Positions 1 through 34,154 of a stretch of DNA of 34,154 nt are shown here, in pieces; position 1 is the first letter of the stretch, and every line of letters starts with the position of its first letter. A model generated the notes under the pieces. That model was not told where the DNA came from, searched no databases, and saw only the letters and a program-made list of their open reading frames with translations. The stretch comes from Clostridia bacterium (GTDB taxonomy: Bacteria > Bacillota > Clostridia > Oscillospirales > CAG-272), in NCBI GenBank assembly GCA_017453305.1, contig JAFTKJ010000014.1, positions 1-34,154 on the forward strand, in the 5' to 3' direction. Both the position numbers and the translations under genes were made by a program.

Positions 1-8
1 ACAAAAAA

Positions 9-278
9 ATTGGCAGAGACCTTGTTTTCTCTGCCAATTGGTGTTATAATGGAGTTAGCGAAAAGCCTCCCTCCGAGAGGGAGGTGGCACGCGTAGCGTG
101 ACGGAAGGAGCCTGCGTGACTTTGAAGTTTTGACAAGCTTGGTTGTAACGCGCTCTCCCTCACCCGACTCCGTCGGGAGCTCCCTCCCGGAGGGAGCCTT
201 TGGACGCGTTCGTGCATCTTTAGGGGTATGGGCTTTGCCCGATGCCTTTTGTAATACAAAGGCGAAACTTGCGATAAA
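9..278 (+). repeat. R1, modular promoter-bearing dispersed repeat
   Basis: This fills the gene-free left end. It starts with an 11-bp hairpin (9-19 with 28-38) whose 3' arm lies inside the spacer of a TTGTTT-17-TATAAT promoter. A string of hairpins follows: CCTCCCTC/GAGGGAGG near 68-85, CACGC/GCGTG near 88-101, CCCGAC/GTCGGG near 162-177, and GCTCCCTC/GAGGGAGC near 179-198. It ends in a conserved tail, GGCGAAACTTGCGATAAAA. The same modules in the same order form R2 (14108-14356, minus strand); R3 (18985-19190) lacks the head hairpin. No credible protein is encoded. The element reads into the gene at 349. Confidence 0.8.
22..50 (+). promoter_or_regulatory. Promoter inside R1
   Basis: TTGTTT at 22-27 and TATAAT at 45-50 are separated by 17 bp. 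The spacer contains the 3' arm of the R1 head hairpin. R2 repeats the identical arrangement. It would drive a leader of about 290 nt into the gene at 349. Activity is inferred from consensus only. Confidence 0.55.
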
Positions 279-348
279 ACGGAACGACAAATTTTCATTT
301 AGCAAATAGTTGAATTAATCAAAAATTACAATATATGGAGGAATTAAA

Positions 349-774
349 ATGAATAAAATTCAAAAAAGAGATTTATTGGGATTTTTTGTTTTTTTGCTGA
401 TTTTAGTTGCTATTTTTTGTATATCTGTTTTTGTATATCCAATGTGTTTGACAAGTGAAGGCTATTCGGGTGAACATGTCGGCCCAAGCCTGAAAGAAAT
501 AATAAAATCCATGTTGTTATTTATTCCAATTATATTGTCTTTTGGGGCTGCAACATATCTCTATTATTTTGCTTTAAAATTCAAGAGATTTAATAAGTTG
601 GTTTTTCCGTGTATTGTTATTGATGCTACGGTTTTAGTATTGTTAGGTGGTATCGCATTATTTGGTGGGGCTTTTTTGTGGTTAATGTTTTTAATAATTC
701 CCGCTTCTTTTGTCTTGTTCATTTTAGGAATTATTTTTGGTTGGAAACTTGATAACAAATCCAAAAAGGCATAA
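349..774 (+). CDS. Hypothetical multi-pass membrane protein
   Basis: This is a 141-residue protein that I cannot assign to a family. It has about four hydrophobic segments, near residues 10-30, 50-72, 83-106 and 108-132, and a basic lysine-rich C-terminus, so an integral membrane location is likely. The start is supported by GGAGG seven bases upstream of the ATG. Codon use is strongly AT-rich compared with the serine genes nearby, resembling the small membrane-protein genes after 30598 and suggesting transfer. R1 lies immediately upstream in sense orientation and could supply its promoter. A terminator follows at 814. No function can be given. Confidence 0.75.
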   Translation: MNKIQKRDLLGFFVFLLILVAIFCISVFVYPMCLTSEGYSGEHVGPSLKEIIKSMLLFIPIILSFGAATYLYYFALKFKRFNKLVFPCIVIDATVLVLLGGIALFGGAFLWLMFLIIPASFVLFILGIIFGWKLDNKSKKA

Positions 775-813
775 AAAGTTCAACAGATTTCAGTTTATCG
801 AATATATAAAGAT

Positions 814-853
814 CCCCGACAGACGTTTTAAAAATCTGTCGGGGTTATTCTTT
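814..853 (+). terminator. Rho-independent terminator
   Basis: A 10-bp perfect stem, CCCCGACAGA (814-823) with TCTGTCGGGG (835-844), is followed by TTATTCTTT. It ends the transcript of the gene at 349. Confidence 0.85.
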
Positions 854-879
854 GCTTACTGCATTGCATTCTTATATCC

Positions 880-906
880 GTAGGGGAGAACACAGTTCGC
901 CCCTAC
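880..906. repeat. Short palindromic intergenic repeat
   Basis: GTAGGGG-A-GAAC-ACA-GTTC-G-CCCCTAC forms an almost perfect palindrome with one A/G mismatch pair. The motif resembles palindromes with a GGGGCGAACTGTGTTCGCCC-like core that I recall from intergenic regions of Clostridia. It lies between convergent genes. Its function is unknown. Confidence 0.55.
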
Positions 907-973
907 CGCGTGTTAGGTAAATATTTTGTGATTTCTCCGCTAATTTTGCACGCGCTTACGAGCCGCCTCTTTT

Positions 974-1888
974 TTATTTCGTTTCGTTCCATCCCTCACC
1001 GCGAATCTCGTGAGCACGCCAAACAGTAACGAATGCTGCCGGATCCGCCCGACGTACAATATCCATCAAGCGTGTGTACTGCTGCATACTGAAAGACACC
1101 GTCAGCATCTGCTTATGCTTTTTGGAATATCCGCCCGTTGCTTCAAAAATGGTCGTGCTTCGCTCCATCCGTTCGATGACGGCGCGGTTGATCTCTTCCC
1201 CTTTTTCGGTTACGATCTGTGCAACAAACGCAGCAGAACCACCCAAAAAGATCTTATCTATCACAATTGCAGAGATCATTGCAGAGACGATACCGAGCAA
1301 GGAGAGGATCAGATTCTGCGTCAAAAATACACCAAGCAAAATAATGAAGACGTCGATGAAAAAGATCGCCGTCGAGCTTTTGAGCCGCTTGAAGATCTTA
1401 CAAAGAACAAATGCGATGATATCGATGCCGCCGGTAGATCCGCCGCTGAGAAAGGTGACCGCACAGCCGACACCGATCAATGCACCGCCAACCGTTGCAG
1501 AAATGATAAGGGGAAGCTCAGTGTATTCACTTGCCTGCAAGCAAAACAATCCCCCCAAAACGCTTGGCTCGGTCAATTTTAAGAAAAGGGTGATGCCAAT
1601 GGGATAAACGATTGCGGAGATCAGCGTCTTTGCTGCAAAGCCCTTTCCAAACAGCAAAAAGCCGATCAAAAATAGCGACCACGTCAAAACGGCAATGATC
1701 ATATCCACCGTGATCCACTCGATGGGAATGAGCGCGTCGATCACAATTGCAAAGCCTGACATTCCGCCGGCGACCAGGTCAAATGGCAAAATAAAAACCG
1801 CCGTGCCAAATGCCAATATCAAAGTTCCTACGATTACCAGGAATACATTGCGGACTTGATTCCATGCTTCTTTTTTTTCGAATTTCAT
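974..1888 (-). CDS. YitT family membrane protein
   Basis: This 304-residue integral membrane protein is of the YitT type: a DUF161 membrane region repeated twice, then a soluble C-terminal DUF2179 domain. Hydrophobic segments lie near residues 14-36, 58-78, 84-102, 126-148 and 170-210. Glycine-rich family motifs are visible, VAGGMSG near 39-45 and SGGSTGGID near 147-155. The C-terminal 85 residues carry the soluble domain. GAGG sits just upstream of the ATG. Transport activity is often suggested for the family, but the substrate is unknown. It is transcribed divergently from serC. A second YitT protein lies at 21964-22839. Confidence 0.88.
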   Translation of the reverse strand: MKFEKKEAWNQVRNVFLVIVGTLILAFGTAVFILPFDLVAGGMSGFAIVIDALIPIEWITVDMIIAVLTWSLFLIGFLLFGKGFAAKTLISAIVYPIGITLFLKLTEPSVLGGLFCLQASEYTELPLIISATVGGALIGVGCAVTFLSGGSTGGIDIIAFVLCKIFKRLKSSTAIFFIDVFIILLGVFLTQNLILSLLGIVSAMISAIVIDKIFLGGSAAFVAQIVTEKGEEINRAVIERMERSTTIFEATGGYSKKHKQMLTVSFSMQQYTRLMDIVRRADPAAFVTVWRAHEIRGEGWNETK

Positions 1889-1921
1889 ACGTTCCTCGGA
1901 TGCAAAAAATGATTACATCTT

Positions 1922-1950
1922 ATTATAGCACATTTTTTTATAACTGTCAA
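1922..1950 (-). promoter_or_regulatory. Consensus promoter for the YitT gene
   Basis: On the minus strand TTGACA (1945-1950) and TATAAT (1922-1927) have a 17-bp spacer, a perfect housekeeping consensus, about 35 bases from the YitT start codon at 1888. Confidence 0.85.
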
Positions 1951-1996
1951 CTGACAAGCAAACGGAAAAAATATAACGCAAAATTACAGAAAGTAC

Positions 1997-2025
1997 TTGA
2001 CAATCCTTCTGAAATGTAATATAAT
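1997..2025 (+). promoter_or_regulatory. Consensus promoter for serC-serA
   Basis: TTGACA (1997-2002) and TATAAT (2020-2025) with a 17-bp spacer match the consensus exactly. A second TTGACA at 2028 has no well-spaced -10. Divergent from the YitT promoter with about 46 bp between their -35 boxes. No T-box or other riboswitch was recognised in the 70-nt leader. Confidence 0.85.
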
Positions 2026-2094
2026 TATTGACAAGTTACACTTTTGTATACACAAATACAAAAATGCAACAATCCATTTCCGGAGGAAAATACT

Positions 2095-3186
2095 ATGAAC
2101 AGAGTTTACAACTTTTCGGCAGGCCCGTCCATGCTTCCACTTCCCGTACTTGAAAAAGCAGCATCAGAATTGGTCTGTTACGGTCAGTCCGGAATGTCCG
2201 TCATGGAGATGTCTCACCGATCTCCGGACTACGAAGCAATCATTCAAGACGCTGAAGCAATGCTTCGTAAATTGATGAACATTCCCGACAACTACAAGGT
2301 GCTCTTCCTGCAGGGCGGCGCATCCACGCAGTTCTCTGCAGTACCCATGAACCTGATCAAGAGAACCGGCAAGGCAGACTATGCAGTCTCCGGTCAGTTC
2401 TCGGGCAAGGCATTCAAGGAAGCACAAAAGATGGGCTACGACGTTAAGTGCATTGCCACCACCAAGGACGATAACTTTGACCACGTCCCCACCATTACCC
2501 GTGATATGATCCGCCCCGACGCGGCATATCTCCACGTTTGCTTCAACAACACCATTTACGGCACCAAATACGGCTATATCCCGGATACGGGTGATATTCC
2601 GCTGGTTGCCGATATGTCCTCCTGCATTATCTCCGAGCCCGTGGACGTTTCCAAATTTGGCGTGATCTACGCAGGCGCGCAAAAGAACATGGCTCCCGCA
2701 GGCATGACGCTGGTCATCGTTCGTGAGGATCTCCTTGACTATGCCGAGGAGACCATGCCCACCATGCTGGAGTGGAAGACCATGGCAGAAAACGGATCTA
2801 TGTATAATACCCCTCCCTGCTACCCCATCTATATAGCAAAGCTTGTTTACGAGTGGATCCTTGGATTGGGCGGTTTGGAAAAGATGAAAGAACTGAACGA
2901 GAAAAAGGCAAACCTGCTTTACGATTACCTTGATTCTCAAAGCTACTATCTCGCGCCCGTCAAAAAGGACAGCCGCTCCATGATGAACGTCACCTTTGTA
3001 ACCGGAGACGCCGACTTGGATAAGAAGTTTGCAAGCGAAGCCGGTAAGGCAGGGCTCAAGAACCTCAAGGGTCACCGCTCGGTTGGCGGTATGCGCGCAT
3101 CCATTTACAACGCAATGCCCTACGAGGGTGTAGAGGCTCTGATCGCATTTATGAAGGATTTTGCGGCAAACAATCCCAAGGCTTAA
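2095..3186 (+). CDS. serC: Phosphoserine aminotransferase
   Basis: SerC transfers an amino group from glutamate to 3-phosphohydroxypyruvate, the second step of serine synthesis, using pyridoxal phosphate in the cytosol. The 363-residue protein opens with the hallmark NFSAGPSMLP. The PLP-binding lysine is in GAQKNMAPAG at about K197, and HRS and QGGAST phosphate-binding motifs are present. Length is normal for the family. I chose the ATG at 2095 because GGAGG lies eight bases upstream and the family N-terminus begins there; an upstream in-frame ATG at 2044 would add unrelated residues. serA follows 26 bases later, so the two form a serine operon. Confidence 0.97.
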   Translation: MNRVYNFSAGPSMLPLPVLEKAASELVCYGQSGMSVMEMSHRSPDYEAIIQDAEAMLRKLMNIPDNYKVLFLQGGASTQFSAVPMNLIKRTGKADYAVSGQFSGKAFKEAQKMGYDVKCIATTKDDNFDHVPTITRDMIRPDAAYLHVCFNNTIYGTKYGYIPDTGDIPLVADMSSCIISEPVDVSKFGVIYAGAQKNMAPAGMTLVIVREDLLDYAEETMPTMLEWKTMAENGSMYNTPPCYPIYIAKLVYEWILGLGGLEKMKELNEKKANLLYDYLDSQSYYLAPVKKDSRSMMNVTFVTGDADLDKKFASEAGKAGLKNLKGHRSVGGMRASIYNAMPYEGVEALIAFMKDFAANNPKA

Positions 3187-3212
3187 ATTCAAACAGAAAA
3201 GAGAGTACGGAT

Positions 3213-4361
3213 ATGAATATTCAACTGTTAAATAAGATCGCCGCCGTTGGTCTTGCTGAGCTTGGCGAGGGCTACAACGTAGGTGAAAACGTAGAAAATC
3301 CCGACGGTATTATGGTTCGCTCTGCCGTGATGCACGAGATGGAGTTTGGTTCCGAGCTCAAGGCAATTGCACGCGCAGGCGCAGGTGTCAACAACATTCC
3401 GATTGACCGCTGCTCCGAAAAGGGCATTGTAGTATTCAACACGCCCGGCGCAAATGCAAACGGCGTAAAGGAGCTTGCAGTTTGCGCACTCCTGCTTGCC
3501 GCACGCGATATCGTAGGTGGTATTGATTGGGCAAAGACCTTGACCGAGGACGTTGCCAAGCAGGTAGAAAAAGGCAAATCCAAGTTTGCAGGCACCGAGC
3601 TGATGGGAAAAACCCTTGGTGTAATCGGTCTTGGCGCGATTGGCGGTCTGATCGCAAACACCGCGATCCATCTTGGCATGAACGTCATTGGCTGCGACCC
3701 CTTCCTTTCGGTTGAGGGCGCTTGGAATCTGAACCACCGTGTCAACCGCGCGGCAACCTATGACGAGATCTTTGAAAAGGCTGATTATATCACCCTGCAC
3801 GTTCCCGCAACCAAGGACACCAAGAATATGATCTGCACCGAGAGCATTGCAAAAATGAAGAACGGTGTAAAGATCATCAACCTCTCCCGCGCAGATCTGG
3901 TCAACGCGGCAGAACTCAAGGCAGCGCTTGCCGAGGGCAAGGTTTCCAAGTACGTGACCGACTTCCCCACCGAGGAGGTCGTTGGTGTCCCCGGTGTGGT
4001 AGCAATCCCCCACCTGGGTGCTTCTACCGAGGAATCCGAGGACAACTGCGCCGTGATGGCTGCACGCGAGCTTGACGAGTACCTTAAGAACGGTAACATC
4101 AAAAACAGCGTTAACTACCCCAACGTAGATATGCCTCGCTCGGCAACGGCACGCATTTGCGTTCTGCACGCAAACGTTCCCGCAATCCTGACCAAGATCA
4201 CCGCAGTGGTGGCAGAGGAAGGGCTCAACATTGAGAACATGACCAACAAATCCAAGGGAGATAACGCTTACACGATTTTGGACGTTTCCTCCAAGCCTTC
4301 CAACAAGGTGGCATCTCATATTGCTTCCCTGGACGGCATCTATCGCGTGCGCGTCATTTAA
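3213..4361 (+). CDS. serA: D-3-phosphoglycerate dehydrogenase
   Basis: SerA oxidises 3-phosphoglycerate to 3-phosphohydroxypyruvate with NAD, the first committed step of serine synthesis and the supplier of the SerC substrate. The 382-residue protein has a catalytic domain, a Rossmann NAD-binding domain with GLGAIGG at 139-145, catalytic Arg near 226 (NLSRADLVN), catalytic His near 267 (IPHLGASTEES), and a C-terminal ACT domain from about 312 to 382, the usual place for serine feedback control. It is the short form without the intervening domain of long SerA proteins. The catalytic loop reads SRAD rather than the common ARGG. It is co-transcribed with serC. Confidence 0.96.
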   Translation: MNIQLLNKIAAVGLAELGEGYNVGENVENPDGIMVRSAVMHEMEFGSELKAIARAGAGVNNIPIDRCSEKGIVVFNTPGANANGVKELAVCALLLAARDIVGGIDWAKTLTEDVAKQVEKGKSKFAGTELMGKTLGVIGLGAIGGLIANTAIHLGMNVIGCDPFLSVEGAWNLNHRVNRAATYDEIFEKADYITLHVPATKDTKNMICTESIAKMKNGVKIINLSRADLVNAAELKAALAEGKVSKYVTDFPTEEVVGVPGVVAIPHLGASTEESEDNCAVMAARELDEYLKNGNIKNSVNYPNVDMPRSATARICVLHANVPAILTKITAVVAEEGLNIENMTNKSKGDNAYTILDVSSKPSNKVASHIASLDGIYRVRVI

Positions 4362-4385
4362 CGATCAAAAAAGGAGCTGAGTCAA

Positions 4386-4418
4386 ATGGGTGATGTCCTT
4401 ATCGGAGAAATAAAATAA
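4386..4418 (+). CDS. Ten-residue peptide or gene remnant
   Basis: An ATG with AAGGAG nine bases upstream opens a ten-codon frame, MGDVLIGEIK, then stops. It follows serA by 24 bases. The ribosome binding site is also part of the inverted repeat arm at 4371, so the frame may be fortuitous. Alternatively it is the truncated start of a former third gene of the serine operon. No function can be proposed. Confidence 0.2.
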   Translation: MGDVLIGEIK

Positions 4419-4474
4419 GGGTATGGGCATAGCCCTGTGCATTTGTTAAACAAATGCGAAACTTGCAATAAAAA
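4419..4474 (+). repeat. Isolated tail module of the R1-type repeat
   Basis: GGGTATGGGC, then a short stem, then GCGAAACTTGCAATAAAA parallels the end of R1 at 225-278 (GGGTATGGGC...GCGAAACTTGCGATAAAA). The upstream promoter and GAGGGAGG modules of R1 are absent, showing that modules can occur separately. Confidence 0.65.
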
Positions 4475-4477
4475 CAG

Positions 4478-4536
4478 GAGAGAGAGTAACGCGGTTACAA
4501 AATTCCGTGAAGCTCTCTCTCTTTTTCTGCTTTTTT
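4478..4536 (+). terminator. Terminator-like hairpin downstream of serA
   Basis: GAGAGAGAG (4478-4486) pairs with CTCTCTCTC (4513-4521), enclosing a small TAAC/GTTA hairpin. TTTTTCTGC and TTTTTT follow. It probably ends the serine operon. Confidence 0.7.
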
Positions 4537-4711
4537 AGTGATATTCTTTGCTTTCGCAAAGAGTGATATTATTGCTACCGCAATAGTGATATTGAAGCCT
4601 TGCGACTTCAGTGGTATTCTATTCGCCCTGAAACTCGCGAAGCGAATACCACTCGGCATATGCCGAATATAACTGCGTTAGCAATATCACTCGCCACAGG
4701 CGAATAGAACT
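4537..4711. repeat. Multi-hairpin repeat segment
   Basis: Short stem-loops are strung together between AGTGATATT-type linkers: CTTTGC/GCAAAG (4546-4561), ATTGC/GCAAT (4571-4584), TGAAG/CTTCA (4593-4610), ATTCGC/GCGAAT (about 4620-4647), CGGCATATGCCG (4654-4665), TCGCC/GGCGA (4691-4703). The linkers also pair: AGTGGTATTC with GAATACCACT, and AGTGATATT with AATATCACT near 4683-4691. The whole can fold into a branched, cloverleaf-like structure. Confidence 0.75.
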
Positions 4712-4759
4712 GGCGTGATACTCCGATATGAGTATCACGCCAATGACTCAGCTCCTTCT

Positions 4760-4951
4760 TTACATGCAGGCGTCATCCGACGCTGCCACCTTGCACAACA
4801 CGTTGCCAACGCGGCGCAAAATGGCGTTGGTACGGTGCATCGCACGCAAGGCGCGCATTTTTTTGCAGTTCCAAACGAAATATGCCGCCGTTCCAAGCAC
4901 CGCCGCTCCTCCAATGCTGCCCAGCATAATTCCGATCACCTTTTTATCCAT
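4760..4951 (-). CDS. Small single-pass membrane protein
   Basis: This 63-residue protein starts MDKKVIGIML, with a lysine-flanked hydrophobic segment (about residues 5-27) rich in Gly and Ala, then a basic helix with CKKMRALRAMHR and an end in ASDDACM. The topology suggests a single membrane anchor with a cytoplasmic basic tail. I chose the start at 4951 because AAGGAGG lies just upstream; a longer frame from 4981 lacks a binding site. It lies downstream of pgsA after a hairpin, and a TATAAT near 5013-5018 could start its own transcript. Family unknown. Confidence 0.6.
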   Translation of the reverse strand: MDKKVIGIMLGSIGGAAVLGTAAYFVWNCKKMRALRAMHRTNAILRRVGNVLCKVAASDDACM

Positions 4952-5012
4952 TCTTTTTTCCTCCTTGCAGAATTCTACCATTAGTATGGCAAGGAAGACG
5001 AAAAATATACAA

Positions 5013-5050
5013 ATTATAACGAACGTCGGCAGAGAAAAAACTCTGCCGAC
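5013..5050 (-). terminator. Hairpin terminator downstream of pgsA, with overlapping -10 box
   Basis: GTCGGCAGAG (5025-5034) pairs with CTCTGCCGAC (5041-5050), a 10-bp stem with a six-base A/T loop. On the minus strand TATAAT (5013-5018) follows the stem, giving the same hairpin-then-TATAAT layout as the heads of R1 and R2. It may end pgsA transcripts and start the small gene at 4951. Confidence 0.6.
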
Positions 5051-5100
5051 ATGTGCTTGTTTTTTTATAAAAGCCTTCCATGTTCAAAGGCGTTTTTGCA

Positions 5101-5712
5101 TTATTTCTCCGGATCCATATACTTCCAATAGGAGGCGATATAGTTGATGCCCGACCACAGAGTGAACACGAGCATGAGAACCGTAAGCGCTAAGGATGCG
5201 GGGAGATAAGCGGCAAATGCGGGCGGCGTGGGGAGCGCGGCGTAAACAGCACGCTCCAGAATGCAAACCACCACGCACGCGATCTGCGTGCAGGTCTTGA
5301 TCTTGCCCAGCATATTGGCGGCAATCACAATACCGCTGGATCCGGACACCACCAAGCGAATGGAGGTGACGGCAAGCTCACGGAAAATAACGATCATCAC
5401 CGCCCAAAAGAATACGGAAGAAAAGATACCGCTTACAGTTGCATCCCCCATGGTCTTGTAGAGAATGACAAGCAGTGCACCAATGACCATAAACTTATCC
5501 GCCAGTGGGTCTAAGAACTTTCCAAAATCGGTAACAAGATTATATTTGCGCGCGATCTTTCCGTCCAGCATGTCGGTAAAAGCCGCCAAGCCAAACAGCG
5601 CACAACCAACCAGGTTTGCCCACAGCGCGTCCGATACCATCATGACCACCACAAACACGGGCACCATCAAAAGGCGCAGGACGCTGAGCTTGTTCGGTAA
5701 ATTCATTTTCAT
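5101..5712 (-). CDS. pgsA: CDP-diacylglycerol-glycerol-3-phosphate 3-phosphatidyltransferase
   Basis: PgsA condenses CDP-diacylglycerol with glycerol 3-phosphate to phosphatidylglycerol phosphate in the membrane, the committed step to phosphatidylglycerol and cardiolipin. The 203-residue protein shows the full CDP-alcohol phosphatidyltransferase motif D-G-x2-A-R-x8-G-x3-D-x3-D, here from D50 to D72, and about five or six hydrophobic segments. I chose the start MKMNLPNKLS because GGGAGG sits six to seven bases upstream; the longer frame from 5727 would begin inside that site. It follows rimO by 16 bases, a common Firmicutes neighbourhood, so co-transcription is likely. Confidence 0.95.
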   Translation of the reverse strand: MKMNLPNKLSVLRLLMVPVFVVVMMVSDALWANLVGCALFGLAAFTDMLDGKIARKYNLVTDFGKFLDPLADKFMVIGALLVILYKTMGDATVSGIFSSVFFWAVMIVIFRELAVTSIRLVVSGSSGIVIAANMLGKIKTCTQIACVVVCILERAVYAALPTPPAFAAYLPASLALTVLMLVFTLWSGINYIASYWKYMDPEK

Positions 5713-5728
5713 AGCAAATCCTCCCAAA

Positions 5729-7072
5729 TTATCGCGTTACGATATTGCCGTAAAGATCGTAGTCTACCACGTCGCGCACCTTGACACGCACCAGAGAGCC
5801 GGGGGCGATCCGCTCGGCACTGCGGAAATATACCTTGCCGTCAATTTCGGGGGCGTCGGCAGAGCTTCTGCCAAAATGGACCTCTGCCACGGGATCGTAA
5901 TCCTCGCAAAGAACGTCAACGACCTTGCCGATTTTTTGCTTGTTCAGCTCCTCGTTGATCTCCATTTGCATGCGCATCAAAATATCCATGCGATCCTGCT
6001 TGACCTGTTCGTCGATCTGATCGGGGAAATCGTAAGCAGGGGTATCCTCCTCACGCGAGTAGGTAAACACACCCGCGTGGTCGAATTTTGCTTCCTTGAC
6101 AAATTCGCAAAGCTCCTCAAAGTCCTCCTCGGTTTCCCCGGGGAATCCGACGATAAAGGTGGTACGGATCACAATACCGGGGATCTCGCGGCGCAGCTTT
6201 GACACTACCTCGCGCACCGTAGCGCTATCGCCGTGGCGGTTCATTGCCGTAAGCATGTGGTCGCTGATGTGCTGCAGGGGGAGATCGATGTATTTGAGAA
6301 TGCGCGGATTGTCACGCATCTCGGCAATCAGCTCGTCGGTGATCTTGTCCGGATAGCAATACAGAAGACGGATCCACGGAATGCTAGTTGCCTCGGTAAT
6401 GCGGTGTAACAGCTCCGCAAGGGCATATTTGCCATACAGATCCAATCCGTAGCGTGTGATATCCTGCGCAACAATAGTCAATTCGCGCACACCGAGCGCC
6501 TCCAACTGCTGTGCCTCCTCGACCAGCTCCTCCATGGGGCGAGAGCGGAACTTGCCGCGAATGGACGGAATGGCACAGTAGGCGCAACGGTTGTCACAGC
6601 CCTCCGCAATTTTGAGGTATGCCGCATATTCGGGCGTGGTCAACACGCGCTCACCGCCCAAACGAACGGTGTTGCAGTCCTCGTGCGAGAAATACTTTTG
6701 CTTGGAGCCCTTTTTCTTTTTGACGGTGACAGCTTCGATCGCCTCGACGATGTTGTGAATACTTCCAACGCCAAGTACCGCGTCCACCTCGGGGAGCTCC
6801 TTGAAAATCTCCTCTCCGTACCGCTCCGCAAGACAGCCCGTGACGATGATCGCCTTGAGCTTGCGGTTCTTTTTGAGCCATGCAACGTCCAGAATATTGT
6901 CGATCGCCTCCTGCTTTGCGCTCTCGATAAACGCGCAGGTGTTGACGATGATGATGTCCGCTTCAATATCCTCGGGCGTAATTTCATAGCCCGCCTGCAA
7001 AACCTCGTGCAGCATGACCTCGGTGTCCAGCTGATTTTTGGGACAACCGAGAGATACAAATCCTACTTTCAT
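5729..7072 (-). CDS. rimO: Ribosomal protein S12 methylthiotransferase RimO
   Basis: RimO is a radical-SAM enzyme that adds a methylthio group to an aspartate of ribosomal protein S12. The 447-residue protein has the N-terminal UPF0004 domain with cluster cysteines C10 (SLGCPKN), C46 (NTCAF) and C80 (TGCLAERYG). The radical-SAM core follows with C159, C163 and C166 (CDNRCAYC), and a TRAM domain occupies roughly the last 65 residues. The start SLGCPKNQLDTE pattern separates it from MiaB. Length is typical. It lies between a PHP phosphoesterase gene (21-base gap) and pgsA (16-base gap). The binding site before its ATG is weak. Confidence 0.96.
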   Translation of the reverse strand: MKVGFVSLGCPKNQLDTEVMLHEVLQAGYEITPEDIEADIIIVNTCAFIESAKQEAIDNILDVAWLKKNRKLKAIIVTGCLAERYGEEIFKELPEVDAVLGVGSIHNIVEAIEAVTVKKKKGSKQKYFSHEDCNTVRLGGERVLTTPEYAAYLKIAEGCDNRCAYCAIPSIRGKFRSRPMEELVEEAQQLEALGVRELTIVAQDITRYGLDLYGKYALAELLHRITEATSIPWIRLLYCYPDKITDELIAEMRDNPRILKYIDLPLQHISDHMLTAMNRHGDSATVREVVSKLRREIPGIVIRTTFIVGFPGETEEDFEELCEFVKEAKFDHAGVFTYSREEDTPAYDFPDQIDEQVKQDRMDILMRMQMEINEELNKQKIGKVVDVLCEDYDPVAEVHFGRSSADAPEIDGKVYFRSAERIAPGSLVRVKVRDVVDYDLYGNIVTR

Positions 7073-7093
7073 TCTATTTTTACCTGTTTTCCT

Positions 7094-7963
7094 TTATTGC
7101 AATTCAATGATATTCGTCCATGCGCGCAAGCCGCTCGCATCGGTTACCTCGGCACGCAAAAAGTGCTCGTGCGGGAGGGGTACGTAATGCGCCTCGGTCA
7201 GACCCTTCCCTTCAAATACGCGCTGTGACCACACACCGTTGGAGAAGAAGACGATCTCCTTTGCGGGGGAACACTTGACCGTGTAGCCATCCCCGTCCTT
7301 GAGCAGATGGATCTCGGGACCTTGCGTTGCGTAAAACTGCTTTTTCCGAATGGCGCGCAGCAGTGCCTCCTTGGTGTTGTCGGTCGCCTCCACCATGATC
7401 CACGAAACGCACTCGTCGGTTCCGTCGTAGTAGTGGGCGTCGTCGGTGGCAAGCAGGGGATAAATGCGTCCCTCGTCTGCCAGCATATCCACGATCAGCG
7501 AGGAATCCGCGCGGCGCGAATAGTGTACAGCCGATACGGAGTTGTAGATCTCGGTAGCATCCACACCGCACAGGGGCAGGATCATTTTTGGAGTATTGAG
7601 TGACCACGCAGGATGTGCAAGGATGGCAATTCCGCCCGCCTCGTGAATACCGTCGATCAGCTCCTGCGCCGTCATATCCTTTGTAACAGAGGGCGCACGG
7701 CTCATTCCAACACCAACGATGTGAAAAACACCGTCCCGCGCATCCGAGCCACCGATATTGTACTCCGCGCCCGAAAGAATGGTAAAGTCATCCAGGTCGC
7801 TCCCACTTCCAAAAAACCAGTGGTCGGTCAGCGCAACGGCATCGTAGCCATTTTCGCGATAGCGTTGTACTGCCTCCGCCGGCGACAGCGTTCCATCCGA
7901 AAAAGTGGTATGCATATGTAAATTGACTTTGTATCGAAGCTTTCCAAACAGATCGGTTTGCAT
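7094..7963 (-). CDS. PHP-domain metal-dependent phosphoesterase
   Basis: This 289-residue protein belongs to the PHP superfamily, whose members bind two or three metal ions and hydrolyse phosphoester bonds. The metal ligands are visible as HMHTTFSDG (about 16-24), ALTDHWF (about 44-50), GAEYN (about 65-69), AHPAW near 117 and a DDAHYY element near 174. The substrate is not evident; similar stand-alone proteins act on nucleoside phosphates or remain uncharacterised. AAGGAGG lies directly upstream of the ATG. It is the first gene of the run PHP-rimO-pgsA and has its own promoter at 7998-8026. Confidence 0.85.
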   Translation of the reverse strand: MQTDLFGKLRYKVNLHMHTTFSDGTLSPAEAVQRYRENGYDAVALTDHWFFGSGSDLDDFTILSGAEYNIGGSDARDGVFHIVGVGMSRAPSVTKDMTAQELIDGIHEAGGIAILAHPAWSLNTPKMILPLCGVDATEIYNSVSAVHYSRRADSSLIVDMLADEGRIYPLLATDDAHYYDGTDECVSWIMVEATDNTKEALLRAIRKKQFYATQGPEIHLLKDGDGYTVKCSPAKEIVFFSNGVWSQRVFEGKGLTEAHYVPLPHEHFLRAEVTDASGLRAWTNIIELQ

Positions 7964-7997
7964 TGGTTTGTCCTCCTTCCCTACTTTTCCATTTAAT

Positions 7998-8026
7998 ATT
8001 GTATCATATGGGTGCTCTTTTTACAA
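7998..8026 (-). promoter_or_regulatory. Promoter for the PHP-rimO-pgsA run
   Basis: TTGTAA (8021-8026) and TACAAT (7998-8003) on the minus strand with a 17-bp spacer, about 35 bases from the start codon at 7963. Confidence 0.65.
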
Positions 8027-8095
8027 GTGCTTTACCGAAAAATTCACGGAATTCAAAAAACTTTCCTTCTTTTTTCGAAAAGAAATAAAAAGCTC

Positions 8096-8124
8096 TTGCA
8101 ATTTATTCAAAAAGATGTTATCAT
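8096..8124 (+). promoter_or_regulatory. Promoter for the two isomerase-like genes
   Basis: TTGCAA (8096-8101) and TATCAT (8119-8124) with a 17-bp spacer, about 50 bases before the ATG at 8176. It is divergent from the PHP promoter. Confidence 0.6.
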
Positions 8125-8175
8125 ATAGGTGAACAATCACGTGCTTGACACGCACTTTGCAGGGCAGGTAGGTTT

Positions 8176-9030
8176 ATGGATCACAGATATATTCCCGGCA
8201 TTAATATTCTCGGAAACACGCAGATATACCCCATATCCCACCAGCTTTCTATGCTGAAGGAAATTGGCTGGGGTGGTTTTTTTACGGGCTGGGATCGCGA
8301 AAACCTTGCACAGTGGGCGGAAGAAGCCGCACGACTGGGATTGGTCTATCAATCGGTTCACGCACCTTTTGTCGGCATCAACCATTTGTGGAAAGAAGGA
8401 GAGCGTGGTGCTGCTTATACGCAACAGCTGATTGATTGCGTAACAGACTGTCACAACTGTGGCATCCCCGTCATGGTCATTCACCCCTTTATCGGTTTTG
8501 ATGAGCATACCCCTACACAAATCGGGCTTGACAATTATGCACGTGTGGTGGAGGTTGCCGAAAAACTCGGTGTCCGACTCGGCTTTGAAAACGTGGAGGG
8601 CGAAGAATACCTCACCGCGCTGATGAAAGCCTTTTGGGATGCCCCCTCTTGCGGCTTTTGTCTGGACACGGGACACGAGCTCTGTTACAACGGTGCCAAG
8701 GACATGCTCTCCTTGTACGGTGCAAAGCTTTGTCACACGCACTTCAATGACAATCTTGGCGTCTATGACCCTGCTTTAACATGGGAGAATGATTTTCACC
8801 TGCTGATGGGCGACGGCATTGTAGATTGGAACGGTGTTATGGATCGCATCGACGCCACCGCATACAGCGGCGTTTTGATGTGCGAGCTTTCCCTTTCGAA
8901 CAAGCCGAACCGCCACACGCACGACGCTTACGCCGCCATGCCGTTAGAAAGTTTTTACGCGCTCGCGTTGGAGCGTTGGAACCGGATCGTGTCGCGCAAG
9001 CTGATCTCCAATCCAATTGCCGTGGAGTAA
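8176..9030 (+). CDS. Sugar phosphate isomerase/epimerase family protein (TIM barrel)
   Basis: This 284-residue protein has the xylose isomerase-like TIM barrel fold shared with AP endonuclease 2. Conserved metal-binding positions show as GFENVEG (Glu near 137), CLDTGH (Asp and His near 162-165), CHTHFND (His near 181) and a late CELS (Glu near 237). Such enzymes isomerise, epimerise or cleave sugars and related polyols; the substrate cannot be read from sequence. AGGTAGG precedes the ATG. A paralogous gene starts 95 bases downstream, so the pair may act on one sugar pathway, possibly related to the eda-dgoK pair farther on. Confidence 0.82.
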   Translation: MDHRYIPGINILGNTQIYPISHQLSMLKEIGWGGFFTGWDRENLAQWAEEAARLGLVYQSVHAPFVGINHLWKEGERGAAYTQQLIDCVTDCHNCGIPVMVIHPFIGFDEHTPTQIGLDNYARVVEVAEKLGVRLGFENVEGEEYLTALMKAFWDAPSCGFCLDTGHELCYNGAKDMLSLYGAKLCHTHFNDNLGVYDPALTWENDFHLLMGDGIVDWNGVMDRIDATAYSGVLMCELSLSNKPNRHTHDAYAAMPLESFYALALERWNRIVSRKLISNPIAVE

Positions 9031-9125
9031 ACAGCTCAAAATCCCCTGAGCGATCATTCACCGATCGTGGTACACATCAAAATTTTATAATTACAAATAC
9101 ATCCACAAGAAAAGAGGAAACAACC

Positions 9126-10094
9126 ATGAAACTGAGTGTTTTAGCAAATCTTTACGGTCAAAAATCCCTGGAAGAAACCTTGCAGATCCTGACCTCGCTT
9201 GGCGTTCACACCGTTGAGCTGGGTGCGGGCGGCTACCCCGGCAAGGCTCACTGCAACCCCGAGGAGCTGCTGGCTGACGAAAAGAAGTACAACGCTTTTA
9301 TCGCCACGCTCAAAAAGTATGACGTCACCGTTTGCGCGCTTGCGGCTCACGGGAACGCGCTCCACCCCGACAAGGCAATTGCGGCACAGTTTGATAAGGA
9401 CTTCCGCAATGCGGTTCTTCTTGCCGAAAAAATGGGTGTTGACACCGTGATCACCTTCTCCGGTTGTCCCGGCGACTGCGAGACTGCCAAGTATCCCAAC
9501 TGGGTGACCTGCCCCTGGCCCGAGGATTTCCTTGCTATTTTGGATTGGCAATGGAATCAAAAGGTCATTCCCTATTGGAAGGAAGCAGGTGCTTTTGCAG
9601 AAGCGCACAACGTGCCCCACATCGCCTTTGAGATGCACCCCGGCTTTTGCGTTTACAATCCCGAAACGCTTCTCCGCCTCCGCGCGGCTGTAGGCCCCGT
9701 TATCGGTGCAAACTTCGATCCCTCTCACCTGATCTGGCAGGGAATGGATCCCGTTGCCGCAATTCGTGAGCTTGCCGGCGCCATCTATCACGTACACGCA
9801 AAGGATACCAAGATCGATCACTACAACACCGCAAAGAACGGCGTTCTGGATACCAAGCACTACGGCGATGAGATTCACCGCGCTTGGATCTTCCGCACCG
9901 TTGGATACGGAAACGGTGAGACCTATTGGCGTGACCTCGTTTCCAATCTGCGCCTTTGCGGCTATGACCGCGTCCTCTCCATCGAGCATGAGGACAGCCT
10001 GATGACCATTGACGAGGGCTTGCGCAAAGCAGTTTCCTTCCTCAACGGCATCATCATCACCGAAGAAAAGCCTACCACCATGTCTTGGGCTTGA
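9126..10094 (+). CDS. Sugar phosphate isomerase/epimerase family protein (TIM barrel)
   Basis: This 322-residue protein is a second member of the xylose isomerase-like TIM barrel family and is longer than its neighbour. The N-terminus MKLSVLANLYG and an early VELGAGGYPGKAHCN are recognisable in a subgroup of sugar isomerases and epimerases that includes keto-sugar epimerases. Metal ligands are suggested by FEMHPGF (Glu near 168), NFDPSHLIWQG (Asp near 199), VHAKD (His near 223) and IEHED near 286. I chose the ATG at 9126, with AGAGGAAA upstream; upstream in-frame codons overlap the previous gene in another frame. Codon use is rich in C-ending codons, suggesting good expression. Its substrate is unknown. 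Confidence 0.82.
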   Translation: MKLSVLANLYGQKSLEETLQILTSLGVHTVELGAGGYPGKAHCNPEELLADEKKYNAFIATLKKYDVTVCALAAHGNALHPDKAIAAQFDKDFRNAVLLAEKMGVDTVITFSGCPGDCETAKYPNWVTCPWPEDFLAILDWQWNQKVIPYWKEAGAFAEAHNVPHIAFEMHPGFCVYNPETLLRLRAAVGPVIGANFDPSHLIWQGMDPVAAIRELAGAIYHVHAKDTKIDHYNTAKNGVLDTKHYGDEIHRAWIFRTVGYGNGETYWRDLVSNLRLCGYDRVLSIEHEDSLMTIDEGLRKAVSFLNGIIITEEKPTTMSWA

Positions 10095-10110
10095 TGGGTG
10101 GAGGAATTTT

Positions 10111-10144
10111 GTGGGAGGGTCTTTTTGAAAAAAGCCCCTCCCAC
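10111..10144. terminator. Strong hairpin 1 after the isomerase genes
   Basis: GTGGGAGGG (10111-10119) pairs with CCCTCCCAC (10136-10144); inside, CTTTTT pairs with AAAAAG. An almost fully paired 34-base hairpin just after the gene ending at 10094. Confidence 0.7.
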
Positions 10145-10186
10145 ACCCTCCTCAAAAACTTTTACCACATTTATATGAAAGACATG

Positions 10187-10214
10187 AAGGGAGCGCCTTG
10201 CTCCCTTTCTTTTG
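10187..10214 (+). terminator. Rho-independent terminator (hairpin 2)
   Basis: AAGGGAGC (10187-10194) pairs with GCTCCCTT (10200-10207) around a five-base loop and is followed by TCTTTTG. Confidence 0.75.
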
Positions 10215-10216
10215 TA

Positions 10217-10253
10217 TAAACAGAACCACCGGCGATGCCGGTGGTTCTGTTTA
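10217..10253. terminator. 17-bp perfect hairpin (hairpin 3)
   Basis: Bases 10217-10233 (starting TAAACAGAACC) pair perfectly with 10237-10253 (ending GGTTCTGTTTA) around a GAT loop. It could act for either convergent transcript. Confidence 0.65.
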
Positions 10254-10263
10254 TGCAAAAGAT

Positions 10264-10295
10264 GTGGGGAAACTTTTGCCAAAAAGTTTCCCCAC
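10264..10295 (-). terminator. Hairpin 4, downstream of the GDPD gene
   Basis: GTGGGGAAACTTTT (10264-10277) pairs with AAAAGTTTCCCCAC (10282-10295). It lies 12 bases beyond the stop at 10308 and probably ends the minus-strand transcript. Confidence 0.7.
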
Positions 10296-10307
10296 AAAAA
10301 GCAAAAA

Positions 10308-11066
10308 TTAATTCGGCTTGGTCGGTTGAATGATCAAAAGCTCGTTGGTCAGTATGGTATCAACGCCCATATCCCAATAGCGTTTGGCGTCCTCGGCATC
10401 GTCGCTGTAGAACAGATTGCAGTGAATGCCGTGCGCGTGTGCCTTTTTGACTGCTGCCGCATCCACGTGCTCTCGGTCAAACTGAACCTTATCAGCACCG
10501 CAAGCAATAGCACGCTCCACCAATTCGTTGGCATCCTCGCGCCCATTCCAAATTAAGCAATAGCGCATTTCGGGCGCCATGGTACGCAATAGTCTTGCCG
10601 CACGATCGCTGTTTGCGGCAAAATAGACCTGCCCCTCACAGCCGTATTTTCGAACCAATGCCACCAGCTCCTCCATGTGCTCGTCAGGTGTGTCTCCCTC
10701 CCAAATTTTGACGTGGAGGTTCATGATTACAAGTCCCGCCAGGCGTTGCAGGATCTCCTCGAACGTTGGCATTCGAATGCCTCGGTAAGATTCATGCCCC
10801 GCGCAAAAATCCAACGCTTTTAATTCAGCCAAGGTATGATCGGAAAGATCGCCATGTCCATTGCTGACGCGGTCAAGGCAAGGATCGTGGCAAGAGACAA
10901 GATACCCGTCGCTTGTCAGGCGGACGTCAAGCTCGATTTCCTCTGCCCCTAACGCGATTGCCGCTCCAAACGATGCCATGCTGTTTTCGGGCATGGCGGC
11001 GGAAAAACCGCGGTGCGCACAAACGCGAGGATAGGACAGCTCACTGTCAAACGGTGTTACGTACAT
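10308..11066 (-). CDS. Glycerophosphodiester phosphodiesterase, cytosolic type
   Basis: GDPD enzymes hydrolyse glycerophosphodiesters to glycerol 3-phosphate and an alcohol. The 252-residue protein has the defining set: AHRGFS (H18, R19), PENS (E27, N28), EIELDV (E45, D47) and SCHD (H60). No signal peptide is seen, so it should act in the cytosol like UgpQ. It lies 21 bases after the alpha/beta hydrolase gene, so the two probably share a transcript. A longer, membrane-anchored GDPD is encoded at 20913. Lipid-headgroup recycling is an inference; related proteins of this size can have other phosphodiester substrates. Confidence 0.88.
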   Translation of the reverse strand: MYVTPFDSELSYPRVCAHRGFSAAMPENSMASFGAAIALGAEEIELDVRLTSDGYLVSCHDPCLDRVSNGHGDLSDHTLAELKALDFCAGHESYRGIRMPTFEEILQRLAGLVIMNLHVKIWEGDTPDEHMEELVALVRKYGCEGQVYFAANSDRAARLLRTMAPEMRYCLIWNGREDANELVERAIACGADKVQFDREHVDAAAVKKAHAHGIHCNLFYSDDAEDAKRYWDMGVDTILTNELLIIQPTKPN

Positions 11067-11087
11067 AAAACGGTCTTCCTTTCTACA

Positions 11088-11804
11088 TCAAAGCTCGTTT
11101 TCTGCGATGTAGTCCATGACCTCCTCGAGGTTGACTGCAACGTGCGGGTGGTGGTCACACTCAGGCTTGTACCAAACCTTAATGGGCGCGTTGTGGAGCT
11201 TGTACCAATCCAGAAGTGCCTCGGCGTTGAGAACGGGATCGACCACCTTGTCTGCGCCGCCGTAGACCAGTGCCACGGGCAAGCGATTATCGGTCAGCTT
11301 ACCAAGGCGATGGATGGGCAGGTCGTTGTCCACAAATCTCTCACCTGCGGTAGCGTAGCCGCGCGCCTTTTTGTGCTCCTCGATCCAATCGGTACGGTAC
11401 GGCTCGCACAGTCCAAAAAAGCTGAGCAGGGGCGCGTCCAGATACAGCAAGGAAATATAGCTCGGATAAAGCGACGCAAACGCGACAGCCTCCCAGCCGC
11501 CACAGCTCATGCCGATACAAACGCAACGGCGGTCAAGACCGTATTCCGCTTGCAAATACTCCGAAAAATCGCGCTTTGCCGTCGCATCGTCCTCGGTGCC
11601 CCAGCGGTTATTATTTTTCAGATAGGCAAGATGATAGCCACGCCCCAGCATAGCGATCTCCAATTCGGGGAACGCGTTAAAATATTCGGTCTTGATCATC
11701 CATTTGGTTGTTTTATTCTCCTCTTTGGGGAAGATCAAAATTGCCTCTCTCCCCTGAAATGTAAAATCAATGCGGCGATAGCCGTTATAGGTGCTTTCTG
11801 TCAC
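11088..11804 (-). CDS. Alpha/beta hydrolase family protein
   Basis: This 238-residue protein shows the alpha/beta hydrolase triad: nucleophile S100 in the elbow GMSCGGW, an acid near D185 in YGGADKVVDP, and histidines near 218-221 (CDHHPH). No signal peptide is evident. The substrate is unknown; esterase, carbohydrate deacetylase and peptidase members share this fold. Translation starts at a GTG (11804) with AAGGAGG eight bases upstream. It has its own promoter at 11834-11862, back to back with the eda promoter, so the two transcripts could be controlled together. Confidence 0.85.
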   Translation of the reverse strand: MTESTYNGYRRIDFTFQGREAILIFPKEENKTTKWMIKTEYFNAFPELEIAMLGRGYHLAYLKNNNRWGTEDDATAKRDFSEYLQAEYGLDRRCVCIGMSCGGWEAVAFASLYPSYISLLYLDAPLLSFFGLCEPYRTDWIEEHKKARGYATAGERFVDNDLPIHRLGKLTDNRLPVALVYGGADKVVDPVLNAEALLDWYKLHNAPIKVWYKPECDHHPHVAVNLEEVMDYIAENEL

Positions 11805-11833
11805 GGTTTACGACCTCCTTTTTTAATGCTTAT

Positions 11834-11862
11834 ATGATAACACAAAAGCACGGAAATGTAAA
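11834..11862 (-). promoter_or_regulatory. Promoter for the hydrolase-GDPD pair
   Basis: TTTACA (11857-11862) and TATCAT (11834-11839) on the minus strand with a 17-bp spacer. Only 18 bp separate its -35 from that of the divergent eda promoter. Confidence 0.65.
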
Positions 11863-11880
11863 GGTTTTTTGTCAAAAAAA

Positions 11881-11909
11881 TTGACTTTTTTACACTTATG
11901 TGCTATAAT
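11881..11909 (+). promoter_or_regulatory. Promoter for eda-dgoK
   Basis: TTGACT (11881-11886) and TATAAT (11904-11909) with a 17-bp spacer, about 37 bases upstream of the eda start. A strong housekeeping promoter. Confidence 0.85.
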
Positions 11910-11946
11910 GAAAGCGAGCTACGTAAGACTTGAAAGGAGCACCGGT

Positions 11947-12609
11947 ATGAACACAACCGACGTCATTTCCAAAATTGAGCAAGAGGGGCTCATCGCCATT
12001 GTACGAGGAATCAAAAACGAATTTCTGATTGACACCGCCGAGGCAATGTACAGAGGCGGCATTCGCCTTTTGGAGATCACCTACAGCGCGGACGGCACAA
12101 CACCCGACACGGTGACGGCAGAGGGCATTCGCATGCTCAAGGCACATTTTGGAGACCGCATGTACATTGGCGCCGGCACGGTGCTGAATACCGACCAGGT
12201 GGCACTGACCGCCAAGGCAGGCGGCGAATTTATCATTTCCCCCGACGTCAATGCCGACGTCATTCGCGCGACGCGTGAATGCGGTCTGGTTTCCATTCCG
12301 GGCGCGCTGACCCCCACCGAGGCGCAAGCCGCACACCGTGCAGGAGCGGATTTTGTCAAGCTCTTTCCCATCACCTCGCTGGGAAGCGCGTACGTCAAGG
12401 CGGTTCGTGCACCGCTTTCGCACATCCGTTTTCTTGCCGTGGGCGGCGTGGATGAGTACAACATGAAAGAATATCGCGCTGCAGGTGCTTGCGGCTTTGG
12501 GATCGGCTCGAACATCGTCAATAAAAAGCTGATCGAGGCGGGCGACTTTTTGGCTGTCACCTCCCTTGCCCAACGCTTTGTGGACGCATGGCGGGAGGCA
12601 AATGCATGA
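11947..12609 (+). CDS. eda: 2-dehydro-3-deoxy-phosphogluconate/phosphogalactonate aldolase
   Basis: This class I aldolase splits 2-keto-3-deoxy-6-phospho-sugar acids into pyruvate and glyceraldehyde 3-phosphate. The 220-residue protein has the KDPG aldolase family marks: IAIVRG (15-21), catalytic E43 in LLEITY, GAGTVL (75-80) and the Schiff-base lysine K138 in DFVKLFP. Length is typical. I chose the ATG at 11947, with AAAGGAG upstream; the longer frame from 11869 overlaps the promoter. The next gene is a DgoK-like kinase overlapping by four bases, so the physiological substrate may be 2-keto-3-deoxy-6-phosphogalactonate (DgoA role) rather than the gluconate form. Confidence 0.92.
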   Translation: MNTTDVISKIEQEGLIAIVRGIKNEFLIDTAEAMYRGGIRLLEITYSADGTTPDTVTAEGIRMLKAHFGDRMYIGAGTVLNTDQVALTAKAGGEFIISPDVNADVIRATRECGLVSIPGALTPTEAQAAHRAGADFVKLFPITSLGSAYVKAVRAPLSHIRFLAVGGVDEYNMKEYRAAGACGFGIGSNIVNKKLIEAGDFLAVTSLAQRFVDAWREANA

Positions 12610-13544
12610 AGCTCTATATCACCATTGACGGTGGAACAACCAACACGCGTGTCTCTTTGATCTGCGACGGTCAGTTACTTGACACCGTACGCATCCCCTT
12701 GGGCGCGCGCGCGGGAATCGACGGTACGCAGGCGCTCAAGGACGCATTGCGCGAGGCGATCTCCGATCTCCTCCGTGAGCATTCTCTCACCGAGGCCGAT
12801 GTTTGCCGCGTACTTGCCTCGGGTATGATCACCTCGGAGTTTGGGCTTTGCGCGCTTCCCCATCTGCAAGCCCCCGTGGGGATCGCAGAGCTGCATGCAA
12901 GCATGCACGACGCGACCTTTGCAGAGATCACGTCCATTCCTTTTACCTTTATTCGCGGTGTCAAAATGTTAGGTGACACGCTTGACGGCACCGACATGAT
13001 GCGCGGTGAGGAAACCGAGCTGATGGGCTTGGCATCCCCCGAGGACGGTGAGTGCCTCTATATACTTCCCGGCTCTCACTCCAAGCTGGTTGAAACCGAC
13101 TGCAACGGTCACATTGTTCGCTTTTCCACCATGCTGACGGGGGAGATGATTGCCGCACTTTCAAGTGGGACGATTTTACGCGATGCGGTGGATCTTTCGG
13201 TCACCGCGCTTTGCGAGGAAAAGCTGCTTGAAGGCTGCCGCTATGCCTCTGAGCACGGCATCAACGAAGCACTCTTTAAAGTACGCATCCTCAAAAATCT
13301 CTTTTCCGCAACGGCGGTGGAGTGCTACAGCTTTTTTCTGGGAGCGATTCTCTCAGCGGAGGTCGATGCGATTGCAAAATCTCCAATTCAGACCATCGTC
13401 ATTGGTGGTAAGGCACAGCTCAAGCGCGCCACAGCGTTGCTTCTGCAAGCGATGACGGCAAAGAAGATCATTTCCCTCTCCGATGAAAAGGTAGAAGCAT
13501 CGGTCACGCACGGCATGCTCCGTATATACGAATTTGATTCGTAA
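12606..13544 (+). CDS. dgoK: 2-dehydro-3-deoxygalactonokinase (DgoK-like)
   Basis: DgoK phosphorylates 2-keto-3-deoxygalactonate at O6, making the substrate of the preceding aldolase. The 312-residue protein begins ITIDGGTTNTRV, the phosphate-binding loop of the ASKHA kinase fold. It contains MMRGEETELMG (about 138-148) and LPGSHSK (about 159-165), both typical of DgoK. I chose the start at 12606 because its ATG overlaps the eda stop in ATGA, indicating translational coupling; an upstream in-frame ATG at 12588 lies within eda. Together the pair is the lower half of a De Ley-Doudoroff route. No dehydratase or dehydrogenase for the upper half is in the window. Confidence 0.88.
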   Translation: MKLYITIDGGTTNTRVSLICDGQLLDTVRIPLGARAGIDGTQALKDALREAISDLLREHSLTEADVCRVLASGMITSEFGLCALPHLQAPVGIAELHASMHDATFAEITSIPFTFIRGVKMLGDTLDGTDMMRGEETELMGLASPEDGECLYILPGSHSKLVETDCNGHIVRFSTMLTGEMIAALSSGTILRDAVDLSVTALCEEKLLEGCRYASEHGINEALFKVRILKNLFSATAVECYSFFLGAILSAEVDAIAKSPIQTIVIGGKAQLKRATALLLQAMTAKKIISLSDEKVEASVTHGMLRIYEFDS

Positions 13545-13601
13545 GCAGAGGCAAAAAAAATATAAAAAAGGACGCAAAAGGCAGGTTCTCATAAGGATGA
13601 T

Positions 13602-13643
13602 AAAAGCAGATAATCGCTCACAACAGCTAATTATCTGCTTTTT
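13602..13643. terminator. Bidirectional terminator
   Basis: AAAAGCAGATAAT (13602-13614) pairs with ATTATCTGCTTTT (13630-13642), followed by T residues on the plus strand and preceded by A residues. It separates dgoK from the convergent GNAT gene ending at 13646. Confidence 0.85.
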
Positions 13644-13645
13644 GT

Positions 13646-14092
13646 TTATATTAAACATTTCAAATAGATGGATACTTGGTTCCCTTTAGCATTTGTAAAA
13701 ACAAGATCGCTTGTTTCGAAGCCAAGAGAACAATGCAACGCTATACTTGCGGCATTATTGGTTCTAATCTGTTGCGAAACGATTTTGAATCCCTTTTCTT
13801 TTGCTATTTGAAAAGCACACATCATTGCTTCTTTGGCAAACCCTTTTCTTCGGTACTCGCAAAAGACCTCCGGTCCAATTGATACAACTTCTGATGAATG
13901 TTGATATAACGAAATAGTGCCAACAATTCTTTCGTCAGATACAATAGCATACATCGCAAAATACCTGCCGTTGAATTGTTTTTTATCCCAATCACAAATA
14001 AGAGCCTCTACTTGTTCTGTGGTTAAATCCGAATATACGTATTCTTGCAATTCCGAAGCATCTTCTTTTTTTAAATTTCTCAAATATATCAT
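13646..14092 (-). CDS. GNAT family N-acetyltransferase
   Basis: GNAT enzymes transfer an acetyl group from acetyl-CoA to an amine. The 148-residue protein starts MIYLRNLKKEDA and carries the acetyl-CoA loop region EYRRKGFAKEAM (about 82-93), then a conserved N-x-A-S-x-x-L-x-x-x-G-F pattern (about 118-129), as in the RimJ/RimL-type GNAT branch. The acceptor is unknown. AAGAGGAAA precedes the ATG. Codon use is clearly more AT-rich than dgoK and pepE around it, which suggests acquisition. R2 ends just before its ribosome binding site and reads in the same direction, so R2 probably supplies its promoter and leader. Confidence 0.85.
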   Translation of the reverse strand: MIYLRNLKKEDASELQEYVYSDLTTEQVEALICDWDKKQFNGRYFAMYAIVSDERIVGTISLYQHSSEVVSIGPEVFCEYRRKGFAKEAMMCAFQIAKEKGFKIVSQQIRTNNAASIALHCSLGFETSDLVFTNAKGNQVSIYLKCLI

Positions 14093-14107
14093 TATGTTTC
14101 CTCTTAT

Positions 14108-14356
14108 TTTATCGCCGGCTTCGCCTTTGTATTACAGCGTTGCAAGCAACGCCGGCATCGGGCAAGCCTATACCCCTTCGGTTGCACGTCCTAAGGCTCT
14201 CCCTCTGGGAGAGCTCCCGCGATAGCGGGTGAGAGGGCGCTATTATGGCAATTACCCTCTCCGTCGGCTACGCCGCCACCTCTCCCAAGGGGAGAGGCCT
14301 TTTCGTTAACTCCATTATAACACAAATCGGCAGAGAAAACAATGTCTCTGCCGAAA
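14108..14356 (-). repeat. R2, modular promoter-bearing dispersed repeat
   Basis: Read on the minus strand this has the same order as R1: the GGCAGAGA/TCTCTGCC hairpin, TATAATGGAGTTA, GCCTCTCCC/GGGAGAGG, a GGCGGCGTAGCC hairpin, CTCTCACCCGC, GGGAGCTCTCCC/GGGAGAGCC, a GGTATAGGC segment, TGTAATACAAAGGCG and a GCGATAAAA tail. It fills the 320-base gap between pepE and the GNAT gene. It has diverged from R1 in loops and stems while keeping pairing. Sense orientation to the GNAT gene matches R1 and R3. Confidence 0.8.
14314..14342 (-). promoter_or_regulatory. Promoter inside R2
   Basis: TTGTTT (14337-14342) and TATAAT (14314-14319) on the minus strand with a 17-bp spacer, identical in layout to R1. 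It would give a leader of about 220 nt ahead of the GNAT start at 14092. Confidence 0.55.
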
Positions 14357-14412
14357 TCTGTAAACAGCCTTATGAGAAACGGCCTACTTTGCGTCCTTTT
14401 TTCTATCTCTAT

Positions 14413-15126
14413 TTATTCAATATCAATTGGTAAATCGCACACCGGCAACTCATTTTTTTCAAGTGTACCGCTCATGTAAGAGAGCGCATAAGCGTGCATA
14501 GCAGTATCCGAACGAACCAAATATTGCTTGTCACCATCCACGACAAAAGCAGTACCGTTCTCCATGGCTATACCGTCCAGTGCCGTTTCCTTGAGCATTT
14601 GGTCAAAGCTGTTTCGCCCTACCTCATTGTAATGCGGGCAGTAAGCCTTGTGGAACAGATCCAGCATGCCGTTTGCCCAGCAGAAGCTCCAGCTTTTGCT
14701 CTTGTGGAAGGATTCACTGTCGCTGTGTCCGCACGAAAACCAACAGATCGCGCCCGCACTGACGCCTGCCAGAACAGCGGAATCGGTTTTATAAATTTCT
14801 ATTAACCGTTGATCCAAGCCGTGCTCGCGCCAGATCCGCATCATCGTGATGGTGTCGCCACCGCCCACGTAAATCAAATCAGCCCATTGCAGCAGTTCAT
14901 CCAATTCCTTCTCGGTATAGCACTGTGTAATCAGATTCAGCGCACGCACTTCACACCCAAATACACCGAAAGCATCCTGCATATTGCTCAAGCGCTCGGG
15001 GGCGTCACCACCTGCCGTACCAACGTACAGCACATTGGGGCGTCCCTTACGCGTCAATTTGACCGCATGCTTATATAGTAGCTCGCGCGCATCGGCAAAG
15101 CCTGAAATTGCCATTACTCGTCCCAT
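14413..15126 (-). CDS. Peptidase E-like protein (family S51)
   Basis: This 237-residue protein resembles peptidase E, a serine hydrolase with the class I glutamine amidotransferase fold that cleaves Asp-X dipeptides. The nucleophile elbow is GVSAGAICWF with S123. A YVGGGDT motif (86-92) and a histidine near 165 (CPHYNE) are present. It has no signal peptide and should be cytosolic. The Asp-specific activity is known only for some members; others are uncharacterised. AAGGAG lies six bases before the ATG. It follows pflA by 21 bases and is probably expressed from the pfl promoter. Confidence 0.85.
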   Translation of the reverse strand: MGRVMAISGFADARELLYKHAVKLTRKGRPNVLYVGTAGGDAPERLSNMQDAFGVFGCEVRALNLITQCYTEKELDELLQWADLIYVGGGDTITMMRIWREHGLDQRLIEIYKTDSAVLAGVSAGAICWFSCGHSDSESFHKSKSWSFCWANGMLDLFHKAYCPHYNEVGRNSFDQMLKETALDGIAMENGTAFVVDGDKQYLVRSDTAMHAYALSYMSGTLEKNELPVCDLPIDIE

Positions 15127-15147
15127 AGCATTCTCCTTGCATAAGAA

Positions 15148-15870
15148 TCAAACAAATCCATTGATCGCGCCATTCTCCAAAAGCTGCGCAAGGCGTTCTG
15201 TTTCCGTTTGCGACATGGCAGGGGTATCCTCCAGGGGGAATGGAATACCCATATTACGATATTTTTCAAGACAAAGCTTTTTAAAGGGGAGTAGCTCCAC
15301 GCGCTTGATACAGGAATAGGGCTGCAAAAGTGCGCGCAGACGAAGAATATCCTCCTCGCTGTCATTGATGCCCGGCACAACCACGTGACGGATCCACGTG
15401 TCCTTGTTCAACGCCTCCAGCTTGTTCAAAAACGAAAGCGTGTTTGCAAGACTGCCGCGCGTATATTGCCTGTAATCCTCCTCTGTGGTCATTTTGACGT
15501 CGAGGAGCACAAGATCGATCTCATTCAGCATGGTGTCTACCGCGGGCGTGTCAGGCGTACCGCAGGTATCCACAGCAACGTGCAAGCCACGGCTGTGTAG
15601 CAGCTTTGCGACCTCACGGACAAACTCCGCCTGTAACAACGGCTCACCGCCCGAAAAGGTCACGCCTCCGTTTTTGATGTATGGATAAAAGTGCAAGAGC
15701 TTTTCGGCAAGCGCGTCATGCTCCCATTCCTCTGCTCCATCACGCTCCCACGTATCGGGATTGTGGCAATAGATGCACCGCAGGGGACAGCCCGAGAGAA
15801 ATACGACCGAGCGCACGCCCGGACCGTCCACCGTGCCGAGAGATTGAATGCTGTGAAGATACCCCTTCAT
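15148..15870 (-). CDS. pflA: Pyruvate formate-lyase-activating enzyme
   Basis: PflA is a radical-SAM enzyme that abstracts a hydrogen from the C-terminal glycine of PflB to make the active glycyl radical. The 240-residue protein shows the N-terminal SIQSLGTVDGPGVR region and the cluster motif C-x3-C-x2-C as CPLRCIYC (about 29-36), followed by HNPDTW typical of PflA. FSGGEPLLQ (about 73-81) is the SAM-binding GGE motif. Length is normal. Only three bases separate it from the pflB stop and no strong binding site is visible, so its translation is probably coupled to pflB. Confidence 0.96.
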   Translation of the reverse strand: MKGYLHSIQSLGTVDGPGVRSVVFLSGCPLRCIYCHNPDTWERDGAEEWEHDALAEKLLHFYPYIKNGGVTFSGGEPLLQAEFVREVAKLLHSRGLHVAVDTCGTPDTPAVDTMLNEIDLVLLDVKMTTEEDYRQYTRGSLANTLSFLNKLEALNKDTWIRHVVVPGINDSEEDILRLRALLQPYSCIKRVELLPFKKLCLEKYRNMGIPFPLEDTPAMSQTETERLAQLLENGAINGFV

Positions 15871-15873
15871 AGA

Positions 15874-18111
15874 TCAGATCGTTTCGTGGAAGGTACGGCT
15901 AATGACTTCCTTTTGCTGCTCGCGCGAGAGCTTGTGGAAGTTGACCGCATAACCCGACACGCGAATGGTTAGGTTGGGATACAGATCGGGATGCTCCATA
16001 GCGTCGATCAGCTTTTGGCGGTTGAGTACGTTGACGTTGATATGATGCGCATTGCAATCAAAATATCCGCCAAGAATATTGACCAGGTTATCTACTCTTT
16101 CCTCCACCGTTTTTCCAAGAGCCTCGGGCACAATGGAGAAGGTGTTGGAAATGCCGTCGCGGCAAGAATCATAGGAAAGCTTTGCAACCGAGTTCAAGGA
16201 TGCAAGCGCACCGCAGGTCTCGCGGTTGTGCATCGGGTTTGCACCGGGAGCAAATGGCTCACCCGCGCGGCGTCCGTCGGGGGTTGCGCCCGTCTTTTTG
16301 CCATAAACGACGTTGCTGGTAATGGTAAGCACCGAGAGGGTATGGATCGCGTTGCGATAGGTGGGTGTTTTGCGCAAAGCCGCGATAAACTGATCCAACA
16401 GTTCTTCGGCAATAGCGTCCACACGTCCGTCGTCGTTGCCGAATTTTGGGAAGTCGCCCTCTACGGTAAAATCGCTGATCAGTCCGCGCTCGTCACGAAC
16501 GGGATGTACTTTTGCATATTTGATTGCGGAAAGGCTGTCGGCAATCACGGAAAGTCCAGCCGCGCCAAACGCCATCAAGCGCTCCACTTCGGTGTCGTGC
16601 AAAGCGAGCTGCGTCTTTTCGTAGGCGTACTTATCGTGCATGTAGTGAATCACGTTCATGGTATTGACGTACTCGTTTGCAAGCCAATTCATGTAGAAAT
16701 CCAAGCGCTGACGCACCTTGTCGTAATCCAGCACCTCGTCCTCCATCACGGGCATTTCGGGACCGATCTGGAGATCGTACTTCTCTTCTCGGCCGCCGTT
16801 GAGTGCCATGAGAAGGATCTTGGGCAAATTGCAACGCGCGCCAAAGAATTGCATCTGCTTGCCTACCTTCATAGCACTGACACAGCAGGCAATGGCATAA
16901 TCATCACCGTAGCGCGGACGCATTAAGTCGTCGCTCTCGTATTGGATCGAGTCGGTGTCGATGGATACGCGTGCGCAGTAACGCTTAAAGGGTTCGGGAA
17001 GCTTATTGGACCAAAGAACGGTCAGGTTCGGCTCGGGTGCGGAGCCAAGATTATAGAGTGTGTGTAAGAAACGGAATGCATTTTTGGTAACCAGGGGTCT
17101 TCCGTCCTCACCCACACCGCCGACGGCCTCGGTGATCCACATGGGATCGCCACCAAAGAGCTCGTTATACTCCGGCGTACGGAGGTGACGGATCATGCGT
17201 AGCTTCATGACGAACTGGTCAATCAGCTCCTGCGCACCTTCCTCGGTCAGGGTTCCGTTTTGAAGGTCTCTTTCCAGATAAATATCAAGGAAGGTGCCAA
17301 CGCGACCAAGCGACATAGCGGCGCCGTTTTGCTCCTTATTTGCGGCAAGATAGCCAAAGTACACCCACTGCACAGCCTCCTGCGCGTTGGTTGCGGGAAC
17401 AGAAATGTCAAAACCGTAAAGTGCCGCCATCTCCTTGAGCTTGCCCAAGAAGGAGATCTGCTTAAACAGCTCCTCCGAGAGGCGAATGACCTCCTCGGTC
17501 ATGCCCTTTTTGCCAAGCTCCTGCTTATCTCTCTTCTTTTCCTCAATCAAAAAGTCGATTCCGTACAAAGCCACGCGGCGATAGTCACCGATGATGCGAC
17601 CTCTGCCGTAGGCATCGGGGAGTCCCGTCAGAATACCGGTGTGGCGCATAGCGCGCATGGTTTCGGTGTAAACGCGGAACACGCCGTCGTTATGCGTGGT
17701 GCGGTAGTGAAACGCCTTTTCAATTTCGGGAGAGATCTGCTCTCCGTATGCCTGACATGCGCTTCTTGCCATACGAATACCGCCAAAGGGATTGACTGCG
17801 CGTACCAGAGGTGCACCGGTCTGCAAGCCCACGATCAATTCATCCTTCTTATCCAAGTATGCCGCAGGATAGTTGGTCAGAGAAGAAACGGTTTCGGTAT
17901 CGATACCGATCACGCCGCCGCGTTCGCTTTCCTCCTTCAGCTTTTTATCCAGCTTTGCCTTCAAGCGCACCGTACGCGCCGTGGCAGGAGCCAAAAAGCT
18001 CTCATCTCCCGTATAGGGGGTATAATTCTTTTGAATAAAATCTCTCACGTTTGTGCTCTCGCACCATTCACCGGGCACAAAGCCTGCCCAAGCTTGTTTC
18101 AATTGTTCCAT
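15874..18111 (-). CDS. pflB: Formate acetyltransferase (pyruvate formate-lyase)
   Basis: PflB converts pyruvate and CoA to acetyl-CoA and formate without oxygen, a central step of mixed-acid fermentation. The 745-residue protein carries the adjacent catalytic cysteines C409-C410 in [19 protein letters not shown] and the radical glycine G720 in RVSGYAVNF near the C-terminus. Length fits the E. coli type. I prefer the ATG at 18111 (MEQLKQAW): GAGG lies seven bases upstream, while an ATG two codons earlier is too close to it. A much longer frame to 18204 runs through the leader. It heads the run pflB-pflA-pepE with its own strong promoter. Confidence 0.97.
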
Positions 18112-18218
18112 TGTCATACCTCTCTTTCTCGCTGATGTTGTTTCCACGGACAACAAAAGGACAGTTTTGTTGCGTGCAAAACTGCCCAGACGGTCGGCGA
18201 TCAAATTCCCGGCTCCAC

Positions 18219-18232
18219 GTGGGTATACCCAC
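18219..18232. promoter_or_regulatory. Perfect palindrome in the pflB leader
   Basis: GTGGGTATACCCAC is a 14-bp perfect palindrome about 45 bases downstream of the pflB -10 box. Nearer the gene, GGGCAGTTTTG pairs with CAAAACTGTCC (about 18157-18185) in the same leader. Either could be an operator or RNA structure; no factor is identified. Confidence 0.4.
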
Positions 18233-18274
18233 TATTTCCGTCAGTCACGCGGGAACGTTTTTCTTACGCTCCTT

Positions 18275-18303
18275 ATTATACCATGACTTGACGTATTTGT
18301 CAA
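18275..18303 (-). promoter_or_regulatory. Consensus promoter for pflB
   Basis: TTGACA (18298-18303) and TATAAT (18275-18280) on the minus strand with a 17-bp spacer match the consensus perfectly. The leader is about 157 nt. Confidence 0.85.
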
Positions 18304-18445
18304 CGAAAAACGTCGATTTTTCTATCTATTTTTTTCACAAAATTTTGGCGTATTTTTCATCATTATGCACAATATATTGTGTTTTGTTGATAAATCCGTA
18401 ACAATATATGCTTTTTCGGCTTTTTCGCCGTCCAATCGAAAGAGA

Positions 18446-18481
18446 AAAGTACTCCCCATTTTTCTTGCCGGGGAGCACTTT
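18446..18481 (-). terminator. Terminator of the second GNAT gene
   Basis: AAAGT-A-CTCCCC (18446-18457) pairs with GGGGAG-C-ACTTT (18470-18481) with one mismatch. On the minus strand it lies 14 bases beyond the stop at 18495 and is followed by TCTCTTTC. Confidence 0.7.
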
Positions 18482-18494
18482 GGAAAGCTTGGGA

Positions 18495-18965
18495 TCAAAA
18501 CAGATCCTCCATAACGATTTTGAGAGGCTTCATGCCGCATTTTTCGTAGAACCGCATTGCCCCCGTATTCAGGCACCATACGTTGAGTGTTACACCGCAA
18601 CAACCGTTCTGCTTTGCCGTGTCACACACGTATCGGTACAGCGCTTGACCGATGTGTTGACCTCGCAACGCCGCATCTACGCAAAGGTCGTCGATGTACA
18701 CGGTCTTGCGATCCATCAACGAAGCCTCGCCCGCAACCTCCTCGTAAATGCAGAATGCGTATCCCAACACACGTTCTTCCGCATTCACCGCGACGAACAC
18801 GGGTGTGCGCTCGTCTGTAAGAATGGCGCAGAGTTGCTCGTTGTTGTATTTTTTATTTCCCAAGCGAAAGATATCGGGGCGCGCTTCGGCGTGAATACGG
18901 TGCACTTGATATAACAGTGCATTCAAACCCTCGATATCACTCTCTTTTGCTCTTCTGATGTTCAT
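18495..18965 (-). CDS. GNAT family N-acetyltransferase
   Basis: This 156-residue acetyltransferase starts MNIRRAKESDIEGL and has the typical GNAT core: VYIDDLCVD (strand 4, about 89-97), the acetyl-CoA loop RGQHIGQALY (about 101-110), and NTGAMRFYEKCGM (about 131-143). The last pattern fits small-molecule or protein acetyltransferases of the RimI-like branch; the acceptor is unknown. Base composition matches the host, unlike the GNAT gene at 13646. R3 lies directly upstream in sense orientation and may drive it. No close operon partner. Confidence 0.87.
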   Translation of the reverse strand: MNIRRAKESDIEGLNALLYQVHRIHAEARPDIFRLGNKKYNNEQLCAILTDERTPVFVAVNAEERVLGYAFCIYEEVAGEASLMDRKTVYIDDLCVDAALRGQHIGQALYRYVCDTAKQNGCCGVTLNVWCLNTGAMRFYEKCGMKPLKIVMEDLF

Positions 18966-18984
18966 TTTTTACCTCAAAAAACAA

Positions 18985-19190
18985 AATGAATGGAGTAGAA
19001 TTGAGCCCTCCTCCGGGAGGGGGGAAAACGCCGCTTGCGGCGTAGGGGGGAGCCCGCGGCATTTTAGATTAGCACTCGCCACAAGCCTAGTGTTTTGCGT
19101 TCGTACACGCAGGCTCCTTCCGGCTCGCACGCTCGCCACCTCCCTCTCGGAGGGAGGCTCATAATAGTTCTTGCCCCTTGTGGAAATCAA
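18985..19190 (-). repeat. R3, dispersed repeat upstream of a GNAT gene
   Basis: On the minus strand this reads GCCTCCCTCCGAGAGGGAGG, TGGCGAGCGTGC, CCGGAAGGAGCCTGCGTG, then GGGCTCCCCCCTACGCCGC and CCCTCCCGGAGGAGGGCTC. The first modules nearly copy R1 at 67-116. The GGCAGAGA head hairpin is missing, but a promoter-like sequence occupies its place. It fills the gap between the APH-like gene and the GNAT gene and is in sense orientation with the latter. Confidence 0.7.
19161..19190 (-). promoter_or_regulatory. Promoter-like sequence at the head of R3
   Basis: TTGATT (19185-19190) and TATTAT (19161-19166) on the minus strand with an 18-bp spacer. It gives about a 190-nt leader to the GNAT start at 18965. 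Confidence 0.45.
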
Positions 19191-19213
19191 TTCTGTTTTT
19201 ACTTTCCTGAAAG

Positions 19214-20002
19214 TCATCCAAACACCTCTGCCGCGGCAACAACGCGAAGGAGCTCTTCCTCTACGCGGTCGCGCCCGTAGGCATCCAAAAAACGGTTCCG
19301 ATAGCGATCGGTATGAAGATTAAAGCTCAGCGTCCACGCCCCCCAGAACAGATCGACGTGGCGGTCACCAATGCCACCGTTGCCAAGATCGATAAAGCCC
19401 GAAAAGCGCCAGCCGTCGTAAATGACGTTTGGCAAGCAATAGTCACCGTGCAAAAGCGTATCGTTGCGGAGCAGATGTCCGTCTCGTTGCAGAAGTGCGT
19501 AAACCTCTTCGGCAGTAGCGTTTCCCCAAAGATCACAAAAATAGGAAACGTCATACTCCCCTTTTCGGTAATTTTCCTCGGCACGTGCAAGATACTGTAC
19601 CGTATGATTTTGGACGGGGCAATCCGCAAAATCGGTCTCGTGGAGCATGCGCAAGCGCTCGGCAAGGCAATCGCACAGCCGCTCGGGCTGCTCCAGATAT
19701 TGCGCATGGGTCAGGTCCTCTCCCACAACGCGTTCGGTCAAGAGCCAATCGTGCGTCGCATCGCTGTGCTCGTACAAAACGGCGGCGCCAAGCCCCTTTT
19801 GATGAAAATAGCGTGTCATTGCCGCTTCACGCGAAAGCGTTCCCACAGGGGCGGATTTGAGAAAATAACCACCGTCGCGCTCGATATAAAGCACACGCGC
19901 CTCAGGGGAACAGCTGCTGTCGTAAACGGGAGCTTCGCGTAAAAGGGCTCCCAACTCCGCAGGATAATCTTGCAATTGAATCTGTATTTTCGTACGTTTC
20001 AC
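19214..20002 (-). CDS. APH(3')-like aminoglycoside phosphotransferase family kinase
   Basis: This 262-residue protein has the APH(3') small-molecule kinase fold. The catalytic loop is LLHGDYCLPNVI with D187 and N192, and the metal-binding segment is GFIDLGNGGIGDRHVDL with D205. A nucleotide-contacting lysine is near K49. APH(3') enzymes phosphorylate kanamycin-type aminoglycosides. Here the usual GR after IDL is GN, so the substrate may differ, and resistance is not proven. Translation starts at a GTG (20002) that overlaps the stop of the EamA transporter gene in GTGA, indicating coupling. Other kinases of the fold act on sugars, choline or homoserine. Confidence 0.8.
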   Translation of the reverse strand: MKRTKIQIQLQDYPAELGALLREAPVYDSSCSPEARVLYIERDGGYFLKSAPVGTLSREAAMTRYFHQKGLGAAVLYEHSDATHDWLLTERVVGEDLTHAQYLEQPERLCDCLAERLRMLHETDFADCPVQNHTVQYLARAEENYRKGEYDVSYFCDLWGNATAEEVYALLQRDGHLLRNDTLLHGDYCLPNVIYDGWRFSGFIDLGNGGIGDRHVDLFWGAWTLSFNLHTDRYRNRFLDAYGRDRVEEELLRVVAAAEVFG

Positions 20003-20886
20003 GAGTTTTCCCCCTTGTTATCTTCGGCTTTTGCAAGCATAAACACCGAACCTACAATCAGCAAAATACCAATTGCAGAAATCCAGCTGATCGGTTCCTG
20101 CAACAAAAAGACGCTGAATACCGTTGCTGCCATCGGCTCGACGATGCCGAGTGCCGATGCAGTTCCTGCGGGCAGATCCCTGATACCGAGTGTATAAAGA
20201 AAATAGGGGGCTACGTAAGTGACCACTCCCATTCCGATCAGCAAAGGAATGAGCAGAAGCGGCGAGGGCGCCACCAGCGACGGGAGCTGCCCAGGCTGTG
20301 CGAAGAGTGCCGCAACGATGACCATAAACAGAAAGCTGTAAAGTGTAGTGGTAATGGGATCGTTCCCACGGCGCATAGAGATTTTGGTCAGAACGTTGTA
20401 TGCAGCATAGGAAATACCTGAGAGCATGCCGATGAGAATTCCCACAAGGTCAAAACGCAAGCCACCAATCACGCCGGATACCAAACAACACCCCACCAGC
20501 ATGCAACCGACTGCACACCACTTCAGGCGCGAAAATTGCTCTCCGAAAAAGAGCGCCGAGAAAATGGAAACGTACACGGGTGCACTATACATCAGCACCA
20601 CCGCGGTGGAGACCGACGTCATTTGCATGGAGGTGAAATAGCAGCTCCCCGTTAAAAAAAGTGTAATACCGATGAACACGCAGCACAAAAGATCAAGCGC
20701 ACGCACGCGGAGCGCGCCTCGGCGACAAATCAGCACGTACAAAAGCATGCCGATGAACGAGACGGCGCCGCGCACAAAGGTCATTTGCAGGCTACTGAAG
20801 CCATAGGGTGCAAGGTAGTGGACAAAAATGCCGGACGTACCCCAAAAAATGCCTGCCAAGATAATATACAAAAATGCTTTTTTCAT
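19999..20886 (-). CDS. EamA/DMT family transporter
   Basis: This 295-residue protein has about ten hydrophobic helices in two tandem EamA halves (about 5-130 and 150-285), with the opening GIFWGTSGIFVHYL typical of drug/metabolite transporters. Members export or import amino acids, sugars or other metabolites; the substrate is unknown. It overlaps the APH-like kinase gene by four bases and follows the GDPD gene by 26 bases. The tight coupling with a small-molecule kinase suggests that transporter and kinase handle the same or related compounds, which is an inference. Confidence 0.87.
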   Translation of the reverse strand: MKKAFLYIILAGIFWGTSGIFVHYLAPYGFSSLQMTFVRGAVSFIGMLLYVLICRRGALRVRALDLLCCVFIGITLFLTGSCYFTSMQMTSVSTAVVLMYSAPVYVSIFSALFFGEQFSRLKWCAVGCMLVGCCLVSGVIGGLRFDLVGILIGMLSGISYAAYNVLTKISMRRGNDPITTTLYSFLFMVIVAALFAQPGQLPSLVAPSPLLLIPLLIGMGVVTYVAPYFLYTLGIRDLPAGTASALGIVEPMAATVFSVFLLQEPISWISAIGILLIVGSVFMLAKAEDNKGENS

Positions 20887-20912
20887 GTTTGCTTTCCCAA
20901 AAAGTCCTACTT

Positions 20913-21920
20913 TTAACGATATTCCTCCAAAACGCTCTTAAGAAGCGCGGGATCGTCGGTCATGATACAGTCACAGCCAAGCTCGATCAGTCGACGCATC
21001 TCGTCGGCGTCGTTGATGGTCCAATACTGCACGGCAACGTTGCGGCGATGCGCACGGTTGATCAGGGTCGCACGGTCCAAGGTCAGCGTAATGCCAAGGT
21101 CATAGCTCGTGGGGATTTGCAGGCAGGCAAAGTCGCCGCTGTCAAAAAGGTTGACGCCCAAGAACTGCGTCAGGATAAACCTTGCCGCCGTTCCCGTGGG
21201 GGCACCGCGCATAAGCTTGGGGTAATTGGTTTTGAGCTCCTGCTCGATCTCGTCGTGGAAGGTTCCTACCACAATGCGGTCGCGGTAGAGAGGATAAGCC
21301 TCCAGGACCTCGTCCAGGATCTTGCACGCCTCAAAGCCAAGCTCGCCCTCATTTTTGATCTCCACGATGAAGAGCAGGTCGGGGTGCGTTTGATAAAACT
21401 CCGCAAAGAGCTTATCCACAGTTGCGATCTGCAAGCCAAATGCCTTCGGATCCGGCACGTCTTTGTAGATCCGCTCACCGTTTTCGTCCTCAAAATAGTA
21501 GCCAAAGTTGAACTGCTCCAGCTCGGAAAGGGTCATATTCTTGATGTAATGGCGGTTTTCTTCGTTCTTGCAGCGTTCCTTGACTTCTTCAAGGGAAATA
21601 TCGCCGTTGACGTCGCAGGTCTCATCGATGTAGGAATCGTGATTATAGACGAGGTAGCCGTCCTTTGTCAGATACAGATCACTTTCGATGATATCCACAC
21701 CGATGGTCTCCACTGCCTCTCGGAAGGCGCGCATGGTATTTTCGGGATTATTGATACCTCCACCACGGTGTGCCGCAATCATGGGAAGCTCCCCATCCTT
21801 TACTACAAACGGGTTGTTCTCCACGTTCTTTTTTGGTGGGATGACGTTGATTGTGATCATAAACAGGCAAATAACTGCTAAAATTCCTGCAAAAATTTTC
21901 AAACCTATGTGTTTTTTCAT
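20913..21920 (-). CDS. Membrane-anchored glycerophosphodiester phosphodiesterase
   Basis: This 335-residue GDPD has an N-terminal hydrophobic segment (about 8-28) after MKKHIG, so it is likely anchored with its catalytic domain outside the cell. Catalytic motifs are AAHRGGG (H51, R52), NPENT (E60, N61), IIESDL (E79, D81) and YNHD (H94). It would release glycerol 3-phosphate from extracellular glycerophosphodiesters or act on lipid or teichoic acid derivatives; the last is inference. AAGGAG precedes the ATG. It sits between a YitT gene and the EamA gene in a long minus-strand run, and is longer than the cytosolic GDPD at 10308. Confidence 0.9.
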   Translation of the reverse strand: MKKHIGLKIFAGILAVICLFMITINVIPPKKNVENNPFVVKDGELPMIAAHRGGGINNPENTMRAFREAVETIGVDIIESDLYLTKDGYLVYNHDSYIDETCDVNGDISLEEVKERCKNEENRHYIKNMTLSELEQFNFGYYFEDENGERIYKDVPDPKAFGLQIATVDKLFAEFYQTHPDLLFIVEIKNEGELGFEACKILDEVLEAYPLYRDRIVVGTFHDEIEQELKTNYPKLMRGAPTGTAARFILTQFLGVNLFDSGDFACLQIPTSYDLGITLTLDRATLINRAHRRNVAVQYWTINDADEMRRLIELGCDCIMTDDPALLKSVLEEYR

Positions 21921-21963
21921 AACTTGATCTCCTTATTGAGTTATTTTTCCGGCAAAGCTTATC

Positions 21964-22839
21964 TTACACTTTGCGCTTGAAGTTTCCAAATACCTCGTTG
22001 ACCTTTTCAAAGCTTGCAAAGGTATCCGGGTGGCTTTTGAGGATGCGCATCATTTCACCGATCTGGCGTTTGTTGATGATGCAGATCAGCATATACTTCT
22101 CAGTATCCGAATACATACCGTGCACGCGTAACTGGGTAACGCCGTGGTGCAGCTTTTGCAACAGCTCCTGCGCCAGAGGGTCCGGATTTGCGGTGATGAT
22201 CTCAAATTTGTATCCATTCTTGATGCCGCTCAAGCCGTGGTCGACGATGACGTTTGCAATGAAGAGGTTGAGCAAAGTACAGATGACAGGTGTGATTCGC
22301 ATACCGTAGACAAAAAAGGCAATTGCCACCACGCTGGCATCCATAATAAAGGAAACGTACGCAATGTTCAGATCCGGCTTTGCCTTGCGAAGGAGTGCCG
22401 AAATGCCGTAGGTACCTCCGCTGGCACCAAAGTGCTTGAGCATGATGGAAAATCCAAAGCCGGAGATGACACCCGTTGCAATGCAGGCAAACACCACGTT
22501 AAAGTCCTCGCCGTTGTTGGCAAGGCAGTACGGGCGAGCACCAAGCAGTGCATACAGCTGGGGCAAAAAAGACTGCACGCACATGTAAATGATAAGCATG
22601 CCGCCAAGCTTGCGGTCGATCATAGCGCTGACAAGAATGAAGATGGGCAGATTGAACGCCACCATCAAAATGGACCAGCTGATGCGATCGGCAAGGAGAT
22701 AGTGGGTAATGGTTGCAAGACCTCCCACGCCTCCGGGTGCGAAGCCGTTGCTGTTTTGAAAAAAGAAATACGCCGTTCCCACAACGATGCCTGCCATAAC
22801 GGCGTACAGAACGTCCGTTAGTAAGCTTTTTATTTTCAT
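21964..22839 (-). CDS. YitT family membrane protein
   Basis: This is a 291-residue YitT protein, paralogous to the one at 974. The membrane part has about five or six hydrophobic segments, with PGGVGGLAT (about 38-46) and GASGGTYGI (about 150-158) as glycine motifs. The C-terminal soluble DUF2179 domain occupies about residues 210-285. I chose the ATG at 22839, with GGAGG five bases upstream; the longer frame to 22932 would overlap the end of the HAD gene. It follows the HAD gene by 53 bases. Substrate unknown. Confidence 0.88.
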   Translation of the reverse strand: MKIKSLLTDVLYAVMAGIVVGTAYFFFQNSNGFAPGGVGGLATITHYLLADRISWSILMVAFNLPIFILVSAMIDRKLGGMLIIYMCVQSFLPQLYALLGARPYCLANNGEDFNVVFACIATGVISGFGFSIMLKHFGASGGTYGISALLRKAKPDLNIAYVSFIMDASVVAIAFFVYGMRITPVICTLLNLFIANVIVDHGLSGIKNGYKFEIITANPDPLAQELLQKLHHGVTQLRVHGMYSDTEKYMLICIINKRQIGEMMRILKSHPDTFASFEKVNEVFGNFKRKV

Positions 22840-22892
22840 AGTGTCCTCCATTTGGTGAACCAAATACAGTTTTTTGTTTTGTATTTCACGCT

Positions 22893-23540
22893 TTACCCCT
22901 GCAACAGCTGAGAAAAATGCTGAACGTAGCATTCCGAAACCGCCCGCATCTCCTCGGCACAGTCGGCAGAGGAATCATCATATACGCCAAAAACGCGCAT
23001 CCTCGCGCACTTTGCCGTTTTGACGGCGTTGAGGTTGTCGTCCAGGAAAATGACATCCTCTACGGAAACGCCCATGCGCTGCGCCGCACGAACGTAAATG
23101 TTCGGATCTGCCTTTGTGGTGTCAAAATCATCGCATGACCATACGTTGTCAAACAAATCCCACAATCCAAGACGCTTCAGGCAGGGATCGAGCGCCGCAT
23201 GCGGACTTGCAGTCAGTACGTTGAGAGATGCTCCGCGCGCCTTCAACGCACGAAGTGCATCCCCCACCCCGTCTTTTTCGGGAATGGAGGTCCTATACGC
23301 TTCCAATGCGTAAGCACTCATGCGCGCCATCAGCTCCTCCACCGAAGCCGTAACGCCAAGCGTACGGTAATATTCGGCGGTGCCGCGGTAGCCCAGGGGC
23401 GTGATGATTCTGACGATATCCTCCCCGTATGGGATGGAATACTCATCCAGAATCCGCAACATAACGGAAACGTAGGTGGGCATGGAGTCCACAAGCGTTC
23501 CGTCAAAATCGAACAGATATACTTGTTTATCGGGTTGCAT
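22893..23540 (-). CDS. HAD superfamily hydrolase, phosphoglycolate phosphatase-like
   Basis: This 215-residue haloacid dehalogenase phosphatase has motif I FDFDGTLVDS (nucleophile D11, acid D13), motif II with VLTASPH (Thr/Ser), motif III lysine in TKADP, and motif IV FLDDN (about 164-168). A helical cap lies between residues 20 and 95, as in subclass IA enzymes such as phosphoglycolate phosphatase or beta-phosphoglucomutase. The real substrate is a small phosphorylated metabolite not identifiable here. AAAGGA lies upstream. It is 26 bases downstream of the ABC exporter gene and probably co-transcribed. Confidence 0.87.
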   Translation of the reverse strand: MQPDKQVYLFDFDGTLVDSMPTYVSVMLRILDEYSIPYGEDIVRIITPLGYRGTAEYYRTLGVTASVEELMARMSAYALEAYRTSIPEKDGVGDALRALKARGASLNVLTASPHAALDPCLKRLGLWDLFDNVWSCDDFDTTKADPNIYVRAAQRMGVSVEDVIFLDDNLNAVKTAKCARMRVFGVYDDSSADCAEEMRAVSECYVQHFSQLLQG

Positions 23541-23566
23541 GAAAAAATCCTTTCTTCTTTTCTCTT

Positions 23567-26194
23567 TTATTCCTTGGCTTTGATGATATTGATGGGCTTG
23601 ATTCGATGTACGGCGATCATCGGCACAAGCGAGGAGAGCACGGTGATCAGTAGCACCAGCAACAAGTCGATTGCAACAAGCTCGGGCACGAAGGCTATGA
23701 CGCGCAAATGATAGATGTAAATACCCATATGTTCACGTACCGAATTGATCAGAATATCGTTTGCCACCCCGGTCGCCACCCAAATGGCAAAGCCGGAAAG
23801 AACAAAAATAAACAATCCCACCAGCAACAGCTGTGCCACGTAGATACGCGCGATCTGATTGGTCTTGCCGCCGAGTGCCTTAATAACTCCGATCTGATAT
23901 TTATTCTTTTGGATCACGTTGGAGCCAAAGATGGCAAGATAGACCACGCAGATGACCAGAAGAAAAGCCTCAAACAGCTGAAACAGCTCGGCAAATGTGG
24001 TGATCAGTTTGGTCAGGCGCTCGGAGTTGGCGCTTTCGATATTGTGCACCACGTAGTCGCGCGCATTGGCAACCAAGTTGATTTCCTCCGCCTGCGTAAT
24101 TTCGTCAAAATACAATGCGTAGGGTGAGGTCAGAATGGGGCGCATCTCCAAAAGGTCTGCCTCGTTGAGATAGATGTAGCTGCGTGTGCTCAGCTCACTG
24201 ACAGTAAAGGTTTTTGAACCGATGCGCGTGTTGTCGTACGCGTACACGTACATCGTAATCTCAGTGGGAACAAATTCCTTGAGATCCTTTGTGGTATACG
24301 CAGTTCCCGCAATGCTGTTGAATACCGTATACGGCATTACGATGCTTCCCGCTTCGATCTCATTGGTGTATTTTGTATGCGGCGCCAGGCGCGGCGTAGA
24401 GGTGTGCGAAAGTTCTCCAAGCCCTGCGTCAAAGGTCAATATAGAAGGAATCCCCCACTCCAAAAACGCAATGTCGGTGGACATATCCTCAAGATAATTT
24501 TCAGAGAAGGTATAGCCGATGCCAAGGAACAGTTGAACCTGCTCGGCAAAATGCATGAATTCCTCGGTAATGGCAAGTGCCGAAAAATCCTCTTCGGCGT
24601 GATCGCTGTGCTGACGGATGTCAAGGAGGCGATCCTTCAAGGCTCCGTACTGTTCCTCATATCCCGTCTCAATAATGGCATCAATGACTCCGTATTGGCT
24701 CTTATTGACCGACTGAAAAGAGCCGATAATGGACTGATAATCCGGATAGACAGTTGGATTTCCGTATATGATAGAATCTGCAATATAGTCGGTGATAATA
24801 ATACCGCGGTTGGGCTGAGAAAGATCTCCTGCCAGCACGGTAATTTCTCCATCCGTACCAAAGAGCTCGGTTAAAAGTTCTTTGTCACATGCCAGGACTC
24901 CATAGGTCTCACAAAGATAAAAGGAGATGACGTTGCGCGCCACGTTTCGTCCACGCTTGGCACCAATGGAATCTCCCGTACCCGGAAGCAAAACCATGGC
25001 ATGATCGTACAGCTTATAGATTTTGCCCGTGTAGCCGGCATCGCGGAAGGCTTGAATCTCTTCCTCTCCAATGTGCAACAAATGGTCGGTATCCATCACA
25101 CCCGTACCGATATTGGGGCGGGATTTTTGATATGCGAGAGCGGCAATGTTGCTCTCCACCAAGGATTGTGCCAATGCCTCGTTACCATCGTAGTGCAAAA
25201 AAGATTGGAACACGGCAAAACAGGAGACGATGAGCGTTGCTGTAAGCGCCGTTAAAAAGAAGTGCAGAAATTTATTGCGCATCAGCGTTTTGGTAAAGCG
25301 CAGGATGTTGCGTGCCGACATTTTTGCGTTTTTATGCTTATAGTCGCGTGCGGAATGCACCACCTGCCCCGTGGTGTGGAAGCCATTGTCCTTTTGCACC
25401 ACCGTACGCACACTTCCCGTACGGATTCCATCGACCATCTCGTCGATCTGCTCCTCCGTCAGATTACGATTATAAGGCAGGGAGAGCACACCGTCCTCTA
25501 TGAAAAACGCATTGCGGTAAAATCTCTCTTTGGTCACATCCTTGACCAATCTTCCCTCCGAAAGCTCCAAAAGACGATCACCGTAGGTTTCGGCGTCGTG
25601 TAGGTTGTGTGAGACGATCATGACCAAGCGCGTGCGCGAGATCTCCTTGAGCAAATCCAAAATCTGCTTTGAGGTCTCCGCATCCAGATTTCCCGTAGGC
25701 TCGTCGCAAAGCACCACACTTGGATTTTTGACGATGGCGCGCGCCATGGCAATGCGCTGTTGTTGTCCGCCCGAAAGTTCCTTTGGATGACGGCCTTCAT
25801 ACCCCTCCATGCCTACTTGGCGCAATGCTGTACTGACGCGGTCATCATAGGTTTCTCCTGCCAGATCCAGAGCCAGCGCAACGTTTTCGGCAACGGTCAG
25901 CTCCTCCAAAAGATGATAATCCTGGAATACAAAGCCGATATGCTGGCGGCGATAGGCATAAAAATCCTGCTGTGAAAAGCTTGAAAGCTTGGCGTTTTCA
26001 AAAACGATCTCTCCGCCCTCAAAGCTGTCAAGACCGCCAAGCAGATTGAGCAAAGTGGATTTTCCGCTTCCGCTTTTTCCCAGCACAAACACCATGCCGC
26101 AATCCGGCAAGGTAAAGCTGATTTCCTTAAGTGCCGTAAAGCTTCGCTTGTCTCGGCTTTTGTAGATCTTCGTCAAATTTTGTACCGCGATCAT
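23567..26194 (-). CDS. MacB-like ABC transporter, fused ATPase and FtsX-type permease
   Basis: This 875-residue protein fuses an ATPase and a permease. The N-terminal ATPase has Walker [10 protein letters not shown] (39-47), Q-loop Q91, signature LSGGQQQR (140-147), Walker [13 protein letters not shown] (160-171) and H-loop H196. One transmembrane helix (about 309-331) is followed by a roughly 400-residue extracytoplasmic domain, then three helices near 740-765, 790-815 and 838-862 (FtsX domain). This is the MacB layout, but the external domain is larger than in MacB itself. Such proteins move lipids, peptides or antibiotics out of the membrane. No partner kinase, regulator or adaptor is adjacent. 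Confidence 0.9.
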
Positions 26195-26304
26195 GTACGT
26201 ACGTCCTGCCTTTCATCCCTTAGCAATGCGCTCCCACGTATGGAAAGTCACAGAGCCGTTTTGATTTGTATTCGATGCAAATTGCACCGTGGGGCGCGAT
26301 CACG

Positions 26305-26928
26305 TCAGTCGTGATGGGGGGCGTTGCCACTTGGCAGATAAAAGAATTGCTCGGGACCTGTATCCTTGACCAACAGCTCACGTGAGCGATATTTGGTCAA
26401 AAGAAGAAGAATGACGTAGATGTCGCCGCAACAGCCGCCAAGATGCAAACCGAAAAGCGCGGCAGAAGCGAAATAACAAAGTGGGTGCACAAAGAATAAT
26501 GCAACCGTAAGCGGAATGAGCAACACGGTAAAGACCGTAAGCGGTGCGGCTACGGCAAACAGAACCGCGCGGCGGTAGACAAAAATGTGCGGCACACCGC
26601 AAAACGCGCAGCTCCAGCTCATGCCAAAGGTCAACTTCTCACCGGTGAGTCGCTTGTAAGCGGCACCGTGCACCAGCTCGTGCAAGACCGTATAGAGAAT
26701 GATCGACGCCAAAAACGCCAAATAGGTAATGAGTGCCGTGGGAACATCCGCCATCAGCGACAAGCCGCCTCGCGCCACGGGAATATAGGCGATCAACAAC
26801 ACGACTCCCAACACGCCAAGCGCGATGAGATTCATGATTACCCCAACCTTTGGCTTTCTTGCGTCCAAGTGATAAACCTCCCGATACTGCGACGGGAGCG
26901 TATGTTCAAAATTTGATGATTGGTTCAT
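26305..26928 (-). CDS. DUF3267 membrane protein, putative zinc metallopeptidase
   Basis: This 207-residue protein matches the DUF3267 pattern. An HExxH-type zinc motif, LHELVHG (H83, E84, H87), lies at the end of a transmembrane helix. It is followed by the family's GMSW...CGVPH segment and a PLT turn between later helices. About four membrane segments lie near 29-50, 64-86, 120-145 and 148-170. Proteolysis is predicted from the motif but unproven for the family. I chose the ATG at 26928, preceded by AGGAGG about 12 bases upstream. It begins seven bases after the RNase III-like gene, so they are likely co-transcribed. Confidence 0.78.
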   Translation of the reverse strand: MNQSSNFEHTLPSQYREVYHLDARKPKVGVIMNLIALGVLGVVLLIAYIPVARGGLSLMADVPTALITYLAFLASIILYTVLHELVHGAAYKRLTGEKLTFGMSWSCAFCGVPHIFVYRRAVLFAVAAPLTVFTVLLIPLTVALFFVHPLCYFASAALFGLHLGGCCGDIYVILLLLTKYRSRELLVKDTGPEQFFYLPSGNAPHHD

Positions 26929-26935
26929 AAATCTC

Positions 26936-27466
26936 TTATTCCTCCTCTTCCTGTAGCTCGATGTATTGTTGAATAAAGCGTTTGGCTCCGATGAAGTCAC
27001 CGGAAAGATAAAATGCACAGATCATGGCTTCTACGCAAGAATCATGCTTACCTGCTGATACGGCATTATTCTTTGGTGCTGCACCGTAAAAATGCGTTTC
27101 ATGGTACAAACAATCTATCCAGCCCTGACGCTCCGCAATCCCATATAAGCAATTGTTGCATTCTTGTTTGATTCGTTGATTGGTGATCTGCGACTTATCC
27201 ATACCATCTAAAAAGTGTTTTTCAGTCAACACCAGTCTTAAAACAGCATCGCCCAAAGTTGCCATAGCATCATTGACATAGTTTTTCCCTTTTCCGTCTC
27301 CCTCGCCTTCCGACAGTTTTGTGCGACAAAATGCAACGATTAAATAAGGAAGCTTATCACATGGATAATGAATCCGCTCTGCGAGTTCACGGGTGCGTCG
27401 TTCGATTTCCTCATAGTGAGGATATTTTTGAATCTTTTGAAATTGCCCATTGATCACTTTTTCCAT
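26936..27466 (-). CDS. RNase III domain-like protein with altered active site
   Basis: This 176-residue protein resembles a single RNase III domain without a dsRNA-binding domain. The signature region reads NDAMATLGDAVLRLV (65-79) where RNase III has NERLEFLGDAVL. The middle matches the helix with IKQECNNCLYGIAERQGW, and the second motif is HDSCVEAMICAFYLSGD (141-157), like the DAFEALIGAIYLDGG element. D73 and E146 are retained. The first Glu is Asp (D66), the next Glu is Ala (A69), and the second-motif Asp is shifted one residue (D142). It may be a weak nuclease or an RNA binder. I chose the ATG at 27466, seven bases after the HNH gene stop. Confidence 0.7.
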   Translation of the reverse strand: MEKVINGQFQKIQKYPHYEEIERRTRELAERIHYPCDKLPYLIVAFCRTKLSEGEGDGKGKNYVNDAMATLGDAVLRLVLTEKHFLDGMDKSQITNQRIKQECNNCLYGIAERQGWIDCLYHETHFYGAAPKNNAVSAGKHDSCVEAMICAFYLSGDFIGAKRFIQQYIELQEEEE

Positions 27467-27473
27467 TTTTTCT

Positions 27474-28469
27474 TCATCGCTTTCTAACGTAAGTACATTT
27501 TGGAAAATTGGGGCATCCGTAAAAGACGCCGTATTTTCCAATGCGTTGCTGTAGCTTTTTGCCACAGTGTGGGCAATAGCCGTGATCCGCAAATCCGTCG
27601 TAGCGCGATTCTGCACGATGATATTCAACACGGTTTGATTTTGCATAATTGCAGTTATGGCACAAGGTCTGCAAATTGTCAAAAGTCGATTTTCCCCCCT
27701 TAGAAATTGGGAAAATATGATCAATTTCCAGATCATTCGTGGAGCGACCACATTTACGGCAACGATAATGATCACGCCGATAAACTGCAAAACGCATTTT
27801 ATTTGTCACCTTTCCGCGTTCTACACGGCAGATCGCATCCCAAATTTCTCGGTCGCGGTAATAATCTCCCGACTTATCGTTAACTCGTGCAATAAGGTGT
27901 TTGATTTCGCCTTCGCCAAAGGATTGCTTTTTATACGCGCGAGAATACCCTTGCAAATTTGTCAACTGCAATACAACAAGTGCGCAAAATGCAGTTTTCG
28001 GTTTTAAAATCGATTCATCCACAAAACCTTTTTCCACTCTGCTTAATAGTGATCTGTTTTTTACCGTCACCTCGGCATCGTAATGTTCAAGCTGCATACA
28101 CCCTTGAATTTCCGTCATATATTGACGGAAGAGTCGCTTGTTATACTCGGCTGCCTCCATATCTGCGCGAAAATCCGTTGACTCCTGTGCCAACTTATAA
28201 ATCAAACAATCCTTTTCAGAGGTCATTCGGTAATAATTCTCGTTGTCATATGTAAAATCCAACCTGCCGGAAGATACGTAACGAAATGAATATTTTTGAT
28301 TCGTTTCCCTTATTTTTTTCAAGGTAACACTGTGTTCAAGAACAAATGCCCTATATTGTTTACCGGCAAAGAGGAGGTCAAGTGCGCCTGTCGAGAATAA
28401 CCAAGCAATCCCAAAAACAAGAACTGCCAAAGCAAACAACCCGCAAAGCAATTCAAAAACTAATGGCAT
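27474..28469 (-). CDS. Membrane-anchored HNH endonuclease with topoisomerase-type zinc finger
   Basis: This 331-residue protein has three parts. An N-terminal hydrophobic helix (about 4-26) should anchor it to the membrane. A middle region of unknown fold (about 35-220) follows. An HNH nuclease domain (about 225-280) has zinc cysteines C237, C240, C270 and C273, the catalytic pair D250-H251 in LEIDHIFP, and N265 in FDNLQTLCHNC. The C-terminus (297-331) is a topoisomerase I-type C4 zinc finger, CPHCG...YGCPNFPKC, that binds DNA. A plausible role is cutting DNA at the membrane, but the target is unknown. AGGGGGG lies upstream of the ATG; the gene is AT-richer than its upstream neighbour. Confidence 0.82.
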   Translation of the reverse strand: MPLVFELLCGLFALAVLVFGIAWLFSTGALDLLFAGKQYRAFVLEHSVTLKKIRETNQKYSFRYVSSGRLDFTYDNENYYRMTSEKDCLIYKLAQESTDFRADMEAAEYNKRLFRQYMTEIQGCMQLEHYDAEVTVKNRSLLSRVEKGFVDESILKPKTAFCALVVLQLTNLQGYSRAYKKQSFGEGEIKHLIARVNDKSGDYYRDREIWDAICRVERGKVTNKMRFAVYRRDHYRCRKCGRSTNDLEIDHIFPISKGGKSTFDNLQTLCHNCNYAKSNRVEYHRAESRYDGFADHGYCPHCGKKLQQRIGKYGVFYGCPNFPKCTYVRKR

Positions 28470-28497
28470 CCGAATCCCCCCTATTGTTCAATCTAAA

Positions 28498-29844
28498 TCA
28501 AGTCCGCCCCATTACTTTCTGCTCTGACTTCAAAATCTCCTCCACAGGCTTTCCCCATGCATCGCGCAGCTCCAAGCCCATGGCTGCGGCGATGGTGGGC
28601 GCGTGGTTGAGTACGTCACCGTAAGGAATCATCACGCCCGATTGGAAGGACGGCCCTTTTACAATCAGCGGCGGCTGCGGTCCCTTGCTCGGCTCGTGTC
28701 CGTGCGTACCGTGCATAAAGCGATAGCCGCCCGTCTCGCACTCCTTGCTCACGGGGCGTTGCAGGCGCTCACCAAACCCCGTATATCCGTCGGTTTCCAG
28801 CACAAAGGAAAAATCACCGAACAGACCGTACTGCTCGCGCGCCTCCTCTGCTGTATAAACGTGCTCAAATCCGCAGATCCCTTCGAACGCCATGTCGCAA
28901 AGGAGGGTGTAGATCTCTTTTTCAAGTTCCCGATCATCGGGACGGGAAAGGTAAACGTGTGCAGACGCTCCCGCACTCTTGACGTAGGCGTCCCACGTGT
29001 CAATTGTTCCGTCCTGCCTCAATTTGATGTACCCACGGTCTACCAACCACACGTTGGGAGAGACCACACGTGCGATGTTAATCTGTCCGTGGTCGCTCAA
29101 TACCACCCAATCGGTCGTATCGGTAATGCCTGCCTCCTCTGCAGCGTCCATCAGCATGCCGAGCCAGCGATCGGTGTTCTCCAGCGATTCGTGCACCAAT
29201 TTTCCAAATACGCCACTGTTGTGTCGCTTGCTATCTACGTCACCGGGGTGCACAAACGTCAGGTCGGGACGAAACCGCTTGATGATCTCGGCGGCGCAAT
29301 AGACCTGAAATTCATCGTATTCGGGGTGCTTGTTTTCGTAACCGTATTTTTCGATCCCGCGCGCAACGATATCCATCACGCACTCGCTCGTTCCAAGCTC
29401 GCGGTACACCGAAAGAGGATCGGATTCCCGCCCCTTGAAATGGTAATTCAACGCGTTGGGAACCAAATAATCGATCACACCGTCGCCCTGCGCGGTCAAA
29501 GGCCAGGTGCAGGATGCAGTTGTCAGCCCCTTGCGCTTTGCCGCATGAAAAAGGGTATCGCATTGAATTTGCCCCAGCTCGTTGTACCATTCACCCGTAT
29601 CGACGTCGGGGGCATTTGGCTTGAATACCGTGTTATTGATCACGCCCGTGACCCCTGCGGGAGCCCCCGTAATAAGCGTTGCGTGCACAGCATGCGTGAG
29701 CGACGGATAGATGGTTTTGACGCGCTCAATCATCGATGCACCATCCAAAAGGCGTGCAAAATTTGGGAGCGTGCGCGCGTATTCAAGATCCTCAAACACC
29801 ATCGCATCTACGCTGACCACAACCATATGTCTGTTTTGATCCAT
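28498..29844 (-). CDS. Nucleotide pyrophosphatase/alkaline phosphatase superfamily phosphodiesterase
   Basis: This 448-residue protein belongs to the type I phosphodiesterase/nucleotide pyrophosphatase branch of the alkaline phosphatase superfamily. Metal and nucleophile residues are visible: D13 in VVSVDAM, nucleophile T50 in YPSLTHAVHATLITG, HPGDVDSKRH (about 206-215), LSDHGQIN (about 257-264), and the late FMHGTHGHEP. No signal peptide is seen, so it should act in the cytosol, unlike the eukaryotic ectoenzymes. Substrates may be nucleotides or other phosphodiesters. It begins three bases after the acetyltransferase gene and ends 28 bases before the HNH gene, so all belong to one run. Confidence 0.87.
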   Translation of the reverse strand: MDQNRHMVVVSVDAMVFEDLEYARTLPNFARLLDGASMIERVKTIYPSLTHAVHATLITGAPAGVTGVINNTVFKPNAPDVDTGEWYNELGQIQCDTLFHAAKRKGLTTASCTWPLTAQGDGVIDYLVPNALNYHFKGRESDPLSVYRELGTSECVMDIVARGIEKYGYENKHPEYDEFQVYCAAEIIKRFRPDLTFVHPGDVDSKRHNSGVFGKLVHESLENTDRWLGMLMDAAEEAGITDTTDWVVLSDHGQINIARVVSPNVWLVDRGYIKLRQDGTIDTWDAYVKSAGASAHVYLSRPDDRELEKEIYTLLCDMAFEGICGFEHVYTAEEAREQYGLFGDFSFVLETDGYTGFGERLQRPVSKECETGGYRFMHGTHGHEPSKGPQPPLIVKGPSFQSGVMIPYGDVLNHAPTIAAAMGLELRDAWGKPVEEILKSEQKVMGRT

Positions 29845-29847
29845 AGA

Positions 29848-30441
29848 TTATCCCTCGTATTTTTTGTATTTATCCTTATCCGCCTCGGTGATCTTACGCA
29901 TCACGCGACAAGGCACGCCCACGGCGATCACCCCCGAGGGAATATCCTTGGTGACCACGCTCCCCGCACCGATGACCGTATTGTCGCCAATGGTCACGCC
30001 CGCCAGGACGATGGTGCCGGCACCGATCCACACGTTGTTGCCAACTGTGATGGGAAATGCCACCTCAAGACCGCGATTCCGTTGCTCCACGTCCAGCGCG
30101 TGCTCAGCGGTGGTAAAGGTGCAGTTGGGTGCGATAAAGACGTGATCTCCAAACGTCACCTTGGCACCGTCCAAAATCTGACAGTTGTGGTTGGCAAAAA
30201 AGTAGTCTCCCACCTCTGTATTGTAGCCATAGTCGCACCAAAACGGCGTGTTGACAACAACCTCTTTACCCATTTTTGCAAAGATCTTTTCCAAGATTGC
30301 CTTTTGCGCGGCGCGATCCGAGGGCTTGATCTGATTGAACTCATGGCAAAGATCGTTGCATTTGGCAACCTCTGCCTGTATTTCGGGATCGTAGTTGGGG
30401 TCGTAAAGAACGCCAAGATCCCGTTTTTCTTTTTCTGTCAT
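29848..30441 (-). CDS. Sugar O-acetyltransferase, maltose/galactoside acetyltransferase type
   Basis: This 197-residue protein has the maltose acetyltransferase N-terminal helix region (about 1-60) and a left-handed beta-helix of hexapeptide repeats (about 70-185). It shows NTPFWCDYG, the catalytic histidine in TTAEHALD (about H114), and the closing motif IPSGVIAVGVPCRV. It transfers acetyl from acetyl-CoA to a sugar hydroxyl; maltose, galactosides and other glycosides are family substrates. AAAGGAG lies nine bases upstream of the ATG. It is the first gene of the tight five-gene run down to 26305, and array repeat copy A lies upstream. Confidence 0.92.
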   Translation of the reverse strand: MTEKEKRDLGVLYDPNYDPEIQAEVAKCNDLCHEFNQIKPSDRAAQKAILEKIFAKMGKEVVVNTPFWCDYGYNTEVGDYFFANHNCQILDGAKVTFGDHVFIAPNCTFTTAEHALDVEQRNRGLEVAFPITVGNNVWIGAGTIVLAGVTIGDNTVIGAGSVVTKDIPSGVIAVGVPCRVMRKITEADKDKYKKYEG

Positions 30442-30525
30442 GTCGATTGCTCCTTTGTGATGTATGATGGAGATTTGCGATTGCGCAATTCATTGTCGAG
30501 TTATCGTGTGAGACACACGACATAT

Positions 30526-30600
30526 TCGACGTGGGTCATAAGACCAAAAGGTATATTTTTATGCCAAAAACAGGGGTTGTAACGACAAAAGGTATATTTA
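30526..30600 (-). repeat. Array repeat copy A
   Basis: About 75 bases containing two AAATATACCTTTTG direct repeats on the minus strand and a GGTC-TTAT-GACC mini-hairpin. The stop codon of the gene at 30598 overlaps its 5' end. It differs from copy C at four positions over 74 bases. It occupies the gap to the acetyltransferase gene. Confidence 0.85.
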
Positions 30601-31110
30601 CTTCCCGCGATTTTTCTTATAGTTAACAACAAACAAAAGTGCGCCTACCGATATTGAGAGTGCCATAATCGTTGGACCAACAATATGTGCGGTCTTTTCG
30701 TTTTTGCTATATTCATTCAAAACATCGTTGAGTGATAAATATGTTTCACCGTTATATTCAAGGGCGCATATTTTTCTTAATTCACCACTTTTTTCAAAAT
30801 AAGTAATCGTAAGTTCTTTGCCTATCTGTAGCTCTTCAAATAATCTTCTATCAATGTTGTCATAGCATATTCCTGTTGCCTCAAAGTAAGAATTATCTTC
30901 AAATCGCACATCGAAGTAAGAACCTTTAGAATTTCCCAAAATATTATCGTACCATTTCTCATCGTACTGATTGAATTTAGACACAACACCTGTTTGCTGT
31001 TTTAATTCCATCGGCTGTTGATATGAGAAAGTGAATATTAAACTAAGCACTAAAACAAGCAACAGCGCAATTGCAATTAAAATGTTAAAGGCTACAAATC
31101 TGTTTTTCAT
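30598..31110 (-). CDS. Hypothetical protein with two terminal membrane helices
   Basis: This 170-residue protein is of unknown family. A hydrophobic helix near residues 8-29 and another near 143-163 flank a beta-rich domain containing SYFDVRFEDNSYFEATG and ELTITYFEKSGELR. The domain would face the outside if the N-terminus is cytoplasmic. It ends in a basic KKNRGK tail. AAGGAG precedes the ATG and lies at the edge of array repeat copy B. Its stop codon TAA abuts copy A. Strong AT bias matches the other array genes. No function can be assigned. Confidence 0.72.
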   Translation of the reverse strand: MKNRFVAFNILIAIALLLVLVLSLIFTFSYQQPMELKQQTGVVSKFNQYDEKWYDNILGNSKGSYFDVRFEDNSYFEATGICYDNIDRRLFEELQIGKELTITYFEKSGELRKICALEYNGETYLSLNDVLNEYSKNEKTAHIVGPTIMALSISVGALLFVVNYKKNRGK

Positions 31111-31114
31111 AAGA

Positions 31115-31297
31115 CTCCTTTCGACATGCTATACTAAACTGCTGTAAAATGAACTTTTGAATCTTGCTCAAAAATCACTTTTGTCCAAATTCACTTTTTG
31201 GCTCATTCCCTCGTCAGAAAAACCAAACTTTCAGTGTGGGGCATAAGGTCAAAAAGTATATTTTTATGTCAAAAATAGGGATTGTGAAAGCAAAAAG
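31115..31297 (-). repeat. Array repeat copy B (long form)
   Basis: This 183-base copy is identical to copy D (32597-32779) at 177 positions with no gaps. On the minus strand it runs from just after the stop of the gene at 31300 to the ribosome binding site of the gene at 31110, so it forms the whole intergenic region. It includes a TAGTATA-type -10-like sequence near its 3' end. Confidence 0.92.
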
Positions 31298-31299
31298 TC

Positions 31300-31749
31300 T
31301 CACTTTTCAATCTCTCCCGACCAAAAAGTGCGCAGAAATGCAAGATTTCTTTTGTTTTTTCGAAAACAAATATAACTGTCTTTCCTAAGGCGATCAAATT
31401 TATGTATGCTACTATCTATCAAATACACAAAATCGCCCTCACGCCAAGCATACTGAATCTTTACTTTTCCAATGGATTCAATAGGACATTCTTTATAAAA
31501 GCCGCATATCAATCCTTTACGTTTCACAACACCGTCTTCAATCCAAACCACGCATGCTGATCTATTCAAAAACCATAAGAAAAAGCAGGAAAGAAAAAGA
31601 AACACACAAAAGGCCAAATATCCCGATCCCTTTTCCTCAACAAAGCCGAATATCTCAAATCCAATGGCAATAATCGAAATTGCGAAAAAAAGAATACACC
31701 AAAAGGATATTATTAAAGCAAGCAAACTTGAAGAAATAATTTTTTTCAT
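31300..31749 (-). CDS. Hypothetical membrane protein, possible bacterial PH-like domain
   Basis: This 149-residue protein has two hydrophobic segments (about 5-33 and 41-62) followed by a beta-rich cytoplasmic domain with CVVWIEDGVVKRKGLICGFY and a CPIESIGKV stretch. That layout resembles membrane proteins with a bacterial pleckstrin-like domain, but the assignment is tentative. I chose the ATG at 31749, with AAGGAGGTGACACA directly upstream; the longer frame to 31905 runs through array copy C. The stop TGA lies three bases before array copy B. AT-rich. No function can be assigned. Confidence 0.68.
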   Translation of the reverse strand: MKKIISSSLLALIISFWCILFFAISIIAIGFEIFGFVEEKGSGYLAFCVFLFLSCFFLWFLNRSACVVWIEDGVVKRKGLICGFYKECPIESIGKVKIQYAWREGDFVYLIDSSIHKFDRLRKDSYICFRKNKRNLAFLRTFWSGEIEK

Positions 31750-31781
31750 TGTGTCACCTCCTTGTGAGACAAATAACACTC

Positions 31782-31856
31782 TCGACGTGGGGCATAAGCC
31801 CAAAAGGTATATTTTTATGCCAAAAACAGGGGTTGTAAAGCCAAAAGGTATATTTT
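31782..31856 (-). repeat. Array repeat copy C (short form)
   Basis: About 75 bases, nearly identical to copy A. It starts six bases after the stop of the gene at 31863 on the minus strand. The mini-hairpin here is GGGC-TTAT-GCCC, a base-pair-preserving change from GGTC-TTAT-GACC in copy A. Confidence 0.85.
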
Positions 31857-31862
31857 CGATGC

Positions 31863-32591
31863 TCAAATCTCTTGTTTTTCTTTCAAATCCTTGCTTAAAT
31901 TGCAATCAATCAGTCGAAACAGTCTGTGCGTGGAAACAAATAGGCAGATAAATACGATCAGAAGTGCCAACATAACCACACAACAAAATGACATTCCGAT
32001 CACACCGAACAAGTCGAAAGGTGAAAATTGGTTGACAAGAGTAGCTACCATTAAAACGGTTAAAGCGGTAATGATAGCAAACAAAACCACGTAGGCGGGA
32101 TAATGATATAACCGAAATTCTTTTTTGAACAATGCTTGATTATATTCGGAGTAAAGTACCTCGTCGGTCGTTTTTTCACCAACAACCTCGATGTCGGGAT
32201 CAGAAAACTGTCTTGTAGCCTTATCGTACTTAGGAGAAATAAATTTAAGAACAACATTTTCTGTTGGTGCAATTTTAAAAGTCTTTTTCAAATCAAAAGG
32301 TTTTGCAGCGTAGAAAAATTTATGTATTCCAATTCCGTTATCATTGTCCGCAAAAAATATGATTGGAGAAAGCAAGAAGAAAAACAAGTATGCAAAGAAA
32401 CGACCAATAGGATTTTTAATTTGTTGTATATCGATCCTTTTATATTCAACCTGAACCTCGATTTTATCGATGTTGGGAATATCAAAAAAGGTTTGCCTTT
32501 CCTGCGTGGTCAATTCTTTTGTCTCTCCATTTACAGACACAGCCAAAGTGTCCTCAAATTCTTTGTTTGCAAGCGTGAAAGTTAATTTCAT
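31863..32591 (-). CDS. Hypothetical multi-domain membrane protein
   Basis: This 242-residue protein is of unknown family. It has an N-terminal beta-rich domain (about 1-58), one hydrophobic helix near 62-82, a middle soluble segment (about 85-160) and two further helices near 166-190 and 195-220. The tail KDLKEKQEI is charged. AAGGAG precedes the ATG at the end of array copy D; the stop lies just before copy C. Strong AT bias and the same flanking repeats as its neighbours mark it as part of the array. No function can be assigned. Confidence 0.72.
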   Translation of the reverse strand: MKLTFTLANKEFEDTLAVSVNGETKELTTQERQTFFDIPNIDKIEVQVEYKRIDIQQIKNPIGRFFAYLFFFLLSPIIFFADNDNGIGIHKFFYAAKPFDLKKTFKIAPTENVVLKFISPKYDKATRQFSDPDIEVVGEKTTDEVLYSEYNQALFKKEFRLYHYPAYVVLFAIITALTVLMVATLVNQFSPFDLFGVIGMSFCCVVMLALLIVFICLFVSTHRLFRLIDCNLSKDLKEKQEI

Positions 32592-32596
32592 TGATT

Positions 32597-32779
32597 CTCC
32601 TTTCGATATGTTATACTAAACTGCTGTAAAATGAACTTTTGAATCTTGCTCAAAAATCACTTTTGTCCAAATTCACTTTTTGGCTCATTCCCTCGTCAGA
32701 AAAACCAAACTTTCAATGTGGGGCATAAGGTCAAAAAGTATATTTTTATGCCAAAAATGGGGGTTGTGAAAGCAAAAAG
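32597..32779 (-). repeat. Array repeat copy D (long form)
   Basis: 177 of 183 positions identical to copy B, without gaps. It extends from the 3' end of the gene at 32787 to the ribosome binding site of the gene at 32591. Its end, GGCATAAAATATACC on the minus strand, contains the stop codon of the upstream gene. Confidence 0.92.
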
Positions 32780-32786
32780 GTATATT

Positions 32787-33743
32787 TTATGCCAGCATTG
32801 CTGCGACGATAACAGACAAGAATGCGATTATAAAAGTACCTAGTTCACAAAGCTTCCAATAATCAAACATCGTTTGTTCGTCCTTTGTGAGACGAATATG
32901 ATCAAGCATATTCCATGTAACGATGGTGGATATAATAAAATGAATTGCAAGCGGCAAAATGCCTATGCAAAGAATGCCATTCAGCAAAAGCCCAAAAACA
33001 ATATCTAAAATGGCATAAATCACATGAATGATCGAGGTAATCCGAAAGTATTTCAGAATAAACCTTGCTTTGCGATTTTCTATTACGATTGAATGCTTTG
33101 AAGGCTGTATAGCTTCCTGCGTTTTTCGATACTCTTTCCGTTTTTCAAGAAAAATGATAGTTCCCATTCCAATAGCACCGACAAACGATACACACCAGCA
33201 AACACCAAAATTAAATACCCAGTACCACCACGGACGGGCAACGACTGTAGTCAGTGTCCCATCTGCTTGCGCCTTGTAGACTTGATATGTATCAAAATAA
33301 AATTCGCCGTCTTGGAATTCGTCCGTATATTCGTTTTCCCAATCGTAAATCAAATCAATATCATCTGATTTTTTCTTTTCAACAAAAGTTCCGTTTGATG
33401 AATCATAAATGTAAACATCAGCAGAATTATATACAATGAGTTGATTATTGGAAAGCTCAAAGTACACATTTCTTAAATACGGCGTCGATACCGCCCAAAG
33501 AAATCGGCCTTCTTCAGAATAGACATTTACATAGGAGGCATCATTATAGCATACATAAATTTGATGTAGATCTTCATCATGTAAAACCGTAGCAATTTCG
33601 TCTGGGGCAAACAGTTCTACCTGCACTTTTTGATAGTTTTCGTTATCTCGTGTGCATATTGATCTGCCTATCAAACCGATAGCAATCCCAGTGAGAAATA
33701 TCAGTATGAAAACAACAAATAAAATTCTTTTGGTACTTGTCAT
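32787..33743 (-). CDS. Hypothetical membrane protein with extracytoplasmic beta-rich domain
   Basis: This 318-residue protein has an N-terminal anchor (about 7-27) and a roughly 140-residue beta-rich region. Repeated short strands in that region (QIYVCYND, SYVNVYSEEG, NQLIVYNSADVYIYD) look like part of a propeller or PQQ-type sheet. Membrane segments follow near 172-200 and 232-317. The external part is too short for a full propeller, so the fold is uncertain. AAAGGAGGTG lies upstream of the ATG. Partial repeat copy E is upstream and copy D starts at its stop. AT-rich like the rest of the array. Function unknown. Confidence 0.72.
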   Translation of the reverse strand: MTSTKRILFVVFILIFLTGIAIGLIGRSICTRDNENYQKVQVELFAPDEIATVLHDEDLHQIYVCYNDASYVNVYSEEGRFLWAVSTPYLRNVYFELSNNQLIVYNSADVYIYDSSNGTFVEKKKSDDIDLIYDWENEYTDEFQDGEFYFDTYQVYKAQADGTLTTVVARPWWYWVFNFGVCWCVSFVGAIGMGTIIFLEKRKEYRKTQEAIQPSKHSIVIENRKARFILKYFRITSIIHVIYAILDIVFGLLLNGILCIGILPLAIHFIISTIVTWNMLDHIRLTKDEQTMFDYWKLCELGTFIIAFLSVIVAAMLA

Positions 33744-33770
33744 AGGCCTTACACCTCCTTTATAGAAACT

Positions 33771-33835
33771 TCGATATGTTATCCTAAACTGCTGTAAATT
33801 GTATTTTCAAGTTTCGCTCAAAACGCACTTTTTCC
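33771..33835 (-). repeat. Array repeat copy E (partial, diverged)
   Basis: The TCGATATGTTATCCTAAACT segment and the following GCTGTAAA, TTTTCAAG and CGCTCAAAA blocks match the part of copies B and D nearest the next gene's start. The outer part with the AAATATACC repeats is missing. It abuts the stop of the four-helix-bundle gene. Confidence 0.7.
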
Positions 33836-33836
33836 C

Positions 33837-34154
33837 TTATGCGTTCCCCTTTGCGGTGGTGATAGAGGCGATGAGTCTGCGCCGTATTGAACCGCATTTG
33901 TTGCGTAAATCCTTGTAGGTTATTTCTGTTATTTTACCTTTTCTAAAAATCAGTTCAAGCCAATATTCGGTTTCCGAACACTCTTTTAAGGAGATTTCCA
34001 ATTCATTTATAAAATCGGCTTTGCTCTGTGCGTATTTTGCTTCGTGGATATTTGCTCCAATCGATGATGAAGAACGGACTATTTGATTGATGTAAACAGA
34101 GCAACCCTTGATTTCATCGCACAAATCGGATATTTGGATTGCAAATTCTATAGC
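33837..34154 (-). CDS. Four helix bundle protein (S23/IVP-like), truncated by window edge
   Basis: The visible 105 residues carry the hallmark of the 23S rRNA intervening-sequence protein family: IVRSSSSIGANIHEAKYAQSKADF followed by LKECSETEYWLELI. The frame runs open to the last base of the window (AIEFAIQISDL...), so the true start lies beyond it. The family forms small homo-oligomeric four-helix bundles, often found near mobile or hypervariable loci; its biochemical role is unknown. It lies immediately upstream of array copy E and could mark the array boundary. Confidence 0.88.
   Translation of the reverse strand, partial: AIEFAIQISDLCDEIKGCSVYINQIVRSSSSIGANIHEAKYAQSKADFINELEISLKECSETEYWLELIFRKGKITEITYKDLRNKCGSIRRRLIASITTAKGNA

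Follow-up and report, generated by a model that had tools for sequence, protein, structure and literature searches.

We analysed a stretch of 34,154 nucleotides from the draft genome of a Clostridia bacterium (the window) and propose that the repeat-bounded genes at its right end belong to a locus that captures gene cassettes, situated at the 3' end of rlmD (rumA). The recombinase would act in trans and would most likely be a serine recombinase of the rlmD type. We give this reading a probability of roughly 0.62.

The array and its repeats

Four genes of the window's array are AT-rich, as an earlier note on this DNA had pointed out with correct coordinates; their GC content is 0.335-0.368, against 0.501 in window bases 1-30000. 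All array elements lie on the minus strand and are described here in reading order. The first array gene, cut by the contig end (33837..34154), encodes a four-helix-bundle / 23S rRNA IVP protein (PF05635, E 2.2e-21). R2 copy E (33771..33832; nhmmer E 1.7e-15) is the 5' element of the next cassette, with gene P4 (32787..33743, 318 aa). It is followed by R1 copy D (32688..32783; core 32688-32720, HIESLVFLTRE-stop in the RlmD frame), R2 copy D (32603..32668), and P3 (31863..32591, 242 aa), and then by R1 copy C (31757..31852; core 31757-31789, HVESVICLTRR-stop) and P2 (31300..31749, 149 aa). R1 copy B (31206..31301; core 31206-31238, HTESLVFLTRE-stop) and R2 copy B (31121..31186) precede P1 (30598..31110, 170 aa), and R1 copy A (30501..30596; core 30501-30533, HVEYVVCLTR-stop) is the array's last site. 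Past it, the chromosomal flank carries an acetyltransferase gene (29848-30441). P1 to P4 encode uncharacterised proteins. In R1 copy C, the final codons of the core overlap the P2 ribosome binding site.

The window's right end shares an exact overlap of 141 bases with the start of another contig of the same genome (G000:C41). This overlap lies inside the first array gene, and the rlmD reading frame of C41 ends at base 416, about 0.3 kb beyond it. The upstream part of the first array gene and rlmD are on C41, one assembly overlap from the window, and what lies beyond position 34154, where an integrase or recombinase was to be looked for, is very likely no integrase but the rest of the four-helix-bundle gene followed by rlmD.

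Copies A to E had been described as one repeat family, but they contain two repeats: R1 (~93 bp, at gene 3' ends) in A, B, C, and D, and R2 (~66 bp, just before gene starts) in B, D, and E. Back-to-back R1 and R2 make up the long copies B and D, and copy E is R2 alone. The rest of that description held: the long copies, at 31115-31297 and 32597-32779 with a spacing of 1482 bp, agree at 177 of 183 positions (96.7%) without gaps, the stop codons of the array genes are in or adjoin the repeats, and each long copy extends to the ribosome binding site of the following gene. Within the window, a 27-bp pattern taken from R1's left part was found 4 times when up to 3 mismatches were allowed, vs. a mean of 0.00 in 100 shuffles. 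Beyond the window, a same-strand stop codon lay within 15 nt of the R1 start in 100 of 145 full copies (shifted control, 103/2189), a start codon followed 5-30 nt after R2 in 78 of 104 copies (control, 60/1619), and hits were confined to one strand at every locus of the wider data. In the draft genome that the window comes from, R1 was found at this locus alone: besides the 4 R1 matches there were two at chance level, one of 15 bp (E 0.7) and one of 17 bp (E 1.4), and an R1 profile search gave the same 4 matches and no others. Random scatter of the repeat, which the earlier note named as a refuting outcome, was not seen; the repeat keeps to gene 3' ends and to a single chromosomal address.

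For R1, an attC-like or RNA structure was rejected, with 0 pairs and no consensus fold from RNAalifold on 64 copies; Rfam gave no match up to E 1 in 28000-34154. For R2, the palindrome pairs in 91.2% of cells, and a structured RNA was rejected with pairing (149 of 500) and covariation (239 of 500) no better than shuffled. A sigma-70 promoter in R2 found no support either (15 promoter-like sites in 30400-34154 vs. 12.3 expected). TATAAC is kept in most R2 copies and R2 precedes start codons; a role as promoter or operator is only a guess. R1 was absent from viral_contigs (exact pattern), plasmids, and phages, and carriage by phages or plasmids is without support.

The rlmD address and the movement of cassettes

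The last ~33 bp of R1 form a core, a copy of the 3' end (HVESVVCLTRK-stop) of the rRNA methyltransferase gene rlmD/rumA. MnmE, a first guess from protein length, was discarded as the target gene, since Pfam (PF05958) gives the RumA/RlmD type. None of the 177 R1 cores examined has a stop in the RlmD frame, whereas 95 and 52 have one in the other frames, and in 118 of them the RlmD frame reaches a stop no more than four codons after core codon 9, vs. 11 and 32 for the other two frames. Mismatches by codon position were 0.123/0.102/0.355. By eye, the core has imperfect inverted arms.

An rlmD-family gene accompanies 72 of 142 R1 loci, which are not all independent and include some duplicates; in 70 it lies on the same strand, at most 2.8 kb upstream of the first element, and in 2 inside the array. 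At 5 loci (3 distinct genomes) the gene there encodes an rlmD-type serine integrase, whose 3' end carries the core. The rest comprise 64 loci cut off within 2.5 kb upstream and 1 with neither gene. L156, a chance archaeal match, was dropped. At the level of sequence, these data establish the address, the identity of the core, and the coding constraint on it.

The cassette layout of a gene plus a 3' repeat, proposed for the window, is supported well beyond it. Gene content, when compared between relatives, differs: the 147 non-identical cassette genes form 77 families with 41 singletons (median 153 aa), and conserved gene order with the same repeats across distant relatives, the other refuting outcome named, was not seen. 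The same cassette unit was found in many genomes with different neighbours. Cassette GC is mostly about 0.30-0.47, and that of host loci 0.40-0.55. The array had been taken for one of membrane-protein genes, but a possible (hydrophobic) transmembrane stretch occurs in only 48 of the 147 proteins. Before the family scans, 6 of the 147 ORFs, in or beside rlmD ends, were dropped, leaving 141 (147-based counts keep them); the three dropped by hand are L032:13736-14014, L125:4952-5113, and L157:6648-6842, and P2 was taken with a shorter start in the 141-protein set. Many cassette proteins match nothing. No immunity family is among the 25 of 43 Pfam and 25 of 70 NCBIfam families listed, and no integron-integrase-type family among those 25 of 43 Pfam families. 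A defence function was rejected, with PADLOC matches in 4 families, one of the 141 members each.

Homologs of the window's cassettes occupy different positions elsewhere. A P4 homolog is the first gene after rlmD in another genome (G020, L035; 46% identical in alignment A1), and a genome from another family (L236) carries a P3 homolog (51% identical) two genes downstream of an R1. The P2 homolog in G002 (L038:8642-9094) directly follows an R1 core too, with near-identical sequence from the core onward.

For cassettes common to two settings, directly after rlmD or after R1, homology begins inside the core. Eleven ORF families follow both rlmD and R1 cores, and 7 were judged real genes. In 9 hand-picked pairs from 6 of those 7, identity was 0.24 left of the core (background 0.23), 0.83 at core nt 1-15 (0.77), 0.90 at core nt 16-33 (0.68), and 0.87 over the 30 nt that follow (0.30). 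Two genomes from different families, with RlmD proteins 42% identical, share a 108-aa cassette at 308 of 327 nt (94%); it stands behind an RlmD paralog in one genome and behind R1 in the other, and similarity left of the core is absent. Sequence comparison alone is enough to show a 5' junction inside the core and exchange between genomes and families.

Mechanism and rival explanations

In the capture mechanism that we prefer, the unit would be one gene, often with R2 just upstream, bounded 5' by a core encoding the RlmD C-terminus and stop and 3' by an R1 ending in another core. Site-specific recombination in the first ~15 nt of the core (around CAYGTNGA) would place the cassette behind rlmD; the incoming core would restore the rlmD end, and the old end would move downstream as the core of the new R1. 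Repeated insertion would build the array, and R1 x R1 or rlmD x R1 exchange could delete or shuffle units. The recombinase, in trans, would most likely be a large serine recombinase of the type found in mobile elements integrating at rlmD/rumA, and its own gene would end in the same core once integrated. We infer the enzyme, a circular intermediate, and reversibility.

Linked recombinases were rare, which weighs against the preferred mechanism. Twenty tyrosine-recombinase seeds, together with 16 ORFs taken from four serine-recombinase loci, were run by tblastn against 151 loci (the window included, some array-free) and matched only 2 loci, both carrying an ICE-type serine integrase; the tyrosine seeds (none IntI) matched none of the 151 at E 1e-4. 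The ICE-type integrase is present in 9 of 295 family genomes (3/67 R1-positive, 6/228 R1-negative). In 8 of 10 matches (at least 77% identity) the protein is alike up to about ..TQVE and then has genome-specific ends, like RlmD, a point in favour of the preferred enzyme type. The integrase's attP half resembles the R1 left half only weakly, by eye. A classical serine integrase would need R1 (P-B' form) as attP, which is unusual.

Part of this evidence could also be read as remnants of ordinary ICE/IME insertions at rlmD, accreted in tandem and then decayed with no dedicated cassette system. Both this origin and the preferred mechanism are favoured by passages of two papers, in which streptococcal ICEs have single serine integrases that use rumA as their target, the 3' ends being swapped (PMC4701971), and CTn5 is able to move into rumA (PMC4320837). 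Three genomes (L203/L218, L164/L219, and L220) have an array headed by an rlmD-type integrase; the L203 serine recombinase has 558 aa. Decay, however, fits poorly with units that are mostly one short gene with R1 and often R2 in place, and that recur among different neighbours and moved singly between families, so we regard this origin as improbable. A tyrosine recombinase acting in trans, either a ~280-aa family or the host Xer, is more improbable still. The inverted arms of the core would suit it, and the ~280-aa family was found in 12 of 20 fetched tyrosine-recombinase loci, a biased sample drawn solely from array-bearing genomes; that bias lowers the odds of this enzyme. Of the 295 family genomes, 67 carry R1 and 87 the ~280-aa family; 18 carry both (about 20 expected), and the ~280-aa family was rejected as the cassette integrase for want of association. 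It is also absent from array-bearing G012, G019, and G021 and linked to 0 of the 151 loci.

The earlier note had suggested exchange by homologous recombination. In its full form, RecA would swap genes through R1 and R2 of neighbouring and incoming arrays, and the core would be merely a conserved patch with no current site-specific enzyme. The near-identity of the window's long copies and the scarcity of linked recombinases favour it, and so does the mosaic make-up of R1 and R2, which change independently of the flanking genes. R1 left-half identity is 0.779 within cassette families (57 pairs) and 0.782 between them (2964 pairs), which rules out a cassette-specific left half over those within-family pairs and counts against the simplest model. 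Near-identical genes carry different R1 variants right behind CTTTTGG, and R2 is mosaic between otherwise identical flanks; one cross-family cassette pair does, however, share about 45 bp of the R1 left half. The failure of the R1 left half to follow its gene makes it probable that gene conversion is at work as well, altering R1 and R2, and to that extent the suggestion stands. It leaves unexplained, however, why all 177 cores are open in the RlmD frame, mostly with an early stop, and why the array accompanies rlmD wherever upstream sequence suffices, except at the integrase loci and L139. Moreover, rlmD and R1 junction contexts share almost nothing left of the core, and one cassette crossed families with no similarity there. 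As a complete account we consider it unlikely, though the strongest of the rivals.

Significance and comparison with known systems

The textbook gene-capture platform is the integron. Tentatively, and at somewhat less than even odds, the rlmD arrays may be a previously undescribed one in Clostridia, doing an integron-like job by serine-recombinase chemistry, with a self-repairing target, an enzyme supplied in trans by rlmD-targeting ICEs, and single genes spreading between families. If so, each cassette would bring a working rlmD 3' end, and repeated insertions would leave the housekeeping gene intact. Gut Clostridia would then have an independent platform with integron logic, a different address, and probably another enzyme class, a new reservoir of exchangeable genes mostly of unknown function, and a natural experiment on the origin of such systems. 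The test for a core in the rlmD frame makes the idea checkable in any genome. Several arrays, the window's included, stop at contig ends, and thus short-read assemblies will under-report them.

The locus is neither an integron nor a rAID array, because R1 lacks an attC-like fold and almost no locus has a linked recombinase. Integrons have an array behind a fixed chromosomal site, a linked integrase IntI (a tyrosine recombinase), attC sites that fold as imperfect hairpins, and cassettes that the integrase excises as circles. Common to both systems are low-GC units, mostly of a single gene and of largely unknown function, that share one orientation, each end in a repeat resembling a recombination site, and sit behind one fixed chromosomal position. 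In the rlmD arrays, by contrast, no linked integron integrase was found, R1 has no consensus fold, a housekeeping gene's 3' end serves as the fixed site, and every site bears its end codons. Xer-mobilised modules (pdif) have 28-bp XerC/XerD sites.

The rAID arrays of Bacteroidales, as presented in part of PMC12247911, are similar in their co-oriented short low-GC genes, conserved intergenic motifs, and gut hosts; they have a tyrosine recombinase and orphan immunity genes, whereas the rlmD arrays have no linked tyrosine recombinase, mixed cargo, and Clostridia hosts. For SCCmec and the Enterococcus cassette chromosome, sections of PMC6222049 describe large islands with their own ccr genes (large serine recombinases), inserted at the 3' end of rlmH, a methyltransferase gene, and flanked by direct repeats with att sites. 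Junction repeats bear the target gene's end in both, here that of rlmD, but our units are roughly 0.4-1.5 kb, lie at an rlmD/rumA-type gene (PF05958), and have no recombinase gene. The rumA-specific serine-integrase ICEs, described in passages of PMC4701971 and PMC4320837, carry an integrase and conjugation genes, whereas the cassettes have no integrase, and an integrase with a swapped rumA 3' end is seen in only those 5 of 142 loci; ICEs and cassettes share the same target gene and the same kind of 3'-end swap.

Repeats, gene order and cargo

At the sequence level, the repeat positions in the earlier note were correct, and its long copies are identical at 177 of 183 positions. That note regarded copies A-E as a single family: the repeats are indeed present, but there are two of them, and the long copies are composites of both. 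R1 (~93 bp), present in A, B, C, and D, lies at gene 3′ ends and finishes in a core of ~33 bp that copies the rlmD 3′ end, and R2 (~66 bp), present in B, D, and E, lies just before gene starts. Along the minus strand, in the direction of the genes, the window has the order IVP gene - R2 - P4 - R1 R2 - P3 - R1 - P2 - R1 R2 - P1 - R1 - acetyltransferase, where the IVP gene encodes a four-helix-bundle/23S rRNA IVP protein. The four cassette genes, P1-P4, are AT-rich (GC 0.335-0.368 vs. 0.501) and presented no Pfam match above the curated cut-off. R1 contains a direct repeat, ATACCTTTTGG, with copies 41 bp apart (e.g., window:31761-31852) and variable triplets immediately 3′ of each copy; its first unit is absent from some R1 copies.

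Across the window and 150 further loci, unique hits numbered 223 for R1 and 109 for R2, some rlmD 3′ ends among them. A gene stop lies within 15 nt of the R1 start in 100 of 145 full copies (control: 103/2189), and the R2 end precedes a start codon in 78 of 104 cases (control: 60/1619). The most frequent order was R2 - gene - R1: the next element after R2 was R1 93 times and R2 six times, and in L167/L227 this order is regular across five units.

For the cargo, 147 non-identical cassette ORFs (six of them probably spurious) formed 77 families, including 41 singletons. Their median length was 153 aa (n = 155), and 48 of the 147 displayed a possible transmembrane stretch. Pfam identified 43 families among 141 cassette proteins, each in at most four proteins; the commonest were GIY-YIG (4) and GDSL (3), followed by GDPD, GH43, IVP, HNH, and others (2). 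PADLOC matched four families, with a single member each. One cassette protein each matches the NCBIfam models of IscB and Cas9d (protein set A1). Homing-type nucleases may be hitch-hikers in the cassettes.

The rlmD 3′ end as address

In relatives, the array starts 3′ of a gene for a ~460-aa RumA/RlmD-type 23S rRNA (uracil-5-)methyltransferase (PF05958), and R1 positions 65-93 are the counterpart of the rlmD 3′ end. For the window's genome, rlmD was located on contig C41; the left end of this contig overlaps the window's right end exactly for 141 bases, within the IVP gene. Assemblers produce such overlaps at branches, so the array very likely adjoins rlmD of C41. Among 142 R1 loci, partly non-independent because some G-genome loci duplicate named contigs (e.g., L033/L111, L218/L203, and L219/L164), 72 presented an rlmD-family gene, 70 within 2.8 kb upstream and two inside the array. 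Of the rest, five presented a serine integrase, 64 were truncated within 2.5 kb, and one (L139) had neither gene. L232 and L144 have tandem RumA paralogs with cassettes at each; in L126 and L241, R1 was seen at only one of two nearby RumA-family paralogs.

After taking out 20 recognised rlmD ends, 177 R1 cores remained, including six partial hits, some perhaps diverged rlmD ends. None contained a stop in the RlmD frame, vs. 95 and 52 in the other frames. A stop followed within four codons after codon 9 in 118 of the 177 (vs. 11 and 32 for the two alternative frames) and in 93 of the 141 full-length copies (11 and 26). Core mismatches concentrate at the third codon position (0.355 vs. 0.123 and 0.102), and the serine of codon 4 appears both as AGY and as TCN. 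This pattern is expected if every R1 core is a former or potential rlmD end. Core identity to the rlmD end of the same locus was 0.775 (29 pairs) vs. 0.734 to others, a slight difference.

A hairpin-rich stretch lies 3′ of rlmD in L052:1-416 (contig C41), L057, L059, and L062; in L052 and L057, it precedes the IVP gene. The rlmD 3′ end and the start of this stretch together make up a palindrome (e.g., CGTCGTGTG-TCT-CACACGACG), and similar stretches also follow some R1 cores. It looks like an IVP-coding element favouring the rlmD/R1 core.

Junctions, transfer and distribution

Eleven ORF families were found right after rlmD in one genome and after R1 in another; four of these we take for non-coding spacer ORFs. 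For nine hand-picked junction pairs, from six of seven gene families, identity was 0.24 left of the core (background 0.23), 0.83 at core nt 1-15 (0.77), 0.90 at nt 16-33 (0.68), and 0.87 beyond the core (0.30). Because identity jumps there in the nine pairs, the 5′ junction falls within the early portion of the core. The 3′ boundary is less sharp: genes that are near-identical agree up to and including the stop and ATATACCTTTTG, after which their R1 variants differ. Moreover, R1 left halves were no more similar in same-family pairs (n = 57) than between families, and R2 is mosaic in the same manner as R1. We read these observations as gene conversion superimposed on cassette movement.

A 108-aa cassette is identical at 308 of 327 nt between G007, from the window's genus, and G575, from another family, whose RlmD proteins share 42% identity. 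It follows R1 in G007 and an RlmD paralog in G575, with no relatedness left of the core. L162 and L167 have two adjacent cassettes in common, and the surrounding neighbours differ.

Copy D matched 15 of 35 genus genomes by BLAST, including G004, where the profiles gave R2 alone; G014 joined the set afterwards through the R1 profile. This profile matched 67 of 295 family genomes, spanning 26 of 71 genera, and 19 of 394 genomes in an order-wide draw, seven of these from four other families. An R1-pattern scan of the genome collection retrieved 113 stretches. Of these, 112 came from MAGs with Clostridia, Clostridiales or Oscillospiraceae in the title, and isolate names place many of them in the ruminant hindgut. 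One archaeal pattern match that lacked an R1 profile hit (L156) was left out.

Recombinase and known systems

Recombinase seeds matched just L164 and L203 among 151 loci, both with a 558-aa large serine recombinase at the array head. There, the core forms the last codons of the recombinase gene (L203: ..LDNDTQVESLVCLTRK-stop). Its relatives with at least 77% identity (eight of ten matches) are much alike to about TQVE and then present genome-specific ends, a variation that parallels that of RlmD ends. This is in line with streptococcal ICEs, for which PMC4701971 describes rumA-specific serine integrases with the att site inside the integrase gene and exchanged 3′ ends. C. difficile CTn5 also inserts into rumA, according to PMC4320837.

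The serine integrase was detected in nine of 295 family genomes (3/67 with R1 and 6/228 without); being rare, its supply would be occasional. PF07508 proteins were present in 23 of 35 genus genomes, and none was on an array-bearing contig in a comparison by eye. A ~280-aa tyrosine recombinase showed no association with R1 across the 295 family genomes. Its family (L071, L073-L075, and L077-L084) has a conserved VFPHNLRHLFA stretch and occurs in 87 of them.

Searches of an open-access library gave no title on rlmD/rumA cassette arrays, which says little about subscription journals. Among the traits testable here, the arrays lack some that define integrons, rAID, and SCC. We filed the rlmD arrays as a variety of cassette array that, judged from its anatomy, works similarly to an integron or a miniature SCC.
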